The notes under the pieces were generated by a model. The model ran no database searches. It was not told the DNA's origin and saw nothing but the letters and a program-made list of their open reading frames with translations. Positions 1-64,000 of a stretch of DNA of 64,000 bases are shown piece by piece. Within the stretch, counting starts at the first letter, position 1. Each line of letters opens with the position of its first letter. The stretch is from an uncultured Porphyromonadaceae bacterium (GTDB lineage Bacteria; Bacteroidota; Bacteroidia; Bacteroidales; Muribaculaceae). The position numbers and the translations under genes were made by a program. The stretch covers positions 16,399 through 80,398 of the forward strand of contig CANOLV010000011.1 in the NCBI GenBank assembly GCA_947567425.1. Reading direction: 5' to 3'.

Positions 1-1200
1 GCCATAAAGGACTCCTATGCTGGTGAGCATCTGCCAAAGAGGCACGTCGTAAGGCAATCGGGTCATCATCACGATAGGCGAAGTGAACGGGATGATCGAA
101 CACCACACTCCGAGCTGTCCATTAGGATTCTCCATGCACGACTCCCCTATCAGCAACGCGAAGACGATGATCATCATCACCGGAGTGGTGAACTGCGCGG
201 TGTCGGACTGCTGGTCGACAGCCGAGCCGAATCCGGCAAACAACGCCGCGTAGAGAAGATAACCGCCGATAAAGTATATCACGAACATGCCCAGAAGCTG
301 AATCCAGTTGACAGACATGACCATCTGCAGAATCTTCACCATATCGGAATCGACCTTGGGCATCGCATCGACTCCCGCAGGCATTCCCGGAGCGACCACG
401 GACGATGTGTCAGGCACCAGACCGCAAAGACTCAATATAACCATTCCGGCACCTAAAAGCACGGCCCAGATGGCTATCTGTGTAAGTCCTACCAACGCCA
501 CACCGACAATCTTGCCCATCATCAGTTCTATCGGACGACAAGAACTTACGATCACCTCGACGATACGGTTGGTCTTGTCCTCGACCACGGATGCCATGAT
601 CATGGCACCGAACATAAGGACAAATACATATATTATGAACGCCAGCACGATTCCGACCACTGAGGCGAGCATTGTGGACGACACTTCGTTGTCCCACGTC
701 AGCGCATCCACATCGACCTCGATATGCGAGTCCTTGACCATCTGCTCAAACTCAGGTATGCCGTATGACTCAATCTTCTCCTGTGAAAGGCGTCCACCAA
801 GCACGTCCTCTATTTGGGTCATCAACGACATCCTCAATGCGTCGTCGGAATAGACCGGCACCTTCTTAGTCACCGCCACGTCGGCCGGGATAGTGATAAG
901 CGCATACGAATCGCCATAACGTTCGTGAAGCTCCTCGACCGGCTCTACCCTGTCAGTGGATATATATACGAAATGATAGTCCTCGGTATCTTCAAACGCC
1001 TGGGCAAATTTACCGGAACTATCGATTATAGTCACTGTCTCCGCTTCTTCGGAACTGTTGAACTGGGCCAACAATACCGGAACCACACCTATCAAGAGAA
1101 CCAAAAACGGCACCAGGATGGTGGATATTATAAATGACTTTTTAGCAACGATGGCATAATACTCACGCTGCATTACAAGGAATAGACGGTTATTATTCAT
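1..1200 (-). CDS. natB: ABC transporter permease, NatB/ABC-2 type (partial)
   Basis: I translated this minus-strand frame by hand from the ATG at 1200; it stays open to the window edge (about 400 codons), so the C-terminus is missing. Residues about 20-42 form one membrane segment. A soluble extracytoplasmic part of about 150 residues follows, then a cluster of hydrophobic segments starting near residue 175. This is the layout of ABC-2 family export permeases such as NatB. The start overlaps the end of the ATP-binding gene by 8 nt, so the two are translationally coupled and form one exporter in the inner membrane. The substrate (Na+, drug, lipid) cannot be told from the sequence. Confidence 0.85.
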   Translation of the reverse strand, partial: MNNNRLFLVMQREYYAIVAKKSFIISTILVPFLVLLIGVVPVLLAQFNSSEEAETVTIIDSSGKFAQAFEDTEDYHFVYISTDRVEPVEELHERYGDSYALITIPADVAVTKKVPVYSDDALRMSLMTQIEDVLGGRLSQEKIESYGIPEFEQMVKDSHIEVDVDALTWDNEVSSTMLASVVGIVLAFIIYVFVLMFGAMIMASVVEDKTNRIVEVIVSSCRPIELMMGKIVGVALVGLTQIAIWAVLLGAGMVILSLCGLVPDTSSVVAPGMPAGVDAMPKVDSDMVKILQMVMSVNWIQLLGMFVIYFIGGYLLYAALFAGFGSAVDQQSDTAQFTTPVMMIIVFALLIGESCMENPNGQLGVWCSIIPFTSPIVMMTRLPYDVPLWQMLTSIGVLYG

Positions 1201-2107
1201 GTTCTTTAGTGACTGTTTCAATAAATATTTCATGCATAGAGGGCAGTATCTCCTCAAATCCGAGGATAGAGTAACGTTCATTGAGGAACGCTATGGTGTC
1301 GCGCATCGTCACACCGGGAGCGAGAGCCACGACAGCGTCACATCCGCCCGCCATGTTGAGAGAAAGGCTGTTGATGGTGTACAGAGCATCGTTAGGAGCG
1401 AGCACAGGTTCAGCGATCGTGATTCTGAACAGGTTCTTCTTAAAGCGCTGCCTGATGCTGTAGACATCGCCCTGTAGCACCGCATGCGATCTGTCGATAA
1501 GTGTGATCTCCTTGCATATCTCCTCGACCGAAGCCATGTTGTGGGTTGAGAAGAGTATGGTGGCGCCTTCACTGTTAAGTTCAAGAATCTCGCGCTTCAA
1601 CTGCTCGACATTGACCGGATCGAATCCGGAAAAAGGTTCGTCGAAAATCAGCAATTTCGGACGATGGACCACAGTGGAGATAAACTGCACCTTCTGAGCC
1701 ATGCCTTTAGACAGAGCCTCAATCTTCTTGTTGGTCCACTCGGAAAGTCCAAGTTTGTCAATCCATGCTCGCGCCGCACTTCTCGCATCGCGTTTCGACA
1801 TTCCCTTCAGCCTACCGATAAACTCAATCTGGTCGATCACCTTCATCTTCTTATACAGGCCTCTCTCCTCAGGAAGATATCCCATGTGCATCACATCGGC
1901 GGGCGTGAGCGGACGGCCGTCCAGCAGCACCTCGCCCTCATCCTGATTGATTATCTGGTTCAGAATTCTTATGAGAGTGGTCTTACCGGCTCCGTTCGGG
2001 CCGAGAAGTCCGTATACTTCCCCCTCTCCGACATTTAACGACACATGGTCAAGAGCCGTATGCCGGTCGTAGCGCTTTACTACGTCTTTTACTTCAATCA
2101 AAGACAT
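1193..2107 (-). CDS. natA: ABC transporter ATP-binding protein, NatA type
   Basis: This is the 304-residue ATPase partner of the adjacent permease. It has Walker A (GPNGAGKTT), a slightly degenerate signature (LSKGM), Walker B followed by the catalytic Glu (LLIFDEPFSGFDP) and the H-loop (STHNM). The C-terminal about 80 residues resemble the DUF4162 region common to NatA-like exporters. It would power export by ATP hydrolysis at the inner face of the membrane. The upstream gene is prmA, 24 nt away, so prmA, natA and natB probably share a transcript. The ion or drug exported is not determined. Confidence 0.9.
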   Translation of the reverse strand: MSLIEVKDVVKRYDRHTALDHVSLNVGEGEVYGLLGPNGAGKTTLIRILNQIINQDEGEVLLDGRPLTPADVMHMGYLPEERGLYKKMKVIDQIEFIGRLKGMSKRDARSAARAWIDKLGLSEWTNKKIEALSKGMAQKVQFISTVVHRPKLLIFDEPFSGFDPVNVEQLKREILELNSEGATILFSTHNMASVEEICKEITLIDRSHAVLQGDVYSIRQRFKKNLFRITIAEPVLAPNDALYTINSLSLNMAGGCDAVVALAPGVTMRDTIAFLNERYSILGFEEILPSMHEIFIETVTKEHE

Positions 2108-2131
2108 ATAGATATACTGTGTTTAATGTTA

Positions 2132-2995
2132 TTACTCGGATATAGACACACTCTTGACAAGCTTCAGCGATGCCCAATCGTCAAGGACCACCACAGAGTC
2201 GTAGACCAGACGGAATTCGGAGGCCTTAGCCACTATGTCGGCCGCATCACGTTCATAGAACCCGCTCAGCAGCATTACGCCTCCGGGATTCAACGCTTCG
2301 GAATATGCCTCGATATCGTTCAATATGATATTCTTATTTATGTTAGCGAGCAGATAGTCGGATTTTCCCATTCCTTTCAGTGCGGAAGCATCGCCAAGAA
2401 CCACATCAATCTCACCGTGATGGTTCAATGCCACATTCTCAACGGCATTGACATGGGCGAATTCGTCAATTTCAATGGCTCTGACCGGAGAGGCCCCTCT
2501 CATTGCCGCAAGTATGGCGAGTATGCCGGTACCGGTACCCACGTCGACCAACGACCGCCCTTCCATAGGCAAGGACAGAAGCCATCGGAGCATCAAAGTA
2601 GTGGTCTGATGATGTCCGGTGCCGAAAGCCATCTTCGGGTCGATCACTATGTCATACGGAGCCTGAGGTATATCCGTGTGGAACGAACTGTGGATCACAC
2701 ACAGATCGTCCACTATTATCGGCTTAAAGTAGTTCTTTTCCCATTCGGCATTCCAGTCCTGCCCTTCGATCTCCTGCCAGCTTACCGACGCGTCGACCTC
2801 CTCGAAAGGGAACTGCACCATTACCTCCCGGATCACGGATTCGTCAAAGTCACCGGTTTTTACGTAAGCAGTCAGACCCTCCCGATCGGGCACGAAGCTT
2901 TCATAGCCGCGTTCACACAGCAATGCGGCGAAGACATCGGTCATCGTCTCGTCGCACGGGGTCAGATCGACCCTCACCTCCATATAGTTGTTCAT
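2132..2995 (-). CDS. prmA: Ribosomal protein L11 methyltransferase
   Basis: A 287-residue class I SAM-dependent methyltransferase. The SAM-binding loop is DVGTGTGILAI, preceded by the PrmA hallmark PKMAFGTGHH and followed by the LANINKNII motif that corresponds to the catalytic NPxx region of the family. PrmA trimethylates lysines and the N-terminus of ribosomal protein L11 in the cytoplasm; the modification is usually dispensable. The length matches Bacteroidota PrmA. A TAACTTTG -7 box lies just upstream at 3029-3036. Confidence 0.93.
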   Translation of the reverse strand: MNNYMEVRVDLTPCDETMTDVFAALLCERGYESFVPDREGLTAYVKTGDFDESVIREVMVQFPFEEVDASVSWQEIEGQDWNAEWEKNYFKPIIVDDLCVIHSSFHTDIPQAPYDIVIDPKMAFGTGHHQTTTLMLRWLLSLPMEGRSLVDVGTGTGILAILAAMRGASPVRAIEIDEFAHVNAVENVALNHHGEIDVVLGDASALKGMGKSDYLLANINKNIILNDIEAYSEALNPGGVMLLSGFYERDAADIVAKASEFRLVYDSVVVLDDWASLKLVKSVSISE

Positions 2996-3028
2996 AATTA
3001 GCTTATTAAGAGTGTATATAAATTCTTA

Positions 3029-3036
3029 CAAAGTTA
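3029..3036 (-). promoter_or_regulatory. Candidate -7 box for prmA-natAB
   Basis: The minus strand reads TAACTTTG, matching the Bacteroidota -7 consensus TAnnTTTG, 33 nt before the prmA start. No clear TTTG -33 element is visible at the usual distance, so this rests on the -7 box alone. Confidence 0.5.
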
Positions 3037-3055
3037 CGAAATCCGACGAATTAAT

Positions 3056-3113
3056 AAAAAAAGAATGCTGTGTCGACGAAACTTCTTTTCAGATCGCTAT
3101 CACGACACAGCAT
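3056..3113 (-). terminator. Rho-independent terminator after typA
   Basis: An 11-bp inverted repeat (ATGCTGTGTCG at 3065-3075 and its complement at 3103-3113) lies just past the typA stop. On the minus strand it is followed by a T7 tract (3056-3062), as expected for an intrinsic terminator of typA. The loop is long (27 nt). Confidence 0.75.
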
Positions 3114-3134
3114 CAATTCATTTATGGAGTGTTA

Positions 3135-4934
3135 TCACTGCTTGTTGGCACGTTTGCGCTCAATCTCGTCAAGTATGATCTTGCGCAGACGGAGATGATG
3201 CGGCGTCACCTCCACATATTCGTCTTCCTTGATATATTCGAGGGCTTCTTCAAGGCTGAAGACCACCGGCGGTATGATTCTGGCCTTGTCGTCGGCACCT
3301 GATGCACGCATGTTGGTAAGCTTTTTAGACTTGGTGACGTTCACTACGATGTCATTATCCTTGGCATTCTCGCCCACCACCTGTCCGGCATAGACCTCTT
3401 CCTGAGGGAAGATGAAGAATCGGCCACGGTCCTGAAGTTTATCGATAGCATAGGCATAGGCCGTACCGGCTTCCATAGCAATGAGCGATCCGTTGGTGCG
3501 ACGCTCTATGTCGCCCTTCCAAGGCTGGTACTCGAGGAAACGGTGGGCCATGATGGCTTCACCGGCCGATGCAGTCAGCACATTGTTGCGCAGACCGATG
3601 ATGCCTCGCGAGGGGATGTTGAATTCGATGTGCAGACGATCGTTCTGAGTGGTCATCGACACCATCTCGCCTTTACGGCGCGTCACCATGTCGATAATTT
3701 TGCTCGAATATTCTTCAGGCACATTTATAGTGAGCAACTCTACAGGCTCGCACTTCACTCCGTCAATCTCCTTTATAATGACCTGAGGCTGTCCGACCTG
3801 CAGTTCGTAACCTTCTCGACGCATCGTCTCGATAAGCACAGACAGGTGAAGCACACCACGGCCGAACACAGTCCAGACATCTTCATGGACAGCTTTTGAC
3901 ACACGCAGGGCGAGGTTTTTGTCAAGTTCATGCGTCAGTCGGTCGCCGATATGGCGTGAGGTGACAAACTTTCCGTCGCGTCCGAAGAAAGGCGAGTCGT
4001 TAATGGTAAAAGTCATCGACATGGTAGGTTCGTCGATGGCGATGCGGGGCAGCGGTTCGGGATTCTCGACAGCGGCCACGGTGTCGCCGATTTCAAATCC
4101 GTCGATACCTACAAGCGCACAGATATCGCCCGAAGCGACTTCCTGCACTCTCTTACGTCCCATGCCCTCAAACGTGTGCAACTCCTTGATACGCTGCTTC
4201 ACCACCGAACCGTCCTTCTTGCACAGAGCTATCTCCATGCCCTCGCGCAACGTTCCACGGTGTACCCTTCCTACGGCGATACGACCCACATAGTTGGAAT
4301 AGTCAAGCGAGGTTATCAGCATCTGCGCATCACCTTCAAGGGTCTGCGGAGCCGGAATATGTTCGATTATTGCGTCAAGTGCAGGCAGAATATTGTCGGT
4401 AGGCTTGTTCCAATCGGTCGACATCCATCCCTGCTTGGCCGATCCATAGACAGTCGGGAAGTCGAGCTGGTCCTCTGTGGCATCCAAGTTGAACATGAGG
4501 TCAAACACCATCTCCTGCACCTCGTCGGGGCGGCAGTTGGGCTTATCGACCTTATTGATGACCACCACGGGTTTCAATCCCATCTGTATGGCCTTCTGAA
4601 GCACGAATCGGGTCTGAGGCATAGGGCCTTCGAAAGCGTCAACCAGCAACAGACATCCGTCGGCCATGTTGAGCACACGCTCAACCTCGCCGCCGAAGTC
4701 GGCGTGTCCCGGAGTGTCTATAATGTTGATTTTATAGCCTTTATAGTTTATCGAAACATTTTTAGAAAGGATCGTTATGCCACGTTCACGCTCCAAATCA
4801 TTATTGTCAAGAATTAATTCACCGGTGCTCTGATTTTCGCGGAACAGATTTCCGGCGAGGAGCATTTTATCGACCAAAGTAGTCTTGCCATGGTCGACGT
4901 GAGCGATAATGGCGATGTTTCTAATGTTCTGCAT
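3135..4934 (-). CDS. typA: Ribosome-associated GTPase TypA/BipA
   Basis: A 599-residue translational GTPase of normal length. It has G1 (AHVDHGKTT), G3 ([16 protein letters not shown]) and G4 (NKVDKP) near the N-terminus, then the EF-G-like domains and the BipA C-terminal domain ending in a basic tail. BipA binds 70S ribosomes and helps ribosome assembly and adaptation to cold and stress. The gene stands alone between a terminator and a candidate promoter (-7 box TAATTTTG at 4959-4966). Confidence 0.95.
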
Positions 4935-4958
4935 ATACTTATTTTCCTATTTCGGCTA

Positions 4959-4966
4959 CAAAATTA
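4959..4966 (-). promoter_or_regulatory. Candidate -7 box for typA
   Basis: The minus strand reads TAATTTTG, 24 nt upstream of the typA start and matching TAnnTTTG. A TTGG element at 4986-4989 (minus strand) is near the expected -33 distance and lies inside the hairpin that ends the upstream gene. Confidence 0.5.
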
Positions 4967-4979
4967 CTATGTTATTAAA

Positions 4980-5029
4980 CATATTCCAAGCCTCACTGCG
5001 AAAAAATTCACGGTGAGGCTTGGAATATG
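4980..5029 (-). terminator. Long hairpin after the TPR protease gene
   Basis: A perfect 17-bp inverted repeat (4980-4996 with 5013-5029) with a 16-nt loop follows the protease gene. On the minus strand the bases after it are only moderately T-rich, so it is a candidate terminator or transcript-end stabiliser. Confidence 0.6.
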
Positions 5030-5060
5030 GGTCTGTGAAGTCTGCTAAAAAGACTGTCAA

Positions 5061-6698
5061 TTAAGGAATGGCATTGTACAGCTCCTGGATGGCTCCGCGA
5101 AGCTCTTCGCTCTCAGTCAGAGAGTATGCCTTTCTTAAATCGGCATTGGCCGACGAATATTGCTCCATCGCGGCCGAACAGAGCGCACGGAAATAATATA
5201 CCATGGCACTCTCTTTAAACTCGTCGTATTTCAGGATATAGTCCAGATCCTTGCGAGCATCGCCGTAGTTCTCCTGACCGATATATATCTTGGCACGCAG
5301 GAAGAATATCTCCGGCTGGCTTTTATCAAGATTAAGAGCCTGTGTGATGTCCTGAAGGGCTTTCTTATACTCTTTCTGATCGTGGTAGAGCAGACAGCGG
5401 TTCTTATAGGCCGTGGCGCTGTTGGGGTGCGACTTTATGGCTTCGGAGAAATATGTCATGGCTTCAGCATTATTGTCCTTGACATATTCTATTATACCGA
5501 GAGCGTTCAAAGCATCCTCGTCCTCCGAATCAGCCTCAAGTATCTCGTTGAATATGGCCGAAGCATTGTCCAGCTCGCCCTCATGCATCCATGCATAGCC
5601 ATAATTCTTCTGGTAGCTGTCCATGTCGAAGTTGAGCTTCTTGCGGCTTTGGGCTATATTGATCTCCTCGAAACGCCATCCGCGTCCATCGCCGTTGACC
5701 AGATCGATGCCTTTAAGCTTCTTGTGGTTCTTTATTGCGGGGAAATACATCTTGAACTTTACGGTCGAAGCCAATGGAACCGATGTGCTGTTGGAACGGC
5801 TGTCGCCCAATGTGCTCGATGTCACGTAATACTTCTTGTTGCGCACACGGTCGCGGATATAGAATCCGTCATTTTTCTTGTCTACCTCGCACCATAGCGG
5901 GCTGTCGGCATTAAGCATGTCAAGATTCGTGTAGGAAAAGTATCCTATAGTGGCATCTTTTCTGAATTCAAGAGCATTCAGGCGGACATTGGGATTATTG
6001 ACAGCGGGAGCGTTTATAATTACAAAACCGTCCTGCTGGTTGAACTTCTTATTTGATTTTGCAAAGTCGTTCTTCTTTATTCCGTCGAGCGTCTCCTTGT
6101 CAAGACGGACACCGAAATTAAGATTTTGTCCGGTCTTGCTTACGAAAGTGGCCACGGCAAGAACCTCGCCTTTATCATTGAGTATGGCACTGCCGCTGCT
6201 TCCGGGAGAAATCGGAGCCGTCACCTGCAGGATCGGGCCGTGGGAATCTTCACGCAGAGCCGAGACGCTTCCTTCGGAAAAAGTCTGTTCCAGTCCGAGA
6301 GGCGCACTGATATTGTAGACCTTGTCGCCCTGCACAGGCTGTTCGGCGGCAAAAGTCAGATACTTGAACTTGCGCTGACCCGGATTCTTAAGCCTGAACT
6401 TGACAATATCCTTCTTCTTGTCGGAAGCGAGCACTGTCTCTATCTCATATTCGACACTGTCCGAAGTATTGACCATGGCCTTTGTGGCATTGTCCAGGAC
6501 ATGGAAATTGGTGACACCGGTGCCATTCTCATCGATGAAGAATCCTGAACCGCTTCCAGAGGGAGCGCCATACTCGTCATAAGTATAGATAGTCACTGTG
6601 GCCTCCTTCGTGTCACTTACAATGTCCTGCACACTACGCTGACATCCGGCCGTAATCAGGGCAAGCGTACAGATAAAAATGCAAACGAGCTGTTTCAT
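5061..6698 (-). CDS. Lipoprotein trypsin-like serine protease with TPR repeats
   Basis: I place the start at the ATG at 6698, because it begins a lipoprotein signal peptide (MKQLVCIF..., lipobox ITAGC, Cys19); a longer frame upstream is not needed. The product is about 545 residues. Residues about 30-235 form a DegP/HtrA-like protease domain with His66 (NFHVLDN), Asp97 (DIVKF) and Ser168 in GSSGS. A middle region of unknown fold follows, then three or more TPR units in the last about 170 residues. It should sit on the periplasmic side of an envelope membrane, with TPRs as a protein-binding platform. No PDZ domain is visible. The natural substrate is unknown. Confidence 0.8.
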   Translation of the reverse strand: MKQLVCIFICTLALITAGCQRSVQDIVSDTKEATVTIYTYDEYGAPSGSGSGFFIDENGTGVTNFHVLDNATKAMVNTSDSVEYEIETVLASDKKKDIVKFRLKNPGQRKFKYLTFAAEQPVQGDKVYNISAPLGLEQTFSEGSVSALREDSHGPILQVTAPISPGSSGSAILNDKGEVLAVATFVSKTGQNLNFGVRLDKETLDGIKKNDFAKSNKKFNQQDGFVIINAPAVNNPNVRLNALEFRKDATIGYFSYTNLDMLNADSPLWCEVDKKNDGFYIRDRVRNKKYYVTSSTLGDSRSNSTSVPLASTVKFKMYFPAIKNHKKLKGIDLVNGDGRGWRFEEINIAQSRKKLNFDMDSYQKNYGYAWMHEGELDNASAIFNEILEADSEDEDALNALGIIEYVKDNNAEAMTYFSEAIKSHPNSATAYKNRCLLYHDQKEYKKALQDITQALNLDKSQPEIFFLRAKIYIGQENYGDARKDLDYILKYDEFKESAMVYYFRALCSAAMEQYSSANADLRKAYSLTESEELRGAIQELYNAIP

Positions 6699-6752
6699 GC
6701 GTAAATTAAGAGTTAAACTGTAGAGTTTTTGTTTGTAATAATTGCTATTCGG

Positions 6753-6760
6753 CAAATATA
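6753..6760 (-). promoter_or_regulatory. Candidate -7 box for the TPR protease
   Basis: The minus strand reads TATATTTG about 55 nt upstream of the chosen start at 6698. Its position supports the internal start, because the longer reading frame would begin upstream of the likely transcript start. Confidence 0.5.
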
Positions 6761-6829
6761 GCCATTTATTTGCAAATATTAGCAAAATTTCACTCATTTT
6801 TTATCAGCGATATTTTTCCGCCTCCCGAC

Positions 6830-8992
6830 TCAGTCAAGTGGCTGAGGGAGAGGCTGAGGCAGATTCTGATCAGCCGACTTTATACCGTCGCGCTCAAGGA
6901 GTGCATCGATCGTCGGTTCCTGGCCACGGAATCTCTTATAAAGTTCCATCGGATGTTCAGTGCCGCCACGTTCGAGCACGTTCTTTCGGAACGAATCGGC
7001 AGTGGCCTTGTCGAAAAGTCCGTTCTTCAAAAACATCGAGAAAGCATCGGCATCAAGCACCTCGGCCCATTTGTAGCTATAATAGCCGGCGGCATAACCG
7101 CCAGAGAATATATGGCTGAAAGTAGGACACACCATTGTGCCTTCGACATCGGGGAACATCGACACGGCCTCCATGGCCTTGCGCTCAAAAGCCACAGGGT
7201 CGGCCACCTTGTCGGTGGTCGAGTGCCAGGCCATGTCCACCAGGCCGAATCCCAACTGCCTCAGACACGCATAGCCGGCACCGTATTGGGAAGTATTGAC
7301 GATCTTGTCCACAAGATGAGCGGGAATAGCCTCGCCGGTCTGATAGTGACGGGCGAAACCGTCGAGAAACTCCTGCTGGGTAAGATAGTTCTCATTGAAC
7401 TGAGAGGGAAGTTCCACGAAATCGCGATATACGTTGGTACCCGACAAAGACATATACTTCGTGGAGGCGAGCAGGCCGTGCAGACCATGTCCGAACTCGT
7501 GAAGGAACGTCTCCACCTCGTACGGGGTAAGCAACGAAGGCTTGGAGCCGGTCGGCTTTGTGAAATTCATAACAATGGTCACATGCGGAGCCACCTTGGA
7601 TCCCGACTCGTCGATATACTCCTCACGGAAATTGGTCATCCATGCCCCCGGACGCTTTGAAGCACGCGGAAAGAAGTCCGTGTAGATTATACCTATAAAC
7701 TTTCCGTCGGCCTCCTTGACCTCGTAGGCCTTTACGTCGGGGTGATACACCTCTATTGACGGATTATGTTCAAAGCGAAGTCCATATAGTCGGGTAGCCA
7801 GACCGAACACGCCGTCAATGACATTGTTCAGCTCGAAATACGGACGCAACTCCTCCTCGTCATATTCATATTTAGCCTCTTTGAGCTTATTCGAATAATA
7901 GCTGTAGTCCCATGCATTCAGCTTCACCGGATGTCCTTCAAGCTTAGAGGCATAGGCCTCAATCTCCTCAAACTCCTTTCGTTGAGCCGGCCGGTAGGCC
8001 TCAGTCAGCTGATCGAGCAGGCTATTGACATTGGCCGGGGTCTCCGCCATAGTCTTTTCCAATGCATACTCCGCATAGGTGGCCTTGCCGAAAAGATTGG
8101 CTATCTGACGCCTGGTGTCGGCAATGTCGGCCATTAGCCCGACATTTGAATATTCTCCGCCGGTGTTACGGCTGTTGTACATACGATAGAACTTTTCCCT
8201 GAGATCAGACCTTGAACTGTATTTCATAAAGGCCATGTAGGTGGGCTGTGCAAGAGTGAACAGATACTCCCCTTCACGGCCTTTCTCCTTCGCGGCCTGG
8301 GCGGCGGCCTCCACAGAACTTTCGGGCAGTCCGGCCAGATCGTCGGAGCCAAGCCAGATCTCGTATGTGTTCATCTCCTTAAGCACATTCTGTCCGAAAC
8401 GGGTGGTCATGTCCGAGAGGCTGGCGGAAAGCTCCCTGTACTTGTCGCGGCGTTCACCTTTCAGATCGGCACCGCTACGGGCGAACGAATCGTAGGTGCG
8501 CTGAAGTAGCATGGCATCCTCGGCATCCAAACTGAGCGACTTTCGGGAATCATACACCGTCTTTATCCTGCGCCACAAGCCCTCGTTAAGGGATATGCCC
8601 GTGCTGTGCCGCGACAATTTCGGCGACACCCGAAGCGAAATCTCCATAAGATCGTCGTCGCTATCGGCGGACAACAATGGATAGAATGTGCTCAGCACTC
8701 GGTTAAGATCCTGCCCGGTACGTTCAAGAGCTACTATAGTGTTCTCGAATGTAGGGGCTTCCGGATTGCTGACAATAGCATCAATCTCACGGTTCTGGAT
8801 CTGCATACCCCGGTCAATGGCTTCCTCATAGTGGGAATGGCACACTTGACTGAAAGGTATCGTACCATAAATAGTCGAGTATTCGGTTAAAAACGGATTC
8901 TTCTCCACGGAAGATGGTGCGGTCTGTGCCTGTGTCATAATTGCAGATAATGTCAGAAATGCCAATAATGCTTTTCTCATCTTAATTTTCAA
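6830..8992 (-). CDS. dcp: M3 family peptidyl-dipeptidase, exported
   Basis: A 720-residue thimet-oligopeptidase-family zinc metallopeptidase. The motif HEFGHGLHG near residue 500 gives the two zinc-binding His and the catalytic Glu. An N-terminal signal peptide (KALLAFLTLSAIMTQAQ) indicates export to the periplasm, as is usual for Bacteroidota Dcp. It removes dipeptides from the C-terminus of oligopeptides. Starts at residue 1 and at Met5 are both possible. The C-terminus carries a short Pro/Gln repeat (LPQPLPQPLD). It is a single gene with two candidate -7 boxes upstream. Confidence 0.92.
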   Translation of the reverse strand: MKIKMRKALLAFLTLSAIMTQAQTAPSSVEKNPFLTEYSTIYGTIPFSQVCHSHYEEAIDRGMQIQNREIDAIVSNPEAPTFENTIVALERTGQDLNRVLSTFYPLLSADSDDDLMEISLRVSPKLSRHSTGISLNEGLWRRIKTVYDSRKSLSLDAEDAMLLQRTYDSFARSGADLKGERRDKYRELSASLSDMTTRFGQNVLKEMNTYEIWLGSDDLAGLPESSVEAAAQAAKEKGREGEYLFTLAQPTYMAFMKYSSRSDLREKFYRMYNSRNTGGEYSNVGLMADIADTRRQIANLFGKATYAEYALEKTMAETPANVNSLLDQLTEAYRPAQRKEFEEIEAYASKLEGHPVKLNAWDYSYYSNKLKEAKYEYDEEELRPYFELNNVIDGVFGLATRLYGLRFEHNPSIEVYHPDVKAYEVKEADGKFIGIIYTDFFPRASKRPGAWMTNFREEYIDESGSKVAPHVTIVMNFTKPTGSKPSLLTPYEVETFLHEFGHGLHGLLASTKYMSLSGTNVYRDFVELPSQFNENYLTQQEFLDGFARHYQTGEAIPAHLVDKIVNTSQYGAGYACLRQLGFGLVDMAWHSTTDKVADPVAFERKAMEAVSMFPDVEGTMVCPTFSHIFSGGYAAGYYSYKWAEVLDADAFSMFLKNGLFDKATADSFRKNVLERGGTEHPMELYKRFRGQEPTIDALLERDGIKSADQNLPQPLPQPLD

Positions 8993-9017
8993 ATAAAAAA
9001 ATGCGGTTATTAATCTG

Positions 9018-9047
9018 CAAATATACAGACTAATAATCGCAAATATA
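9018..9047 (-). promoter_or_regulatory. Two candidate -7 boxes for dcp
   Basis: On the minus strand TATATTTG occurs at 9018-9025 and again at 9040-9047, upstream of the dcp start at 8992. Both match TAnnTTTG; which one is used cannot be told. Confidence 0.45.
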
Positions 9048-9087
9048 TCTTTAATACAAATTTTAACGCAGACCGTCCGCGCAGAAA

Positions 9088-9381
9088 TCAGCGCCGGAAA
9101 AGCCGATAGACCCTCTGGACCTGTTTAAACACCTGAAATGCCAGAACGCCATAGTCGATGTAAGAGAATCCGCTGAACATCTTTCTCGCCATCGACGAAC
9201 TCATAAGGCCCTGAGTGGTATTGCCCACGAGCTGCGATGTCTGTGAGAGGAGCCTCTCCTTCTCAATCTCCATCTTGACATGGTTTATGGCCCGTCGATA
9301 CCTGATATCCTCAAGAGTCAGACCTTTCCACTGACGGGAGTCCTCGCAAATGCTTGCAGGGGGTAATTTATTAGATGCCAT
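9088..9381 (-). CDS. Small hypothetical protein
   Basis: A 97-residue basic protein that I do not recognise. It contains a central amphipathic region and an Arg-rich C-terminus (VYRLFRR), with no signal peptide or clear membrane segment. It follows the holin-fold membrane protein gene by 2 nt, so the two are almost certainly co-expressed. The context (YqjE-like protein, YtxH proteins) suggests an envelope or stress-related accessory, but this is inference only. Confidence 0.65.
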   Translation of the reverse strand: MASNKLPPASICEDSRQWKGLTLEDIRYRRAINHVKMEIEKERLLSQTSQLVGNTTQGLMSSSMARKMFSGFSYIDYGVLAFQVFKQVQRVYRLFRR

Positions 9382-9383
9382 AG

Positions 9384-9755
9384 TCAGTCTTTTTTATTAG
9401 TTGCACCAACGGGTTCGTCAAGGAACAGCCTCGACAGGAAACGCGCTATCGGATCGACAAAAAGCTGCTTGTTGAACAGCACGGCCACGACCCCCAGCAC
9501 TATATAGACACCACCCATTATTATGAACGACCACATTATGGGCAATACCTCGCCAAGGAGGAACACCAGCCCCATGGATATGAAGAAAAACGCTATCAGC
9601 GCGAGCATGGAGAGCACACCCACCAACGCACCTTTCGACATGAGGATGGTCATCTTCTCGGTGGAGAGCAACCGAATGTTCTCAGCATATAATTTCAGGA
9701 ATTCAACTGCACTTTTCCAAGATGCTTTCAACTCCTCATTGTTTTGGTTAGTCAT
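9384..9755 (-). CDS. Phage holin superfamily III / YqjE-like membrane protein
   Basis: A 123-residue protein with two adjacent membrane segments (about residues 45-70 and 75-98) after an amphipathic N-terminus. This fits the PF07332 YqjE-like family of chromosomal inner-membrane proteins. Despite the family name this is a housekeeping protein, not a lysis gene; in enterobacteria its relatives sit with YqjD/ElaB-type ribosome-anchoring proteins. It precedes the 97-residue unknown by 2 nt and follows two YtxH genes. Confidence 0.75.
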   Translation of the reverse strand: MTNQNNEELKASWKSAVEFLKLYAENIRLLSTEKMTILMSKGALVGVLSMLALIAFFFISMGLVFLLGEVLPIMWSFIIMGGVYIVLGVVAVLFNKQLFVDPIARFLSRLFLDEPVGATNKKD

Positions 9756-9808
9756 TCTCTTTTAAATAAACAGTGTAAAACGCAATAACGGCTATGCCTC
9801 GGTAACCG

Positions 9809-9844
9809 CCACATGTGCAGGCATCCGACAGCCTGCACATGTGG
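9809..9844. terminator. Strong hairpin between the YtxH pair and the holin-fold gene
   Basis: A perfect 14-bp inverted repeat (CCACATGTGCAGGC at 9809-9822 with 9831-9844) and an 8-nt loop lie between the two gene pairs. There is no T-tract on either side, so it may be a Rho-dependent terminator or an mRNA-stabilising hairpin. Confidence 0.5.
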
Positions 9845-9876
9845 GGAAATATGTTCTGTAGCGACGACGGCGCAGA

Positions 9877-10077
9877 CTAATCGTCAAGCTCTTTGGTAAG
9901 CTTCTCCACGAGCGCGTCAACGTCGGTCTCGCTGCACATGATTCCTTTCTCGCGCAGGATATTGCAGATGCGGGCACGCAGATCCTCTCCTTTTTCAGGA
10001 GCGAACAGCAAAGCGGCTCCGGCACCGACAATGGCCCCGCCAAGGAATGCGGATATCAATCCAAGTGAATTATTCAT
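9877..10077 (-). CDS. YtxH domain protein
   Basis: A 66-residue protein of the YtxH family. It has an N-terminal Gly/Ala-rich membrane segment (LGLISAFLGGAIVGAGAALL), the family motif LFAPEKGEDLRARI, and an acidic amphipathic C-terminus. YtxH proteins are small general-stress envelope proteins of unknown biochemical function. It is a paralogue of the next gene to the right, 22 nt away, with the same layout and the shared APEKGED motif, so the pair arose by duplication. Confidence 0.85.
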   Translation of the reverse strand: MNNSLGLISAFLGGAIVGAGAALLFAPEKGEDLRARICNILREKGIMCSETDVDALVEKLTKELDD

Positions 10078-10099
10078 AACAGTAGCGGGATTTAATTAA

Positions 10100-10297
10100 C
10101 TACTTCTTTATCTCTTCGACAATCTCGTCAACAAGTTCGTCCATCTTGTCTTTTCTCAACGATATGCCCTTTTCGCGAAGGAACTCACGGATATTGCTAC
10201 GAGTATCCTCTCCCTTTTCAGGAGCGAGAAGGAGTCCGACTGCGGCTCCGGCTATTGCGCCGCTGATAACGGCGAGTACGATGTGTAATGGTTTCAT
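10100..10297 (-). CDS. YtxH domain protein (paralogue)
   Basis: A 65-residue YtxH protein with an N-terminal Ala/Gly-rich membrane helix (AVISGAIAGAAVGLLL), then LAPEKGEDTRSNIREFLREKG and a charged tail with alternating Glu and Lys. It is the first gene of the small-protein cluster 10297-9088. No function beyond membership of the stress-associated YtxH family can be assigned. Confidence 0.85.
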   Translation of the reverse strand: MKPLHIVLAVISGAIAGAAVGLLLAPEKGEDTRSNIREFLREKGISLRKDKMDELVDEIVEEIKK

Positions 10298-10406
10298 GTG
10301 AGTAATCTAATTGTTAAATTGTTAAAACACTATGCCACTAAAACGTTTCAGCAACGAAAAAGTTCTTGCGGCATAATGTAATTTATATATCAGCCGATGG
10401 TGGAGT

Positions 10407-11096
10407 CTATGCCTTACGCGCTTCCGCTACGTAGCCGAGAGCCTCGCGGCACTTTTCCGTCACGTATGCCCAGTCGCCGGCAACCACCTTGTCTTTCGGG
10501 AACAGCTTAGAGCCCATACCCACGCAATACACACCGGCCTTGATCCATGCCGACAGATTGTCCATGGTCGGCTCCACACCTCCGGTGACCATCAGCTTCG
10601 ACCAAGGCATCGGAGCGAGCAATCCCTTGACGAACTTCGGGCCGAGTACATCGCCTGGGAACACCTTGCATAAGTCGCAACCGGCCTCCTGGGCAAACCC
10701 GACTTCGGATATGCTCCCGCATCCGGGCGTGTACGGCACCAAACGACGATTGCACACCTTGGCCACTTCGGGATTAAACAACGGTCCGACCACAAAGGCG
10801 GCACCAAGCTGCAGATACAGCGCGGCCGTGGCCGGATCGACAATCGAACCGACACCTACGGCCATGTCGGGACACTCCTTGGCGGCAAACTTCACCACTT
10901 CGGAGAAAACTTCATGTGCGAAATCGCCACGGTTAGTGAACTCGAACGCACGGACACCGCCGTCGTAGCAAGCCTTAACGACATTTTTAGCCACTTCGGC
11001 ATCTTTATGATAGAATACGGGCACCATACCTGTGGTCCCGATTTTGGCCAAAACGGCCTGCTTGTCAAATCTGCTCATATCTCTTACGTATGTCAA
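10407..11096 (-). CDS. eda: KDPG/KHG aldolase
   Basis: A 229-residue class I aldolase that splits 2-keto-3-deoxy-6-phosphogluconate into pyruvate and glyceraldehyde 3-phosphate. The Schiff-base Lys lies in LCKVFPGD and the conserved Glu in FEFTNRGDF; the phosphate-binding VTGGVEPT motif follows. It lies 13 nt downstream of the KDG kinase gene, so the two enzymes act in series and are co-transcribed. They would serve uronate (pectin, alginate or glucuronate) catabolism rather than a full Entner-Doudoroff route, since no edd is nearby. Confidence 0.93.
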
Positions 11097-11109
11097 TAAG
11101 TCAGGTCAA

Positions 11110-12138
11110 TTAACGCTGTACTCGTCCGTTGGCGTTGCCTCCGGCCAGAGCCTTCACCTCGTCCGCGCTCACCATGTTGAAGTCGCCGGGTATCGTATGC
11201 TTCAAAGCCGAAGCGGCAACAGCGAATTCAAGAGCCTCCTCCTGCGTGGGCATAGTGAGAAGTCCATGGATCACACCTCCGGAGAACGAATCGCCTCCGC
11301 CTACGCGGTCGATGATAGGATTGATGTCGTAGCGCTTTGACAGATAGAAGTCTTTGCCATTGTAGATCATGCCCTTCCAACCGTTGTGGGTGGCAGAGAA
11401 TGATTCACGGAGAGTCGATATCACATATTTGAATCCGAACTCCTTCATCATAGCCTCGAATATGCCCTTGTAACCTTCGGCGTCAGTAGCACCGGCCTCG
11501 ACATCTGCATCGGGCTTGAAGCCGAGGCACAGTTCAGCATCCTCTTCATTGCCGATACATACGTCGACATATTTCATAAGCGGGCGCATTATCGACTGTG
11601 CTTTCTCCTTAGTCCAAAGTTTCTTGCGGAAATTGAGGTCGACAGACACAGTGACCCCATGGCGCTTGGCCGCCTCACATGCAAGACGTGTCAGTTCGGC
11701 CGCCTTGTCGGATATGGCGGGTGTGATACCGCTCCAGTGGAACCAGTCGGCGCCATCCATTATAGCGTCAAAATCGAAGTCGGATGGGTCAGCCTCGGCT
11801 ATCGACGAGTGGGCACGGTCATATATCACCTTGCTCGGACGCATCGATGCTCCGGTCTCAAGATAGTAGATGCCCACGCGGTCGCCACCTCTGGCTATGT
11901 GGTCGGTATGCACGCCGTAACGACGCAGAGCATTTACGGCGGCCTGTCCTATCTCATGCTTCGGAAGCTTGCTGACAAAGTACGCTTCATGTCCGTAGTT
12001 TGCACAGCTGACAGCCACATTGGCCTCGCCGCCGCCATAGCAGGCGTCAAAGTTGTCCACTTGAACGAATCTTGAAAATCCGGGGGTAGAAAGACGGAGC
12101 ATGATCTCCCCCATGGTTATTATCTTTCCCATAATCAA
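11110..12138 (-). CDS. kdgK: 2-keto-3-deoxygluconate kinase
   Basis: A PfkB/ribokinase-family sugar kinase of 342 residues. The N-terminus has GEIMLRLSTPGF and the Gly-rich GGGEANVA; the C-terminal signature GGGDSFSGGV contains the catalytic Asp. With eda directly downstream the substrate is most likely 2-keto-3-deoxygluconate, phosphorylated to KDPG. Two starts are possible, at 12138 and at the Met two codons later (12132). A promoter with a GTTG/TAAATTTG pair lies just upstream. Confidence 0.88.
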   Translation of the reverse strand: MIMGKIITMGEIMLRLSTPGFSRFVQVDNFDACYGGGEANVAVSCANYGHEAYFVSKLPKHEIGQAAVNALRRYGVHTDHIARGGDRVGIYYLETGASMRPSKVIYDRAHSSIAEADPSDFDFDAIMDGADWFHWSGITPAISDKAAELTRLACEAAKRHGVTVSVDLNFRKKLWTKEKAQSIMRPLMKYVDVCIGNEEDAELCLGFKPDADVEAGATDAEGYKGIFEAMMKEFGFKYVISTLRESFSATHNGWKGMIYNGKDFYLSKRYDINPIIDRVGGGDSFSGGVIHGLLTMPTQEEALEFAVAASALKHTIPGDFNMVSADEVKALAGGNANGRVQR

Positions 12139-12159
12139 TCTTAAATTTATTAACTAATG

Positions 12160-12191
12160 CAAATTTAGCCATAAATACGTCCTGGCACAAC
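12160..12191 (-). promoter_or_regulatory. Promoter of kdgK-eda
   Basis: On the minus strand GTTG (12188-12191) is separated by 20 nt from TAAATTTG (12160-12167), close to the Bacteroidota consensus. The kdgK start is 22-28 nt downstream. Confidence 0.6.
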
Positions 12192-12207
12192 AATTCTTCC
12201 TAAAAAC

Positions 12208-12239
12208 TTTTGGAGCCGTGTCCCGGCACGGCTCCAAAA
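12208..12239 (-). terminator. Terminator after yqgE
   Basis: Perfect 13-bp arms (TTTTGGAGCCGTG at 12208-12220 and its complement at 12227-12239) with a 6-nt loop, followed on the minus strand by AAAAGTTTTTAGG. It sits 11 nt past the yqgE stop. Confidence 0.8.
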
Positions 12240-12249
12240 TAGCGTTCGA

Positions 12250-12855
12250 TCAATTAAAGTGGGGATGCTGCGGATGGTAGCGCCACCATCGGTAGTCGCG
12301 TCCCATACGCTTTACCGTGCCGTGCCAATAACCATCGTCGGAACCGGTCAGAACTTCCCTGCCGTCGGCAATAGGCGTCACAGCCCAAATGTTCTGACGC
12401 AGCTCGTCGTCGAGCTGTCCGGCATCCCAGCCACTGTAGCCCAGATAGAACCTGACGTTGCCCTCCACCGGATAACCTGAATTCACGTAATCTATCAGAC
12501 AGTCGAAATCACCTCCGATAAACAACCCCGTGCCGCGAATAGGCTTGGATCCGGGGATTATGTCGCCGAGCGTGTGTATGAAGTACAGCCTGTCGCGCGA
12601 CATCGGGCCTCCGCAATATACCGGAATAGGCTCATCTCTCGATACAGAGCTGACCAAATCGGCCAAATTATATGAAGTGGACTTATTCATCACGAGACCC
12701 ATCGACACCTCCCCGTCCTCGTAGTCGATGAGGCATATAACAGCATGATTAAAATAGCTCTCTTTCAAGAACGGTTCAGCCACAAGAAGCGAGCCGGGCG
12801 ATGGTTTTTCATTCGGCAGATCGATATTAAACAAGTCTGAGTTAAACAATTTCAT
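12250..12855 (-). CDS. yqgE: YqgE/AlgH family protein
   Basis: The start is set at the ATG at 12855 (MKLFNSDLF...), which gives about 201 residues, the usual length; an upstream in-frame extension lacks family character. Hallmarks are GSLLVAEPFL near the N-terminus and GLVMNKSTSY. The family is widespread in Bacteroidota and proteobacteria. Its molecular role is poorly defined (AlgH was first linked to alginate regulation in Pseudomonas). It lies divergent to ychF. Confidence 0.88.
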   Translation of the reverse strand: MKLFNSDLFNIDLPNEKPSPGSLLVAEPFLKESYFNHAVICLIDYEDGEVSMGLVMNKSTSYNLADLVSSVSRDEPIPVYCGGPMSRDRLYFIHTLGDIIPGSKPIRGTGLFIGGDFDCLIDYVNSGYPVEGNVRFYLGYSGWDAGQLDDELRQNIWAVTPIADGREVLTGSDDGYWHGTVKRMGRDYRWWRYHPQHPHFN

Positions 12856-12955
12856 AAGCACATCGATATTTAGAGGATGTAAATATACACAAAACAGTTC
12901 GATAATGCAAATAAATTCAGGAATCCGACACACGACTGCCGCAGAGAGCCGGAAG

Positions 12956-12986
12956 TTGGATATGTCGCTTTTATTGAGTAACTTTG
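12956..12986 (+). promoter_or_regulatory. Promoter of ychF
   Basis: TTG at 12956-12958, a 20-nt spacer and TAACTTTG at 12979-12986 match the Bacteroidota promoter pattern, about 60 nt before the ychF ATG. Confidence 0.6.
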
Positions 12987-13046
12987 CACCGCGATTCGAG
13001 ATTCGCGAATTTAAAATAGTCATTTAACAAAGAATTATATAGATTC

Positions 13047-14150
13047 ATGGCACTTCAATGCGGCATAGTGGGACTGCCCAACGTAGGCAAATCCACACTG
13101 TTCAACTGTTTATCAAACGCTAAGGCTCAATCAGCCAACTTTCCATTCTGCACTATCGAACCAAATGTAGGCGTCATAACCGTCCCCGACGACCGCCTCA
13201 CGAAACTGGTGGAAATGTGCCAGCCCAAGAGCGTGGTTCCCGCTACGGTAGAGATCGTGGACATAGCCGGACTGGTGAAGGGCGCGAGCAAAGGCGAGGG
13301 GCTCGGAAATAAATTTCTGGCCAATATCCGCGAGACGGACGCCATAATCCACGTGTTGAGATGCTTTGACGACGACAACATCACGCACGTCGACGGATCG
13401 GTAGACCCTGTCCGCGATAAAGAGATTATCGACTTTGAACTGCAGCTGAAGGATCTGGAGACTGTGGAATCACGCATGGCAAAAACCCAGAAACAAGCGC
13501 AGACCGGAGGCGACAAAGCCGCAAAGATGCAGTATGAAGTGCTGAGCCGCTATAAAGAAGCTCTCGATCAGGGCAAACCGGCCCGTGCGGTGACATTCGA
13601 CAGCGTTGACGAACAGCGCTTCGCCCATGACTTGTTTCTGCTCACCAACAAGCCCGTGCTCTATGTGTGCAACGTAGACGACTCATCGGCCGTCAACGGA
13701 AATGCATACGTAGAAGCAGTAAGGGAAGCCGTAAAGGATGAAAACGCTCAGATATTAATCGTGGCCGCGCAGACTGAAGCCGACATAGCCGAGCTGGACA
13801 CCTGGGAAGAGCGCCAGGAGTTTCTGAACGAGATCGGACTCAAAGAGTCGGGAGTCAGCCGTCTGATCCGCTCAGCCTATGCCCTGCTGAATCTGCAGAC
13901 ATACTTCACGGCCGGTCCGGACGAAGTCAGAGCCTGGACATTCATGCGTGGATCAAAAGCGCCGCAGTGTGCCGGCATCATACATACGGATTTTGAAAAG
14001 GGATTCATACGCGCCGAAGTGATCAAATATGACGACTACGTGGCACTCGGCGGCGAGACCGGAGTCAAAGAGGCAGGAAAGCTCGGCATCGAAGGCAAGG
14101 AATATGTGGTCCAGGACGGCGACATAATGCACTTCCGCTTCAATGTCTGA
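13047..14150 (+). CDS. ychF: Redox-regulated ATPase YchF (Obg family)
   Basis: A 367-residue member of the Obg GTPase superfamily that prefers ATP. It has G1 (GLPNVGKST), G3-like DIAGLVKGAS, and CNVDDS in place of a canonical NKxD. The C-terminal TGS domain (about residues 280-367) ends in QDGDIMHFRFNV, the standard YchF end. It binds ribosomes and is linked to translation and oxidative-stress control. Length and domains are normal. Confidence 0.95.
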   Translation: MALQCGIVGLPNVGKSTLFNCLSNAKAQSANFPFCTIEPNVGVITVPDDRLTKLVEMCQPKSVVPATVEIVDIAGLVKGASKGEGLGNKFLANIRETDAIIHVLRCFDDDNITHVDGSVDPVRDKEIIDFELQLKDLETVESRMAKTQKQAQTGGDKAAKMQYEVLSRYKEALDQGKPARAVTFDSVDEQRFAHDLFLLTNKPVLYVCNVDDSSAVNGNAYVEAVREAVKDENAQILIVAAQTEADIAELDTWEERQEFLNEIGLKESGVSRLIRSAYALLNLQTYFTAGPDEVRAWTFMRGSKAPQCAGIIHTDFEKGFIRAEVIKYDDYVALGGETGVKEAGKLGIEGKEYVVQDGDIMHFRFNV

Positions 14151-14243
14151 ACCGGGATATACACATATATAATATATAATGCCATAGTCAGCGGACTGTA
14201 TGAGCCTCACATGCCATGCAGTCCGCTTACCGTAGGCGGGTGT

Positions 14244-14268
14244 CCGCAAAATTGCGGGAAGTTTTTTT
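14244..14268 (+). terminator. Terminator after ychF
   Basis: CCGCAA and TTGCGG (14244-14257) form a short hairpin followed by GAAG and a T7 tract (14262-14268). A second inverted repeat (14190-14198 with 14219-14227) lies just before it. Confidence 0.65.
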
Positions 14269-14335
14269 AACATGTGTGAAAACTTTTTGCCGGGCATCTA
14301 CGTTTTTAATTCAGAAAGTTTTCAATTATCTATTT

Positions 14336-15541
14336 ATGAGTGGGAAAATTCGATTGTTAATTGCGGTATTGATCTCTTATCCCTTGTGCGGAATGTCTGC
14401 CCAGGGGATAAGAGACATTGTTGATCGTCTGCAGAGTATAGAGTGCTACCGCGCCACGGTCGACTATCAGGTCCTGATGTCGCTGCAGGACGATGTCAGA
14501 TATTCAGTGGACCTAATGTCAAAATCAGTACCCGGCGACACGCTGATACCATGTGAGTATGTGATCGACTGGAAAGTAAACAGCGACGAGAGCAATGCCA
14601 AGGGATTTTCGGCATATTTCAAAGGCAATGCTTACGCCTTCAGGGGCGAACGCCTGGTAGAATACCACCACGAACGCGAACCTCAGCAATTCATGAACCG
14701 TGGCATAGGAGCGGCATCGATTCCCGGCGTCCACCGTCAGGCCCTGTTCATAAATCTATTGCCCCAGCTAATAGCAGAGGATCTTGAAGAGATTATGACA
14801 TCGCCGGACTACGTCTACAAATTTCATCCCGACACGGTGGTGGACGGACACAGATCGAAAGCGGTCGAAGCCGTGATGACCATGGGTGGCGAGGTCTACC
14901 GAGAGGTACTATACGCATTTGACTACGACTCTGCGATGCCCCTCTTCTCTGAATTTGAGAACAATCCGGGGGCCCTGGCCGAACAGACCATCACCAGCCG
15001 ATATACGTATCCTCAGGAAAAGGCATCATGCACCGACATAAGCGAGGAAAACCTGCGCGAAATGTATCCTGAAATATTCGACAAATTCAGAGAGAGCAAC
15101 TACGCCATCGAGAATCTGCCCGGACAGCGCATGCCGTCGTTCGCACTTCCCACGACTACGGGCGAACGCTATGTACATCATGCCGGCGACGGATTCCGGA
15201 CGGCAACATTGATAGTGCTGATCGACCCGAAGTCTACATTTGCGTCCAAAACCGTAGAATCAGTGCGTCAGGGGGTTTCGGCCCTACCCTACAACGCCGA
15301 CATAATCTGGGCATTCATAAGCAACAACACGGACGAGATCGAATCAGTGGTGGAGCGTCCGGATGTAGGCGAACATCTGCTTCAGAGCGCAAAGTCGCTT
15401 GCCCGCGACTGCGGCGCGGCATCTTTCCCGGTAATTATCTTCTCAGAAAAGGACGGAACGGTCAAAGATGTCATCGTCGGATTCAACAATGACATGTCAG
15501 ATATTGTTATAGAGAAAGCATTAAGGCTCAACATGCAATGA
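14336..15541 (+). CDS. Exported protein with C-terminal thioredoxin-like fold
   Basis: The start at 14336 opens a signal peptide (LLIAVLISYPLCGMSAQG), so the product is about 401 residues and periplasmic. Residues about 25-250 look like a beta-rich domain reminiscent of LolA-type outer-membrane lipoprotein carriers, though I see no decisive motif. Residues about 270-400 resemble a TlpA-like thioredoxin fold (LPGQRMPSFALPTTTGERY), but there is no CxxC: the expected position reads DPKSTFASK. It may therefore be a non-redox thioredoxin fold. The next gene is the thiol peroxidase tpx, 41 nt away. Confidence 0.6.
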   Translation: MSGKIRLLIAVLISYPLCGMSAQGIRDIVDRLQSIECYRATVDYQVLMSLQDDVRYSVDLMSKSVPGDTLIPCEYVIDWKVNSDESNAKGFSAYFKGNAYAFRGERLVEYHHEREPQQFMNRGIGAASIPGVHRQALFINLLPQLIAEDLEEIMTSPDYVYKFHPDTVVDGHRSKAVEAVMTMGGEVYREVLYAFDYDSAMPLFSEFENNPGALAEQTITSRYTYPQEKASCTDISEENLREMYPEIFDKFRESNYAIENLPGQRMPSFALPTTTGERYVHHAGDGFRTATLIVLIDPKSTFASKTVESVRQGVSALPYNADIIWAFISNNTDEIESVVERPDVGEHLLQSAKSLARDCGAASFPVIIFSEKDGTVKDVIVGFNNDMSDIVIEKALRLNMQ

Positions 15542-15582
15542 GCATAGATAAATAACAATAGTTTAAACAAAAGACATATTAT

Positions 15583-16080
15583 ATGGAAACAGTTTATTTC
15601 AATGGCGTAGAATGCCATACTTACGGAAACCTGCCCAAAGTCGGAGAAAAAGCTCCGGAGTTCGCACTGACCGGCATCGGTCTTAAAGAAGTGACAGAAA
15701 AGGATTTTCCAGGCAAAAAAATCGTACTCAATATATTTCCGAGCCTCGACACGCCTGTCTGCGCCACAAGCGTGCGCAAGTTCAATGTCGACGCAGCCGA
15801 AAAGAAAGGGGCCACAGTGATATGCGTGTCCATGGACCTGCCGTTTGCCATGCAGAGATTCTGCACCGCAAACGAAATCAACAATGTGGTGCCGGCATCG
15901 GCGTTCCGCTCACCCAAATTCCTGGAAGACTACGGTGTGCAGCTGGTCGACGGCCCGCTTAAAGGCCTTTTGGCCCGTGCGGTGATTATCCTTGACGAAG
16001 ACAGGAAAGTCATATACCGCGAACTTGTGGAAGAAATCACAAAAGAACCCGACTACAAGGAGGCATTAAAGATGCTCTGA
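15583..16080 (+). CDS. tpx: Thiol peroxidase
   Basis: A 165-residue atypical 2-Cys peroxiredoxin. The peroxidatic Cys is in SLDTPVCATSVRKF and the resolving Cys in FAMQRFCTANE, the standard spacing of Tpx. It reduces peroxides using thioredoxin, usually in the cytoplasm or periplasm. It is complete and ends with a nested hairpin terminator. Confidence 0.95.
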   Translation: METVYFNGVECHTYGNLPKVGEKAPEFALTGIGLKEVTEKDFPGKKIVLNIFPSLDTPVCATSVRKFNVDAAEKKGATVICVSMDLPFAMQRFCTANEINNVVPASAFRSPKFLEDYGVQLVDGPLKGLLARAVIILDEDRKVIYRELVEEITKEPDYKEALKML

Positions 16081-16108
16081 TAGAAACAGAAAACGATTAA
16101 ACAGATAT

Positions 16109-16150
16109 GACGCATCAGGCAGACCGACCACAAACTCTGCCGGATGCGTC
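16109..16150 (+). terminator. Terminator after tpx
   Basis: A nested stem of GACGCATC (16109-16116) with GATGCGTC (16143-16150), and inside it GGCAGA with TCTGCC, followed by TTGCTTAT. The rest of 16151-16300 is AT-rich and holds no gene. Confidence 0.65.
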
Positions 16151-16300
16151 TTGCTTATATATGCCCAATGCAGACCAAATAATTCCAAAGAGGCAAAAGT
16201 CAAATACTTTCAATTTTCATCCCGCATAACCAACTATGCAACAATATTTTATATTTAAGATTTTTTAATATTGACCGCAATTAAATATTATTCACACAAC

Positions 16301-16331
16301 TTGTTAATTACGGACATAAACCTTATATTTG
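16301..16331 (+). promoter_or_regulatory. Promoter of the ior operon
   Basis: TTG at 16301-16303, a 20-nt spacer and TATATTTG at 16324-16331. The iorA ATG is 22 nt downstream, which fits a short leader. Confidence 0.7.
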
Positions 16332-16353
16332 TGTAAATCATGAAAACATAGTT

Positions 16354-17946
16354 ATGAACGACAAACGTCTACTGCTTGGCGACGAGGCAATAGCTTTAGG
16401 AGCTATCAATGCCGGCCTTTCCGGGGTATACGCATACCCCGGCACCCCTTCTACCGAAATTACCGAATTTATCCAGAACGACCCTCTTGCGAAAGCGAGG
16501 TCCATCCACTCGAAATGGTCGACCAACGAGAAGACCGCCATGGAGGAGGCCTTAGGGATGTCGTATATGGGAAAACGTTCGCTCGTATGCATGAAACATG
16601 TGGGAATGAATGTGGCCGCGGATGCCTTTGTCAACTCTGCCATGACAGGCACCAACGGTGGACTCATAGTGGTAGCGGCCGACGACCCTTCAATGCATTC
16701 GTCGCAAAATGAACAGGACTCCCGGTTCTACGGCAAGTTTGCCATGATACCGATATTGGAACCGTCGTCGCAGCAGGAAGCCTACGACATGATGTCGTAC
16801 GGCTTTGACTACTCCGAGCGCCACAGAACACCGGTGCTGATGAGGATGGTGACGCGCATGGCCCACTCCAGAGCTGTAGTCGTGGCCGAAGAACCGAGGG
16901 AACAGAACCCCATGTCGTTCCCGGCAAACCCAAACGACTGGGTACTTATGCCGGCAGTGGCCCGTCGTCGCAACCAGGAGCTTATAAAGCTGAACGAACA
17001 GTTTCTGTCCGATGCCGAGACATCGCCTTTCAACAAGCTTACATCCGGCAAGGACCGTTCTATGGGCATAATAGCCTGCGGAATAGCCTACAACTACCTG
17101 ATGGAACTTTATCCTGACGGATGTCCATACTCCGTGATAAAGCTGTCGCAATATCCTATCCCGACAGGATTGGTCAAAGAACTGGCTTCGGCATCCGACC
17201 GCATACTTGTGCTCGAAGACGGACAGCCCTTCGTGGAAGAGGCCGTAAGGGGAATCCTTCCCACCCCGGTCCCCGTCATAGGACGTCTGTCAGGCGACCT
17301 GCCACGGACAGGCGAGCTGACACCCGACAATATACGTCCGGCCCTCAACCTGGCACCGATAGAGACATTCGACCCCTGCCCGCTCGTAGTGCCGCGTCCG
17401 CCCGCCCTATGCCAAGGGTGCGGCCACCGCGACATGTATGCGGCGCTCAACGAGGTATTGGCCGAGTATGAGCATCCGCGTGTGTTCAGCGACATCGGCT
17501 GCTACACATTGGGCTTCCTGCCTCCATACCGCGCCATCCACTCAGTGGTCGACATGGGCGCATCGATCACAATGGCCAAAGGAGCCTCCGATGCCGGCCA
17601 ACATCCGTCAGTGGCAGTGATAGGCGACTCCACATTCACGCATTCCGGAATGACCGGACTGCTGGACGCAGTAAACGAAAACTCAAACATCACCGTGGTG
17701 ATTTCCGACAATCTGACCACCGGAATGACCGGAGGACAAGATTCAGCCGGCACAGGCCGCTTCGAGAGCATCTGCAAAGGTCTCGGAGTGGCGGAGGAAC
17801 ATGTCAGAGTGGTCGTTCCTCTACCAAAGAACATGGAAGAGATGAAGGATATAATCCGCCAAGAAATCAATCATAACGGCGTAAGTGTGATCATACCCCG
17901 ACGCGAGTGCATCCAGACTGCCCGCCGACACGCTAAAAAACAATAA
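16354..17946 (+). CDS. iorA: Indolepyruvate:ferredoxin oxidoreductase, alpha subunit
   Basis: A 530-residue TPP-dependent 2-oxoacid oxidoreductase subunit. The N-terminal pyrimidine-binding half begins near LLGDEAIALGAINAGLSG, and the C-terminal TPP half contains ALCQGCGHRDMY and the metal/TPP-binding region GDSTFTHSGMTG. With IorB it oxidatively decarboxylates arylpyruvates to aryl-acetyl-CoA using ferredoxin. The typical archaeal and clostridial enzyme has about 600 residues with two 4Fe-4S clusters at the C-terminus. Here the protein ends at RRHAKKQ with no CxxCxxC motifs, so the ferredoxin domain is absent. Confidence 0.88.
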   Translation: MNDKRLLLGDEAIALGAINAGLSGVYAYPGTPSTEITEFIQNDPLAKARSIHSKWSTNEKTAMEEALGMSYMGKRSLVCMKHVGMNVAADAFVNSAMTGTNGGLIVVAADDPSMHSSQNEQDSRFYGKFAMIPILEPSSQQEAYDMMSYGFDYSERHRTPVLMRMVTRMAHSRAVVVAEEPREQNPMSFPANPNDWVLMPAVARRRNQELIKLNEQFLSDAETSPFNKLTSGKDRSMGIIACGIAYNYLMELYPDGCPYSVIKLSQYPIPTGLVKELASASDRILVLEDGQPFVEEAVRGILPTPVPVIGRLSGDLPRTGELTPDNIRPALNLAPIETFDPCPLVVPRPPALCQGCGHRDMYAALNEVLAEYEHPRVFSDIGCYTLGFLPPYRAIHSVVDMGASITMAKGASDAGQHPSVAVIGDSTFTHSGMTGLLDAVNENSNITVVISDNLTTGMTGGQDSAGTGRFESICKGLGVAEEHVRVVVPLPKNMEEMKDIIRQEINHNGVSVIIPRRECIQTARRHAKKQ

Positions 17947-17951
17947 CGACA

Positions 17952-18548
17952 ATGCAGACCGACATAATACTCTCAGGCGTAGGAGGACAAGGAATCCTCT
18001 CGATAGCCACCATCATAGGCGCGACGGCGATAACCGAAGGCCTTTACATCAAGCAAGCCGAAGTACATGGAATGAGCCAGCGAGGCGGCGATGTACAGTC
18101 AAATCTGCGTATCAGCTCTAACCCGATCAACTCGGACCTAATACCGACAGGTTGCGCCGACATCATAATCTCGCTCGAGCCAATGGAAGCCCTGCGCTAT
18201 CTGCCATACCTGAAGCGTGACGGATGGGTGATCACGAGCACGTCGCCGTTTGTCAACATACCGAACTATCCGGAACCGGACAAACTTAAGGAGGCTCTCG
18301 AAGCACTGCCCCGACACGTGGCGATAGATGTCGACACGCTCGCCAAAGAAGCGGCCTCGCCAAGAGCCGCCAACATCGTGCTTCTCGGCGCGGCCTCGCC
18401 ATTCCTCGGTCTGCCCGAGGCACAGATAGAGAATGCCATCCGCAATATTTTCGCACGAAAAGGCGAGCAGGTGGTGGAGATGAACATAAAGGCATTCCGC
18501 GCAGGTCTTGAATATGCAAAAGGACACGCCCGGACTAAACCTGCCTGA
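17952..18548 (+). CDS. iorB: Indolepyruvate:ferredoxin oxidoreductase, beta subunit
   Basis: The 198-residue gamma/beta partner of IorA (POR_N-like pyruvate-ferredoxin oxidoreductase catalytic domain). It starts with ILSGVGGQGILSIATI and has the conserved AEVHGMSQRGGDVQS segment that contacts CoA. It lies 5 nt after iorA, so the subunits are made together. The electron acceptor is presumably a separate ferredoxin, since neither subunit carries Fe-S motifs. Confidence 0.9.
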   Translation: MQTDIILSGVGGQGILSIATIIGATAITEGLYIKQAEVHGMSQRGGDVQSNLRISSNPINSDLIPTGCADIIISLEPMEALRYLPYLKRDGWVITSTSPFVNIPNYPEPDKLKEALEALPRHVAIDVDTLAKEAASPRAANIVLLGAASPFLGLPEAQIENAIRNIFARKGEQVVEMNIKAFRAGLEYAKGHARTKPA

Positions 18549-18577
18549 TTATACATAACCGACAAACCCTCACAGCT

Positions 18578-19924
18578 ATGGGAATACCATTTGAGAAAAC
18601 ACTGATAGACCGCACGGCCGCGGAGATGCACATACCGTGCATAGGAAAAGCCACCATACGGCAGACCGGAGCGCTTGCCCGCCAGATAGAAGCATTGACC
18701 GGCGAATCGTTCATACATCTTGAGATGGGATCTCCGGGACTTCCCGCGGCTCCTGTCGGCATAAAAGCACAGTCCGACGCCATCAATGCCGGAATACCAA
18801 ACATCTACCCCAACATATCCGGCATACCCGAGCTCAAACATGAGGCATCGCGCTTCATAAAGGCCTTTCTCGGTATCGACCTGGCTGCGGACGGATGCGT
18901 GGCCTCGGTAGGGTCCATGATGGGCACTTTCGCCACATTCATTCTGACCACACACCTGACTCCGGGAAAAGACACCATATTGTTTCTGAACCCAGGGTTT
19001 TCAGTACAGCCGTTGCAGGCCAAGATTCTGGGCTACGGGCGCGAGATGTTTGACGTCTATGACTACCGGGGCGAAAAGCTGCGCGACGAACTCGAACCAC
19101 GCCTGGCAAAGGGAAACATCGCGGCAATCGTATATTCCAACCCCAACAATCCGTCGTGGATCTGCTTTACCGAAGAGGAGCTGAAGATCATCGGCGAACT
19201 GGCCACCACACATGACTGCATCGTGGTGGAAGACCTGGCATATCTTGGGATGGATTTCCGCAAGGACCTGTCACATCCGTTTGAGCCTCCCTACCAACCC
19301 ACTGTGGCACGCTATACCGACAACTACATGTTGATGCTGTCGGCATCAAAGATATTCAGCTATGCCGGCGAACGCATAGCCACAGTGGCCATCTCCGACG
19401 CACTTTACAGCCGCAGCTACCCTCGGCTCAAGGAGGAATTCGGCATGGACACACTCGGCGCGGCATTCATATTCACCGTAGTTTACGCTCTGTCGTCGGG
19501 AGCGAGCCATTCGGCCCAGTTCGCACTGGCCGCCATGTACAAAGCGGCGTGCGATGGAACGCTCGACTTTGTCGGTGCATCCAAAGAATATGGCCGACGT
19601 ACCGCCATAATGAAAGAGATGTTCAAGAGACACAGCTTCCACATAGTCTACGACAAAGACCTCGACGAAGAGATCAGCGACGGATTCTTCTTCACCGTCG
19701 GACGAAAGGGATTCTCCGGAGACGACCTCATAGCCGAGCTCGTCAGATTCGGCATATCGGCCATATCGCTCGGCAGCACCGGCAGCAACCAGGAGGGAAT
19801 CCGAGTATGCTCCTCGCCCATGACCGAAGAGCTGTTCCCCATACTCGACAGCCGCCTTGATGCATTCAACAAGGCACATCCTATCCACAGGACCCGGCAC
19901 GAATTAGAGTGCGCAGAAGTATAG
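18578..19924 (+). CDS. PLP-dependent aminotransferase class I/II
   Basis: A 448-residue fold-type I aminotransferase. Substrate and PLP motifs include YSNPNNPSW (the Asn contacts the PLP O3'), VVEDLAYLGMD (Asp for the pyridine nitrogen) and SASKIFSYAGERI with the Schiff-base Lys. Placed between iorB and a CoA-transferase gene, it most likely makes the aryl- or other 2-oxoacid that IorAB then decarboxylates. It is about 40 residues longer than a typical AspC. The preferred amino acid (Phe, Tyr, Trp) is inferred from the operon. Confidence 0.85.
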   Translation: MGIPFEKTLIDRTAAEMHIPCIGKATIRQTGALARQIEALTGESFIHLEMGSPGLPAAPVGIKAQSDAINAGIPNIYPNISGIPELKHEASRFIKAFLGIDLAADGCVASVGSMMGTFATFILTTHLTPGKDTILFLNPGFSVQPLQAKILGYGREMFDVYDYRGEKLRDELEPRLAKGNIAAIVYSNPNNPSWICFTEEELKIIGELATTHDCIVVEDLAYLGMDFRKDLSHPFEPPYQPTVARYTDNYMLMLSASKIFSYAGERIATVAISDALYSRSYPRLKEEFGMDTLGAAFIFTVVYALSSGASHSAQFALAAMYKAACDGTLDFVGASKEYGRRTAIMKEMFKRHSFHIVYDKDLDEEISDGFFFTVGRKGFSGDDLIAELVRFGISAISLGSTGSNQEGIRVCSSPMTEELFPILDSRLDAFNKAHPIHRTRHELECAEV

Positions 19925-19972
19925 ATAGAAAGTGTAGGTCCCGCAAGTCCACCAAACATTAAACGACTCCAG

Positions 19973-21271
19973 ATGACACCCAGATACACCACTGCCGAAG
20001 AGGCCGTAAAACTCATAAACTCCTTCGACCACGTATATATCCAAGGCAGCACATCCATACCGGAGGTGCTCATCGACGCACTAACGGCACGTGCTTCCGA
20101 GCTTCAAGGCGTAGAACTATATTCTGCATTCGCGATAGGCCGACGCGACGCGCCATACGCCGAACCTTCCATGCGTGACTCCTTCATACCCAAAAGCATC
20201 TTCATAGCCAACTGCATAAGAAAGGCCGTCAACAGGGGCGACGCACAAATCATACCGGTGCTTCTCGGACAAGCTCCCTCGCTATTCCGCGAAGGATACA
20301 TCACACTTGACGCATCGCTTCTGAATGTGTCTCCGCCAAACAGCGAGGGCTTCTGCAGCTACGGCATATCTGCCGACATGGCGGTGTCGGCCGTGGAATG
20401 CTCTAAAATAAAAATCGCACAGATCAACAAGCAGATGCCGTTCTCCTACGGCGACGCACTGATACACATCTCCCAGCTTGACGCATGCGTGGAAGTCGAC
20501 GAACCGTTGGTAGAAGTTCCGTCCAGCATACCCACGCCGGAAGAGACGAGCATCGGCCGACATATAGCCGAGCTGATTCCCGACGGCGCCACGCTGCAGA
20601 TAGGCGTGGGAGGCATACCGAATGCCGTTCTTGATGCCCTCAAAGGCCATCGCGACCTGGGACTCCACACCGAGGCTCTGACCAACGGTGTGCTCCCACT
20701 CATAAAGAGCGGTGTGATCAACAACACACGGAAACGCATAATGCCCGGCAAGACAACGGCGTCGCTAATACTCGGATCGCGCGATCTCTATGACTATCTC
20801 GACTACAATGAGGACTTCATAATAAAAGATGTGGCATGGACCAACGACCCCTACATCATACGCCAGAACCCCAAAGTGATGGCAATAAACTCAGCCATAG
20901 AAGTAGATCTGACAGGACAAATATGCGCCGACTCAATCGGCCCGAGAATGTTCTCAGGCGTCGGCGGACAGCATGACTTCATGTACGGAGGTTCGCTGTC
21001 GGAGGGCGGCCGGACATTCATAGCCATGACATCGACCTCTTCTAAAGGTCATTCCAAGATCAAACCGATGCTGACCGAAGGCGCGGGAGTGGTCACTACC
21101 CGGTCGCAAGCACAGTATATCGTCACGGAATACGGCGCGGCGCAGCTCAAAGGCAAAGATCTGGCACAGCGGGCACGCGCACTGATCGACATAGCACATC
21201 CGTCAGTCAGGGAAGAACTCGAAGAAGCGGCCTGCAAACGTTTCGGCTACCGCTTCGTCCATACCCGCTGA
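19973..21271 (+). CDS. Acetyl-CoA hydrolase/CoA-transferase family protein
   Basis: A 432-residue family I CoA-transferase of the 4-hydroxybutyrate/acetyl-CoA hydrolase type. It shows the Gly-rich GVGGIPNAV, the catalytic-Glu region GLHTEALTNGV, and the CoA-binding GVGGQHDFMYGG. As last gene of the ior operon it would move CoA from an aryl-acetyl-CoA to acetate or another acid, or release it, and so conserve energy. Donor and acceptor are inferred from context, not from sequence. Confidence 0.85.
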   Translation: MTPRYTTAEEAVKLINSFDHVYIQGSTSIPEVLIDALTARASELQGVELYSAFAIGRRDAPYAEPSMRDSFIPKSIFIANCIRKAVNRGDAQIIPVLLGQAPSLFREGYITLDASLLNVSPPNSEGFCSYGISADMAVSAVECSKIKIAQINKQMPFSYGDALIHISQLDACVEVDEPLVEVPSSIPTPEETSIGRHIAELIPDGATLQIGVGGIPNAVLDALKGHRDLGLHTEALTNGVLPLIKSGVINNTRKRIMPGKTTASLILGSRDLYDYLDYNEDFIIKDVAWTNDPYIIRQNPKVMAINSAIEVDLTGQICADSIGPRMFSGVGGQHDFMYGGSLSEGGRTFIAMTSTSSKGHSKIKPMLTEGAGVVTTRSQAQYIVTEYGAAQLKGKDLAQRARALIDIAHPSVREELEEAACKRFGYRFVHTR

Positions 21272-21272
21272 C

Positions 21273-21306
21273 ACACTGCACAGCCTGTCCGGAGTCTGTG
21301 CAGTGT
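21273..21306 (+). terminator. Terminator of the ior operon
   Basis: A perfect 11-bp repeat (ACACTGCACAG at 21273-21283 with 21296-21306) directly after the CoA-transferase stop. It is followed by an AT-rich but not pure T tract. Confidence 0.65.
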
Positions 21307-21399
21307 TAATATTACTTATAATCCACCGTCAAACCCTCAGTTTGTATATAAAATCCACCTTATTCACAAGTTTGGCACTTCCATTTGGGAAATTTTTTG

Positions 21400-21407
21400 T
21401 AACTTTG
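21400..21407 (+). promoter_or_regulatory. -7 box of the glycogen synthase gene
   Basis: TAACTTTG lies 10 nt before the ATG at 21418 and 22 nt before the ATG at 21430. The transcript start expected 6-7 nt after the box leaves no room for a leader before 21418, so the start at 21430 is favoured. Confidence 0.6.
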
Positions 21408-21429
21408 CATTTACAAAATGCTTAACTTA

Positions 21430-22239
21430 ATGGACATTAACAAGGTACTTTACATTTCGCAAGAAATAACGCCCTATCTTCCGGAAAATCCCATGTCGGC
21501 CTTAGGTCAGGAACTGCCCCAGGGCATACAGGAGCTTGGATATGAAGTAAGGACATTCATGCCCAAATATGGATGCATCAAAGAGCGCCGCAACCAGCTT
21601 CACGAAGTAATCCGTCTATCCGGTCTGAATATTGTAATCGACGATTCCGACCATCCCCTCATCATAAAGGTAGCCACGCTGCAACCGACAAGAATGCAGG
21701 TCTACTTTATCGACAACGAGGACTATTTCCTCCGTGGTCAGTCGGCCAAGGATCTTGAGATCAACCTAATGCCCGAGGACAATGACGAGCGTATCATGTT
21801 CTACGTGCGCGGTGTAGTGGAGACCGTAAAAAAACTGCGCTGGGATCCGACTCTGATCCATTGTTCTGGCTGGGTGACAGCTTTGGCTCCTATATATCTC
21901 AAGAAATTATACTCCGACGATCCGGCATTCAAGAATGCCAAGATCGTATACTCCGTGTTCAACGACGGATTTGAAGGCACTTTGGATCCACGTATGATGG
22001 AGAAACTCGAGATGGAAGGACTGTCAAAAGAAGACCTCGCATCAATAGCATCAGGACCGGTGGATTTCATAACTCTGAACAAGCTCGCCATCGACTATTC
22101 AGATGCCGTGGTCCAGGCTTCTCCGGAAATCGCTCCCGAACTTCTCGACTATATACAGAAATCAGGCAAACCGTTTCTCCCCTATCCCGGCGAAACCGGT
22201 TACGTGGAGAAATATGCCAAATTCTACGAATCACTTTAA
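21430..22239 (+). CDS. Glycogen/starch synthase, GT5 N-terminal domain only
   Basis: About 269 residues from the preferred ATG at 21430 (MDINKVLYISQEI); an ATG at 21418 is possible but lies too close to the promoter. It matches the N-terminal Rossmann half of GT5 glycogen synthase: LPQGIQELGYEVRTFMPKYG, and HCSGWVTAL in place of the usual HxHDW-type motif. The C-terminal nucleotide-sugar half is missing. Short single-domain forms of this kind are typical of Bacteroidales. Catalysis would need another partner or may be lost, so the role in glycogen metabolism is uncertain. Confidence 0.75.
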   Translation: MDINKVLYISQEITPYLPENPMSALGQELPQGIQELGYEVRTFMPKYGCIKERRNQLHEVIRLSGLNIVIDDSDHPLIIKVATLQPTRMQVYFIDNEDYFLRGQSAKDLEINLMPEDNDERIMFYVRGVVETVKKLRWDPTLIHCSGWVTALAPIYLKKLYSDDPAFKNAKIVYSVFNDGFEGTLDPRMMEKLEMEGLSKEDLASIASGPVDFITLNKLAIDYSDAVVQASPEIAPELLDYIQKSGKPFLPYPGETGYVEKYAKFYESL

Positions 22240-22269
22240 CCCACATTTTAACAGCAATACGCTTTAACA

Positions 22270-23688
22270 ATGAAATTACCACATTTCATATATGCGTCTA
22301 TCGTAGGTCTTTTGAGTACGGGATGTGCTGAAAATTCCACCATAGGATCATCGATCGTACAGGACAACGTGAAAATCGTGATCGACTCCGTATTCACCAT
22401 CAGCGGACATTCGGTAGAAGTGACCAGCATTCCTGCACGTTCCGACAACCAGCTTCTCGGCCGCTTCGACACCAAAGAGTTCGGCTATATGTCGAGCGAC
22501 TTTGTCACACAGTTCATGCCTGCCAATAAAATCTATACCGACGGCGTGACAAGCGCGAACGTCGATTCGATTAAACTCCGCATGTTCATGTCGGAGGGCA
22601 ATTTCGTGGGCGACTCAGTAGCACCCCTCGGTCTTGAGGTGTACAAGCTCAACAAAGCCCTTCCGTCAGACATCAACAGCACGTTTGACCCCACGGACTA
22701 CTACGACACCAACGACAATATCGCCACTAAAATATACACGGCTTCCGTGATGGGTCTCCCCGACTCGGTGGCATCCGTATATACAGGCGACCAAATCAGG
22801 GTGGTCGATGTGAAGATGCCGGACGAACTCGGCAAGGAATTTTTCAACAAATACACCTCTGCCGGAGGAGTAGAACTGTTCAATGACCCGGCGGCGTTTG
22901 CCAAATGGTTTCCGGGAATATATGTCAAAAACAGCTTTGGCTCAGGACGTGTGATGCGGTTCTATGCGACCCGCATGTATATGTACATGCATAAGACCGA
23001 AAAAGTAGAAGTCGTGGAGGATGACAAGACGGTGGAAAAAGACACCACATTCTACATGGTGAACTCATTCCTTGCAGTCACTCCCGAGGTGATCAACAAC
23101 AACAACATAAATGTGCGCCTGAGCGAATCTCTCAAACAGACCGCCGCCTCAAAACCCCTCGCCGTGGCTCCGATAGGCTACGATACGGAAGTGACGATAC
23201 CCGTGCAGGATATAGTCAACAAATATAAATCGCAAGCCGGCGACAATAATGTCATAAATACCATGACATTCAAGGTTCCCGCAGTTACAGTCGAGAACGA
23301 ATATGGCATTGACGTTCCGCAATACATGCTTTTGGTGAAAAAGAGCGAACGTGACGCATTTTTCAACGAAAACAAACTGACCGACAACGTGACATCGTTC
23401 TATGCGGCTTACAATTCGACCGACAAATGCTATACATTCAGCGGCATGCGCCAGCTCGTGATCGATGCCATCGCAAAGGATCAGAAAGATGGACTTACAG
23501 CCGACGATGCAGCCTATGTGCTGACCCCGGTGTCGCTTGTGACAGAAACAAGCCAGAACGGCTATTACAACACCACAACCACCGTAGTGGCCATCACTCC
23601 CTACATCGACACTCCGGCAATTGCAGAATTTGACTTCGACAATGCAAAAATTAAGGTGACTTATAGCACACAATCCGCCGCAAATTAG
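22270..23688 (+). CDS. DUF4270 family lipoprotein
   Basis: A 472-residue protein with a lipoprotein signal peptide (VGLLSTGC, Cys19) and the DUF4270 architecture of beta-rich repeats seen widely in Bacteroidota outer-surface proteins. It includes segments such as FDTKEFGYMSSDFVTQF and a long run of short charged strands. Function is unknown; it should be anchored in an envelope membrane. It follows the GT5 gene by 30 nt in the same direction and is probably co-transcribed. Its TAG stop abuts the -7 box of the downstream tRNA. Confidence 0.88.
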   Translation: MKLPHFIYASIVGLLSTGCAENSTIGSSIVQDNVKIVIDSVFTISGHSVEVTSIPARSDNQLLGRFDTKEFGYMSSDFVTQFMPANKIYTDGVTSANVDSIKLRMFMSEGNFVGDSVAPLGLEVYKLNKALPSDINSTFDPTDYYDTNDNIATKIYTASVMGLPDSVASVYTGDQIRVVDVKMPDELGKEFFNKYTSAGGVELFNDPAAFAKWFPGIYVKNSFGSGRVMRFYATRMYMYMHKTEKVEVVEDDKTVEKDTTFYMVNSFLAVTPEVINNNNINVRLSESLKQTAASKPLAVAPIGYDTEVTIPVQDIVNKYKSQAGDNNVINTMTFKVPAVTVENEYGIDVPQYMLLVKKSERDAFFNENKLTDNVTSFYAAYNSTDKCYTFSGMRQLVIDAIAKDQKDGLTADDAAYVLTPVSLVTETSQNGYYNTTTTVVAITPYIDTPAIAEFDFDNAKIKVTYSTQSAAN

Positions 23689-23696
23689 TATCTTTG
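23689..23696 (+). promoter_or_regulatory. -7 box of tRNA-Thr
   Basis: TATCTTTG begins one base after the DUF4270 stop codon and ends 19 nt before the first tRNA base. Confidence 0.6.
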
Positions 23697-23715
23697 CACT
23701 CGGAAAATATGACCA

Positions 23716-23788
23716 GCCGCAATAGCTCAGTCGGTAGAGCATTTCATTCGTAACGAAAAGGTCGTGGGTTCGAGTCCCACTCGCGGCT
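23716..23788 (+). tRNA. tRNA-Thr (anticodon CGU)
   Basis: A 73-nt cloverleaf folds by hand: acceptor stem 7 bp, D arm GCTC/GAGC, anticodon loop TTCGTAA (anticodon CGT, reads ACG), five-base variable loop, T arm GTGGG/CCCAC. CCA is not encoded. Two A-C mismatches are visible, A6-C67 in the acceptor stem and A31-C39 closing the anticodon loop. The 3' half is the likely phage attachment site, since phage genes begin just downstream. Confidence 0.92.
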
Positions 23789-23794
23789 CCCGCC

Positions 23795-23834
23795 AGTCCC
23801 TGTAAATCGCTGATTTATAGGGACTTTAATTTTA
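23795..23834 (+). terminator. Terminator after tRNA-Thr
   Basis: A 14-bp stem (23795-23808 with 23812-23825, one G-T wobble) and a 3-nt loop are followed by TTTAATTTTAT. It ends the tRNA transcript and lies within the left attachment region. Confidence 0.8.
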
Positions 23835-23836
23835 TC

Positions 23837-23857
23837 AATAAGCAACGAATAAGCAAC
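23837..23857. repeat. Tandem direct repeat near the left prophage end
   Basis: AATAAGCAAC occurs at 23837-23846 and 23848-23857, one base apart. Short direct repeats beside a tRNA attachment site are typical of integrase arm-binding sites; that use is an inference. Confidence 0.5.
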
Positions 23858-23862
23858 TTTTA

Positions 23863-23897
23863 CACAAAAACGCGCCTAACCTCTCGGTCGGGCGCGT
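23863..23897 (-). terminator. Terminator of the leftmost phage transcript
   Basis: ACGCGCC (23870-23876) pairs with GGCGCGT (23891-23897); on the minus strand the stem is followed by TTTTGTG. It lies just past the last leftward gene and keeps phage transcription out of the tRNA. Confidence 0.75.
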
Positions 23898-23922
23898 CCC
23901 TCAGTTCACTTATTACGGATTG

Positions 23923-24387
23923 CTAAAATTTCCTTTTGATATATAGGAAAAGTAGCCACATGAGCGCGGCGATACATACCCCCAGCCCTAACCGGGCTAA
24001 GGCTGTTTCGTACCATTTCTGCGCTGGGGCTTTTTCCTCGGTGCGTTTCTCGTGCTGGGTTCGGTCGGCAGTCACACCGTTAAGCTGCTCACGGTGTCCG
24101 GCGGTTTCCTCAGCTTTTTGGGTTACGCCCTTATTCTGCGCGATACTTCCTTTGTGCTGACCCTTGATATTTTTTACACCCTCAAAGGTTACGTTACCTG
24201 CGCTGTCTATACTTACTTTGCCACCGCCTTCTACAAACTCGATAACTCCGACACCCTCATAGGCTACTGCGGTCTTGGTGGTGTCGGTCGTAGTTTGCTT
24301 ATGCCCGATGGTGTCGACTACGGTCTTGGTGGTGTCAGCATACGACAGACTGCTATCTCGGTCGGTATGTCGAATCTCTGAATTCAT
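23923..24387 (-). CDS. Small phage protein with C-terminal membrane anchor
   Basis: The start at 24387 (MNSEIRHTD) is chosen because the longer frame would begin inside a terminator hairpin. The product has about 154 residues: a polar Thr/Asp/Lys-rich N-terminal part with a short beta-rich stretch (VEGGGKVSIDSAGNVTFEG), a charged stretch near residues 75-120, and a C-terminal membrane helix (about 130-150) ending in KRKF. I do not recognise the family. The tail-anchored layout resembles the spanin-like protein of this phage, though without a lipobox. It is the last gene before the attachment site and is preceded by a promoter and two terminators. Confidence 0.6.
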   Translation of the reverse strand: MNSEIRHTDRDSSLSYADTTKTVVDTIGHKQTTTDTTKTAVAYEGVGVIEFVEGGGKVSIDSAGNVTFEGVKNIKGQHKGSIAQNKGVTQKAEETAGHREQLNGVTADRTQHEKRTEEKAPAQKWYETALARLGLGVCIAALMWLLFLYIKRKF

Positions 24388-24413
24388 TGAATCTTTAGGA
24401 TTGAATCTCTCAA

Positions 24414-24442
24414 AATAAAAAAAGGCTGTCCAACGACAGCCC
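24414..24442 (-). terminator. Terminator T2 upstream of the left-end membrane protein
   Basis: GGCTGTC (24424-24430) and GACAGCC (24435-24441) form a compact hairpin with a 4-nt loop; on the minus strand a run of seven T follows. It ends only 27 nt before the start at 24387, so it would block that gene unless read through. Confidence 0.8.
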
Positions 24443-24484
24443 GGAGCGCAATACATCATCAATATACATCATCAGGGACGCTCC
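24443..24484 (-). other. Hairpin with internal tandem repeat
   Basis: GGAGCG (24443-24448) pairs with CGCTCC (24479-24484). The 30-nt loop holds two copies of ATACATCATCA (starting 24450 and 24463). A 20-codon leaderless ORF could begin in it on the minus strand but runs into the next terminator. Function unknown. Confidence 0.4.
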
Positions 24485-24520
24485 GAATTATGTTACTCCG
24501 TTATTCAAAAAAAGTTCGAT

Positions 24521-24575
24521 AAAAAAACACCGCAACATCAAGCCTAAGCTTAGATGAGCGGTGTCCTCTCTCCTT
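24521..24575 (-). ncRNA. Candidate small RNA / attenuator transcript
   Basis: A strong promoter (24581-24612) is followed at once by an extended hairpin (CACCGC at 24528-24533 with GCGGTG at 24558-24563, and inner stems CATC/GATG and AAGC/GCTT) and T7 on the minus strand. The predicted transcript is only about 55 nt and starts with a purine-rich AAGGAGAGAGGA segment. It may be a stand-alone small RNA, or the first attenuator of the downstream membrane-protein gene, since a second terminator follows. Confidence 0.5.
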
Positions 24576-24580
24576 GAATG

Positions 24581-24612
24581 CAAAGATAGGTCTGATTTCT
24601 TGATTGTGCAAA
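24581..24612 (-). promoter_or_regulatory. Promoter ahead of two tandem terminators
   Basis: On the minus strand TTTG (24609-24612), 20 nt, then TATCTTTG (24581-24588): a near-perfect Bacteroidota promoter located just past the stop of the HTH gene. Confidence 0.7.
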
Positions 24613-24622
24613 TAAATCTGAA

Positions 24623-25102
24623 TTATTCGAGGGTGATGCGTTTGCCCAGGGCGGACGCGATGGATGCAAGGATGTCGATGGTGACGGCATACCGGCCGTT
24701 CTCGATGTTCGACAGGTGGGCGTTGCTGATCCCGCAGAGAGGGGCGAGTTGCCGGAGGGTCATTCCCTGCCGTTCGCGCTCGGCCTTTATCATAAGCCCC
24801 ATCCGTTCGCGCTCAGACTGCCGGAACTCCGCCATCGCGTCGGACCGCTTGATCCCGGCCTGTCCGTCCCGGTTCCTGACCAGCGTCTCCGGATGTTCGT
24901 CGGCAAGCCACTGCGCCATCATGCGCATAGCCCTCGCCACGGCCATCGGGTCGGGATTGACCATGTCGTCGAGGAAAGTCACTTTCTGAGTCTCGTTGAA
25001 CTGACCTCGGACGAACGTCAGCACGATGCCGAGTTCGGTGTCGGTAAGCACAAAGCCGTCGGCAATCTTCTCCGACGGCTGTAGTATGTATCTGTCTGCC
25101 AT
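24623..25102 (-). CDS. XRE-type HTH protein
   Basis: A 159-residue protein. The last about 55 residues form an XRE/Cro helix-turn-helix (MTLRQLAPLCGISNAHLSN). The N-terminal about 100 residues are a separate helical region that I do not recognise (VLTDTELGIVLTFVRGQF). It starts 2 nt after a small acidic protein gene and shares its promoter. The pair sits between lysis genes and the attachment site with its own promoter and terminators, the usual layout of lysogeny-expressed cargo. Toxin-antitoxin behaviour is possible but nothing in the sequence proves it. Confidence 0.75.
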   Translation of the reverse strand: MADRYILQPSEKIADGFVLTDTELGIVLTFVRGQFNETQKVTFLDDMVNPDPMAVARAMRMMAQWLADEHPETLVRNRDGQAGIKRSDAMAEFRQSERERMGLMIKAERERQGMTLRQLAPLCGISNAHLSNIENGRYAVTIDILASIASALGKRITLE

Positions 25103-25104
25103 AA

Positions 25105-25356
25105 TTAGAATCTTGAATAGTACCAGTCGCTCTCATACACGTCCTCCGGCTCTGCATCCTCGTCGTCGGCATCCCATGCCGTGATGACAAGCTTGTAACA
25201 GTCGGCCATGTCGGTGTAGGGGTCTACGCCGTCGTCCACCTTGACCTCTCCCATTAGTTCCTTTTCGGCATACGCCATGGCCTCTTCAAGGGTGTTGAAA
25301 GTTTTGAGGGTTGAAACGTTAGCTTTGTCTTCGTAATTAACTGAGTAAGTAGTCAT
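25105..25356 (-). CDS. Small acidic hypothetical protein
   Basis: The start at 25356 (MTTYSVNYEDK) gives 83 residues; the longer frame crosses a leader hairpin and lacks support. The protein is strongly acidic (DDEDAEPEDVYESD near the C-terminus). I know no family for it. It lies directly upstream of the XRE gene under a perfect promoter. Acidic partners of XRE proteins are sometimes DNA mimics or antitoxin/toxin partners, but no function is assigned. Confidence 0.65.
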   Translation of the reverse strand: MTTYSVNYEDKANVSTLKTFNTLEEAMAYAEKELMGEVKVDDGVDPYTDMADCYKLVITAWDADDEDAEPEDVYESDWYYSRF

Positions 25357-25416
25357 TGTCGTTTTGCAGAGTTTAACGACCTGCGCCGGTCGGTTAGTTG
25401 GGTTATGATTACAATA

Positions 25417-25447
25417 CAAAGGTAGGCATTATTTTCTTTGCTACAAA
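25417..25447 (-). promoter_or_regulatory. Promoter of the acidic protein-HTH pair
   Basis: Minus strand TTTG (25444-25447), exactly 19 nt, then TACCTTTG (25417-25424). The leader downstream contains a small CGACC/GGTCG hairpin. Confidence 0.75.
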
Positions 25448-25483
25448 ATATTATAGCAAATATTTTTGTTAATAAAATTTAAA

Positions 25484-25519
25484 CAAAAAATCCCGGCGGT
25501 GCATCGCGCATGGCCGGGA
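25484..25519 (-). terminator. Terminator of the lysis/tail transcript
   Basis: TCCCGGC (25491-25497) pairs with GCCGGGA (25513-25519), followed on the minus strand by T6. It separates the late operon from the left-end cargo genes. Confidence 0.8.
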
Positions 25520-25562
25520 CTCCTAACTAAAAAATCCAATTATACCAAAATCAACAGTAAGG

Positions 25563-26048
25563 TCAGTTATTGTCCATCGAACACGGACGTGCGTTCGGCC
25601 CGATGCAGTATTTGCCGGGCGGATAGCTTCTGAATCCTCCGTCGTAGGTCAAGGCCGTTCCGTCGGGCAGGATGAAGCAGTCGCCGTCTATCTTGTGGCA
25701 TGTCTCAATATTGGCTTTAATCGAGACCCAATTGTCGTCCAAATGTACATCGTGACGGTGGACCAGGTCGTGGTGGACTTCAAAACGTGAGCTGTCCCTA
25801 TCCCACGTAAGTCTGCACTGCCCCAATTTTTGGTAGATCTTAACGCTCTTGCTTGCAACTATCACACTGTCAATGGCACGCCGTGGGGACATCGTGATGT
25901 CTCCTTCGATGACCAAGGCATTCGATAAATCATAGCGTTCGTCATTTTCAGCAACGCCGCCGGCTACCGCTCCGTTGGGGCCGACGGACAGGGATCCTTC
26001 TACATAGATATTACCTTTCACATAAATATTTACTTTCTTATTTTCCAT
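25563..26048 (-). CDS. Hypothetical phage protein
   Basis: The start at 26048 (MENKKVNIYVKGNIYVEG) gives 161 residues. The first 40 residues are repetitive beta-strand-like (VKGNIYVEGSLSVGPNGAV), recalling bactofilin-type or fiber-like beta repeats, and the rest is mixed with several His and Cys. No family is recognised. It is the last gene of the late operon, directly before a terminator and after the spanin-like gene. Confidence 0.6.
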   Translation of the reverse strand: MENKKVNIYVKGNIYVEGSLSVGPNGAVAGGVAENDERYDLSNALVIEGDITMSPRRAIDSVIVASKSVKIYQKLGQCRLTWDRDSSRFEVHHDLVHRHDVHLDDNWVSIKANIETCHKIDGDCFILPDGTALTYDGGFRSYPPGKYCIGPNARPCSMDNN

Positions 26049-26061
26049 AATTGATTGATTT

Positions 26062-26529
26062 TTAACGTTTGATTTTCCTTGCCAGCCAAGCCACGGCGAT
26101 GCAGAGGGCCACGGCCGCCGCCGACAGCGCATAGCCACCGTAGTCCTGCTTCGTCCGCTCCCAGCGGGTCAGCTTCCGCTCCACCGGGTAAGGCACGGGC
26201 ACGGAGTCCTGCTTAATCGATTTCAGGGAGTCGACCACCGACCGCAGACGCTCGTTCTCCGTCTCCAGGGTCCGGTCGCGTACATGGACTATGCGCGTGT
26301 CGACCCTCAGGGTGTCCCCCTGCTCGTTGACGGTGACCTTGGTCTCCGAGCTTTCCGACTCGCGGGTCGACTCCTTGACCGACTCCTTGACGTTGTCCGA
26401 CACCTCCCTCTCCCGGTCTACATGCTCGGTGGCCACCTCCGCCACCGGCACGTACTCCTTGACCGTCCGGCATCCGTACAGCGCGAAGGCCGACATCACA
26501 AGGAATAATATTGTTGATTTTCTTTGCAT
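26062..26529 (-). CDS. Candidate unimolecular spanin (lipoprotein with C-terminal membrane helix)
   Basis: The start at 26529 opens a lipoprotein signal peptide (ILFLVMSAFALYGC, Cys20). About 110 charged residues follow, much of them predicted coiled coil (KESVKESTRESESSETK, then ENERLRSVVDSLKSIKQ), and then a C-terminal membrane helix (about 136-150) with a basic tail. An N-terminal outer-membrane lipid anchor and a C-terminal inner-membrane anchor joined by a coiled coil is the layout of unimolecular spanins such as phage T1 gp11, which fuse the two membranes at lysis. It lies next to the endolysin gene. Assignment is by topology and context, not by homology. Confidence 0.6.
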   Translation of the reverse strand: MQRKSTILFLVMSAFALYGCRTVKEYVPVAEVATEHVDREREVSDNVKESVKESTRESESSETKVTVNEQGDTLRVDTRIVHVRDRTLETENERLRSVVDSLKSIKQDSVPVPYPVERKLTRWERTKQDYGGYALSAAAVALCIAVAWLARKIKR

Positions 26530-26622
26530 GTTTGAAATAATTCCCATATATTTGCAGATGTAATCCTCGAGGAGAGCGCGACCGTCGGCACAGTATAGGA
26601 GAGAGGTGTCCGGCGGTCTTTT

Positions 26623-27063
26623 TTATTCCTCCCCGAAATACCGTGAGGCTTCCCATTCCCTGCGCTTGACCAGCCCCGGCAGGCGTTTCCCCTTCGAGTG
26701 GACCCACCTACGGAACTCGTCGCGGATCGACGGATTCCCCGGACACGACCTTACCTTCTTCAGCAGGGTCGAGCTTCGCAGGTTCCCCGCGCCGAGGTTG
26801 TAGGTGAAGCTCACCAGCGCGTCGTACTGGCACTGGCTCAGGTTCGTCCCGCCCACGGCCATGTCGACCGCACGCTCCGTCCCCGCTATGTCGCCCTCGA
26901 AGAGCGCGTCGGCCCTCGCCTCCGTTATCCGCAGTCCTTTCGCAACGTCGGCCCCAGTATGGCCGTAGCCCACGGTCAGCACGCCGGAGGGGCATCTATA
27001 GGCTTCGAGCCTCAGTCCCTCGAACTCCTTGATCTTCGCTTTCGCGTATTCACTTGTTTTCAT
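26623..27063 (-). CDS. Endolysin, GH24 lysozyme
   Basis: The start at 27063 (MKTSEYAKAKIKEF) gives about 146 residues, T4-lysozyme class. The catalytic triad of GH24 is present as Glu15, eight residues, Cys24, five residues, Thr30 (the E-8-C-5-T form used by P21-type endolysins). VGYGHTG follows. No signal peptide is visible, so release to the periplasm would need a holin. It hydrolyses peptidoglycan glycan strands at the end of the lytic cycle. Confidence 0.92.
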   Translation of the reverse strand: MKTSEYAKAKIKEFEGLRLEAYRCPSGVLTVGYGHTGADVAKGLRITEARADALFEGDIAGTERAVDMAVGGTNLSQCQYDALVSFTYNLGAGNLRSSTLLKKVRSCPGNPSIRDEFRRWVHSKGKRLPGLVKRREWEASRYFGEE

Positions 27064-27080
27064 ACAGTATTCAATGTCTG

Positions 27081-27434
27081 TTAATAATCGCTCGGAGGTA
27101 TGCGGTCGGCGCATCCGTGCTTGTGGCACTTCTTCACCTCCGCCTCCTTAAGCAAAAGTTCCACCTCGTGACGGCGGTGCATCTCCTCCATCCGCGCTTT
27201 CTGTTCGGCGCGGAGTTCGGCATACAGGCTGTCGATTTTAGCGTCACGCTCGGCCAGCCTTTTTTCAAGCCAGTCCACCTGCTTGCGTTCGTTCTCGTTT
27301 TCGACTTCCACTACTTCGGCCACGTCGCGGCGGTCGGAGGTCTTGCGCCCCAACCACCATTTGACGGCCTCGATAACGCCCTGTACGCCTCCGACGGTTC
27401 CGAGCAATGCCAGTATCTGCGACGTGTCCATCAT
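27081..27434 (-). CDS. One-membrane-span coiled-coil protein, candidate holin
   Basis: About 117 residues from the ATG at 27434 (a second ATG is the next codon, 27431). Residues about 5-27 form a single Gly-rich membrane helix (ILALLGTVGGVQGVIEAV), then KWWLGRK, a long charged coiled coil (about 45-100) and a CHKHGC motif near the end. It lies 17 nt upstream of the endolysin gene, where holins usually lie, so a holin or lysis-control role is plausible. No family hallmark proves it. Confidence 0.5.
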   Translation of the reverse strand: MMDTSQILALLGTVGGVQGVIEAVKWWLGRKTSDRRDVAEVVEVENENERKQVDWLEKRLAERDAKIDSLYAELRAEQKARMEEMHRRHEVELLLKEAEVKKCHKHGCADRIPPSDY

Positions 27435-27444
27435 ACCGCCCGGT

Positions 27445-27870
27445 TTACTGTCCCAGGAAAGCGTCGCGGAGCGCGACCACCGCGCCGACCGACCATCCCG
27501 GATTCGAGTCCGCAAGCTTCTCTATAATCTCTTCCGTAAGTTCGGCCTTGACCTCGCGCTCCGAACCGTACTCCGGACGCGCCACCTCGTCGACCGCCTT
27601 TTCATAATCGGCCCAACGCCGTTTCACCTCCCCGCGCTCCGCTTCCGGCAGGGAGTCTACGGTCTGCATCTTTCCGGCAAGCTCCTCGTAGTCCTCCGGA
27701 CGGCACTTCTCCTGCGCCTCCTTAATGAAAGCGTCCCACCTGCGACCCTCCTCGCGCATGGCCACGACAGCCTTTACCACCGCGGTCTTCTCCTTCGATT
27801 CAAGTTTAGACATCTGCGCCGCGCCCAGCAGTGCAAGAAGCTCGATCAATTCTCCGGTCTTGATTTTCAT
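27445..27870 (-). CDS. Hypothetical helical phage protein
   Basis: A 141-residue, mainly helical, highly charged protein (AVVAMREEGRRWDAFIKEA). Its N-terminus contains a short hydrophobic stretch (ELIELLALLGAAQ) that is too short and charged to be a sure membrane segment. I do not recognise the family. It precedes the candidate holin by about 10 nt and is part of the late operon. Confidence 0.6.
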   Translation of the reverse strand: MKIKTGELIELLALLGAAQMSKLESKEKTAVVKAVVAMREEGRRWDAFIKEAQEKCRPEDYEELAGKMQTVDSLPEAERGEVKRRWADYEKAVDEVARPEYGSEREVKAELTEEIIEKLADSNPGWSVGAVVALRDAFLGQ

Positions 27871-27895
27871 AATGATTCGTTTTTTTAAGTTGTTG

Positions 27896-28240
27896 TTAAT
27901 TCATTTCCACTGCCACTGTCGAGCCGTACACGCCCTTTACGAAAGCGTCGATGGCGGTGAGCACTTCCACGCGCTCCGCCGTCTCCATGTCCTGCGGGAA
28001 CTCGTATGTGCCGTCCGAGCCTTTTCGTGCCGTGAACGTCGACCTGTCCGCGCGTTCCATTCCCATCTCGTCCACAGTCGGCTCTCCCGATCTGCGGGCT
28101 GTGCCGTTGTACACCTCTACGACCGCGCCCGAATTTGCAGTCACGTCCGCCTCGATGTCATACTTGCGGTCTGCATCTCCCGCGTTGCTCACTCTCACCG
28201 TCGCCGACATCAGCGACACCACTTTGATTCTCTTTTCCAT
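27896..28240 (-). CDS. Hypothetical phage protein
   Basis: A 114-residue protein, beta-rich in its first half (VSLMSATVRVSNAGDADRKY) and more helical and acidic later (DMETAERVEVLTAIDAF). It has no recognised motif, signal peptide or membrane segment. It lies between the distal tail protein gene and the lysis genes, so a virion accessory role is possible. Confidence 0.55.
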   Translation of the reverse strand: MEKRIKVVSLMSATVRVSNAGDADRKYDIEADVTANSGAVVEVYNGTARRSGEPTVDEMGMERADRSTFTARKGSDGTYEFPQDMETAERVEVLTAIDAFVKGVYGSTVAVEMN

Positions 28241-28270
28241 TGTCTAAAAAAATTATATGGTTGATAAATT

Positions 28271-29650
28271 CTATTTGCTGATAACAACGAGCATATTCTG
28301 CAACGTCGTGAACGACCGCCCCGAATCGTGGCTCACCTGTATCGGGAACACCCCCTGATACGGCAGTTGGTTCGCCTTGAAGTTCGTAACAGCCTTGTCA
28401 AACCGCAGGTAAACCGTGGCCGAATGCGTAGGCGAAGTATTCGGGTTGATGGTCTGCGACGTGATCTCCGTGCCGTTCGCATTGACGAGCCTCCCGCCTA
28501 TCCATACCGTCTGCGTCCCCCCCTGCGCCGTAGTCTCGATGCGGAACTGCGTCTGCGCCCCGGAGCCGTGGTGCCCTATGTTGATCTGATTCGAGGTCTG
28601 ATTGTCGAGCGTCAGGATGCCGTATGCCGTGCCGTCCCAGTTTGCGGGCAGATACGCTCCGGACGACGGTATATGCGACGGAGTAGGCACAAGCGTGCCG
28701 TCCACGCGTTTCACCCCTGCGCACCACGAAAACGCCGTGACCTTCACCCATGCCATCTGATACGGACGCATAAACACATAGCCCGCGTTGGCCGAGTCGG
28801 TAGGGAGCGGATAATACTTCTTTGACTGCTGATGATACAATCCTGCCACCAACACATATATAGGGCGCGTGTCGTCCGTCACTGTTGCAGGCATGCTGTT
28901 AATCCTGAACCTCGCGTATGCATATCCGGCCCATGCATAGTCTGTCGCTCCGGAGCTTGTCGCCACGGTTCCTGTAGATGTAGTCTCATTACCCTGTGCG
29001 TCAAAGTTAACTACCGTCAGTTGTTCCGGACCAGACCAAAGCGACGTATCGTCCCACTTAGACTTGTCCGTGCCGGACGGTATGCGGTAGACCGCAACGC
29101 AGTATTTTGCATAGTACAAAGCGTCTCCACCAGTATTCCGGAAATCCTCCAAGGTGAGGTTCGTCCGTTTGCCGTTGATTCGCTCACCCGGTACGGGGGT
29201 CTTTGCTCCTACAGTTACGACACCGCCTTGGAACAGATCTATCTGTATTTCCTGCCCCGATCTCCATCCCGAAGCCACCATAGGTATTGCGACATTGTTG
29301 TATCCGTCCCAGTCGAGATCGCGCTGGTGGTCCTGCGCCCGGTTCGGAGGGAGATAAACCCACGATGCGGACTTATACAACGTCTTCAAGTCCGAAGATC
29401 CGGACGGAATGCTCAATCCGAAGTTGCCGTCCTCGGCGCAGAACTGCGCTTCGGTCAGTTCTCCGGGATTGCTGTGACGGACAGGCTTGTGATAACTCCA
29501 CATATTGGTCTTGCCGTGTGCGTTGGAGTTGATGTAGTTGATATTCCATCCGTCCGAGCGTCTGGCCACGCCGAGCACCACGTAAGGCTCGTATGTCGAG
29601 ATTCCCCCGTTGGCGTTAGCCTCAATCTTTTTACCGTTGTCTGTTATCAT
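28271..29650 (-). CDS. Distal tail or receptor-binding accessory protein
   Basis: A 459-residue protein, beta-rich with many Tyr, Gly, Asn and Thr and no cysteine-based or enzymatic motif. Examples are MVASGWRSGQEIQID and IWIGGRLVNANG-like strands near the C-terminus. It follows the large fiber gene by 20 nt in the same direction. Position and composition fit a tail-tip, fiber-associated or receptor-binding protein. This is inference from context. Confidence 0.55.
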   Translation of the reverse strand: MITDNGKKIEANANGGISTYEPYVVLGVARRSDGWNINYINSNAHGKTNMWSYHKPVRHSNPGELTEAQFCAEDGNFGLSIPSGSSDLKTLYKSASWVYLPPNRAQDHQRDLDWDGYNNVAIPMVASGWRSGQEIQIDLFQGGVVTVGAKTPVPGERINGKRTNLTLEDFRNTGGDALYYAKYCVAVYRIPSGTDKSKWDDTSLWSGPEQLTVVNFDAQGNETTSTGTVATSSGATDYAWAGYAYARFRINSMPATVTDDTRPIYVLVAGLYHQQSKKYYPLPTDSANAGYVFMRPYQMAWVKVTAFSWCAGVKRVDGTLVPTPSHIPSSGAYLPANWDGTAYGILTLDNQTSNQINIGHHGSGAQTQFRIETTAQGGTQTVWIGGRLVNANGTEITSQTINPNTSPTHSATVYLRFDKAVTNFKANQLPYQGVFPIQVSHDSGRSFTTLQNMLVVISK

Positions 29651-29670
29651 ATATCTTCAATTCAGCATTT

Positions 29671-32600
29671 TCAATTCAGTCTCGATTCAAGCTGGTACAC
29701 CCTCGCTTTCAATGAAGCTATCTCAGTCCACAAGGCATCAATCTCGGAATCCGGCACCGAGTCCGACATCAGGGCTATGCCAGAATCCTCCAAATCCGTC
29801 GCCGACTTCGACGCCGACGCCGGACCCTTTGCCGTGACCTGGCCGTCGGAGTAGATGCCGTGCGAGAAGTGGAACATCGCCAGAGTCGAGTCCCACTGGA
29901 TGTAGCCGTTGCCGATCTTCAGCTTGAAGTTCGACCCTCCGAGGATGCGCAGGGCGTTGTCCTCGTCCGCGATGATGCGTGCCGTGAAGTCCGCCGTCGA
30001 CTGCCCGAAGTGGAAGTCGATGTAGGGCGTGCCGTGGATCAGTTCGATACCGCCGGGCATCACCACCGAAGAATTCTTGGTCGACGAGTTGTAGGCCTGC
30101 AGGTTGCCGTTCAGCGTCTGCACCGTGTTCGCATGCACCGTCAACTGTGTCATCTGCGCCCCATTCAGCGCGGATATGTGGTTGGTGCCGTTTGTAAGCT
30201 GTAGCCACCCTCCGGAGGAGTAGGTTATCCGGCCCCACTGGTTGAACCAGATGTCGCCCGTGGCGCGGAAGGAGCCGTCCACGTCGAAGGTGTATGCCGG
30301 AGCCGAGGTTCCGATGCCTACGTTGCCGTTTGTCAGAATGTTGATTGCGTCTGTACCTGAATTGTAACCGATGCCGAATCGGCTATCGGCGAACATCCCC
30401 ATGCGGAAATAGTTTGCTGTCTGGTTGGTGTTGTAGAAGCGAATGAAAGCACCGCCTCCTGTCTCGTTACGGTAAAGCGCAATACCGGTCTCACCGGTGT
30501 AGTTGATGGTCATAGCCCCGTCAACGTTGTTGCCGTAGAAGTTCTGCCCCCACAGCTTGTAGGTCCCTTGAAGGCGGGTCGCGCTGGCGACGTTGTCTGT
30601 GGTGTTCGCCAGGCGCCTCCAGCCCGGACTATAATCTTTGCCGTGGAACCGGTAGACGAATACCGCGTTGGTGACACCCTTGGGACTTGATGACGGAGCC
30701 GTAGATATGCGGATGTGGTAAGCTCCCGTATTGCCGAACACCTCTATCGTAGCCCCGGCCAATTGAATATCGCCACAGCCCGTGTCGGTTATTATGTAGT
30801 TGTTGGCATAGGCCCATGTCCCCCGCGCCACCCAATAAGGTTGATTGAACGCACCGACGGCTTTCAGCAGATCGATGAACTCCTCCGTCGTGCAGTCCTT
30901 CAGTGTTCCGCCGAAACTGTATTCTCCGTATGCACGGCAGAATCCAGTCGCATGCACGCCGTCCAACAGGTCGGCATTGAGGTTGGTGCATAATGTGGTG
31001 GTATTGGCGGTATAATACGGTGCGTCAACAAGCTTGCTGAATATAAATCTATTTTCTACTGCTGTTATCTTTGAATACTCCACATCTGCCTCACGGAAAC
31101 TCAGCACCGTGTACTTCTCACCGTCTGTGTTGTTGAATATCAGCTTTGTGTCACCTCCCATCTGCAGTCCCAACGGACCCGTCATCGTGTCGCCCGCCTT
31201 CGCCACCGCACCTATCACCGAGCGGACATTTGAGGGCGAGATGGCCCGCAGTTCATATCCGTTCCACGCCGCAAGCCACGAGGCCGTCGTCAATCCCGAC
31301 GCGCCGTAGTTCAGATATGTCGCGGTGCCGTTCGTGCGGTCGCGCAGGGTGCTGACATAGGAGGTGTAGTTGTCCTCGCGCAGAACCGCCTTGGTGTTGT
31401 ATGTCAATTCGTTGTTGCCGACTATCAGCGAGTAGTTCCCCGCCTTGTCGTTCCAAACCTCCGACGAGCCGACGGGATTGAATATCAACCTCTGGGCGGT
31501 ATTGTGATAGCAGATATTTGCGATGGCCGTGCTTCCGTCGGTTTTTATCCACCGCATGGCTACGGCGTTGGACGTGTCTGTATTCATCCGGAAGTCCACC
31601 GCGCCGAGGAACATCTTCCTGCCTTTGACGAACTGGTCAGTGTCGATCGTCACCGCATCCGTGATGCCGTAGCCTCCGAGCGTGGTGGGCTTACCCGTGA
31701 TGGCCGACCAAGCCATCGAGGTCGGGATGTCGGAGGTCACGGCGAGCGTCCCGGACTTCTTGGGCAGGGTCAGCTGAAAGTCCACGCCGTTTGCGGTGCG
31801 AGTATCGTGGTAGTAATTGATATAGCAGGTGTCGCCCAGCGAGCCTATCTCACACTTTCCGGTCAGCGTCTTGAACCCGAGCACCGGACTCCAGCCGTCT
31901 TTCGAGCCTCCGTTGGTAGCTATGAACTTACCGCGCACCGCCGAACTCAGCCACCACGACGACGAATTGTTCTGGCTCTGCGACACGACGTTGCTGAAAG
32001 TCTTGGCACCGCTCACCGTCTGAGTCGTGTCCCGCGTGACGTAATCCCCTTTCGGCTGGTACAGCGTCTGCGCCTCCGTCTTTGACAGCTTCGTCTGGAA
32101 AAGCTCCCATCCGAGGTTCGCACCCAAAGCGTCCGTAGTGCCGGTGCCGGGGTCCGACGACGGCCACGACTTCATCAGCCCGAACAGCGAGCCAGAACCG
32201 CCACCGCTCCCCGCCGACGAGTTGCCAGGGCCTTTGCCGGATACCTGCCCCTCCGAGTACAGGCCGGTCGACACCTTCAGCATCTTAGCCGAAGAGTCCC
32301 AAGTAAGGACGGCGTCGCCTATCCGTAGGCTGTCGGTAGAAATGGTGCCGATGCTCGCCTTAACGAAATAGGCATACCCTGCGTTGGAAATGGATGCCAC
32401 GTTAGTGCCGGAACTGGCGTTGCGGAATATCCAGCCGCGATTGTCCGCTCCGGCCATGGTGAAATACGTGGCCCAATCGCCGCTCACGTGGTTGCACGTG
32501 CCCAAATGCGATGTCTTCGCGAATAGGATGCCGTAGTTGGGCACGTTGTTAGCCGAGCCGTAAAGCGACAGTCCGAGATTTGACTTGCCGTCGGTCTGTT

Positions 32601-34539
32601 GGACGCTTAGAGAGCCGCCAGCACAGATGTTTGACGATGTGGAAATCACTCCGCTCGCCAGTATGCCACCCACGTCTGACAGACTGCCCGACACGTTCCC
32701 GGTTCCGTCAAATGACTGCCCCCAAAGAGTGCGAGCGGTCTGTAGCTTTGTGGCCGAGGCGACGTTGTCTGTGGTAAAGGCCAACGTCTTTTCGTAGTAG
32801 ACTCCGCCGTTCGTCCCGAACACCCTGGGATTGTTAAGGAGCGGTATCGACAGGAAGTAGGCGTACTGCGGATAGCCGTCCTTGTAGGCGTCCGCCGCGT
32901 ATACGCTTCCGATCACGAACCGCTGGCTGTTCGGTGTCAGAGTCCCCATGAAGTTCGGGCCGTCGATCTTCGAGCCGTACTGAGAGCTTCCAGTAATGCG
33001 CTTCAGGAAGTTCCGGTAGTTCGACTCGTCGCCGGTGTCGCCGTTGTTGACCCCGCTGTACGAACCGAAGTCGCGCCACACAGGTATCTGACCCCTTTGG
33101 TGTCCGGCATGGATGCCGTCGAGCAGGTCCGCGTCCAAGCCCGAACCTGCACCGTCGTTGCCCGCGTGCCAGACGGTATTGCCTCCGAAATGAAGAGTGC
33201 CGTCATCCTTTATTCCAAAATATTTGTTGCAGGTATAATTGTAGAGATTAACTCCATGTGCGGGATGATACCCCATCCACCCCTTGGCATTAGTACTCAT
33301 CTGGAATCTCATTCCCACCTCCGTTGTTGATGCCGTGTTGATGTTCAACGGAGCGGTGGCAGAACCGTTGAGAAGCGTCCCTCCGGTCAGAGGCAGGTAG
33401 TTGCCGAGTGCAGACGACAGGGCGTAGGTGTTGCTGTCCACCGACCCGTCCGCTTTCAGGAACTGCGCGGACGTTCCGCCAGCGCGACAGAAGGAGGCCG
33501 CAATGACTTTTGCATAGCCACCTCCACCGTTGCCCATATTGTACGAGGTAATAGAGCCGTCAGTGCCACCGCACGTCCGGTAGTTAAGCCACAGATTCCC
33601 GGCATAACCGCTCGGCACCATAGTTATCTCGTTGTTACGGTGGACCAGGTCGTTGGAGGATTTAAGCCGGGCATAGTCCCCCTTGGCCTGATATACGGAG
33701 TCGGCCTTGGCCTTGACGTATGCCCAGATAGACGAGGCCGGCCGGCGGTAGAACAGGCGCGTGGCCGTCGGGTCCACGTTCGAGGTCACGAACTCCATAG
33801 AGTCGGTCACTGTTCCGGTAGCCTGGTACAGAGCCTGCACAAGCTCGCTCACGCCCGCGTGGGTGCCGTTGCTTCCGTCCACCTTAATCCGGTTCGACTC
33901 CACCGCCGACATCCGTCCCGACAAGGCCGAGATCGAATTGTAGTTCGTAACCGTGCGGTCGTACAGGGCCTTGCCCGACTTACCGCTGACTACGTAGGCG
34001 TCGAACGCCGTGGTGTAGTCGCCCCACGTGCCGTCGTAGCGGTCATACGACGCGCCCCCGCCGGTCCCGCCCGAGCTTCCGTCGCCCCCGCCGTAAGGCC
34101 CCTTGGCCGACAATTGTTTAAGCGAATAAAGCGATACCTTAGCTTTCAAGGCCTCAGCCATAGTAGCCTTCGACCACGGTAAATCATTTCCAGAAGAGTC
34201 TACTGGAACAAATAACGATTCCACTCCGGAGATAAAATTGTCAATTCTATGTCGGGTCGGGCTGTCTGTGGTAAGATCGTATGCGGAATCAGCATATCCA
34301 GCCTTTATTTTTTCAAGTACCGGCGCGTCGTCAGCATCAAATCCCGACAAACGCGCATAGCCATCCGAATCTATTCGGATCTTGTCGAGGTCGGCCAGAT
34401 TGTTGTGCGAATGCCCGTCTGTAGCCGTCGATGCAGTCACAGCAACAGCTACGGCGGTGCCCAATGCCCGAAGCCTCTTACTCCTTGGCTTTCCGGGGCG
34501 TATATCTGTCGTAAGTAGGTATTCTTTCGCCATCGTCAA
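29671..34539 (-). CDS. Large tail fiber protein
   Basis: A 1622-residue fiber (start at 34539, or Met3, two codons later). The N-terminal region (about 1-90) should attach to the tail. Gly/Ser-rich hinges occur (GGGDGSSGGTGGG near 155). The long shaft repeats short beta modules: LWGQ-type repeats (ASATKLQTARTLWGQ and ASATRLQGTYKLWGQ) and the fiber motif LDADLLDGIH / LNADLLDGVH. The last about 25 residues are a trimerising coiled coil (DALWTEIASLKARVYQLE). It would recognise the host surface. It overlaps the upstream gene by 4 nt. Confidence 0.85.
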   Translation of the reverse strand: MTMAKEYLLTTDIRPGKPRSKRLRALGTAVAVAVTASTATDGHSHNNLADLDKIRIDSDGYARLSGFDADDAPVLEKIKAGYADSAYDLTTDSPTRHRIDNFISGVESLFVPVDSSGNDLPWSKATMAEALKAKVSLYSLKQLSAKGPYGGGDGSSGGTGGGASYDRYDGTWGDYTTAFDAYVVSGKSGKALYDRTVTNYNSISALSGRMSAVESNRIKVDGSNGTHAGVSELVQALYQATGTVTDSMEFVTSNVDPTATRLFYRRPASSIWAYVKAKADSVYQAKGDYARLKSSNDLVHRNNEITMVPSGYAGNLWLNYRTCGGTDGSITSYNMGNGGGGYAKVIAASFCRAGGTSAQFLKADGSVDSNTYALSSALGNYLPLTGGTLLNGSATAPLNINTASTTEVGMRFQMSTNAKGWMGYHPAHGVNLYNYTCNKYFGIKDDGTLHFGGNTVWHAGNDGAGSGLDADLLDGIHAGHQRGQIPVWRDFGSYSGVNNGDTGDESNYRNFLKRITGSSQYGSKIDGPNFMGTLTPNSQRFVIGSVYAADAYKDGYPQYAYFLSIPLLNNPRVFGTNGGVYYEKTLAFTTDNVASATKLQTARTLWGQSFDGTGNVSGSLSDVGGILASGVISTSSNICAGGSLSVQQTDGKSNLGLSLYGSANNVPNYGILFAKTSHLGTCNHVSGDWATYFTMAGADNRGWIFRNASSGTNVASISNAGYAYFVKASIGTISTDSLRIGDAVLTWDSSAKMLKVSTGLYSEGQVSGKGPGNSSAGSGGGSGSLFGLMKSWPSSDPGTGTTDALGANLGWELFQTKLSKTEAQTLYQPKGDYVTRDTTQTVSGAKTFSNVVSQSQNNSSSWWLSSAVRGKFIATNGGSKDGWSPVLGFKTLTGKCEIGSLGDTCYINYYHDTRTANGVDFQLTLPKKSGTLAVTSDIPTSMAWSAITGKPTTLGGYGITDAVTIDTDQFVKGRKMFLGAVDFRMNTDTSNAVAMRWIKTDGSTAIANICYHNTAQRLIFNPVGSSEVWNDKAGNYSLIVGNNELTYNTKAVLREDNYTSYVSTLRDRTNGTATYLNYGASGLTTASWLAAWNGYELRAISPSNVRSVIGAVAKAGDTMTGPLGLQMGGDTKLIFNNTDGEKYTVLSFREADVEYSKITAVENRFIFSKLVDAPYYTANTTTLCTNLNADLLDGVHATGFCRAYGEYSFGGTLKDCTTEEFIDLLKAVGAFNQPYWVARGTWAYANNYIITDTGCGDIQLAGATIEVFGNTGAYHIRISTAPSSSPKGVTNAVFVYRFHGKDYSPGWRRLANTTDNVASATRLQGTYKLWGQNFYGNNVDGAMTINYTGETGIALYRNETGGGAFIRFYNTNQTANYFRMGMFADSRFGIGYNSGTDAINILTNGNVGIGTSAPAYTFDVDGSFRATGDIWFNQWGRITYSSGGWLQLTNGTNHISALNGAQMTQLTVHANTVQTLNGNLQAYNSSTKNSSVVMPGGIELIHGTPYIDFHFGQSTADFTARIIADEDNALRILGGSNFKLKIGNGYIQWDSTLAMFHFSHGIYSDGQVTAKGPASASKSATDLEDSGIALMSDSVPDSEIDALWTEIASLKARVYQLESRLN

Positions 34540-36794
34540 TCGTTATTTCTATATTCGTCGGGGCGCAGTTCGGTGATAGTCGCGTCGCTTGTATCAGCTA
34601 TCACGTCCTGAACGTCGGACGTTATTATAAATTTCTTATCTCCCTGGTTCCGTTCAGAGCATGTCACAGCTCCGCCGTATACAATCCGCATCTCGCCCGA
34701 CAGCGTGGTGCGTCTGTCGGCGAACTGACTGAACATGGTGCCAATCAAAAGGTTTTCAATCTGAGTGGTGTGTCCGGCACGTGTAAGCGAGGTTATCTGC
34801 TCGCCTGTATCGGCTGAGTAGTACGCGCCCCTCGCAGTCGGTATGCCTCCGGCACAGCTTCCGCAGATGGTGTCAATTTCCAAATCTTCCTTAGCGTCAG
34901 GATTGATGACACCGTTATATTCCACGTCGTCGGTGCTTATCGTACGGTCATAGAGGTTGTTATTAACCATCTCCACCTCCGGAAGTTTGCACAAAAGCCA
35001 GCAGAATTTTTGCCAAAGACTGCGCGTGTTGATAATGGAGGTCGAACTGAGCGCGGTGTCGCCGTCGCTTATCATCCAACCGCTTTCGCGCACTTCTACC
35101 CATAGCTCTCCCCCGAACTTCCCGGCATTGGGATAAGGCAGATACTGGCCGTCGTCGGCTTTCTGCATCGCGACGCTAAGTTTACCGCTGTGCGGATTGA
35201 TGGCCGTGCGGTTGCGCTTCCATCCGCCCACTGCCGACTTCTCGGCTCGGTCTTCCGTGTCGTAGTAGCACAGATAGCCCCATACCGACGGGATTCCGGC
35301 AGATGCCTCCTTGACCCACTGCCCACGTGACCATCCGAGGTGAGCTATTTTCATTGTGTCCATGTCGTGAGTGACCACTGAACGGTTGTCCCAGCAGTAT
35401 ATGTCGGAAGAACCTTCGGGACGGAATTTCACCGTCACAGGCACATATAGGAAGTTTCCGCGGCGGTTCCAATTTTCTTCCCAATCCTTCTGCTTGATGT
35501 CGCCCATGTTCTCTGCCTCCTCGAACGGATTAATGCGGTAGTCCATGAGCATTTCAAGCGTCAGGCGCACCTGTATGCTGTCAGGATTGTCGATGTGCGG
35601 AATCTGTACAGGATGGCTCTTGAATATGACACCTCCGACTTTCGATGTGGTCCCGGCCAGCACGCCGAACTGCAATCCGTGTTCTTTCCATACGACGCTT
35701 TTGTCCGGTGCGATCCTTATGCCCGGCCATCGCAGGGCTACACCCTCAGCCTCGTTGCCTGAATATTTCGGTACGATCTTGAAATATTCAGCGTCCTTGT
35801 CGATTATCTTGGAGTTGTCTCCATTGTCGCTGACCCACAGATTAAATCCGATGTCGTCGGTGTCTGCCATCTCGTCGAATCCGTTTGACGAATGGTAGGA
35901 AAACAGAGTGCCTGAGTCGGTCGGAAGGCCGTATTCGTTGTTAAGAGCCGACAGGCTTGTGTCGATGTCCTCATTCCAACAGTCGCCGGAGCCGATGGAA
36001 GTCCCCTGTGCGTATGCGCTCCAAGTGACCTTAACATTATTATATACCTTATCGGTACTAAGGATCTGGCTGTCTCCATCCCATTCCACCGACTTCATAG
36101 GAGCGTCGAGGTACAGCGCGTTGAAGTCATATATATAGATGTGTCCGGCGCGTTGCACCATGTGAAGACCGAGCGGGCACAACACTCCCTCCACCACATC
36201 TTTCAGCGACAAGGCTTCGCCGTCTTCGTCATAGAAATTGTCGCTCCGCACCGATATGCCGTCAATACCGGCCTTGGTCTTACCGTCGCTAAAATATGTC
36301 GATGTTAGCGAGTGGTCGAGACCCGAATGCCTTATCCCGGATTTCTCCAAAGCATAGCGTATTATTTCGCCTACCCTGCGCATCCCGGACAGGTCATATC
36401 TTTGGCGGTCGAGTATGCCGAAGTCGGAGAATGTCAGCGTCACCGGGTACTTGTCAAGCCGTTCGTACGGCTCTTCGTAAAATTCAGGGTCGAGCGCACC
36501 GCTCCAATAAAGTGCGCCGGAGCGGTATACGTCCATGCGGATGCGTCCGGGGGCGATGGTGTATAAATCTTCATAGGTTCTATCGCCAGGGCTTTCGACC
36601 CGTAGTGTGGCTGTGCTTCCGCACACGGTCTCCTCCTTGGCGCAATTCCATTCCATCACAAGCGGGCTGTCGGCTTCAAATGTCAGTGAGCCGATTTTAT
36701 CAAACGGCGCATCGGCATCCTGCAATATTTCCACGCGCCACACAATACCTGCGCGGCTCAGAAATTCGCCCATATATCTTAGATACTTTGCCAT
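34536..36794 (-). CDS. Baseplate-like tail protein
   Basis: A 752-residue protein directly downstream of the tape measure gene (1-nt overlap) and directly upstream of the fiber gene. That is the position of distal-tail and tail-associated proteins in siphoviruses. The N-terminal half reads like a tail-hub domain (LRYMGEFLSRAGIVWRVEI, then DRTYEDLYTIAPGRIRMDVY). No peptidase motif is apparent. It probably connects the tube tip with the fiber. Confidence 0.7.
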   Translation of the reverse strand: MAKYLRYMGEFLSRAGIVWRVEILQDADAPFDKIGSLTFEADSPLVMEWNCAKEETVCGSTATLRVESPGDRTYEDLYTIAPGRIRMDVYRSGALYWSGALDPEFYEEPYERLDKYPVTLTFSDFGILDRQRYDLSGMRRVGEIIRYALEKSGIRHSGLDHSLTSTYFSDGKTKAGIDGISVRSDNFYDEDGEALSLKDVVEGVLCPLGLHMVQRAGHIYIYDFNALYLDAPMKSVEWDGDSQILSTDKVYNNVKVTWSAYAQGTSIGSGDCWNEDIDTSLSALNNEYGLPTDSGTLFSYHSSNGFDEMADTDDIGFNLWVSDNGDNSKIIDKDAEYFKIVPKYSGNEAEGVALRWPGIRIAPDKSVVWKEHGLQFGVLAGTTSKVGGVIFKSHPVQIPHIDNPDSIQVRLTLEMLMDYRINPFEEAENMGDIKQKDWEENWNRRGNFLYVPVTVKFRPEGSSDIYCWDNRSVVTHDMDTMKIAHLGWSRGQWVKEASAGIPSVWGYLCYYDTEDRAEKSAVGGWKRNRTAINPHSGKLSVAMQKADDGQYLPYPNAGKFGGELWVEVRESGWMISDGDTALSSTSIINTRSLWQKFCWLLCKLPEVEMVNNNLYDRTISTDDVEYNGVINPDAKEDLEIDTICGSCAGGIPTARGAYYSADTGEQITSLTRAGHTTQIENLLIGTMFSQFADRRTTLSGEMRIVYGGAVTCSERNQGDKKFIITSDVQDVIADTSDATITELRPDEYRNND

Positions 36795-39781
36795 CAGCTA
36801 CGGTGTTTGATGTTGTTTTCCTTTTCTAATATTCCTACCAGTGTGCGGCCGTCAATCTTGAATGTGACTTTACCGCCCACGCCACCGGAGGAGGGTTGAA
36901 GCATACCACGCAGTTTATCGAGCGGTGCCACTACTTCCGGATTATTGGATGCTCCGGCGTACTCGCCGAACAGACCGAATGTGGGTCCGTAGGCTATACC
37001 TCCATCGGCGAATTTAGGGATTCCGGCCATAGCCGCGATTACCGAAGCCACGGCGGCCCCCGCCATCAGCCAGCCTACCACAGGAATCGAGGCCACCGAC
37101 GCGGCCGCGCCAGTAGTGGCGACTTCCATATTGGCATTCGCCTGTGCCTTCTGCTGTATCACAAGCTGGGCTATGGCCGGGATAGCTTGTGATACGGCAT
37201 TGAGGAGGTTGCCGGCCCATTCAAGAAACGCCCCGGCACAATCACCCACCACCGACGACAGTGAACCGAATATGCTTCCCACAGCTCCGACTCCCTGGCC
37301 CATGGCCGCCGCAGTCTCGCGGGTTTTGTCCATCGACTTACGAAATTCCTCCAGCTTCTTCTGATTCTCTTCATAAGCGTCCGGCAGGTCGGGCGGAACG
37401 ATGTCTTTTGTGGTCAACAGCGTGACTCCTGACAGCAATCCCGGCTTAGCCGACTCGTTAGCCTGTGCGGATGTCATCGGCTCGATGTCGGGATGCTTCA
37501 ATTCAATCGCTATGCGGGCGCGGTAGCCGTCGAGTCCCGCCAATGTAGATTTAACGTCTTCAATCTGCGCCACAAGGTTCTGGTAAGCTATCGGGTCGAG
37601 TTCGATGTTGATGTTAGACAGCTGTTTCTCCAAATCCTGCTTTAGCTGTTTGTAATAGGCTTTCGACTCATAGACCGCTTCCTTAGAAGTTTCTTTAAAC
37701 TTTTTGTCCTTGTCCGTAGGTGTGACCGTCGGTACGACTACTGGAGTTACGGTTGTTTCAGATGGCAGTTTCAGCCCGCTTGATTTCCGAAGCTCCTCCA
37801 TCATCTCCACAACAATCTCCTGCTCCTTTTCAATGTCTGAAAGCTCTTTGCGGTAACCTTCGAGATTGTCCTTCAAACGCTTCCAATCTTCATCATTTGA
37901 ATAAACTTCTGTTAGCAAGCCGACTTTGTCCTTTTGTCCTGCCCGCATTTTATTCTTGTTCACCTTTTCCCAATTTGTTTTCTCTTCCGCAGTCTTCTGC
38001 TTTTTGATGTTGGCTTCGGCGGCCGCGTCGGCAAGAGCCTGCATCTTCCGCTGGTAGCCGAGCATCAGCGCGTAGTCCTTTGTCTTGTTTTTCAGAATGT
38101 CAAGCCATTCTGCGGCGGTTTGGTGTATACCGAATGACTCCCCATATTTTTTGTTGAGTTCTGCAACCGCATTCGCCGTGTCGATGTTGGCATTCATCAA
38201 CACCCGAAGCTTTGTGGCTTCCAAGTCGAGCGATGCAGTTGTCTGCGCCATTACGCGGTCGCATTCATTTTGTGCATTTGCCAGCCCGGAAATTTTTTCG
38301 CCGAGTTCATCTGCACTGTCCGATGCCTCATCGGCTTTACTTATGAAATACCCTATAATTGAAGTCAGCGCCGCTATGGCTATGCCTACGCCTGTCGATA
38401 TGAGAAGTCCTTTGACGGCGAATTTAAGGGCGGTCGCGCTTACCGTTGCCGATTTAAACGACTTGGACATGAACTCCACCGCTCTTGAAAGCGAATGCCC
38501 TTGAAATCCGGTCATGGCAAGAACCCCTGCTACAACTTTACCTTTGACTGAAACGAGTGTCTGGACTGACACGAGCTGTTTCAAGGTCTTAACCAAAACC
38601 ATTATGTTTGAGCCAGCAGTCGAGGCTAAGGCTATTGTTGATATGAAAGTGTTCATCTTCTCGACAGCCGGCGCTATACCGTCAATCAGCTCCGCAAATC
38701 TGTTTTTCATCATCTGCAGTGACGACTCGCCCGTACTTGCCATCTCTACGAACGCCTGATCCATGGTTCCGGCACTGTCCTTCATCGCGCCAATGTTGGC
38801 CGTGAACTTATCTGCAAGCTCGCCTTGGAGCGGAATGAGCGCACGAAGAGACTCCGCGCTTCCGAACAGACGGCCGTATATCTCCTGCTCCAACTGTCCG
38901 GATGCCGATGCGTATGCCTTTACCGATGCATCAAGCTGTTTCAGGAAGTTTTGGAATCCGCCCGCCGCCTTGATGGCGGCCGCGTCAAACTGGATGCCCA
39001 TCTGCGTGGCCATCTTTCCAGCCTCCGTGCTTGGTTTGACAAGAGCTGTGAATATTGCCCCCAACTGTGTCGATACTTCGGCTGTGTTACCCGACACACC
39101 GGTCAACGTGGCGAATGTGGCCATAAGTTCGTCTATCGACACTCCTAAAGTGGAAGCGTTTCCGGCTACTCTCGGCAAAGCTTGAGCCAACTGCTCGAAC
39201 GATGTAACGCCGTTCTTGGCCGTCAACTGTATCTTATCTTGAATCTCCTGCGCTGAACTCCATTGCAGTCCGTAGTTCTTAATCAATGTCGAGGTCACCC
39301 CGACTACCTTGTTGATGTCGGCAATGCCTCCGACAGCCGAACGTGCCGAAACGTTAAGGAAGTCAATCCAATTGTCCTCAGGCACTCCGTTGGATATCAC
39401 TTGGTAGAGTCCGTTAGCCAACTGATCGCGGGCCACGGGTACAGTCTTGGCGAGTTCGGCCACTTCGCCTTTCAGCTCGGCAAACCCTTCGGCATTCTTC
39501 CCGGCCATGGTGTTGGCCGAGCGCATTGCCTTGTTAAACTCGATGCTCTCCCCGGCTATGCTGTTTATAGTCGACGACAGTTGGTTAAGCGCGTCCTTGG
39601 CCGCGTTTATGCCAGTAGCGAAAGCGGCAACGTCTATCCATTTACTTTGAAGCTCATTAGAGACCTTGACAGTTTCAGACATTATCTTCTTCAGTGCATC
39701 GGCCTCCATAACGAGTTTTTTCAAGCCGTTCCCGCCATCTTCTATATAAAAACCAAGAGCTATCGTGCTTTTTCCCGCCAT
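36794..39781 (-). CDS. Tail tape measure protein, TP901 family
   Basis: A 995-residue protein. Residues about 60-400 fit the TP901 tape-measure core (SIEFNKAMRSANTMAGKNAE, and GVTSFEQLAQALPRVAGNAS). Hydrophobic helices follow near 440-480 and in the Ala/Gly-rich stretch near 890-950, and coiled-coil segments lie between them. It sets tail length and crosses the host envelope with the DNA. A length near 1000 residues predicts a tail of roughly 150 nm at the usual 1.5 Angstrom per residue. Confidence 0.88.
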   Translation of the reverse strand: MAGKSTIALGFYIEDGGNGLKKLVMEADALKKIMSETVKVSNELQSKWIDVAAFATGINAAKDALNQLSSTINSIAGESIEFNKAMRSANTMAGKNAEGFAELKGEVAELAKTVPVARDQLANGLYQVISNGVPEDNWIDFLNVSARSAVGGIADINKVVGVTSTLIKNYGLQWSSAQEIQDKIQLTAKNGVTSFEQLAQALPRVAGNASTLGVSIDELMATFATLTGVSGNTAEVSTQLGAIFTALVKPSTEAGKMATQMGIQFDAAAIKAAGGFQNFLKQLDASVKAYASASGQLEQEIYGRLFGSAESLRALIPLQGELADKFTANIGAMKDSAGTMDQAFVEMASTGESSLQMMKNRFAELIDGIAPAVEKMNTFISTIALASTAGSNIMVLVKTLKQLVSVQTLVSVKGKVVAGVLAMTGFQGHSLSRAVEFMSKSFKSATVSATALKFAVKGLLISTGVGIAIAALTSIIGYFISKADEASDSADELGEKISGLANAQNECDRVMAQTTASLDLEATKLRVLMNANIDTANAVAELNKKYGESFGIHQTAAEWLDILKNKTKDYALMLGYQRKMQALADAAAEANIKKQKTAEEKTNWEKVNKNKMRAGQKDKVGLLTEVYSNDEDWKRLKDNLEGYRKELSDIEKEQEIVVEMMEELRKSSGLKLPSETTVTPVVVPTVTPTDKDKKFKETSKEAVYESKAYYKQLKQDLEKQLSNINIELDPIAYQNLVAQIEDVKSTLAGLDGYRARIAIELKHPDIEPMTSAQANESAKPGLLSGVTLLTTKDIVPPDLPDAYEENQKKLEEFRKSMDKTRETAAAMGQGVGAVGSIFGSLSSVVGDCAGAFLEWAGNLLNAVSQAIPAIAQLVIQQKAQANANMEVATTGAAASVASIPVVGWLMAGAAVASVIAAMAGIPKFADGGIAYGPTFGLFGEYAGASNNPEVVAPLDKLRGMLQPSSGGVGGKVTFKIDGRTLVGILEKENNIKHRS

Positions 39782-39787
39782 TATTTA

Positions 39788-39818
39788 TTGTATTTATGAT
39801 ATATTTTTATTATATTTG
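39788..39818 (+). promoter_or_regulatory. Promoter of the antisense membrane-protein gene
   Basis: TTG at 39788-39790, 20 nt, TATATTTG at 39811-39818, pointing right, against the late operon. The ATG at 39837 is 18 nt downstream. Confidence 0.65.
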
Positions 39819-39836
39819 CGAAAACACTTTTATATT

Positions 39837-40109
39837 ATGATTGTATTTTTTTTCATATTATGGATAATAGAAATTATTTTTGCTATCTACTACGGATACT
39901 TCGTAGATAGTTTTTGGATTGGCCTGTTCGGTTGCATTATCGCCTCATTTGTAAATATGAGCTTTATCGGCTTCCTATTGATGGATAACAAGTATTCATA
40001 TCTTTTCAAAAATAATGACCATAATCCCTCTAAAGAGGATACGAATAAAGACATCCGCATAGTCATAACCTTCAAGAAAATCGACAAGGACAGCGATGAC
40101 GACGATTAG
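39837..40109 (+). CDS. Small two-span membrane protein, candidate moron
   Basis: From the ATG at 39837 the product has 90 residues: two hydrophobic segments (about 1-20, FFFILWIIEIIFAIYYGYF; about 25-48, IGLFGCIIASFVNMSFIGFL), then a charged tail ending in DSDDDD. It is on the opposite strand to the whole late operon, in a gap of about 320 nt between tail chaperone and tape measure, is more AT-rich than its neighbours and has its own promoter. Independent antisense genes in tail modules are often expressed from the prophage; exclusion of other phages is a common job of small membrane proteins. No family is recognised. Confidence 0.65.
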   Translation: MIVFFFILWIIEIIFAIYYGYFVDSFWIGLFGCIIASFVNMSFIGFLLMDNKYSYLFKNNDHNPSKEDTNKDIRIVITFKKIDKDSDDDD

Positions 40110-40749
40110 CGGTGCGTCAGCTCCTCGAACCTGCGCTTCTTCTCTTCGGCGGACGGCTCCGGCTGTTTCGGCCGATTTTTTTTACCTTCCGAGTCCCACG
40201 GCAGGGGAACGAGTTGGCGCGGGGTCAGCTTCTTCCTCACATGGGGCTGGATGCCTATCGTGGCAGAAAGACGCATCCGTTCCCACTCGGCGCGCTCGCG
40301 GTCATCGTGCATCCTTTGCCATGCCCGGCAGACATGGCCGAACTCGTCCGGCTCCATTGCCATGAACTCGGCCATCGATATGCCGATGCACCCTACGGCC
40401 ATCCCCATCATTATGTAGATGCCTCCTGACTTTTTTTTTCGCCGTCGCCATCTCCTTCCGAGCCGTCGCCATCTGACATGCGCGAATTGACCGCCTCGCT
40501 CCACCCGGCAAGGTCGTCCGGCGACAGACGGTCGCAGAAGTCCAATAGCGACATCTTGAACTTGACGCGGTCGCGGGCGCAAGCCGATACCACACAGCAC
40601 CACAGGTAGGTGCAAAGGTCGGTGAAGCTCCCGGCATTCATGGACGACACGTCGCGTCCGGTCTCCTTCTCAAAACGCACCATCGCCCCCATAGTCGGGC
40701 TACAGGGGTATGTGGTGCCGTCGATGGTTATTTCAAGCTTCTTCATCAT
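40106..40749 (-). CDS. Tail assembly chaperone GT (made by -1 frameshift)
   Basis: The frame that starts at 40749 meets a run of nine A on the minus strand (40431-40439) in the context G-A9-GT. Slipping back one base joins it to the frame SGGIYIMMGMAVG..., which runs to the stop at 40106-40108 and gives about 214 residues. This is the classical lambda G-GT arrangement. The T part is charged (EEKKRRFEELTHR). The chaperones coat the tape measure during tail assembly. The last bases overlap the end of the antisense membrane-protein gene. Confidence 0.75.
40411..40749 (-). CDS. Tail assembly chaperone G
   Basis: A 112-residue product of unshifted translation, located between tail tube and tape measure. 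The N-terminus (KLEITIDGTTYPCSPTMGAM) is typical of Bacteroidota phage tail chaperones. The C-terminus is Gly/Asp/Ser-rich (SDGDGSEGDGDGEKK) and contains the slippery site. The start overlaps the tail tube gene by 4 nt; Met1 and Met2 are adjacent codons. Confidence 0.75.
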   Translation of the reverse strand: MMKKLEITIDGTTYPCSPTMGAMVRFEKETGRDVSSMNAGSFTDLCTYLWCCVVSACARDRVKFKMSLLDFCDRLSPDDLAGWSEAVNSRMSDGDGSEGDGDGEKKSQEAST

Positions 40750-41222
40750 TCTCCTGCTGTAGGTGCGGTTTCCGTGATTGCGTTCTCGTCGAAGTCAACG
40801 ACTCCGTCGTTTTCCAACGATATGCTGTAGGTGGCATCGTCCTGGGCAGGGTCGGTGCGTTCAAGCGACGCGATCACGAACTTGCCGGTCAGATACGGTT
40901 TGTCGGCGTTCTCGCGCTCCATGCACTTGACCTCGACGCTCTGTCCCTTGACAGCGAGTGCGAGAGTCGACTTGTAGCCGTTTTCGGTCTCTTGGTAAAA
41001 CACAAGTCCCTCGGCAGAAATAGATACACTGAGTCCGACCACTCCCTTGCCTTTCCAGAGTCCGGCGGAAATGGATGCCGAAGCCACCGGCTTGACGGCG
41101 CGGTCTTTAGTCTCGGCGTTCAGGGTGGTGGTGTGCGATGTGCAGTGGCCCACCGCTTTGCCCCCGATATAAAGGAGCATGTCGCTACCGTTGCAGTAGC
41201 CTGTTTTTGTGGTTGTTGCCAT
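40746..41222 (-). CDS. Major tail tube protein
   Basis: A 158-residue protein with the fold signature of TP901-1-type tube proteins: it starts TGYCNGSDMLLYIGGKAVG, has alternating beta segments such as ASISAGLWKGKGVV, and ends in a flexible acidic tail. It follows the tail-completion gene and precedes the G/GT gene, the standard order. It polymerises into the tail tube. Confidence 0.85.
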   Translation of the reverse strand: MATTTKTGYCNGSDMLLYIGGKAVGHCTSHTTTLNAETKDRAVKPVASASISAGLWKGKGVVGLSVSISAEGLVFYQETENGYKSTLALAVKGQSVEVKCMERENADKPYLTGKFVIASLERTDPAQDDATYSISLENDGVVDFDENAITETAPTAGE

Positions 41223-41226
41223 GTTG

Positions 41227-41625
41227 TTAAATTTTTATAGTAAATATCATTTGTTGAATGTAGGCGTCGTCCTGCCATGCCTCTTCGCTGTCGGTCAGAT
41301 AGCATGCCCTCAAACGCTGTCCGTCATGCTCCGCGCTAATGAAATCCAACGCTCCTCGCACGGCCTCGGCCAATTCTACGCTCTCGCCGTAACGGCTGGC
41401 ATAGCAGGTGACCTCCATGCGCACGGTGTCGGCTCCGGGCTGTCCGGACTTCTGCGGATTAGTCTCCATCGATTCACGGCGGTAGACTATGTAGGGCAGT
41501 TCCGCCGAGTCAGTGACCACCGGAAACACGCGTCCGGTTATGGCCGAGACCCTGGGATCTTCAAGAAGCACGGCGCGGATTACTGCCCCAGCGCTGAGCG
41601 ATGTATTCTTAACAGTTGCATCCAT
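41227..41625 (-). CDS. Tail completion protein, DUF3168 family
   Basis: A 132-residue protein. LPYIVYRRESMETNPQKSG and the beta-rich centre (VRMEVTCYASRYGESVELA) match DUF3168 (gp17/TCP-like) proteins that cap the tail tube at the head interface. It overlaps the HK97 gp10-like gene by 17 nt, so translation is coupled. Confidence 0.85.
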   Translation of the reverse strand: MDATVKNTSLSAGAVIRAVLLEDPRVSAITGRVFPVVTDSAELPYIVYRRESMETNPQKSGQPGADTVRMEVTCYASRYGESVELAEAVRGALDFISAEHDGQRLRACYLTDSEEAWQDDAYIQQMIFTIKI

Positions 41626-42133
41626 ATCGTCTTGCTGTCATGTGTATGCTCTTAACTATCTCCTCTCTGAGTTCATCGGTGACGCGTCCATCGACTTGAC
41701 GGCCGGTCTTCGACATGAAGCCGTAACGCTTCATGCGTCCGGTATAATGCCCTTTGCGCGACCGTGTGAATATGCGGGTCTTCGACTTCGTGTAACGCTT
41801 ATCCGTACCCCCTTCCGCCCAAAGAAGCACAGGCTTCTTCAATCCACGGCGGTTGGTATGGAATCCGCGTTCGCCCCGGCCGGTCTTGCGGTTGCCTTTC
41901 TTGGTGCCGATGGTGACGCGGAATCCCGCGGCTCGTTTGTAGACAACCGCGCGGACACCCTTTTCGAGGTCACGGTCAGTTCGTATGCCGGTGGAACGCA
42001 GGTTGGATATGGCGACACGCCTGACTTTGTTTGCTTCGCGCCTGAACGCGCCCTTCATAGCCTTGACCCTTTGTTCCTGGTCGAGGGCCTTGAAGAGCTT
42101 GCGTAGATTGGAGTCGTCGTAATAACAGGTCAT
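41609..42133 (-). CDS. HK97 gp10-family head-tail joining protein
   Basis: A 174-residue, very basic protein (many Arg and Lys: ANKVRRVAISNLRSTGIRTD) of the HK97-gp10 family, which joins the tail to the finished head. The position between head closure and tail completion genes agrees. Residues 60-130 carry most of the basic clusters. Confidence 0.8.
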   Translation of the reverse strand: MTCYYDDSNLRKLFKALDQEQRVKAMKGAFRREANKVRRVAISNLRSTGIRTDRDLEKGVRAVVYKRAAGFRVTIGTKKGNRKTGRGERGFHTNRRGLKKPVLLWAEGGTDKRYTKSKTRIFTRSRKGHYTGRMKRYGFMSKTGRQVDGRVTDELREEIVKSIHMTARRYGCNC

Positions 42134-42137
42134 AACT

Positions 42138-42458
42138 TTAAGGATTAAGCCGTTCGCAAACTAAAGTATTCATGCCCCTGTCGATATTGGGGATCACATT
42201 GGTCACTACGTAAACATAGCCTCCGAGTTGCTCCACGCGCCAGTGTTCCTTGACCGGATGCGCGTCGCGTATGTTGAACTCGGCGCGGTAGTCGGGAAAA
42301 TGCTCCCCGACCTCCTCGCTCCGGTTACCGGAGAACTTGACCCGCTCTGCATGGATCGTGGCTCGTTCGACATAATCGACCGAATCCTCACCGAACTTTC
42401 CGGTACTGCCTATAGGCTCGAATGTCCTGAGCCTATATTTCATTCTCCCTGCTTGCAT
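42138..42458 (-). CDS. Head closure protein (head-tail adaptor)
   Basis: A 106-residue protein. The core (VERATIHAERVKFSGNRSEE, then ADFRI-like AEFNIRDAHPVKEHW) matches head-tail adaptors of the SPP1 gp16 type. It plugs the connector after packaging. It overlaps the adaptor gene upstream by 26 nt. Confidence 0.82.
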   Translation of the reverse strand: MQAGRMKYRLRTFEPIGSTGKFGEDSVDYVERATIHAERVKFSGNRSEEVGEHFPDYRAEFNIRDAHPVKEHWRVEQLGGYVYVVTNVIPNIDRGMNTLVCERLNP

Positions 42459-42762
42459 CGTTTACCAGTTTTCGATAGGGTTTAACTAAGGCTTGTAGCG
42501 CGTCCGGCACTTCGTGCATCTGTACGGTGCTTACACTCTCGCGCTGGTTATACCAGTGTCCGGCCAGCATCATAACGGCGTGTTTCAACGGTGCCGGGAA
42601 CTCACCGGCGTTGCCGTCGGTTAATTCCTGCTCCGTGCGGTTAGTCGCGGTGATTATCGACACTTCGGCGACATTTAACAGGTGCGTTAAATACTCGTCG
42701 TCGGCGGCGAAATCGTCAGCCCTAACGTGCTTTTTGAATAATGCCAAACTCACTACAGCCAT
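42433..42762 (-). CDS. Head-tail connector (gp6-like adaptor)
   Basis: A 109-residue helical protein (LALFKKHVRADDFAADDEYL) of the HK97 gp6 / SPP1 gp15 adaptor type, with a central hydrophobic helix (LKHAVMMLAGHWYNQRESV). It docks under the portal. It lies 17 nt after the capsid gene. Confidence 0.85.
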   Translation of the reverse strand: MAVVSLALFKKHVRADDFAADDEYLTHLLNVAEVSIITATNRTEQELTDGNAGEFPAPLKHAVMMLAGHWYNQRESVSTVQMHEVPDALQALVKPYRKLVNDASRENEI

Positions 42763-42779
42763 AGCGGAAAACTTTTAAT

Positions 42780-43922
42780 TTACGCTCCAGCCCCAGCGGT
42801 GGCCACCTTACCCAGCTTAAAGGCTTCTTTACGCAGGGTGGTAGTGCCGTAGTTCACGTTAAGCACGAAATCTACAGCGTCCTTACGGGCCTGGCTGTAG
42901 GGGTCGATAACAAATGACATATCACCGAAAAGGCCCATAGGCTGGTAACGCCAATCGCCCAAACCGATGTTACCCTCACCGATGTAATGAGTGGTAAATA
43001 CAGGAAGTCCGGCGATACGGTCATTTTCACAAACCATAATACCGCTACCTGCATCCTTGGGCGTGGCCTCGGCGATAGCTTTTTGTGCTTTTGTCATAAT
43101 CCAGCAAAGGTGTTCGCCATCCACACCGGTAGCCAGTACAGCCGCTTTCATGCTGTTAAATTCCTTAAATGTAGGCTCGACACTGAAACTGAAAACATCC
43201 TTAGCGGCTACACCGACGTAGGGGCCTACCAGTGTAGTAGCACCTGTTACCTTTGTAGTGCTGAAAAGGATTTTGTTAATGAGCATTGCCACCGCCATAG
43301 GCATAAGGCTCTTAGCGATTGTTTCGATAAGGCCCTCGGTCTGTATGATGGTTTGGCGTGTGATGGGGATAGCGATACCGATACGCTGGGGCGATGCGGT
43401 CAGCTTACCCAGCTTGATTTTAGTATCGGTCAGTGCCACGCCCTCACCGGCAATAGTAGCCTCGACAGCCTCGTAGGTAGGCCAAACGTAGTCACCAGCC
43501 AAACCGGTAGGCATGGGCAAACCTACTTTGTCGAGTATAAGGCCCTCGGTGAGCGGTGTCAAAATGTCCTGCACTTTGAGGGGTACCACCGCACTGTCGG
43601 CTGTGTCCGCTACCATCATAAGATCGCGCACCAACAAAATCTGTGTCTGTCGGCCTGCCTGCATATTCTCGCGGATAATACGCGATGCGTCGGCGGCGGC
43701 GTTGGGGTTCTCGCGCAGATGCTCTGCGGCGGCTACCTGCATTTTCATTTGCAGCAACTGGTTTTCGCGTGTGAGTGCCTTAAACTCGGTGTCCTCGGCC
43801 TCGGTGCGCTCGCGCTGCTCTCTTTCGCAGGTTTCGGCAATTTCGCCGATACGGTCGCAGTTGGCTTGATACTGGTTAACCAACTCGCGCACGTTCAGCT
43901 TTTCGGGTTTCTTTTTTTCCAT
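42780..43922 (-). CDS. Major capsid protein, HK97 family
   Basis: A 380-residue HK97-fold capsid. Residues 1-90 form a charged coiled-coil scaffold (delta) domain (ETCEREQRERTEAEDTEF) that is normally removed by the prohead protease encoded upstream. The HK97 fold starts near residue 95, with TAPLTEGLILDKVG-type and P-loop regions and a C-terminus (YGTTTLRKEAFKLGK). It forms the procapsid shell. Confidence 0.93.
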   Translation of the reverse strand: MEKKKPEKLNVRELVNQYQANCDRIGEIAETCEREQRERTEAEDTEFKALTRENQLLQMKMQVAAAEHLRENPNAAADASRIIRENMQAGRQTQILLVRDLMMVADTADSAVVPLKVQDILTPLTEGLILDKVGLPMPTGLAGDYVWPTYEAVEATIAGEGVALTDTKIKLGKLTASPQRIGIAIPITRQTIIQTEGLIETIAKSLMPMAVAMLINKILFSTTKVTGATTLVGPYVGVAAKDVFSFSVEPTFKEFNSMKAAVLATGVDGEHLCWIMTKAQKAIAEATPKDAGSGIMVCENDRIAGLPVFTTHYIGEGNIGLGDWRYQPMGLFGDMSFVIDPYSQARKDAVDFVLNVNYGTTTLRKEAFKLGKVATAGAGA

Positions 43923-43946
43923 TACTGAAACTTTTTGGGGTTTAAA

Positions 43947-44645
43947 TTATATCAATTTTTGCGCGGCAGCGCGGCGCATTTCACGCAGCTGCTTACGCAC
44001 TTTTTCGTTATCGGGTTTAGGTTCTTCCGGGGTGGGGTTTTCAACTTCACGCAAACCGTCGGTAAACTCGCGTGCTTCTACCGATGTGTCGGGGTAGGCT
44101 GGGTCAGCCGCCAGCGTAAAGTCATACACACCAGTTACAGCCTTTACCGTGTAGGTTATTTGCGTGGCACCGTTAACCACCTTTGCCGTGCGCTCGACAA
44201 AATCACTGTCCCAATACCGGGTAGTAAATGCAAAGCTACAGCCGGAAATGTCACCACGGCTAACCAGCTCTAACGCTTCGTCGCCATTGGGTGATTTAGG
44301 CAGCTCCAAATTAAAGCCTACGCCCTTTTCATCTACGAAATACTCCAGCGTTCCGGTGCCTTTGTTGCTCCGGCCTAAAATCAGCTGGCGGTCGTGATAC
44401 ATGGTAAACTTTATATCGCAACCGTCTAACAGTTCCTTGGTTATGGCTTCCGGGGCAATAACTTCGCGTGCCTCGCTATCCTCGTCGCTCCATAGCGGCG
44501 CAGATGGGGTATTAAACAGGATAGCGTACCCGGTAATCGTGCGGCTGGGGACTTCGCCCTCGGCCGCTTCACGCACACGCAAATCTGCGCAGTCTATACG
44601 CAGGGTGCGTTTTACCTCGGTGTCTTTATTCCTTTTCGTCGTCAT
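43947..44645 (-). CDS. Prohead protease, HK97 family
   Basis: The start at 44645 (MTTKRNKDTEV) gives about 232 residues. The catalytic residues of this serine protease family are visible: His in FTMYHDRQ and Ser in SGCSFAF. It matures the capsid by removing the scaffold domain. The start overlaps the portal gene end by 20 nt. The C-terminal about 40 residues are Pro/Glu-rich and basic. Confidence 0.9.
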   Translation of the reverse strand: MTTKRNKDTEVKRTLRIDCADLRVREAAEGEVPSRTITGYAILFNTPSAPLWSDEDSEAREVIAPEAITKELLDGCDIKFTMYHDRQLILGRSNKGTGTLEYFVDEKGVGFNLELPKSPNGDEALELVSRGDISGCSFAFTTRYWDSDFVERTAKVVNGATQITYTVKAVTGVYDFTLAADPAYPDTSVEAREFTDGLREVENPTPEEPKPDNEKVRKQLREMRRAAAQKLI

Positions 44646-45879
44646 TGTCTTTATCTTTGTTTTCGGGTGCCTCCGGCTGTTGCGGTTGCACACCAATTTC
44701 GTTAATACCTCGCAGGTTCGCCGATACTAATACCGTGTCGCCACCGTCAACAGGCGTTAGATTATTCATGCGTCGCACCTCATTTACGGTTGTACCAATC
44801 TGCAAAAGTTTGGTGCCGTAGTTCATCATGCCGTTGAGGTCACACGCGAATAACTCGCGGCGGTCGAATTTAAATTTGTATTTCTTGCACAGTGACGGTG
44901 CAATTAGTTTGCGACGTAATTCTATCTCGATGTTACGCAGTAGAGGGTTAAGCGTATGGCTTAAAAAATCTACGTCGGCCTGTTCTACTGTCTTATAGTT
45001 ATTGCTGGTATCGGCATATACAAACGTCGGGGGTACACTGAAAAAGCGGCAAATTTCGATTACCGTAAATTTGCGACTCTCCAAAAATTGCATATCGGTA
45101 GAACTAAGCGAAATTTGCTTAAAATCCACCTGCCCCGGTAGGCTTACAATCCTTTCGCCGCCTTGAAATCTGCTATCTAAACTTTCGGCTGTTTTCTGTA
45201 GCTGTTCGTCTTGATATTCGCCAAAGCCGCGCACGCTGGTATCATTCGACACTATGCCACGCACATTACCGCCATTGGCAAACCGGTTTTGCGTTTCTTG
45301 GTCGCCTGTTGCGGCGATATTCATTGTTAGCCGGGCGTAGGTCAACACACTAACGCCTTTTTTATTGTTGCGCAGGGTCAGACCCTTAATGTGTATTATC
45401 TCATCCTCGGAATATACACCGCTAATGCCATTATTGAGGTCGCGCACTGTGTAGGTATCATGTATTGTATCGTGCATTACTGTACCACGCTCACATAGTG
45501 CCAGCCGGTCTAATTCCATGCTGACTAAATTGTAAACCGGTACAATGTAGGCGTTACCGTCTAATAATAGCTCCTGTACTACTTGCCGCCAAAAATCAAA
45601 AGCGTTAACGGCATAGTTCGGTTGCACATTGAGCAAATAATCGAGCAGGTCGTTATCGACTTCCGAAAATATGCCCTCTTTCCGTCTTAGGTATTGCAGT
45701 GGCAGGTTAGCGACACTTTCGCTGAGTAACTTAACGCAGCGGAAAACCGTAGCGACGCACATAGCCGTTTGGTCGCCATAGACAAAAAGCGACGTAGCCC
45801 CGGTGCGTGCCGCGCTGGGTGTTTCGTCGCTTTGGTTTTCGCGTTTGAAATAGTTTACTATATGCTTCCAAAAGTTCAT
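44626..45879 (-). CDS. Portal protein, HK97 family
   Basis: A 417-residue portal. It begins with a short charged N-terminus, then the portal core (VFRCVKLLSESVANLPLQYL) and the conserved VPPTFVYADTSN region. The C-terminal part is Gln/Pro-rich. It forms the dodecameric DNA channel. A -7 box lies at 45900-45907, so the head genes may have a promoter separate from packaging genes. Confidence 0.93.
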   Translation of the reverse strand: MNFWKHIVNYFKRENQSDETPSAARTGATSLFVYGDQTAMCVATVFRCVKLLSESVANLPLQYLRRKEGIFSEVDNDLLDYLLNVQPNYAVNAFDFWRQVVQELLLDGNAYIVPVYNLVSMELDRLALCERGTVMHDTIHDTYTVRDLNNGISGVYSEDEIIHIKGLTLRNNKKGVSVLTYARLTMNIAATGDQETQNRFANGGNVRGIVSNDTSVRGFGEYQDEQLQKTAESLDSRFQGGERIVSLPGQVDFKQISLSSTDMQFLESRKFTVIEICRFFSVPPTFVYADTSNNYKTVEQADVDFLSHTLNPLLRNIEIELRRKLIAPSLCKKYKFKFDRRELFACDLNGMMNYGTKLLQIGTTVNEVRRMNNLTPVDGGDTVLVSANLRGINEIGVQPQQPEAPENKDKDNDDEKE

Positions 45880-45899
45880 GCCGATCTATTGCTTTCAAG

Positions 45900-45907
45900 C
45901 AAAGATA
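45900..45907 (-). promoter_or_regulatory. Candidate late promoter before portal
   Basis: Minus strand TATCTTTG, 20 nt before the portal ATG. No TTTG -33 element is seen at the expected distance, so an activator may be needed. The rest of 45908-46008 is AT-rich and without genes. Confidence 0.45.
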
Positions 45908-46008
45908 GCACATTAATGGCGCATTTAAAAGACTGTTAATCAGCCATATTTCTACTTATTTTCCTTTGCTTTTCTTTATCTTACTTTAGTATGCAGACAG
46001 AAGAATAT

Positions 46009-47043
46009 TTAGTCTTTTTTAACTTTTTGTGTAATCTTTTCGCGGAATTTCAGATGCCGTTTGATTTTCTCGTCCGAAGAATCCCCATTGTTATCAAGCA
46101 TGCTCCACAGTAGGTCGTTATACAAGTCCTGCAGACGCCCCGCCTTATCCATGGCGTCGATACGCCTCCGCCTTTCCGTCTCGAACATTTCGGAGTATCG
46201 ACGTTGCGTATCCCTGGCCATGCGCAGTTCATAGCGTAAATCGTCAATCCATTTTGCAAGCTCGTGCGTGGCATCATTCTGATTTTCCGCTTCGGGTTGT
46301 CGAAGCAGTAGCCCGACAGTTTCCACAGTGTCGTTTGCCTCAGGGAACGGTAGGGCCACCACCTCCGGCTGCGGCAAAGCTTTATGGGCCATGCCCCACG
46401 CGCCTTTATAGGCTTTCTTGATCGTATCTTTCGCCCCATAGCGCATAACTCCCATCAGAGCATCGAGACCTTTTTGGGTTATCAGGTACTCATAGCCATG
46501 ACCATACATCCCGCTGGTGTAGGCACGTCTTGTAAAATGCCCGTATTTGAATGCCCGGCTGTGCAGATTGTCTCCTATTGTCCGAGTAAGCGAACGGTGT
46601 TTACGGCCAAGAATCCGAGCCAGTTTGCGGGATGTCGTTACCGGTTTGCCTTCCACTATTTCAGTTAAACCACTGATGCAGTGCTGATTATCAATGGGGG
46701 GGGGTAATTGTGGAGCGGTTGCGGGCTGTTGCGGAGCGGTGTGCTGCTTCTCATTCTCCAATTCCTCCCAACGGAGAATCAGGCGGGCACGCGCCTCATC
46801 GTTGAACTTGGTCGCGATGTATAGACACTCGGCTTTGGTAAGCACATAAAACGGTTGTTTCACCTCTCCTCCGGTAGCTAACTTGTTGATTTTGTATTGG
46901 AGTGCAAATTTGCGCCCCAAGGATTTTTCCCATGCAGGCTCCATATTTCGGATAGCCCGCAATACATCTTTGTGTCGCTTACCTGTGGCCTCTGCGATTT
47001 GCAGAGAGGTCATTGTCTGACCATTCTTGATTAAGTTTGTCAT
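46009..47043 (-). CDS. Phage regulatory protein with two Rha-type domains
   Basis: The start at 47043 (MTNLIKNGQTMTSLQIAE) gives about 344 residues. Residues 1-95 are a pRha domain (RHKDVLRAIRNMEPAW, then KPFYVLTKAECLYIATKF-like). A Pro/Gln-rich linker follows, coded partly by a C9 run. A second Rha-like domain lies at about 118-215 (VTTSRKLARILGRKHRSL, then YLITQKGLDALMGVM). The last about 100 residues are charged coiled coil. Rha proteins act as phage regulators or antirepressors. The gene lies, unusually, between terminase and portal. Its leader (47044-47289) holds a promoter, an intrinsic terminator and repeats. Confidence 0.78.
   Translation of the reverse strand: MTNLIKNGQTMTSLQIAEATGKRHKDVLRAIRNMEPAWEKSLGRKFALQYKINKLATGGEVKQPFYVLTKAECLYIATKFNDEARARLILRWEELENEKQHTAPQQPATAPQLPPPIDNQHCISGLTEIVEGKPVTTSRKLARILGRKHRSLTRTIGDNLHSRAFKYGHFTRRAYTSGMYGHGYEYLITQKGLDALMGVMRYGAKDTIKKAYKGAWGMAHKALPQPEVVALPFPEANDTVETVGLLLRQPEAENQNDATHELAKWIDDLRYELRMARDTQRRYSEMFETERRRRIDAMDKAGRLQDLYNDLLWSMLDNNGDSSDEKIKRHLKFREKITQKVKKD
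46696..46704. repeat. G9/C9 homopolymer inside rha
   Basis: A run of nine G on the plus strand (C9 in the coding strand) lies in the Pro-rich linker between the two Rha domains. A change of one base would cut the protein to its first domain. Confidence 0.6.
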
Positions 47044-47251
47044 TTTTACTTGATACGTTTGGCATTTTAGACAGAAAAAAAAACGGCTGTCATATCCCGT
47101 CGCCAAACGTACCAAGGTTTCACTCCGCAGAGCAAACTATGATTGGATATGACAGCCGTAGCCGTTTATTTATTGGGCATAAAAATAGCCCGAAGTATGT
47201 CCGAGCAATAACCGACGCTCGTGCGGAAAGGTGAGACCTTCGATACATTTG
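47044..47251 (-). promoter_or_regulatory. Structured rha leader with competing hairpins
   Basis: About 207 nt of untranslated leader. On the minus strand: element B0 (GCCAAATGTA, 47245-47254); small stems AAGGT/ACCTT and GGGC/GCCC; stem A1 (ACGGCTGTCATATCC, 47145-47159); B1 (TACGTTTGGC, 47102-47111) inside its loop; A2 (47083-47097) closing a 15-bp perfect stem; a T9 run; then B2 (GCCAAACGTA, 47054-47063), 11 nt before the ATG. B1 can pair with B0 or with B2; with A1:A2 the second pairing is a pseudoknot. This suggests a termination or translation switch, or else operator sites. Confidence 0.55.
47075..47159 (-). terminator. 15-bp terminator in the rha leader
   Basis: Arms at 47145-47159 and 47083-47097 are perfectly complementary; the 47-nt loop is long, and nine A on the plus strand give a T9 tail on the minus strand. 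It ends terminase-region transcripts and any transcript from the promoter at 47258-47289. Confidence 0.7.
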
Positions 47252-47257
47252 GCATCG

Positions 47258-47289
47258 CAAAGCTACGACAGAAAATCGGAATGCGCAAC
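47258..47289 (-). promoter_or_regulatory. Candidate promoter of the rha leader
   Basis: Minus strand GTTG (47286-47289), 20 nt, TAGCTTTG (47258-47265). Transcription would start near 47251, just at the first GATACATTTGGCAT repeat. Confidence 0.55.
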
Positions 47290-47310
47290 ACCCCGATTAA
47301 AAAATTTTCA

Positions 47311-49017
47311 TTAACGCGTGTAATCTATGAAAAGACGCATACACATAAGTTTGGTGATCACACCATCAATCTTTTGCGTTTGCTTACGCTTTATCGGCTT
47401 GCAGTTCTCCAACTTGTCGGTATCTAAAACTGCATTGCCAAAACAGTAGTAGTTAATCGGGGTATCATTTATGAAAATATGCCCGGTTTTCGCGCCATGC
47501 TCAAAACTTTCAACCGGAGCGGTAAAATTACCATAGGTCTGTTTGACACCCGACAGCACATTATCAGCACCGGAAGCCGCCAGCATATTAACCACCTCCA
47601 AACTTTTCCATGGGTCATACCCGATACCCAATATGCGCACCACTTTATTAAGATACAGCACATAATTTACGATAACGCGATAGTCGATAACGTCGCCCTC
47701 GGTCAGTATCAAATAGCCTTTTTCAGCCCATACGCGGTACATTCTTTCGTTAGGGTGTCCGTCTAACGCACCCTCCGGGAAAAAGTACGCCGTGTGGAAG
47801 TGGAAATTTTTACGCGCCACATCATACATACCCATAGTAACCGCGCTAAAGTCGTCGCTTTCCGACAGGTCGATAGCCACCATAGCGTCGGGGCGGCCGG
47901 CAATAGCGTCCAGTGGCATAGGTCGGGCGATGCTTCGGGCTAACGTACTGCTTATCCAGCTGCGTTGTTGGTTCTCGGCAAAGATGTTTAGTAACTTAGT
48001 ACGAAAAGCCAGCATAGCTTTAGCACCATTACGCAAAGCGTTTTTATACTCCTGCCTGTAAAAATCCATACTGACAGTAACGCCCATGTGTGGTTGTACT
48101 TTTAGCCATGTCGCTTCCTCATTTTCCGGGTCGTCTAAATCCGGCTCAAAAATATGAGCAAATAAACTGTCGTCCTCAAATTCACCCAGCAAAACCGCCT
48201 TATAGCCCTGTAACATTTCGTAAAACGGCCCGTCGAAAACATCGGAAGCCGTTGTAATAATCACGGTCAGCGGATTTTCACGCACACCCATAGAGGTAGT
48301 AAGCACGGTTAGCAAGCTGTTATCGCGTGCTTGGCTAAACTCATCCATAATAACCGTGCTGGCGTTCAAACCGTCTTTAGTTCGGGCGTTGGCTGTTAAA
48401 CATTGAGCAAAGGCGTTGCGGTCTTCCCGCTTGCTTTTAATGGTTTGCTCGTTGACAGTGTAGCGGCGTTGTTTAGGGTCTAATTTTCTCATGCAGCCAC
48501 GTATCACGTCGAAACACTTTTTAGCTTGGTCGTTGCTGTTTGCTCCGGTGTAGCTCTCAGCGTTTGCATCGCCATAAAGCAAATCGTCTATGGCTAATGA
48601 TGCGCTCGACGTGGTTTTACTGAATTTACGCGGCACAAATAAAATCGCTTCGCGCACTACGCGGCGGTCGCCATTCCAAAAACCGTAGATACTTGCAAAC
48701 TGAAATGTTTGCACCGGGGTTAGCGCGTACTTTTGCAGTCCGGTTTTGCCGGGAAAATGCAAATTTTCATACAGGGTAAAAAAACGCTGCACCTCAGTAG
48801 CGTTAATGCCGTATTTGTCGGCCATACGGAAAAAGCGCATAACCGCTAACTGTTCGTAGAGGTTGTGCGCAGACGGATTATTTGCGACTTCCGTAACATA
48901 CAGCTCCAGCCGTGCGTCAACTTCACACAGCCGGTAATCAGCTATCGGCACTTTTGCCAGTTGTACCGACACGTCGATTTTAGCCTGTCTTAGTCTGTCT
49001 TTTTCCTCCTCTGTCAT
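47311..49017 (-). CDS. terL: Terminase large subunit
   Basis: A 568-residue packaging motor. The ATPase part carries a degenerate Walker A (FVPRKFSKTTS, about residue 130) and Walker B (STVIMDEFSQ). The nuclease half has the Asp-rich motif MVAIDLSESDDF and the later IGYDPW segment. It translocates and cuts concatemeric DNA into proheads. It overlaps the small subunit gene by 4 nt (GTATGA-type coupling). Confidence 0.93.
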   Translation of the reverse strand: MTEEEKDRLRQAKIDVSVQLAKVPIADYRLCEVDARLELYVTEVANNPSAHNLYEQLAVMRFFRMADKYGINATEVQRFFTLYENLHFPGKTGLQKYALTPVQTFQFASIYGFWNGDRRVVREAILFVPRKFSKTTSSASLAIDDLLYGDANAESYTGANSNDQAKKCFDVIRGCMRKLDPKQRRYTVNEQTIKSKREDRNAFAQCLTANARTKDGLNASTVIMDEFSQARDNSLLTVLTTSMGVRENPLTVIITTASDVFDGPFYEMLQGYKAVLLGEFEDDSLFAHIFEPDLDDPENEEATWLKVQPHMGVTVSMDFYRQEYKNALRNGAKAMLAFRTKLLNIFAENQQRSWISSTLARSIARPMPLDAIAGRPDAMVAIDLSESDDFSAVTMGMYDVARKNFHFHTAYFFPEGALDGHPNERMYRVWAEKGYLILTEGDVIDYRVIVNYVLYLNKVVRILGIGYDPWKSLEVVNMLAASGADNVLSGVKQTYGNFTAPVESFEHGAKTGHIFINDTPINYYCFGNAVLDTDKLENCKPIKRKQTQKIDGVITKLMCMRLFIDYTR

Positions 49018-49409
49018 ACGGTTGTGTCGGTATTGCGTTTAATGATGTTTGGTTTTTTGCGCCCCACGTTCTTAACCTTTTTGGTTAGGTCTATCAATGG
49101 GTCGTCCTTATCGGTGCCGGTCAGTTCCTCAGCGGTCAGCCCTAACGCTTTCATTTGTCGGGTAACACTGTCCTGTGCGTCCTTTTGGATTTTGAAAACC
49201 GGATGCGGCACCAATGTTTCATTACCATAGCGCGATACGCTCGATATGGTCGTAGTTTCCAGTCCGTCGATTTCGTCGTTAGCCAAATCGAGCGTGCGCA
49301 GTGCGCCAGCCAGCGACAATATTTGTGCGCCCAAACTCTTGCTATATTTACCAGCTGCTTTTAGGGCTTTTTCGATGTCTTTTTTGTAATCGTTAACTTG
49401 TTTCGCCAT
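49014..49409 (-). CDS. terS: Terminase small subunit, P27 family
   Basis: A 131-residue protein with P27-family features: an N-terminal helical part (YKKDIEKALKAAGKYSKSLG), a conserved central region and a C-terminal basic tail. It recognises the packaging site and activates TerL. Upstream, 49410-49523 holds no gene but contains a C8 run (49512-49519). Confidence 0.85.
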   Translation of the reverse strand: MAKQVNDYKKDIEKALKAAGKYSKSLGAQILSLAGALRTLDLANDEIDGLETTTISSVSRYGNETLVPHPVFKIQKDAQDSVTRQMKALGLTAEELTGTDKDDPLIDLTKKVKNVGRKKPNIIKRNTDTTV

Positions 49410-49523
49410 ATTTGTTAAAATTTCAATATTTGCTTAAATTGAAAAAATCGCTCACGCAAAAGCAAAGGTGGGGGCGAGGTTTAAAGCCATAGGGGTACCC
49501 TTAAAAAATTACCCCCCCCTGCT

Positions 49524-49859
49524 TTAGTCACCAAAGAATTTTTTTACTACCCCGGCCACCTGTTCGGCGTTTCGTCGTCGGGTCGCTTCCTTGCCGCTGC
49601 GTCCCATCTCGGTATGTACCTTAACGTGGCAGCTATGGCACAAAGCACATAGGTTTTTAGGGTCATACATGAGCCTATATTTCTCGCGGTAGTTTATGCC
49701 ATACTCCACAGGTGTACGGTGGTGTACCTCAGTAGCCGGTGTTATATATCCGTCGGCCTGGCATAACTCACAAAGTGGGTGTGCTGTCAGTATCTCACGC
49801 CGCAGACGTAGCCACCGGGGCGTATGTATCAGCTTTATGTAGTCCTTATCTTTAGCCAT
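49524..49859 (-). CDS. HNH endonuclease
   Basis: A 111-residue HNH nuclease with a zinc-binding CxxC pair (CELC at 30-33), the catalytic EVHHRTP (His46/47) and CALCHSCHVKVH at 71-82. Small HNH proteins of this type sit beside terminase in many siphoviruses and assist in cohesive- or headful-end DNA cleavage. It overlaps the SNF2 gene by 8 nt. Confidence 0.9.
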   Translation of the reverse strand: MAKDKDYIKLIHTPRWLRLRREILTAHPLCELCQADGYITPATEVHHRTPVEYGINYREKYRLMYDPKNLCALCHSCHVKVHTEMGRSGKEATRRRNAEQVAGVVKKFFGD

Positions 49860-51231
49860 TTGTATGCTTGCGTATTAGGTAGTTAAGACTGTCTAACAAA
49901 CTCTGTTGTTTGACCTTTTTATTTTCAAGTGACGCGCTGGCGCGTTCATCCACAGTATGCGCCCCGATTAGCTTATACACTGTTACCGGGTGCTGTTGTC
50001 CTTGTCGATGCAGTCGGGCGTTAGCCTGCTGGAATAGCTCTAAATCCCAGCCTGTTCCAAACCAAACTATGTAGTGACCGCCCTGCTGCATATTAAGCCC
50101 ATACGCTGTACTTGCAGGGTGAGCCAGTAGTACATCAATCTTTCCGGCGTTCCAGTCTAATAGCTGCTTTTCGCCCTCATACACTTCTACCCGGTAGCCT
50201 TTGAGCTTCTTTGCTATTCTCGGTATATCGTGTTTGAATTGATAGAAAACTAACACGCTGTTACCGTTTGCGGCTTCTACTATCTCGGCTAATTTATCCA
50301 CCTTTTCGCTGTGGATTTCGTGTATGTTCCTTTCCTCATCGTAGATTGCACCGTTAGCAAACTGGGCTAATTTGTTCATAAGCCCGGCGGCAGAATTAAC
50401 CAGTATATTAGTCGGTTCGCCCTCATGTTCCTGCTTGAACTCTAACACCTTTTCACGTTCAAACTTATTATACGCCGACATAGTGGCCGGTGTCATTTCC
50501 ACCGATACGGTGTGCATCATCAAATCGGGTAACTGCAAATAGTCTTTAGCTTGCATACTTAGGCATATATCGGCTATCTTGTTACGTATTATATCCTCAC
50601 AGCCTTTTTTTACATCACAGCGCACTACTATGTTATTCCAGCTATGGGTTTCAAAATAGGTTTCACGGTATTTAGTCACTGACTTACCAAGCCTTACGCC
50701 TTTATCCACACAGTACATTTGCCCCCATAGGTCGATTAGCCCATTAGGTGCAGGGGTGCCGGTAAGCCCGATTACTCGTTTAAATCCCGGTCGCGCGATA
50801 CGCATAGCCTTAAATCTTTGCGACTTTGGATTTTTGAAGCTGGTTAACTCATCAATCACCAAAACATCAAACGGAAGCTGACCCCGGTACAGCCCTACCA
50901 GCCATACGAAGTTGTCGCGTCCGATAACGTAAATATCCGCTTTTTCGGCTAAGGCTAATTTACGCTTCTTTTCCGTACCCATGACCTTTGCCACCCTCAT
51001 GCCCTGTAGGTGATTCCATTTAGACGCCTCAGTAGTCCACGTGGTTTCTGCTACTTTTTTAGGTGCCACAACCAGCACCCGGCTAACTTCGCAGTCGTCG
51101 ATAAGTTCCTGTAGGGCGGTGAGGGTGATTGAACTTTTTCCAAGTCCCATATCCAGTGCCAATAGACATTCATTATGCTCTAAGACAAACTTTATAGCCC
51201 TTTTTTGGTAGTCATAAGGTTTATAAATCAT
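49852..51231 (-). CDS. SNF2-family DNA helicase
   Basis: A 459-residue superfamily 2 ATPase. Motif I is LALDMGLGKSSIT (about residues 24-36), motif II is VLVIDELTSF (DELT), motif III is GLTGTPAPN, and motif VI is QANARLHRQGQ. Phage SNF2 proteins act in replication or recombination. It overlaps the HNH gene downstream and the HNH gene upstream by a few bases, so the block is tightly coupled. Confidence 0.92.
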   Translation of the reverse strand: MIYKPYDYQKRAIKFVLEHNECLLALDMGLGKSSITLTALQELIDDCEVSRVLVVAPKKVAETTWTTEASKWNHLQGMRVAKVMGTEKKRKLALAEKADIYVIGRDNFVWLVGLYRGQLPFDVLVIDELTSFKNPKSQRFKAMRIARPGFKRVIGLTGTPAPNGLIDLWGQMYCVDKGVRLGKSVTKYRETYFETHSWNNIVVRCDVKKGCEDIIRNKIADICLSMQAKDYLQLPDLMMHTVSVEMTPATMSAYNKFEREKVLEFKQEHEGEPTNILVNSAAGLMNKLAQFANGAIYDEERNIHEIHSEKVDKLAEIVEAANGNSVLVFYQFKHDIPRIAKKLKGYRVEVYEGEKQLLDWNAGKIDVLLAHPASTAYGLNMQQGGHYIVWFGTGWDLELFQQANARLHRQGQQHPVTVYKLIGAHTVDERASASLENKKVKQQSLLDSLNYLIRKHTNG

Positions 51232-51740
51232 AACTTTCTTGTTTTGGGGTTTCCGTCATGCTCTTTATGCCATTTACGGTGTAATGCTTGTGACGCAAAC
51301 ACCATTAGATTTTCGGGGTTGTTGTTTCGTTTGTTACCGTCGATATGGTGTACCACCTCACCCGGTTTAAGTGGTCGGCCTAATATTTGTTCGGCTACTA
51401 TTCTGTGGGTATGCCGCCCATGAGTTTTTTCGTAGGTATCTTTTTTACCTTTGCCAATTTTGGCAGCTCTTAAACGTCGGCGATTTTCCTCAGTGGGATT
51501 TATCCGACGAAATGTGTTTGCGCCAATTTCTCGTAAATAGTCGCTGGCACATTCGGAACTACAAAACACATGGTTTTTAATATCAGATTTTAGCCGTTTA
51601 AAGATTTTGCCGCATTTTTCGCATTTTACGGTAGTCTGTTTTGCAGCATGGTAACACGATTGACTGCAATAGTTAATCGGTTTTATGGTCGATGGTCGCC
51701 GGTCAAATTCTCGGCCGCAGTGATTACACGTTATTTTCAT
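51228..51740 (-). CDS. HNH homing-type endonuclease
   Basis: A 170-residue protein with two N-terminal zinc-ribbon-like Cys pairs (CNHCGREF, CEKCGKIF), a basic linker and a C-terminal HNH_3 motif (VVHHIDGNKRNNNPENL). The combination of zinc fingers and HNH is usual for free-standing homing endonucleases. It is squeezed between the VRR-NUC and SNF2 genes with 4-nt overlaps on both sides. Confidence 0.88.
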   Translation of the reverse strand: MKITCNHCGREFDRRPSTIKPINYCSQSCYHAAKQTTVKCEKCGKIFKRLKSDIKNHVFCSSECASDYLREIGANTFRRINPTEENRRRLRAAKIGKGKKDTYEKTHGRHTHRIVAEQILGRPLKPGEVVHHIDGNKRNNNPENLMVFASQALHRKWHKEHDGNPKTRKL

Positions 51741-52057
51741 TTTTTAATTGTTTTAATCAGTTCGTCGATGTCGGCTTTATTGTCTATCACTTTCACCAAA
51801 TGCCCCATGCCGATTAACTCAGCTATGCGTATTTGCTGTATCTTTGCTGGCTTCCGTCCTTTGCTTTTTAGTTCTACCCAAACTACGCCACCGCCCGGAA
51901 GCACTAACAGGCGGTCGGGATAACCTACCATGTTAGGGTTAGAGTATTTGAGGCATAGCAAACCGTTTTGTTTTGCCTGTTCCACTAAATACCGCTCTAT
52001 CGCCTTTTCCGATACGTCGGCATGGTGGGTTAAATTCTCGATACTTCGTTTATCCAT
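51737..52057 (-). CDS. VRR-NUC domain nuclease
   Basis: A 106-residue VRR-NUC protein (PD-(D/E)XK fold). The active-site residues are visible in GYPDRLLVL and VWVELKSKGRKP. Virus-type replication-repair nucleases act on Holliday junctions or flaps. It follows the GTTACC repeat region, so it is the first gene left of the candidate origin. Confidence 0.9.
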   Translation of the reverse strand: MDKRSIENLTHHADVSEKAIERYLVEQAKQNGLLCLKYSNPNMVGYPDRLLVLPGGGVVWVELKSKGRKPAKIQQIRIAELIGMGHLVKVIDNKADIDELIKTIKK

Positions 52058-52367
52058 TGCTTGCCATTTTTGTTGTCTTCACGCGCACTCAGGTACGCGC
52101 ATACGCACGCGAAAACACGCCGGGTTATGTAGTTTTATTAATTTTTCTATTTTTGTATATAAAAACATTACTTTTCTAAATAGCTATATATTTAAGTTAC
52201 CATAGTTACCATACTGTCTAACTGCCTTGTTTTCTCGGCTTTTTCTTGGTAACTAAACGTGGTAACTAAGGCTTTTTTCTCGGTTGCCAGTTACCGTGTT
52301 TCCGTTACCGCTTTTTCTTGGTAACTGAATTTTCGCCGGGTGGTAACTGAGTTTGAGTTACCAAAAA
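52058..52367. other. Non-coding region between VRR-NUC and VapE (candidate origin)
   Basis: This 310-nt stretch has no gene. From left to right it holds an ACGCGC-rich stretch (52080-52120), an AT-rich tract (about 52130-52195), and the nine-copy GTTACC array (52196-52362). AT-rich DNA next to a repeat array, beside primase-helicase and nuclease genes, is the usual layout of a phage replication origin. Confidence 0.5.
52196..52362. repeat. Nine copies of GTTACC/GGTAAC
   Basis: GTTACC at 52196, 52205, 52290, 52304 and 52357; its complement GGTAAC at 52248, 52261, 52320 and 52342. Longer units recur, such as CTTTTTCTTGGTAACT (two copies, about 52239 and 52311), followed each time by a GTGGTAACT copy. 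Chance would give about 0.08 copies in 167 nt. Possible uses are binding sites for a replication initiator, or operators. Confidence 0.8.
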
Positions 52368-54797
52368 CTATATGTCGCCCTCATACTCGATGTCGTCTTT
52401 TAGAGGTCGGGCAAAACTCTTTTGCCGCCCATATAGTTTTTCCATGTATCGCACACCGCTTCTACGCTCCCAGCCCATTTCATCTAACAGGCGACACACA
52501 CGGCGCGATAGGTACTTATATTCTTTGTCCGACATTTCACGCCCCATGCGCTCACAGATAAACTCAGCCGCACAAATCCTGTCGCGTCGCACTGTGCCTA
52601 TCTCGTCAAGTGGGTCAGGGTTTTTAATATACGCACGGCGGCGGTTTAACTCCCAGCTGTCCCAGTCGGCAGGTAGTTTCATGTCTAAAAATACGGTGAG
52701 TATATCGCGTATCGGGTCGTCGTTATCGTCGTTGTACTGGCTCTGTCGCTGGCGTGCTTCCGCTTCCAAATCGCCGGGCAAATATAGCTTTTCGCCCTGC
52801 TTCCAATACTCGACAGCCTCGGCCCAAAGCTGGTTTCGGTCACGTATGAGCGCGTCGGCAAAGTTGGGGTATTTGCGCAGCTCCGGATTAACGGCAATAA
52901 CCCAAAATCGGCGGTTTCCTGTGTCGCCTTTGAGAAAATAAGCCTCATTAGTCGTACCGCAAAATACACACTGGCGCGGATGCTTTTCTACTACCGTACC
53001 GTATGCGGCGCGGTAAATATCATCGCGTCGGCTTATGTAGTTTTTTACCTGCTCCACGTCGCTACGCTTGATACTCGATAACTCGGCCAGTTCTATGACC
53101 CAGCCGCGCCGTAGCTGCTCCATACCGCTTTTGCCCTCTGTGGTTACTAAGCTGTCGTTAAACCAGTCGCCGCCCATAATGCTGAATAGGGTTGATTTAC
53201 CGATACCCTCGGCACCGGCTACGATTAGGCAATAATCGTACTTGCAACCGGGTTGCATGATACGTGCCACGGCAGCGGTGAAATGCTTCCGTGTCATAGC
53301 CCTATTTAGCGGTGTATCTTCGGCACCGATATAGTCGATAATCAGACGCTCTAACCTCGGTGTACCGTCCCATACCAAACCGTTTAGATAATCTCTAATT
53401 GGGTGTATGCGGTGCCGGGTTAATACTGCGTCCTTAGCGTCTTTGATTTTGTCTTTGCCGGTGATTTCGTAGCGTTCATCTAAGTATATACGTAGATTAG
53501 CATCATCGCGGTTGCCCCATTGTGTAGCCTTTTTGTCCCACGGCAAACCACCTCTGACTAAATCGAAGCCGCTAAACAAATCATGCCACAAATGCCCTGC
53601 CAGTGCCGGGTCATTCTCCAGTATGCAGATTATGTTTTTGGCAGTGCTTTTAATGGTGCCTTTGCGGTCGCGTTCCAAATCGGCCATCCAATCGGTGTTA
53701 GGTTCCTCGCCGTCCTCGGTGTCGATGTCGGCAAAATCGCTATCCGCGTCGGCTAATCTTTCCTTTGTGAGCAAAACGCGCACCGTCTTATCTGCGGCTA
53801 CAAAGTCCTGCATTTTCAGATACGATGGAAGCCGGGTAATGTCGGTTACTTTGCTACCATCATCCTCTATGCCAAACTTATGTATGCGCACTATGTCAAA
53901 GGCGTTGCACAGCTTCATACTTGCAGGGTCAGTGTCATGGTGCGAAAATGCAAATTTACTTTCGTATGTGACACAGCCCCCGGCGACGCTTCCGGCTTTG
54001 TAGGTATATCGTCCGTCGCTGGCGGTCTTTTCGTACACGTCCGGCAAAAATTTTTCTATCGCCTCCTCGATGGTATAGGCGCGGCAAAACGCGCCGATTA
54101 GTCCGGGCTTCTCGGTCGGGTCGCCAGCCTTGCGGATTTCGTGCGCCAGTACGTCACCCTCTCGGCTCGACATAGGCCACTCGCTAACGTCCTGTGGGTT
54201 CCGGTAGGTCGCCAGCACAGCGTCAACGTCAAAGGCCGGGCCGTCTTGGTATTCAAAGATATATTCGCCGTCCCTGCTGGTACTCGGCCAGTAGAAAAGG
54301 CGCGGTAATTGGTAGGTGGTATGGTCGAAAAGTTCGATACCTATTTTGGCAGTCCAGTATCGGCAAACCGGCTCATACTCAGCCGGTGTTATCTGCCTGT
54401 TAGCCGGAAGCACCAAACGCAAACGCGGCTTTTCGGGCGTATGCTTATGCGTGCTGTATATCATAGCCGCGCAGTCGAAATTTAGGGTAAAGTCGTCCCA
54501 TACGTCTGCGGTGCCAAAGTCGATGTCGAGCGTAACCAGCGTGCGGTACAGCACATTTGCGGTCTTTCGTGTGCCGTTGGATAGATAGCCGCCGACAAAA
54601 CCGCCCACGTCCTTAATGCCGCTTTGTTCCTCGCGGCTCATGCGCAGATATTCGCGCATTGTTTCGCTGGTGCGCTTGGTATCGGCGCACTTGGCTAAAA
54701 TGTCGCTCCACTTCCACAGTTTGTTACGCCATTTTTTCGATAGTCGGCTGTGGGCTGTGGCTATGTCTAAATCAAAGTCAAATTTTAATTTATCCAT
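52368..54797 (-). CDS. Primase-helicase, VapE/VirE family
   Basis: An 809-residue protein. The N-terminal about 210 residues resemble an archaeo-eukaryotic primase (LVTLDIDFGT with DxD, STHKHTPEKPRLRLVLP). The C-terminal half is the virulence-associated E helicase, with Walker A (AGAEGIGKST, near residue 535) and sensor and arginine motifs. It would be the main replication initiator and helicase of the phage. The gene overlaps the 66-residue-type gene upstream by 8 nt and ends beside the GTTACC array. Confidence 0.88.
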   Translation of the reverse strand: MDKLKFDFDLDIATAHSRLSKKWRNKLWKWSDILAKCADTKRTSETMREYLRMSREEQSGIKDVGGFVGGYLSNGTRKTANVLYRTLVTLDIDFGTADVWDDFTLNFDCAAMIYSTHKHTPEKPRLRLVLPANRQITPAEYEPVCRYWTAKIGIELFDHTTYQLPRLFYWPSTSRDGEYIFEYQDGPAFDVDAVLATYRNPQDVSEWPMSSREGDVLAHEIRKAGDPTEKPGLIGAFCRAYTIEEAIEKFLPDVYEKTASDGRYTYKAGSVAGGCVTYESKFAFSHHDTDPASMKLCNAFDIVRIHKFGIEDDGSKVTDITRLPSYLKMQDFVAADKTVRVLLTKERLADADSDFADIDTEDGEEPNTDWMADLERDRKGTIKSTAKNIICILENDPALAGHLWHDLFSGFDLVRGGLPWDKKATQWGNRDDANLRIYLDERYEITGKDKIKDAKDAVLTRHRIHPIRDYLNGLVWDGTPRLERLIIDYIGAEDTPLNRAMTRKHFTAAVARIMQPGCKYDYCLIVAGAEGIGKSTLFSIMGGDWFNDSLVTTEGKSGMEQLRRGWVIELAELSSIKRSDVEQVKNYISRRDDIYRAAYGTVVEKHPRQCVFCGTTNEAYFLKGDTGNRRFWVIAVNPELRKYPNFADALIRDRNQLWAEAVEYWKQGEKLYLPGDLEAEARQRQSQYNDDNDDPIRDILTVFLDMKLPADWDSWELNRRRAYIKNPDPLDEIGTVRRDRICAAEFICERMGREMSDKEYKYLSRRVCRLLDEMGWERRSGVRYMEKLYGRQKSFARPLKDDIEYEGDI

Positions 54798-54990
54798 TAG
54801 TCACGCCCCCCAGTGCGGTACGGAAATAACCGGCGTTTGCTTCGTCGGTTATTATCTCGATTTCGCGCACGCCGACATTAGGTTTTTTAATGCGCAGCTC
54901 ACACGCCGGGGTGTCCTCGGCTTCCATGAGCGCAAACACGCCGGGTATCTCGGTGCGCGATATTCTAAAACGTAATGTGGTTGTCGCCAT
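54790..54990 (-). CDS. Small hypothetical protein
   Basis: The start at 54990 (MATTTLRFRISRTEI) gives 66 residues. The sequence is beta-rich (VFALMEAEDTPACELRI) with no recognised motif. It overlaps vapE by 8 nt and is therefore coupled to it. No function is assigned. Confidence 0.6.
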   Translation of the reverse strand: MATTTLRFRISRTEIPGVFALMEAEDTPACELRIKKPNVGVREIEIITDEANAGYFRTALGGVTNG

Positions 54991-54992
54991 AG

Positions 54993-55169
54993 TTAAAATA
55001 ATGTTGGTTGGATTTCGGGCGGTTCGTTTAAACATTCGGCCCTAAATCGCAACTCTTGTTTGTCGAAATACTCTTTGTCAATTTCGCAGCCGACAAAATC
55101 CAGCCCCATACGATAAGCGGCTATACGGCTGCTACCACTACCTAAATGAGTATCTAAAATTTTATCGCC
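54993..55169 (-). pseudogene. Remnant of a DNA methyltransferase (C-terminal part)
   Basis: This minus-strand frame encodes ILDTHLGSGSSRIAAYRM and GLDFVGCEIDKEYFD, which match the C-terminal SAM-binding (FxGxG) and following region of N4/N6 DNA methyltransferases. It ends at a TAA (54993-54995). A stop lies two codons before the first conserved residue and no start is present, so about the first two thirds of the gene, with the catalytic motif, are missing. It joins directly to the gene at 55154. Confidence 0.7.
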
Positions 55170-55408
55170 AGCTTAGCGTAGTTAATAATCTTCTCCAGTT
55201 TTTCGGCTTTATCTTGCCAATCAAACATAGCGGTACTTTGTCGGCTGGTACCTAAACCGTCCTCTGTTAAATCCTTATAGTGATTAACCATTTTTTCGGC
55301 GTGCCGATGTTCTCGCTTGATTATTGGAATAATTAGCCTTAGTTCATCGGTTGTTAGGCCGTGAAGTGTTTCGTTAAACATTCCTTTGGGGTGGGTTATT
55401 GCTTCCAT
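55154..55408 (-). CDS. Small helical hypothetical protein
   Basis: An 84-residue, mostly helical protein (TTDELRLIIPIIKREHRHAE) of unknown family. Its last residues (KLAIKF) come from the same DNA as the first residues of the methyltransferase remnant, read in another frame, so its C-terminus may have been altered by the deletion. Its ATG overlaps the TAA of the preceding amber-containing ORF (TAATG). Confidence 0.55.
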   Translation of the reverse strand: MEAITHPKGMFNETLHGLTTDELRLIIPIIKREHRHAEKMVNHYKDLTEDGLGTSRQSTAMFDWQDKAEKLEKIINYAKLAIKF

Positions 55409-55551
55409 TAGTTATTATTGTTTATTTGGTTGTTACAGGCTTCTTGTAACGGTTCTACGATGTTGTCGGAAATTGTGCAGGTTCCGATGTCGTCACCGTC
55501 GGGCTAGTAGAAAATGCACGTTTGGCACGTTTCCGGGGCTTTGTGTTTCAT
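55408..55551 (-). pseudogene. Small Cys-rich ORF with in-frame amber codon
   Basis: From the ATG at 55551 the frame reads MKHKAPETCQTCIFY, TAG at 55504-55506, then PDGDDIGTCTISDN and on to TAA at 55408-55410. The start overlaps the stop of the gene upstream (ATGA) and the stop overlaps the next start (TAATG), so the frame is otherwise intact at both ends. CxxC and later Cys suggest a small metal-binding protein. It is either a point-mutated gene, a suppressed amber, or a base-call error. Confidence 0.55.
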
Positions 55552-55817
55552 ACGCTTTCGGTTAATGCTTGGTGTACTTCCTCGGCGCAGTTCTTGATAT
55601 ATGGGCGTGTGTCACCGTCGGAAAAATCACACGTTTCAGCCCATACCGTTACCCATATACCCAGTATCTTTACCTGTACTTTGGCAGTGTAGGTTTTGAA
55701 GCACAGTATATCGGGGTCGTTGTTATCCTCGATAACTTCTTTGACGCGCGATTTAAGGCGCAGATGTTTTGCGGCGGTCATGGCTGCAATTTTATTGGTT
55801 GTATCGAAAATTTCCAT
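55548..55817 (-). CDS. Hypothetical phage protein
   Basis: An 89-residue protein with a beta-rich centre (KVQVKILGIWVTVWAETCDF) and an acidic C-terminal helix. No family is recognised. Its TGA overlaps the ATG of the amber-containing ORF, so the two were coupled. It belongs to the cluster of small genes between vapE and the DUF1566-like gene. Confidence 0.55.
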   Translation of the reverse strand: MEIFDTTNKIAAMTAAKHLRLKSRVKEVIEDNNDPDILCFKTYTAKVQVKILGIWVTVWAETCDFSDGDTRPYIKNCAEEVHQALTESV

Positions 55818-55878
55818 TCGGTCAGATTGGTTTTATATACTTTGGCAATGCCGGGGTATAAGTGTTAAAGTATAAAGT

Positions 55879-56586
55879 TTAAAGATTGTAATTAAATGCT
55901 GAAACCGGGCGCACTCTGCCCTTGAGGCTGGCCTTAGTGTTCCAGGTGTCGAGGTAACCGGTGCTGAGGGCCAGACGCCATGCGTCCGCCGCGCTGGCCT
56001 CTGTAGAAGTGAGATACCACAGCCCTTTGATTTCCTCACCGCCGACAAATCGAAGTGCCGCATTAATGGCTTTGCGGTTGGTGTAGATAAGATACATTTC
56101 TGCCACACTGGGTATGTGTTCGCCCTCTTTAAGTTCGATGGCAGGGTTAAGCCCGATTTCTTTGAGGTGGGCGGTATTGGCTTCGCCGTTCCAGTCGGCT
56201 ACAGCGTCTATATATTTGTCTATATATCCGTCGTAGTAGTTGGTGGTATCTTCGCGCGTGGTTAGTGTTACGTCCTCGCCGTTGGCTGCGTCACGAAGTG
56301 CCACGATTAACCCACGGTCGCCCTGCTTAATGCCGATACCGATAACCGGGTTATCGCAGTCGAGTATGAGGTTAGAACCAGTGAACTTGTCAGCGTTACC
56401 ATCTTGGGTAATGATATACACACCGTCTGCCAGTGCCGCCGGTTTGAGATTATTGGCGATTGCCGGGAGCGGCCCGGCTACTGCTTTGCCTGTCTTGACA
56501 AAGTTATAGATTTCCTGTAGCGTACAGTCTTGTAAGCTGCACACTTCTTTTACAATTTCCAAACGGTCTTTTTCTTCTGTAGTCAT
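55879..56586 (-). CDS. DUF1566-like protein (C-type lectin-like C-terminus)
   Basis: A 235-residue protein. The C-terminal about 100 residues follow the DUF1566/FISUMP pattern: IPSVAEMYLIYTNRKAINAA, then GLWYLTSTEASAADAWRLAL and GRVRPVSAF. This C-type lectin-like fold is common in Bacteroidota surface and phage proteins, and is also the fold of diversity-generating-retroelement targets. The N-terminal part is helical then beta-rich. It lies, unusually, in the replication block. No reverse transcriptase or template repeat is seen in the window. Confidence 0.7.
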   Translation of the reverse strand: MTTEEKDRLEIVKEVCSLQDCTLQEIYNFVKTGKAVAGPLPAIANNLKPAALADGVYIITQDGNADKFTGSNLILDCDNPVIGIGIKQGDRGLIVALRDAANGEDVTLTTREDTTNYYDGYIDKYIDAVADWNGEANTAHLKEIGLNPAIELKEGEHIPSVAEMYLIYTNRKAINAALRFVGGEEIKGLWYLTSTEASAADAWRLALSTGYLDTWNTKASLKGRVRPVSAFNYNL

Positions 56587-56712
56587 ATTGTAAACAAATG
56601 TTAAATTATTTTGAAATATTCGATTTTAGCGCGTTTGCGTGCTTCGGTGATATTTTACTATGCTTGTTATCTCTGTGGCTTTACAGCGTTCCTATGGGCT
56701 TTGTGACGTTTG

Positions 56713-58665
56713 CTAATCTTTGAGGTAATAAGGCGTGCTATACCCGGCACCTTTTAGGGGCAAATCGCGGCACCAGTCTATAGGCTCACTAAATAAAGCC
56801 TCCACGTCGGCCAGCGGTCGGTCTATCGGGGTTTCGGCTATAATCTCGTCATGCACATGGAAAACTATAGGCAGGTCGGCGCGTCGAGCGCGTAGCATCA
56901 CTATGCCCAGTATGTCGCGTGCGGTCGCTTGCACGATGTTTTCCACCAGCTTACCGCCGTAGGTGCGTAGGGTTTCCCACTTTTTCGTAGTTTGGTTTAG
57001 CCCCTCATACTCGATAATTTCATGATCGCCGCGCCATCCGTCGTCATACTCGATGCTCACTTTGGCGCGTGGGTAACAAATGGTGCGTCCGGATGGTAGA
57101 GTAATAAGTAACATACCCCAGCGGAAGCCGACAGTAATACCCCGGTGGATTGTTACGGTGTTGCCGGTTTTGATAGCGGCAAATGCCGCTTTCTCGACTA
57201 CCGCCCATAGGCGTACTATTTTTGGGTTAGCCTCGCGCCACTGGCGTACTGTGTCCTTTTCTTCCTTTTCGGATAGTCCTAACTTTGAGCCGCCCATCGC
57301 TTCCAGTGCCGGAACTCCACCGCCGTAGCCTAATGCCAGTACGGAAATTTTACCTTTTTGGCGTAGGTGGGCGTTTGGACCGTGCTTCTCGACTGGTACA
57401 CCAAACATACGCGAAGCGGTTGCACAATAAATGTCGCCGCCCTCGCGGAATACGTCTAACACCCAGTTTTCACCGGCGATCCATGCGATTACACGCGCTT
57501 CTATCGCGGAAAAGTCGCAGACGTGCAGGATATGACCGGGGGCGGCTATAAACGCCGTGCGTATTAGTTCGCTTAACACCTGCGTTACATTGGCGTAGTT
57601 CATTTCAAACTCTTCCAAATCGCCAGCCTTAACCAGTGACCGGGCAAAGTCCAAATCTGCTAAATGATTTTGCGGTAGGTTCTGCACTTGCACCAGTCGC
57701 CCGGCCCAGCGTCCGGTACGCGCCGCGCCGCAAAATTGTAGTAGTCCATGTATGCGGCCATCGTCGCATACGCACGTTTGCATAGCTTCGTATTTCTTGT
57801 TAGAGGTCTTAGCCATTTCGCGCCGGATAGCCATAACGCGGCGTGCTTTGGGCCAGTAGGTTAATGCGCCCTCGATCTCGTCGATATTCTTTTTGTTGAT
57901 ACTGGCAAATGCTAACCCGGTTGTGCGTTTCAAATACTCTTTAATCTGTGCTGCACTATTGGGATTTTCCATACCGGTTATCTGCTGTGCTTCTCTCAAT
58001 AGCTCGGCTTTGTACTCATCATCGAAGCGTGCGGCATTATCTACCAGTGTACGGTCGATAAGTACGCCACGGTCGTTAATAATTTGGTCGGCTACATAAA
58101 GTTGCTCATCAAATTCGACAGGTTCAAGGCGACGCAATTTGTTTAGTAACGCTTGCTCTACCTCTACGTCACGTATGCAGTATTTTTTAAACGTGTCCCA
58201 GCGATCGGGTGCAGCACTCGGCAGGTGACGCACACCGTTACGGCCTGGCATAGAGAAAAAACGTATAAGTGTTTTACCCTCGGTCATTTTACCGTCAGCC
58301 AGTTTAAGCACCTCGCCGCATTGACCCAGCGATAGAGGTAGCCCCATTCGTGCAGCTCGCACCATCGTACATTTCCATTGTGCCGGGTCTAATAGCACGG
58401 ATAGCCCTAAATGTTTGCTAATGCAAATACGCTCAAATGCGGCGTTCCATGCGGTTTTAGTTACGTCCGGGTCTATGAGTGCGTTTAATCTCTCGTCGGG
58501 CAAATCCTCACCTTGCGCAAAATCAACACACACCACTGGGCCGTTATCTACACTATAAGCAAATAACAATATAGCGAAGTCGGGAGCCTCGACGTACTTA
58601 TACACACCGCATTTTGACAAATCACGGCTGCTATACGTTTCTATGTCTATGCCTAATTCTCGCAT
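56713..58665 (-). CDS. Phage DNA polymerase, family A
   Basis: A 650-residue polymerase. The N-terminal 3'-5' exonuclease has GIDIETYSSRDL. The polymerase part has VCDFSAIEARVIAW (motif A), the motif B region (LRQKGKISVLALGYGGG) and motif C (FHVHDEIIAE). No 5' nuclease domain is present, as usual for phage polymerases of this length. With VapE, the DUF2815 protein and nucleases it forms a replication module widespread in Firmicutes and Bacteroidota siphoviruses. The 126 nt downstream hold no gene. Confidence 0.93.
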   Translation of the reverse strand: MRELGIDIETYSSRDLSKCGVYKYVEAPDFAILLFAYSVDNGPVVCVDFAQGEDLPDERLNALIDPDVTKTAWNAAFERICISKHLGLSVLLDPAQWKCTMVRAARMGLPLSLGQCGEVLKLADGKMTEGKTLIRFFSMPGRNGVRHLPSAAPDRWDTFKKYCIRDVEVEQALLNKLRRLEPVEFDEQLYVADQIINDRGVLIDRTLVDNAARFDDEYKAELLREAQQITGMENPNSAAQIKEYLKRTTGLAFASINKKNIDEIEGALTYWPKARRVMAIRREMAKTSNKKYEAMQTCVCDDGRIHGLLQFCGAARTGRWAGRLVQVQNLPQNHLADLDFARSLVKAGDLEEFEMNYANVTQVLSELIRTAFIAAPGHILHVCDFSAIEARVIAWIAGENWVLDVFREGGDIYCATASRMFGVPVEKHGPNAHLRQKGKISVLALGYGGGVPALEAMGGSKLGLSEKEEKDTVRQWREANPKIVRLWAVVEKAAFAAIKTGNTVTIHRGITVGFRWGMLLITLPSGRTICYPRAKVSIEYDDGWRGDHEIIEYEGLNQTTKKWETLRTYGGKLVENIVQATARDILGIVMLRARRADLPIVFHVHDEIIAETPIDRPLADVEALFSEPIDWCRDLPLKGAGYSTPYYLKD

Positions 58666-58865
58666 CAGCTCAATTCTTTATCAGCCATCTTTTCCAGCAT
58701 CATCACTGCGGCGGCATGCCAGTCGTTAATATCGGCAAACTTTGTGCAAAACTCCTGATATTCACTTAGAAGTCCACAGACTATTATAAAAGTGAAGGCT
58801 TTGTTTTTTTCATTCTTTTCTATCTCAAAGGCTTTCGCGCTGTAGATCTTTGAATCAGCTACCAT
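58665..58865 (-). CDS. Small hypothetical protein
   Basis: A 66-residue helical protein (FTFIIVCGLLSEYQEF, then WHAAAVMMLEKMADKE) with one moderately hydrophobic segment. No family is recognised. The stop shares a base with the polymerase start, so the two are coupled. Confidence 0.6.
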   Translation of the reverse strand: MVADSKIYSAKAFEIEKNEKNKAFTFIIVCGLLSEYQEFCTKFADINDWHAAAVMMLEKMADKELS

Positions 58866-58884
58866 ATCTCATTTTTTTTTTAAG

Positions 58885-58920
58885 AATTACCCCTACCGGC
58901 CAAATGCCGGAGGGGTAATT
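58885..58920. other. Intercistronic hairpin upstream of the 66-residue gene
   Basis: AATTACCCC (58885-58893) pairs with GGGGTAATT (58912-58920) and an inner CCGGC/GCCGG stem, with a small internal loop. On the minus strand A10, not T, follows, so it is not a classical terminator; RNA processing or stability is a possible role. Confidence 0.55.
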
Positions 58921-58928
58921 TGCGTTGT

Positions 58929-59483
58929 TTACAAATCTTCGTCGTCCTCGTTGTCGATGTCCGCAAAGTCGTTTTCCGCAGAAGCCCTACCGCCCAGCTT
59001 CTCGTCGTCCTTAAATTTCATAAGGTTGTTGAGGCCACAGGCTACACCACGGTTGCCGTTGATGTCGTAGGCGTAAAATGTGACGGAAGCCACAGCCCAC
59101 ACGCCGCTATACATTTCTTCCTCATCCACGATGGGGGCTTTGTTGCGGTCAACGATGCCGGGGCGTGTATTGCTCTTTGCGTTGAGGTAGTAGCATCCTG
59201 CATATACATCATCGTCCTTATCGTCACCGTCACGCAGTGGCATATCAAGTTTCTTAGGTTCTTTGCCGCCCCACTTTGATACTATACCGGCTTTTTTGGC
59301 TGCTTCGATAGCCTTTTTGATGGCTTCTACTGTTTCCTTTTCAGTTTTCGGGATAAGTATATTAGTCATATACTTGCCGTTTTTCTCGTCACCCTCCGGG
59401 GCGTACTTCACGAAAACGTGAGTGTAGGATAGTCGGCAAGGGCCGAAAACTACTTTAGTGTCTGTTACTTTTGGCGTAATCAT
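58929..59483 (-). CDS. DUF2815 protein, likely ssDNA-binding
   Basis: A 184-residue member of DUF2815. The central fold looks OB-like, and the C-terminus is strongly acidic (DFADIDNEDDEDL), as in single-stranded DNA-binding proteins that recruit partners through an acidic tail. In related phages the gene lies, as here, between DUF2800 and the polymerase. Its role as SSB is an inference from this layout. Confidence 0.82.
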   Translation of the reverse strand: MITPKVTDTKVVFGPCRLSYTHVFVKYAPEGDEKNGKYMTNILIPKTEKETVEAIKKAIEAAKKAGIVSKWGGKEPKKLDMPLRDGDDKDDDVYAGCYYLNAKSNTRPGIVDRNKAPIVDEEEMYSGVWAVASVTFYAYDINGNRGVACGLNNLMKFKDDEKLGGRASAENDFADIDNEDDEDL

Positions 59484-59502
59484 ACTGTTGCTATTAAAAT
59501 GG

Positions 59503-60663
59503 TTAATTAATATTTATATCGTTAAAATCGTCGGAAGCGGTGTTATATGCCTGGCGTTTGTCCTCGTTGGGTACTAATGTCGGCTTGCCCTGCGGCTTGA
59601 TGATATAGTCGGCGCATAGCACGGTAAAGCGTTTTTTGCCTACCAACTTTTCAAGATCTGAAATACCGCACAGTGTGGCCGGCTTCATGTACTCGCTTGG
59701 ATCGTACCCCTCTTTGTATAGTAATCCGGCTACCGCTTCGCTGTCGGTTATTTTGCGCACACTGCGACCCTCCACCAACTTAAAGCCGGGATAGCTCACA
59801 CCGGCTAACGCCTGTTGTAGCGCGTAGTCCTCGACACTGGTACACCACGCTTTGATGTTGGATAGCCACGGCAGTATGTCGGTAGCCATTTTCTTAGGGC
59901 TTATCAGCCCAGGTGTCGGGTTCTCCTGTGCTATGGTGGTACACTTTTCGGCCAGTGCTTTGCATCCGCATTTCACTTTACAGAACTGGCACCACCCGCC
60001 GGGGTTCTGTTCGCCTTTGCCGCTAAACGCTTCTACGGCTTTGGGGCGTAGTTCATTCTCGGCCCACTCCAATAAGTCGCTAACCAACATTTCAAACTCA
60101 CTCAGATTGTCGATACGCGGCTGTACGATGGTCATGCGCACACGGTCTATGTTGTACTCAAAACTGTGTTTAAGATATGCGCCCAACGCGTAGATTTTCA
60201 TTTGTTCGTTATCGATAGCCGACACGCGCACGCCTTTACCGTACTTGAAGTCGATAACTTCCATAAGTCCGTCGGCTATAATGGTAGCGTCCGAAGTGCC
60301 AAACGCTTCCGGCACATAGTCGGAAAAATCCAATCGGGTTTCGATCAGTAGCTGCGCGTCCTTTGTTGCCATCCGGGCGGTGTTGAACTTCTTCAGCACG
60401 ATATATTTGTAGGTTTCGGTGTACTCGTCCATTTCGCCATTGTGGTACTGGGCGTTAAGTTCGGCTATCTCCTTATCTTCGTGCTTGGTGTCAAGTCCGA
60501 AAAACGATTTCAGCTTTTTGGCGCAGTATGCGTGTGCTAACGTACCCTCCTGTGCGTAGGTGCTTTCACTATCCGGGGCTGTAGCCTCCAGCCGTGGGGC
60601 GGCGGTGCAGTGCATCCACCTATGAGCCGCCGACGGCGATAATAATGCATGTTGTCCGGGCAT
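59503..60663 (-). CDS. DUF2800 nuclease, PD-(D/E)XK type
   Basis: A 386-residue Cas4/RecB-like protein. Conserved parts are the N-terminal LLSPSAAHRWMHC, the nuclease core with TSDATIIADGLMEVIDFKYG (Asp, then D-x-K), and C-terminal Cys residues (CQFCKVKCGCKAL) that may hold an Fe-S cluster. It probably processes DNA ends in recombination. The stop lies 19 nt before the DUF2815 start. Confidence 0.85.
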   Translation of the reverse strand: MPGQHALLSPSAAHRWMHCTAAPRLEATAPDSESTYAQEGTLAHAYCAKKLKSFFGLDTKHEDKEIAELNAQYHNGEMDEYTETYKYIVLKKFNTARMATKDAQLLIETRLDFSDYVPEAFGTSDATIIADGLMEVIDFKYGKGVRVSAIDNEQMKIYALGAYLKHSFEYNIDRVRMTIVQPRIDNLSEFEMLVSDLLEWAENELRPKAVEAFSGKGEQNPGGWCQFCKVKCGCKALAEKCTTIAQENPTPGLISPKKMATDILPWLSNIKAWCTSVEDYALQQALAGVSYPGFKLVEGRSVRKITDSEAVAGLLYKEGYDPSEYMKPATLCGISDLEKLVGKKRFTVLCADYIIKPQGKPTLVPNEDKRQAYNTASDDFNDININ

Positions 60664-60674
60664 AACTTAACTAT

Positions 60675-61205
60675 TTAGAATGGTGCTGGGGGGGGTGTAA
60701 TGTTTCCGTCCTTGCCGATTACGAGTGCTTCGCACTCGGCGATAAATGCGTCGACTTTTTCAGCTACATTGATCATGGATGGTTTCTCGAAACCTAATGC
60801 CAATGCGATTTGCTTGAACTGCGAGGTTAACGCACGGTGATACTTTTTGTAACCCTCACTGGCTGTATTCTCCTTGTAGTCCTCGCCCTCGAATTTCAGG
60901 CGTATACGGTGCATGATCTCTCGGATTTCTACCGGTAGATTGCGCGTATTCATTTCCGTCGGTTTGGCGTTTTTTTGCGGTGCCGGGTCTGCGCTTGTTT
61001 CATTCGTCGCCGGAGTGTTTGGTTTAGAGGACTCTGTCCCGGTTTCTACGGGGGCAATGGCCACTTCGATAGTCGATTCCCTGCGGGTTTGTGCCCCGAT
61101 CTCCTTTGTAAGCGCCTTTTCGATTCGGCGTCCGAGATTCGGCAACTTGTTTTCGAGTAGTCCGAAAAGCCTGTCCGAGAGTGTCAATGTTACTTGTAAT
61201 TCCAT
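60675..61205 (-). CDS. Hypothetical phage protein
   Basis: A 176-residue protein in three parts: a helical N-terminus (SDRLFGLLENKLPNLGRRIE), a Pro/Thr/Ser-rich linker (about 55-85), and a C-terminal helical domain (about 90-165) containing YKKYHRALTSQFKQIALALG. A G8 run (60688-60695) lies at the 3' end. No family is recognised. It may be a recombination or replication accessory, judged only from its neighbours. Confidence 0.6.
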   Translation of the reverse strand: MELQVTLTLSDRLFGLLENKLPNLGRRIEKALTKEIGAQTRRESTIEVAIAPVETGTESSKPNTPATNETSADPAPQKNAKPTEMNTRNLPVEIREIMHRIRLKFEGEDYKENTASEGYKKYHRALTSQFKQIALALGFEKPSMINVAEKVDAFIAECEALVIGKDGNITPPPAPF

Positions 61206-61216
61206 GTTTCTAAAGT

Positions 61217-61510
61217 TTATAAAGTTAGTTTCTTAGTCATACAGTACGCTTGCGCCGAGGCAGTGAGGTCGGCGACGGTTGCCACCGGATTAGTCGTTAG
61301 CCACTGCTCTAACTCGGTGCGTTTGAAAAAGCAATTTTTACCGTTAGGCTTGTAATGGGGTATTGCTTTCGAGGCGGTCAATTTATACAGGTAGCTGACT
61401 TTGATGCCCATGTACTTTGCCGCCTCATCGGTTGTTAATACCTCTTTGGTGCAAACCATGGTTTGGGCCACTACCATATCAGCCATTTGTTTTAACTGCT
61501 CCTGTGTCAT
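61217..61510 (-). CDS. HTH protein, excisionase family
   Basis: A 97-residue protein. Residues about 24-75 form a MerR-like winged helix of the excisionase type (VLTTDEAAKYMGIKVSYLYK, then FKRTELEQWL). It may act in prophage excision or early transcription control. It overlaps the next gene upstream by 32 nt. Genes of this type are often named xis-like, but proof would need an integrase nearby. Confidence 0.78.
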   Translation of the reverse strand: MTQEQLKQMADMVVAQTMVCTKEVLTTDEAAKYMGIKVSYLYKLTASKAIPHYKPNGKNCFFKRTELEQWLTTNPVATVADLTASAQAYCMTKKLTL

Positions 61511-61706
61511 ACGGTAATTTAGTTATAGTCAATGTATTGTTTGCATAATCCGATATGGATTTGAATTTGCACCGCAGGACATGGCAAACGCGGTATGCTA
61601 TTGCTTTGCCTGTGTTGATTGCGGAAGCATCGGGTAGGTTAAACACTAAGGTTTCGCCCACCTCCATATTGCGCAGTGCTTCGGTGGTCACTCTGTTCTT
61701 TTCCAT
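61479..61706 (-). CDS. Small hypothetical protein
   Basis: A 75-residue protein with a beta-rich centre (VGETLVFNLPDASAINTGKA) and a helical middle. No family is recognised. It overlaps the HTH gene by 32 nt and so is coupled to it. Confidence 0.6.
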   Translation of the reverse strand: MEKNRVTTEALRNMEVGETLVFNLPDASAINTGKAIAYRVCHVLRCKFKSISDYANNTLTITKLPYDTGAVKTNG

Positions 61707-61712
61707 ATTGCG

Positions 61713-61910
61713 TTAAATTTCGATGTCGATAAACTCCAAAAGGCTATCAGTTATCATGCTGTTTACTTGGAGCTGGGCGGTTGTAATACCGTTTTCCTGC
61801 ATCCATCGTTTAGCACGATTTACGGCAGTCTGCTTATTTGATCCGTCGGGTATTGCCGCGCCTAAATCCTCATAGTTTTCGTCCATAATGGCAAACCAAT
61901 AGCGTTTCAT
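61713..61910 (-). CDS. Small hypothetical protein
   Basis: The start at 61910 (MKRYWFAIMDENYED) gives 65 residues; the longer frame overlaps the neighbouring gene and is dropped. It is a mixed alpha/beta protein with no recognised motif, and one of four small early genes transcribed from the divergent promoter at 62307-62339. Confidence 0.6.
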   Translation of the reverse strand: MKRYWFAIMDENYEDLGAAIPDGSNKQTAVNRAKRWMQENGITTAQLQVNSMITDSLLEFIDIEI

Positions 61911-61921
61911 AGGCTCGATGT

Positions 61922-62167
61922 TCAGCGTGGGTAAAATGTCACTATCAAACGGCCTGCCTGTCCTTTGAACTGGGGCGCGTGGTTGATGCTGGTTAATGCC
62001 TTTTTCGCGTAATGCTCGGCGTGCAGATTGCCCACCGTTTCGCAAAATTTGGTAAAGCCGACCACGATGCGTTTGCGCTCTTTCGGGAATGTGAGGCGTA
62101 TGAGGTAGTCGCGGTTAATCCTTTTCCGCAAATCCTCGACGTTTTCGATAATGTGTTGTTTTGCCAT
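61922..62167 (-). CDS. Small basic early protein
   Basis: An 81-residue basic protein (EDLRKRINRDYLIRLTFPKE) with many Arg, Lys and His, and no recognised family. As first gene of the early operon it is expressed immediately after induction, so a regulatory or host-takeover role is possible. It lies 12 nt upstream of the next gene. Confidence 0.6.
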   Translation of the reverse strand: MAKQHIIENVEDLRKRINRDYLIRLTFPKERKRIVVGFTKFCETVGNLHAEHYAKKALTSINHAPQFKGQAGRLIVTFYPR

Positions 62168-62195
62168 TTTAGTAATTTATTTTGTTTGTTAATCC

Positions 62196-62227
62196 TTTGG
62201 CGGAAAAGAAAAACTGTCGTATATTTG
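62196..62227 (+). promoter_or_regulatory. Promoter of the repressor gene
   Basis: TTTG at 62196-62199, 20 nt, TATATTTG at 62220-62227, pointing right. It leaves a leader of about 140 nt before the repressor ATG. A dyad (CTGTCG at 62214-62219, CGACAG at 62263-62268) surrounds the -7 box. Confidence 0.65.
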
Positions 62228-62306
62228 CGATTGAAGATATTTGTAAAGTCTGGCAAATTGTCCGACAGCTTTTCTTATGTCCGTTTGTCAGTTTGTTATT
62301 ACGATG

Positions 62307-62339
62307 CAAAGATATTGGAAATATTTGGTAAAATCCAAA
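62307..62339 (-). promoter_or_regulatory. Early lytic promoter
   Basis: Minus strand TATCTTTG (62307-62314) with TTTG at 62336-62339, spacing 21. It drives the leftward early operon and is divergent to the repressor promoter. The palindromic operator overlaps it. Confidence 0.6.
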
Positions 62340-62348
62340 TATATCCAA
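62315..62348. promoter_or_regulatory. 34-bp operator palindrome
   Basis: Arm TTGGAAATATTTGG (62315-62328), 6-nt centre TAAAAT, arm CCAAATATATCCAA (62335-62348); the arms differ at one position. It fills the space between the -7 and -33 boxes of the early promoter, as expected for the repressor binding site. Confidence 0.65.
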
Positions 62349-62376
62349 CATAATTATATTTTATTAATGGATTTTT

Positions 62377-63075
62377 ATGGATATTAGCAAAACAACCGTT
62401 GGAAACTTCCAGTCAGAAATCAGGCGTAGAATCGACGATTTTATTGAATATGAGGCGCTTGTCTCTCCGACTGAATTTGCCAATAAAGCCGGTATCGATC
62501 CATCAGGGCTGATTAAAATGCTGAAGGGCCAAATGAAAATAACATTGGCCACTCTGCGCAAAATTTCTGATGCTTACCGTGTCAACATCTCTTGGCTTGT
62601 TACAGGCGAGGGCGAAATGTTTATGAAAAATGATATTTCCAATGAAGGCCCGCAAGATACTGTTCCGGAAATAGGCTACAAGGATGGCTCTCCGTACTAC
62701 GACGTTGACTTCGAGTGCGGTTTCGACGAGCTTATGCATCCGGGCGCGCCGAATCCCGAATGCCTGATCAGGATGCCGGGCTATGAGAAGGCCACTATGT
62801 GGTGCAACGCCACCGGACGGTCGATGGAGCCGGAGATAAGCAACGGCGACATCATAGCCCTGCAATGGATAGAAGACCCGTCTTTCCTACCGTTCGGCAA
62901 TGTCTACGCAATAATAACAACCAACGGCTTGCGCACAATAAAGCGTCTTGGGCGCAGTGAAATACCCGGAAATTACAAGCTGGTTCCCACCAACCCCGAA
63001 TACGACGAGCAGGACATACCGGCGGACAAGATATATCGGGTTTACCGAGTCATGGGGTCGATGAAATCATTTTAG
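62377..63075 (+). CDS. CI-like repressor with HTH and S24 domains
   Basis: A 232-residue phage repressor. Residues about 10-80 form an HTH (PTEFANKAGIDPSGLIKMLK), and residues about 125-225 an S24/LexA-type domain with Ser149 (GRSMEPEISNGD) and Lys189 (RTIKRLG), the catalytic pair for self-cleavage. No obvious Ala-Gly cleavage site is visible in the linker (about 85-110). It should hold the early promoter shut by binding the palindrome, and be inactivated during DNA damage. A near-exact copy of its 3' end lies at 63791-63862. Confidence 0.92.
   Translation: MDISKTTVGNFQSEIRRRIDDFIEYEALVSPTEFANKAGIDPSGLIKMLKGQMKITLATLRKISDAYRVNISWLVTGEGEMFMKNDISNEGPQDTVPEIGYKDGSPYYDVDFECGFDELMHPGAPNPECLIRMPGYEKATMWCNATGRSMEPEISNGDIIALQWIEDPSFLPFGNVYAIITTNGLRTIKRLGRSEIPGNYKLVPTNPEYDEQDIPADKIYRVYRVMGSMKSF
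62994..63065 (+). repeat. Repressor 3' end, copy 1 of a 72-bp duplication
   Basis: The 72 nt differ from 63791-63862 at three positions. This copy lies inside the intact repressor gene. Confidence 0.85.
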
Positions 63076-63105
63076 TTGATCATCAACACCAGCAAACCAT
63101 AAGTT

Positions 63106-63734
63106 ATGACGTATATAATAATATTAATCATCGTAATTTCTATCGTTTGGGGCATTGTCAAGAAATCCTCCGAACCCGCCGAAACCACAACTAAATCCGG
63201 CAAACCAAAAAAAATCAATAGAAGAACTGTACGATTTTTACGAAAATCAAAGACTACGCCCGAACGACAGCATCGAAATTGATGACGATGATGACGATGA
63301 CGATGATGCATGGCATTATATTACCTATATTGCCGGAGTCAACCATCACTGCGACGATTCTGACATAGGTGGATTTATCGGCCTGGCAAAACCTCAGCCT
63401 GAAAATCCTTATGACAAAAACGCAATCGCCATAATCCGCAATGACGGCGCACTTCTGGGATATATCCCGGCTAAAGAATTGGGCGAATACCGCGCAATGT
63501 CAAATGCAGAAACGTTCCATTGCGTTGGATATATTGTCGAAGGTAACAACGGGCTTCTTAATGGCCGGGTCAAAGTAATTCTAAGCCGCGACGATGTAGA
63601 AGTTAACCACGAAGTCGCCGCATATGTCAGATGGCTTTTGCGGAACAAAGGCAAACGCTATTTTCCATACGACTCCAAAACCTCGCACAAAAACGGAGAT
63701 GATCGATGCAATCAACGACTATTTGGCAGAATAA
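63106..63734 (+). pseudogene. HIRAN-domain membrane protein, twice frameshifted
   Basis: Three frames make one coherent protein. Frame A from the ATG at 63106 gives a membrane helix (MTYIIILIIVISIVWGIV). At A8 (63207-63214) a one-base shift is needed to enter frame B with the HIRAN domain (YIAGVNHHC, FIGLAKPQPENPYDKNAIAI, GYIPAKELGEYR). Near 63675-63695 a second one-base shift leads to frame C (TEMIDAINDYLAE, stop 63732-63734). HIRAN domains bind DNA 3' ends or serve as targeting modules. If translated as is, frame B would start at a TTG at 63155 and run to 63946 through duplicated repressor DNA. Confidence 0.65.
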
Positions 63735-63790
63735 CTTCTACCATCGGCTACGTCTCGTTGGCGTTAAAAGGGAAATCAACTAAAAACCCG

Positions 63791-63862
63791 CCCCGAATAC
63801 GACGAGCAGGACATACCGGCGGACAAGATATACCAGGTTTACCGAGTCATGGGGTCAATGAA
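63791..63862 (+). repeat. Repressor 3' end, copy 2 of a 72-bp duplication
   Basis: Copy of 62994-63065 with three mismatches, lying outside any repressor frame between the HIRAN gene and a lipoprotein gene. It looks like the leftover of a second repressor or of an exchange event. Confidence 0.85.
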
Positions 63863-63885
63863 AACTTTTTGAATATTAAATCCCT

Positions 63886-64000
63886 ATGCAAAATATGTTT
63901 ACAAGAAATTTCAACAAAGCGACGAAGATTTCACTTCTTTCCGTAGGGATGTTGCTTTTTATGTCGTGCAGTTTAAAGATGTCGGAGTCCGATGCCACCA
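63886..64000 (+). CDS. Lipoprotein (N-terminal part only)
   Basis: From the ATG at 63886 the frame reads MQNMFTRNFNKATK, a hydrophobic segment (SLLSVGMLLFMSC) with a lipobox-like FMSC, then SLKMSESDAT and on past the window edge. It would be a lipoprotein of the cell envelope. Whether it is phage cargo or host is not decidable here, since the right prophage end is not in the window. Confidence 0.55.
   Translation, partial: MQNMFTRNFNKATKISLLSVGMLLFMSCSLKMSESDAT

Follow-up and report, generated by a model that had tools for sequence, protein, structure and literature searches.

The window, i.e. the whole stretch of 64,000 nt analyzed here, lies in a prophage. PHROGs, which matched 7 of 8 tested proteins, identify a terminase large subunit on the upstream side and, on the downstream side, portal, head protease, major head and major tail proteins; a leader with a Rha-domain gene sits between terminase and portal. 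This gene, rha (46009..47043, minus strand; ATG at 47043), encodes 344 aa and matches Pfam PF09669 (E = 6e-22) as well as the PHROG anti-repressor and Rha-like families. The leader copy occupies about 47254-47044 on the minus strand, and read-through would lead into rha. Its promoter (47258..47288, minus strand) consists of TTG (47288-47286), a 20-nt spacer and TAGCTTTG (47265-47258), the form that the promoter motif of Bacteroidota takes in the description of PMC7366714. A run of nine Gs at window 46696-46704 (C9 on the coding strand) lies inside rha and is a candidate for slippage or phase variation.

A sequence-only reading of this DNA had reported a promoter, a terminator hairpin with a T9 run and three mutually pairing 10-mers (GCCAAATGTA at 47253-47244, TACGTTTGGC at 47111-47102 and GCCAAACGTA at 47063-47054), and all of them are present on the minus strand where it had placed them. 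Additional to these are the hairpins P1, P4 and P6, a pseudoknot, tag helices of ~16 nt and the element A3. In RNA order the leader reads B0 - P1 - pseudoknot - P4 - A1 - P6 - B1 - A2 - U-run - A3 - B2 - AUG, all on the minus strand. B0, the 5'-terminal tag GCCAAATGTATCGA (47240..47253), pairs with B1, the antisense tag CCTTGGTACGTTTGGC (47102..47117), which lies in the terminator loop and is complementary to both B0 and the second tag B2, GCCAAACGTATCAAG (47049..47063), located 5 nt ahead of the ATG. The P1 hairpin AAGGT/ACCTT (47228..47240) is followed by an H-type pseudoknot (47203..47226), formed by P2 (47226-47224 with 47214-47212) and P3 (47220-47217 with 47206-47203), and by the P4 hairpin GGGC/GCCC (47175..47191), which carries a U-run in its loop. 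The terminator arms A1 (47145..47159) and A2 (47083..47097) form a perfect 15-bp helix around a 47-nt loop containing the small hairpin P6 (CUC-UGCG-GAG, 47123..47132). The U-run (T9, 47075..47083) shares its first T with the A2 arm and, judged from the sequence, is the predicted 3' end of the RNA, while A3 (CTGTC, 47070..47074) can pair with the GACAG of A2 (47091-47087). The fold of the 217-nt window leader is 5.1 sd better than that of shuffles (z = -5.1), and 0 of 200 shuffles were as good. The 10-mer by itself is not clearly rare within the window, with 14 matches at no more than one mismatch against 8.1 expected, a number reached by 5 of 100 shuffles.

Among 99 genomes searched at the DNA level (relatives plus the window's own), 8 gave matches, three of these in at least three places. 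The covariance model R1, built from 11 of 13 aligned copies, found matches in 71 of the 397 host-family genomes searched, the window's own among them; most carry one copy and one carries five. Restricted to genomes with completeness of 90% or more and contamination of 5% or less, the count is 49 of 222. A search for the exact pattern returned 16 stretches in IMG/VR phage contigs and 23 in named genomes, these being Muribaculaceae, Porphyromonadaceae, Barnesiella, Bacteroides and Dysgonomonas records plus one Clostridium and one Staphylococcus. The names of these last two records (L033, Clostridium sp.; L037, Staphylococcus sp.) look wrong, and both appear to belong to the window's own family instead. 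Three copies lie on contig NZ_SPPC01000004.1 of Barnesiella sp. WM24. Of 121 distinct model hits with a length of 140 nt or more, 15 were set aside, either for a flank shorter than 90 nt or for failing a loose promoter pattern; they comprise antisense or weak hits and some real-looking ones (L045:82, L061, L025, L107). The 106 hits kept gave 104 non-redundant copies, or 103 without the antisense hit L051:6797. TAnnTTTG stands directly upstream in 88/121 unfiltered model hits and in 89/103 filtered copies, for which the filter itself had required a loose form of the promoter pattern. In 87 of these 89 promoters an upstream TTG is found at 17-23 nt, compared with a mean of 16/103 for shuffled upstreams. 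Rfam 15 recognized no family at gathering score in 20 loci, a DNA search of phage records gave no match, and no report of such an RNA in Bacteroidota was found in the open-licence PMC literature. Within these searches, the leader is one copy of a structured RNA family in which the RNA family and the host phylum are new and the architecture is of a known type.

The helices of this family were assessed on an alignment of 98 hits (93 distinct, a few doubtful), which was fitted to the model structure and is hence biased towards it, except for P2. P1, P2, P3, P4, A1:A2 and P6 together are paired in 91.5% of cells versus 77.0% after shuffling, and 434 cells are changed on both sides versus 126 after shuffling, each helix contributing; these counts are uncorrected for relatedness. 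The A1:A2 terminator is paired in 95.1% of cells, with double-sided changes in 14 of 15 pairs and a permutation z of 13.3. P1 (permutation z = 13.6) has double-sided changes in 4/4 counted pairs but just 72.1% of its cells paired. For P4, 86.7% of cells are paired and 5/6 pairs show double-sided changes (z = 7.0), and for P6 the paired fraction is 97.6% (z = 5.2). In the pseudoknot, P2 is absent from the structure of the model that built the alignment, yet 94.0% of its cells are paired; P3 reaches 97.4%, and each pair of the pseudoknot carries double-sided changes. In the alignment-free permutation test P3 was unsupported (z = -2.9), probably owing to misplaced windows, and the hairpins T1 (z = 2.3) and P7 (z = 2.1) were weak. 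T1 (GCUCGAA/UUCGGGC, before the P4 U-run) was considered as a first terminator and rejected, with core changes one-sided only and covariation unsupportive. A2:A3 was also weak in the general permutation (z = 1.9). Among the 71 copies with the common form of A2, the A2/A3 letters are A-T in 23, G-C in 39, G-T in 4 and A-C in 0, with no A3 in 5, an association with Fisher p = 5e-14, uncorrected for relatedness. A small terminator-like hairpin at window 47206-47188 competes with P3 and P4 and shows no covariation support; a leader peptide and a hammerhead-like core were both dropped after inspection of a few copies by eye.

These data bear on whether the repeats act as RNA at all. The copies mark accessory cassettes among phage genes in two annotated regions, as a recombination or cassette-insertion site with merely RNA-like inverted repeats would, but most helices contain G-U pairs, and promoter, U-run and start codon hold fixed places. 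We therefore consider a DNA-level element of this kind very improbable.

The pairing of the tags can be judged independently of the search, as R1 contains no B pairing and B2 lies outside the model altogether. Across the 104 non-redundant copies, tags paired with their own partners better than with permuted ones, by dozens of sd on average. Own B1:B2 helices had a mean score of 17.2 versus 8.6 (sd 0.18) when permuted, and own B0:B1 helices one of 15.8 versus 7.8; the own partner was strictly the best in 81/104 copies for B1:B2 and in 76/104 for B0:B1. Because the relatives' own pairing beats permuted pairing in this way, a chance origin of the tag pairing is excluded. Using tighter windows and a cut at a helix score of at least 11, own B0:B1 passed in 101/103 copies and own B1:B2 in 99/103, compared with 5.1% and 4.9% of mismatched pairs, respectively, and both helices passed in 97/103 non-redundant copies. 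Two of the four copies below the cut for B1:B2 are clearly without B2. The tags also hold their places. In 95 of the 97 strong-helix copies, the end of B2 falls within a range from 5 nt inside an ATG to 7 nt ahead of it, and the B0 helix starts 3 or 4 nt past the model start in 74/103 copies, which would make B0 the 5' end of the RNA. By contrast with these constant helices, 96 of 99 tag codes are distinct, and tag helices that are near-universal although their codes differ amount, as far as sequence comparison goes, to three-way covariation. The sequence-only reading had put forward an RNA switch and named covariation in related prophages as its test. Such covariation was found for B0/B1/B2 and for A1/A2, and the RNA-switch reading is supported by both the tag helices and the covarying A1:A2. 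In a few copies B2 seems by eye to be split (L143, L146, L148, L152), with an outer GTCAAAC part and an inner part separated by a ~10-nt insertion. Two others (L144:1501-1670, L023:2778-2989) have a good B0:B1 and no convincing B2 before the next ORF and are possible orphan RNAs.

An ORF of at least 25 aa is present at B2 in 101/103 copies, and these ORFs fall into 22 clusters with no common known pathway. The same reading had suggested that the leader controls a probable antirepressor. In the window copy the leader is indeed followed by Rha, but an antirepressor is not the usual target, as of the 101 leaders with an ORF one precedes Rha, and most tested products belong to no known family. Among nine small-ORF representatives, Bro-N was the single Pfam family above cut-off, the other eight having none. 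A PHROGs search with eight small proteins and Rha gave a match for Rha only, and eight small proteins (two of them second ORFs) had no NCBIfam hit above cut-off and no PADLOC hit better than E = 0.009. In a genome with three cassettes (G008), one lies ahead of the head maturation protease gene, one ahead of the tape measure gene, and the third among genes without a PHROG match or outside the search. The first ORF ends in GG plus 1-4 residues in 61/101 cases. A recurrent ~80-aa family without a membrane stretch (..DYLAEKGY..GWI..) appears as the first ORF at L018:13012, L021:11958, L072:1501 and L053:9760 and as a second ORF at L009. In a few copies (e.g. L015, L016) GGAGG-like DNA precedes a further small ORF, an unusual feature in a phylum that lacks Shine-Dalgarno sites.

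At least one hydrophobic stretch of membrane-spanning length occurs in 56/101 downstream ORFs, including 44 of the 50 members of the largest cluster. Together with the covering of the start codon by an antisense element, this is what loci resembling type I toxin-antitoxin systems would show, with the terminated RNA as antitoxin and the small, often hydrophobic product as toxin. However, the antisense element here shares strand and promoter with the gene, whereas in classical type I systems it typically does not, and 45/101 products, Rha and a Bro-N protein among them, have no hydrophobic stretch. This explanation is improbable in our view.

To what extent the codes diverge was examined in closely related copies. 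In 18 pairs with cores at least 90% identical, code identity was 0.66 against a background of 0.61, whereas P1 (0.73) and A1 (0.91) keep pace with the core. On one contig (G052), identities outside the tags range from 0.86 to 0.96 across the six pairs formed by its four copies, and those of the compared tags from 0.00 to 0.80; these cassettes encode near-identical 88-aa products behind four different tags. These findings dispose of the alternative that the sequence-only reading had kept open, namely that the repeats are three operators recognized by a DNA-binding protein, for instance Rha itself. Repeats in both orientations close to a promoter and a regulator gene would suit operators. Yet the tags share no sequence, occupy fixed places in the RNA frame and differ even between the four cassettes with near-identical products, the middle copy lies inversely oriented in the A1:A2 loop, and Rha is a rare downstream gene. 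As a general explanation, operators are refuted, and we give them next to no credence.

Private codes suggest action in trans, and the divergence is what RNAs working in trans would need to keep loci apart, a reading drawn from sequence comparison. Background-level code similarity could also stem from drift with compensation or from cassette exchange. One G052 pair, with 0.80 of the compared tag letters identical, counts against trans action. Mismatched tag pairs from the same genome were no weaker than other mismatched pairs (8.1 versus 7.45), which leaves avoidance of cross-talk unsupported. For the window tag, no other target with fewer than two mismatches (G-U allowed at one position) was found in its own genome besides B2 and the B1 site; ten matches have two mismatches, and the total of 12 compares with 13 for a reversed control.

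We then compared the energetics of the competing folds. The medians of B0:B1 and B1:B2 are -27.3 and -28.0 kcal/mol (-28.0 and -27.4 in the window), and B1:B2 is the stronger helix in 58/103 copies. The impression that B1:B2 is much stronger than B0:B1 was an artefact of long windows. Toehold displacement of B0 by a longer B1:B2 was also rejected, as on the 5' side of B1 this helix is longer in 35 copies, shorter in 51 and equal in 13 (n = 99). Given the order B0-A1-B1-A2-A3-B2, B0:B1 with A2:A3 (ON) and B1:B2 with A2:A3 (OFF) are each nested and incompatible with the terminator fold (STOP), itself nested, and three states are proposed on this ground. With pseudoknots ignored, folds of the window leader constrained to STOP, OFF and ON have -72.2, -72.0 and -76.0 kcal/mol, and the free optimum is -77.8 kcal/mol. 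The preferred fold varies with the chosen ends, being B1:B2 for 47257-47041 and B0:B1 from 47254 to 40 nt beyond the ATG, which we read as a near balance of alternatives in these models. The sequence-only reading had also proposed that pairing with the last copy makes a pseudoknot over the terminator. The B1:B2 pairing covaries, but it need not take the form of such a pseudoknot because A2 can pair with A3 inside a B1:B2 stem.

We propose that the leader of this phage accessory gene is a three-state RNA switch whose terminated RNA also acts in trans, a reading that we moderately favor. The conserved anatomy and the covariation of its helices are observed; from them we infer transcript ends, the order of the states, trans action and timing. 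In the ON state, B0 would pair with newly made B1, so that A1 is held in the loop and A1:A2 disfavoured; A2 would be free to pair with A3, leaving B2 and the start codon exposed and the gene readable. In the STOP state, A1:A2 would form and transcription stop at the U-run; the product would be an RNA of ~180 nt whose terminator loop contains B1. In the OFF state, reached by read-through transcripts, B1:B2 would mask the start codon. Such masking would fit a phylum in which, according to the portion of PMC6847099 considered here, Shine-Dalgarno sites are naturally lacking and structure close to the start codon tunes initiation. In trans, B1 of the terminated RNA may pair with B0 or B2 of new transcripts from its own locus and drive them to STOP or OFF, a step modelled on phage P4 CI RNA and P1/P7 C4 RNA. 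The gene would then be on when the phage enters a cell free of this RNA or upon induction, and silent in an established lysogen. More tentatively, each cassette might carry a private, fast-diversifying three-part address (B0-B1-B2), the terminated leader having no targets but its own locus and incoming phages that bear the same code. One prophage would thereby hold several independent RNA immunity specificities, each arising from a pair of interlocked three-way choices of helix (B0/B1/B2 and A1/A2/A3); this is possible, although we would not yet count on it.

The main competitor is a purely cis-acting attenuator or translational switch, in which the nascent leader picks its fold by transcription speed, a ligand or a pseudoknot-bound protein and the terminated RNA is a useless by-product. 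In its favor, one transcript carries all the elements, the alternative folds have nearly equal energies, and the P2/P3 pseudoknot is conserved and covarying, as expected of an aptamer or protein site. Moreover, the best predicted fold of the terminated RNA alone has B0:B1 rather than A1:A2, so B1 would be hidden from trans targets. A cis switch alone, however, leaves the code differences in nearly every copy unexplained, even among near-identical cores. The hairpin T1, which would couple the pseudoknot to termination, has no covariation support. We regard the cis-acting switch as a possible but rather unlikely account. Compared with a riboswitch, the leader has a conserved, covarying pseudoknot that could be a ligand-binding domain, a linking hairpin (T1) that covariation does not support, and downstream genes in 22 clusters with no known pathway in common.

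The three-state switch with trans action has counterparts among phage RNAs. In the part of PMC4825925 on phage P4, the CI RNA (seqA-CI-seqC) is processed from the primary transcript and its pairing leads to premature termination; there, as here, an antisense element has complementary copies up- and downstream. An order of the seqA-seqB-seqC type, its middle antisense to both flanks, is present as B0-B1-B2 in 97/103 copies. Differently from P4, an intrinsic terminator is built here around the antisense, the downstream copy lies over the start codon and the host phylum is another. C4 likewise has target copies upstream and downstream of c4. The C4 RNA of P1/P7 is described as an antisense RNA cut from a larger transcript, with loops that cover the ribosome-binding site of the antirepressor mRNA and a variable specificity loop linked to heteroimmunity; the table of Weinberg 2010, in the portion considered, has C4 and also c4-a1b1. 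As with C4, the antisense element has its complementary target where translation of the downstream gene begins. Control of an antirepressor, another C4 trait, would concern the window copy (Rha) and one followed by Bro-N, the other eight small representatives being without a Pfam family. C4 is ~77 nt and processed by RNase P, whereas the present RNA, at ~180 nt, brings a promoter and a terminator of its own, contains a pseudoknot and precedes many different genes. The C4 covariance model RF01695 matched neither the window copy (E up to 5) nor the L018 copy (E up to 1).

P22 sar RNA is not known to be a leader of its target. As an antisense RNA blocking translation of a phage antirepressor (PMC12197685, in the part on sar), it shares this block with the proposed OFF state. 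IsrK of Gifsy-1 is described in PMC4825925 as having its own promoter, a short terminated RNA and a translationally inactive read-through mRNA leading to an antirepressor gene, with alternative structures, the short RNA acting on its own mRNA and activating translation. Promoter, intrinsic terminator and read-through gene are found here as well, a likeness of anatomy only, and the passages of PMC4825925 on IsrK concern one locus and describe no three-tag architecture. If the proposal is true, RNA-based self-control of phages of the P4/C4 type, described in the sources considered for E. coli, Salmonella and relatives, would extend to gut Bacteroidota, and the leader would be a marker for accessory gene cassettes of unknown function. 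Its codes would amount to a natural collection of nearly 100 different antisense pairs that share one scaffold, which makes specificity and cross-talk directly testable, and the family may yield RNA parts for work in Bacteroides. It also poses an evolutionary question, as three separated sequences change jointly while the remainder stays constant.

Beyond the host family, matches are sparse, with 10/393 genomes of the order, 7/295 of the class and 4/296 of the phylum, the window's own genome being included each time. We inspected 19 loci outside the family. Seven (L163, L165, L167, L168, L169, L171, L172) are chance-like matches, and L161 has B0:B1 only. In L164, L156, L170 and L173, B1:B2 is present (scores 10 to 17.5) with B0 weak or missing. 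Both tag helices are found by score in six loci (L155, L157, L158, L160, L162, L166) and by eye in L159, where the scripted window was misplaced. In three of these distant loci (L166, L170, L173), B2 lies at an ATG, as judged by eye.
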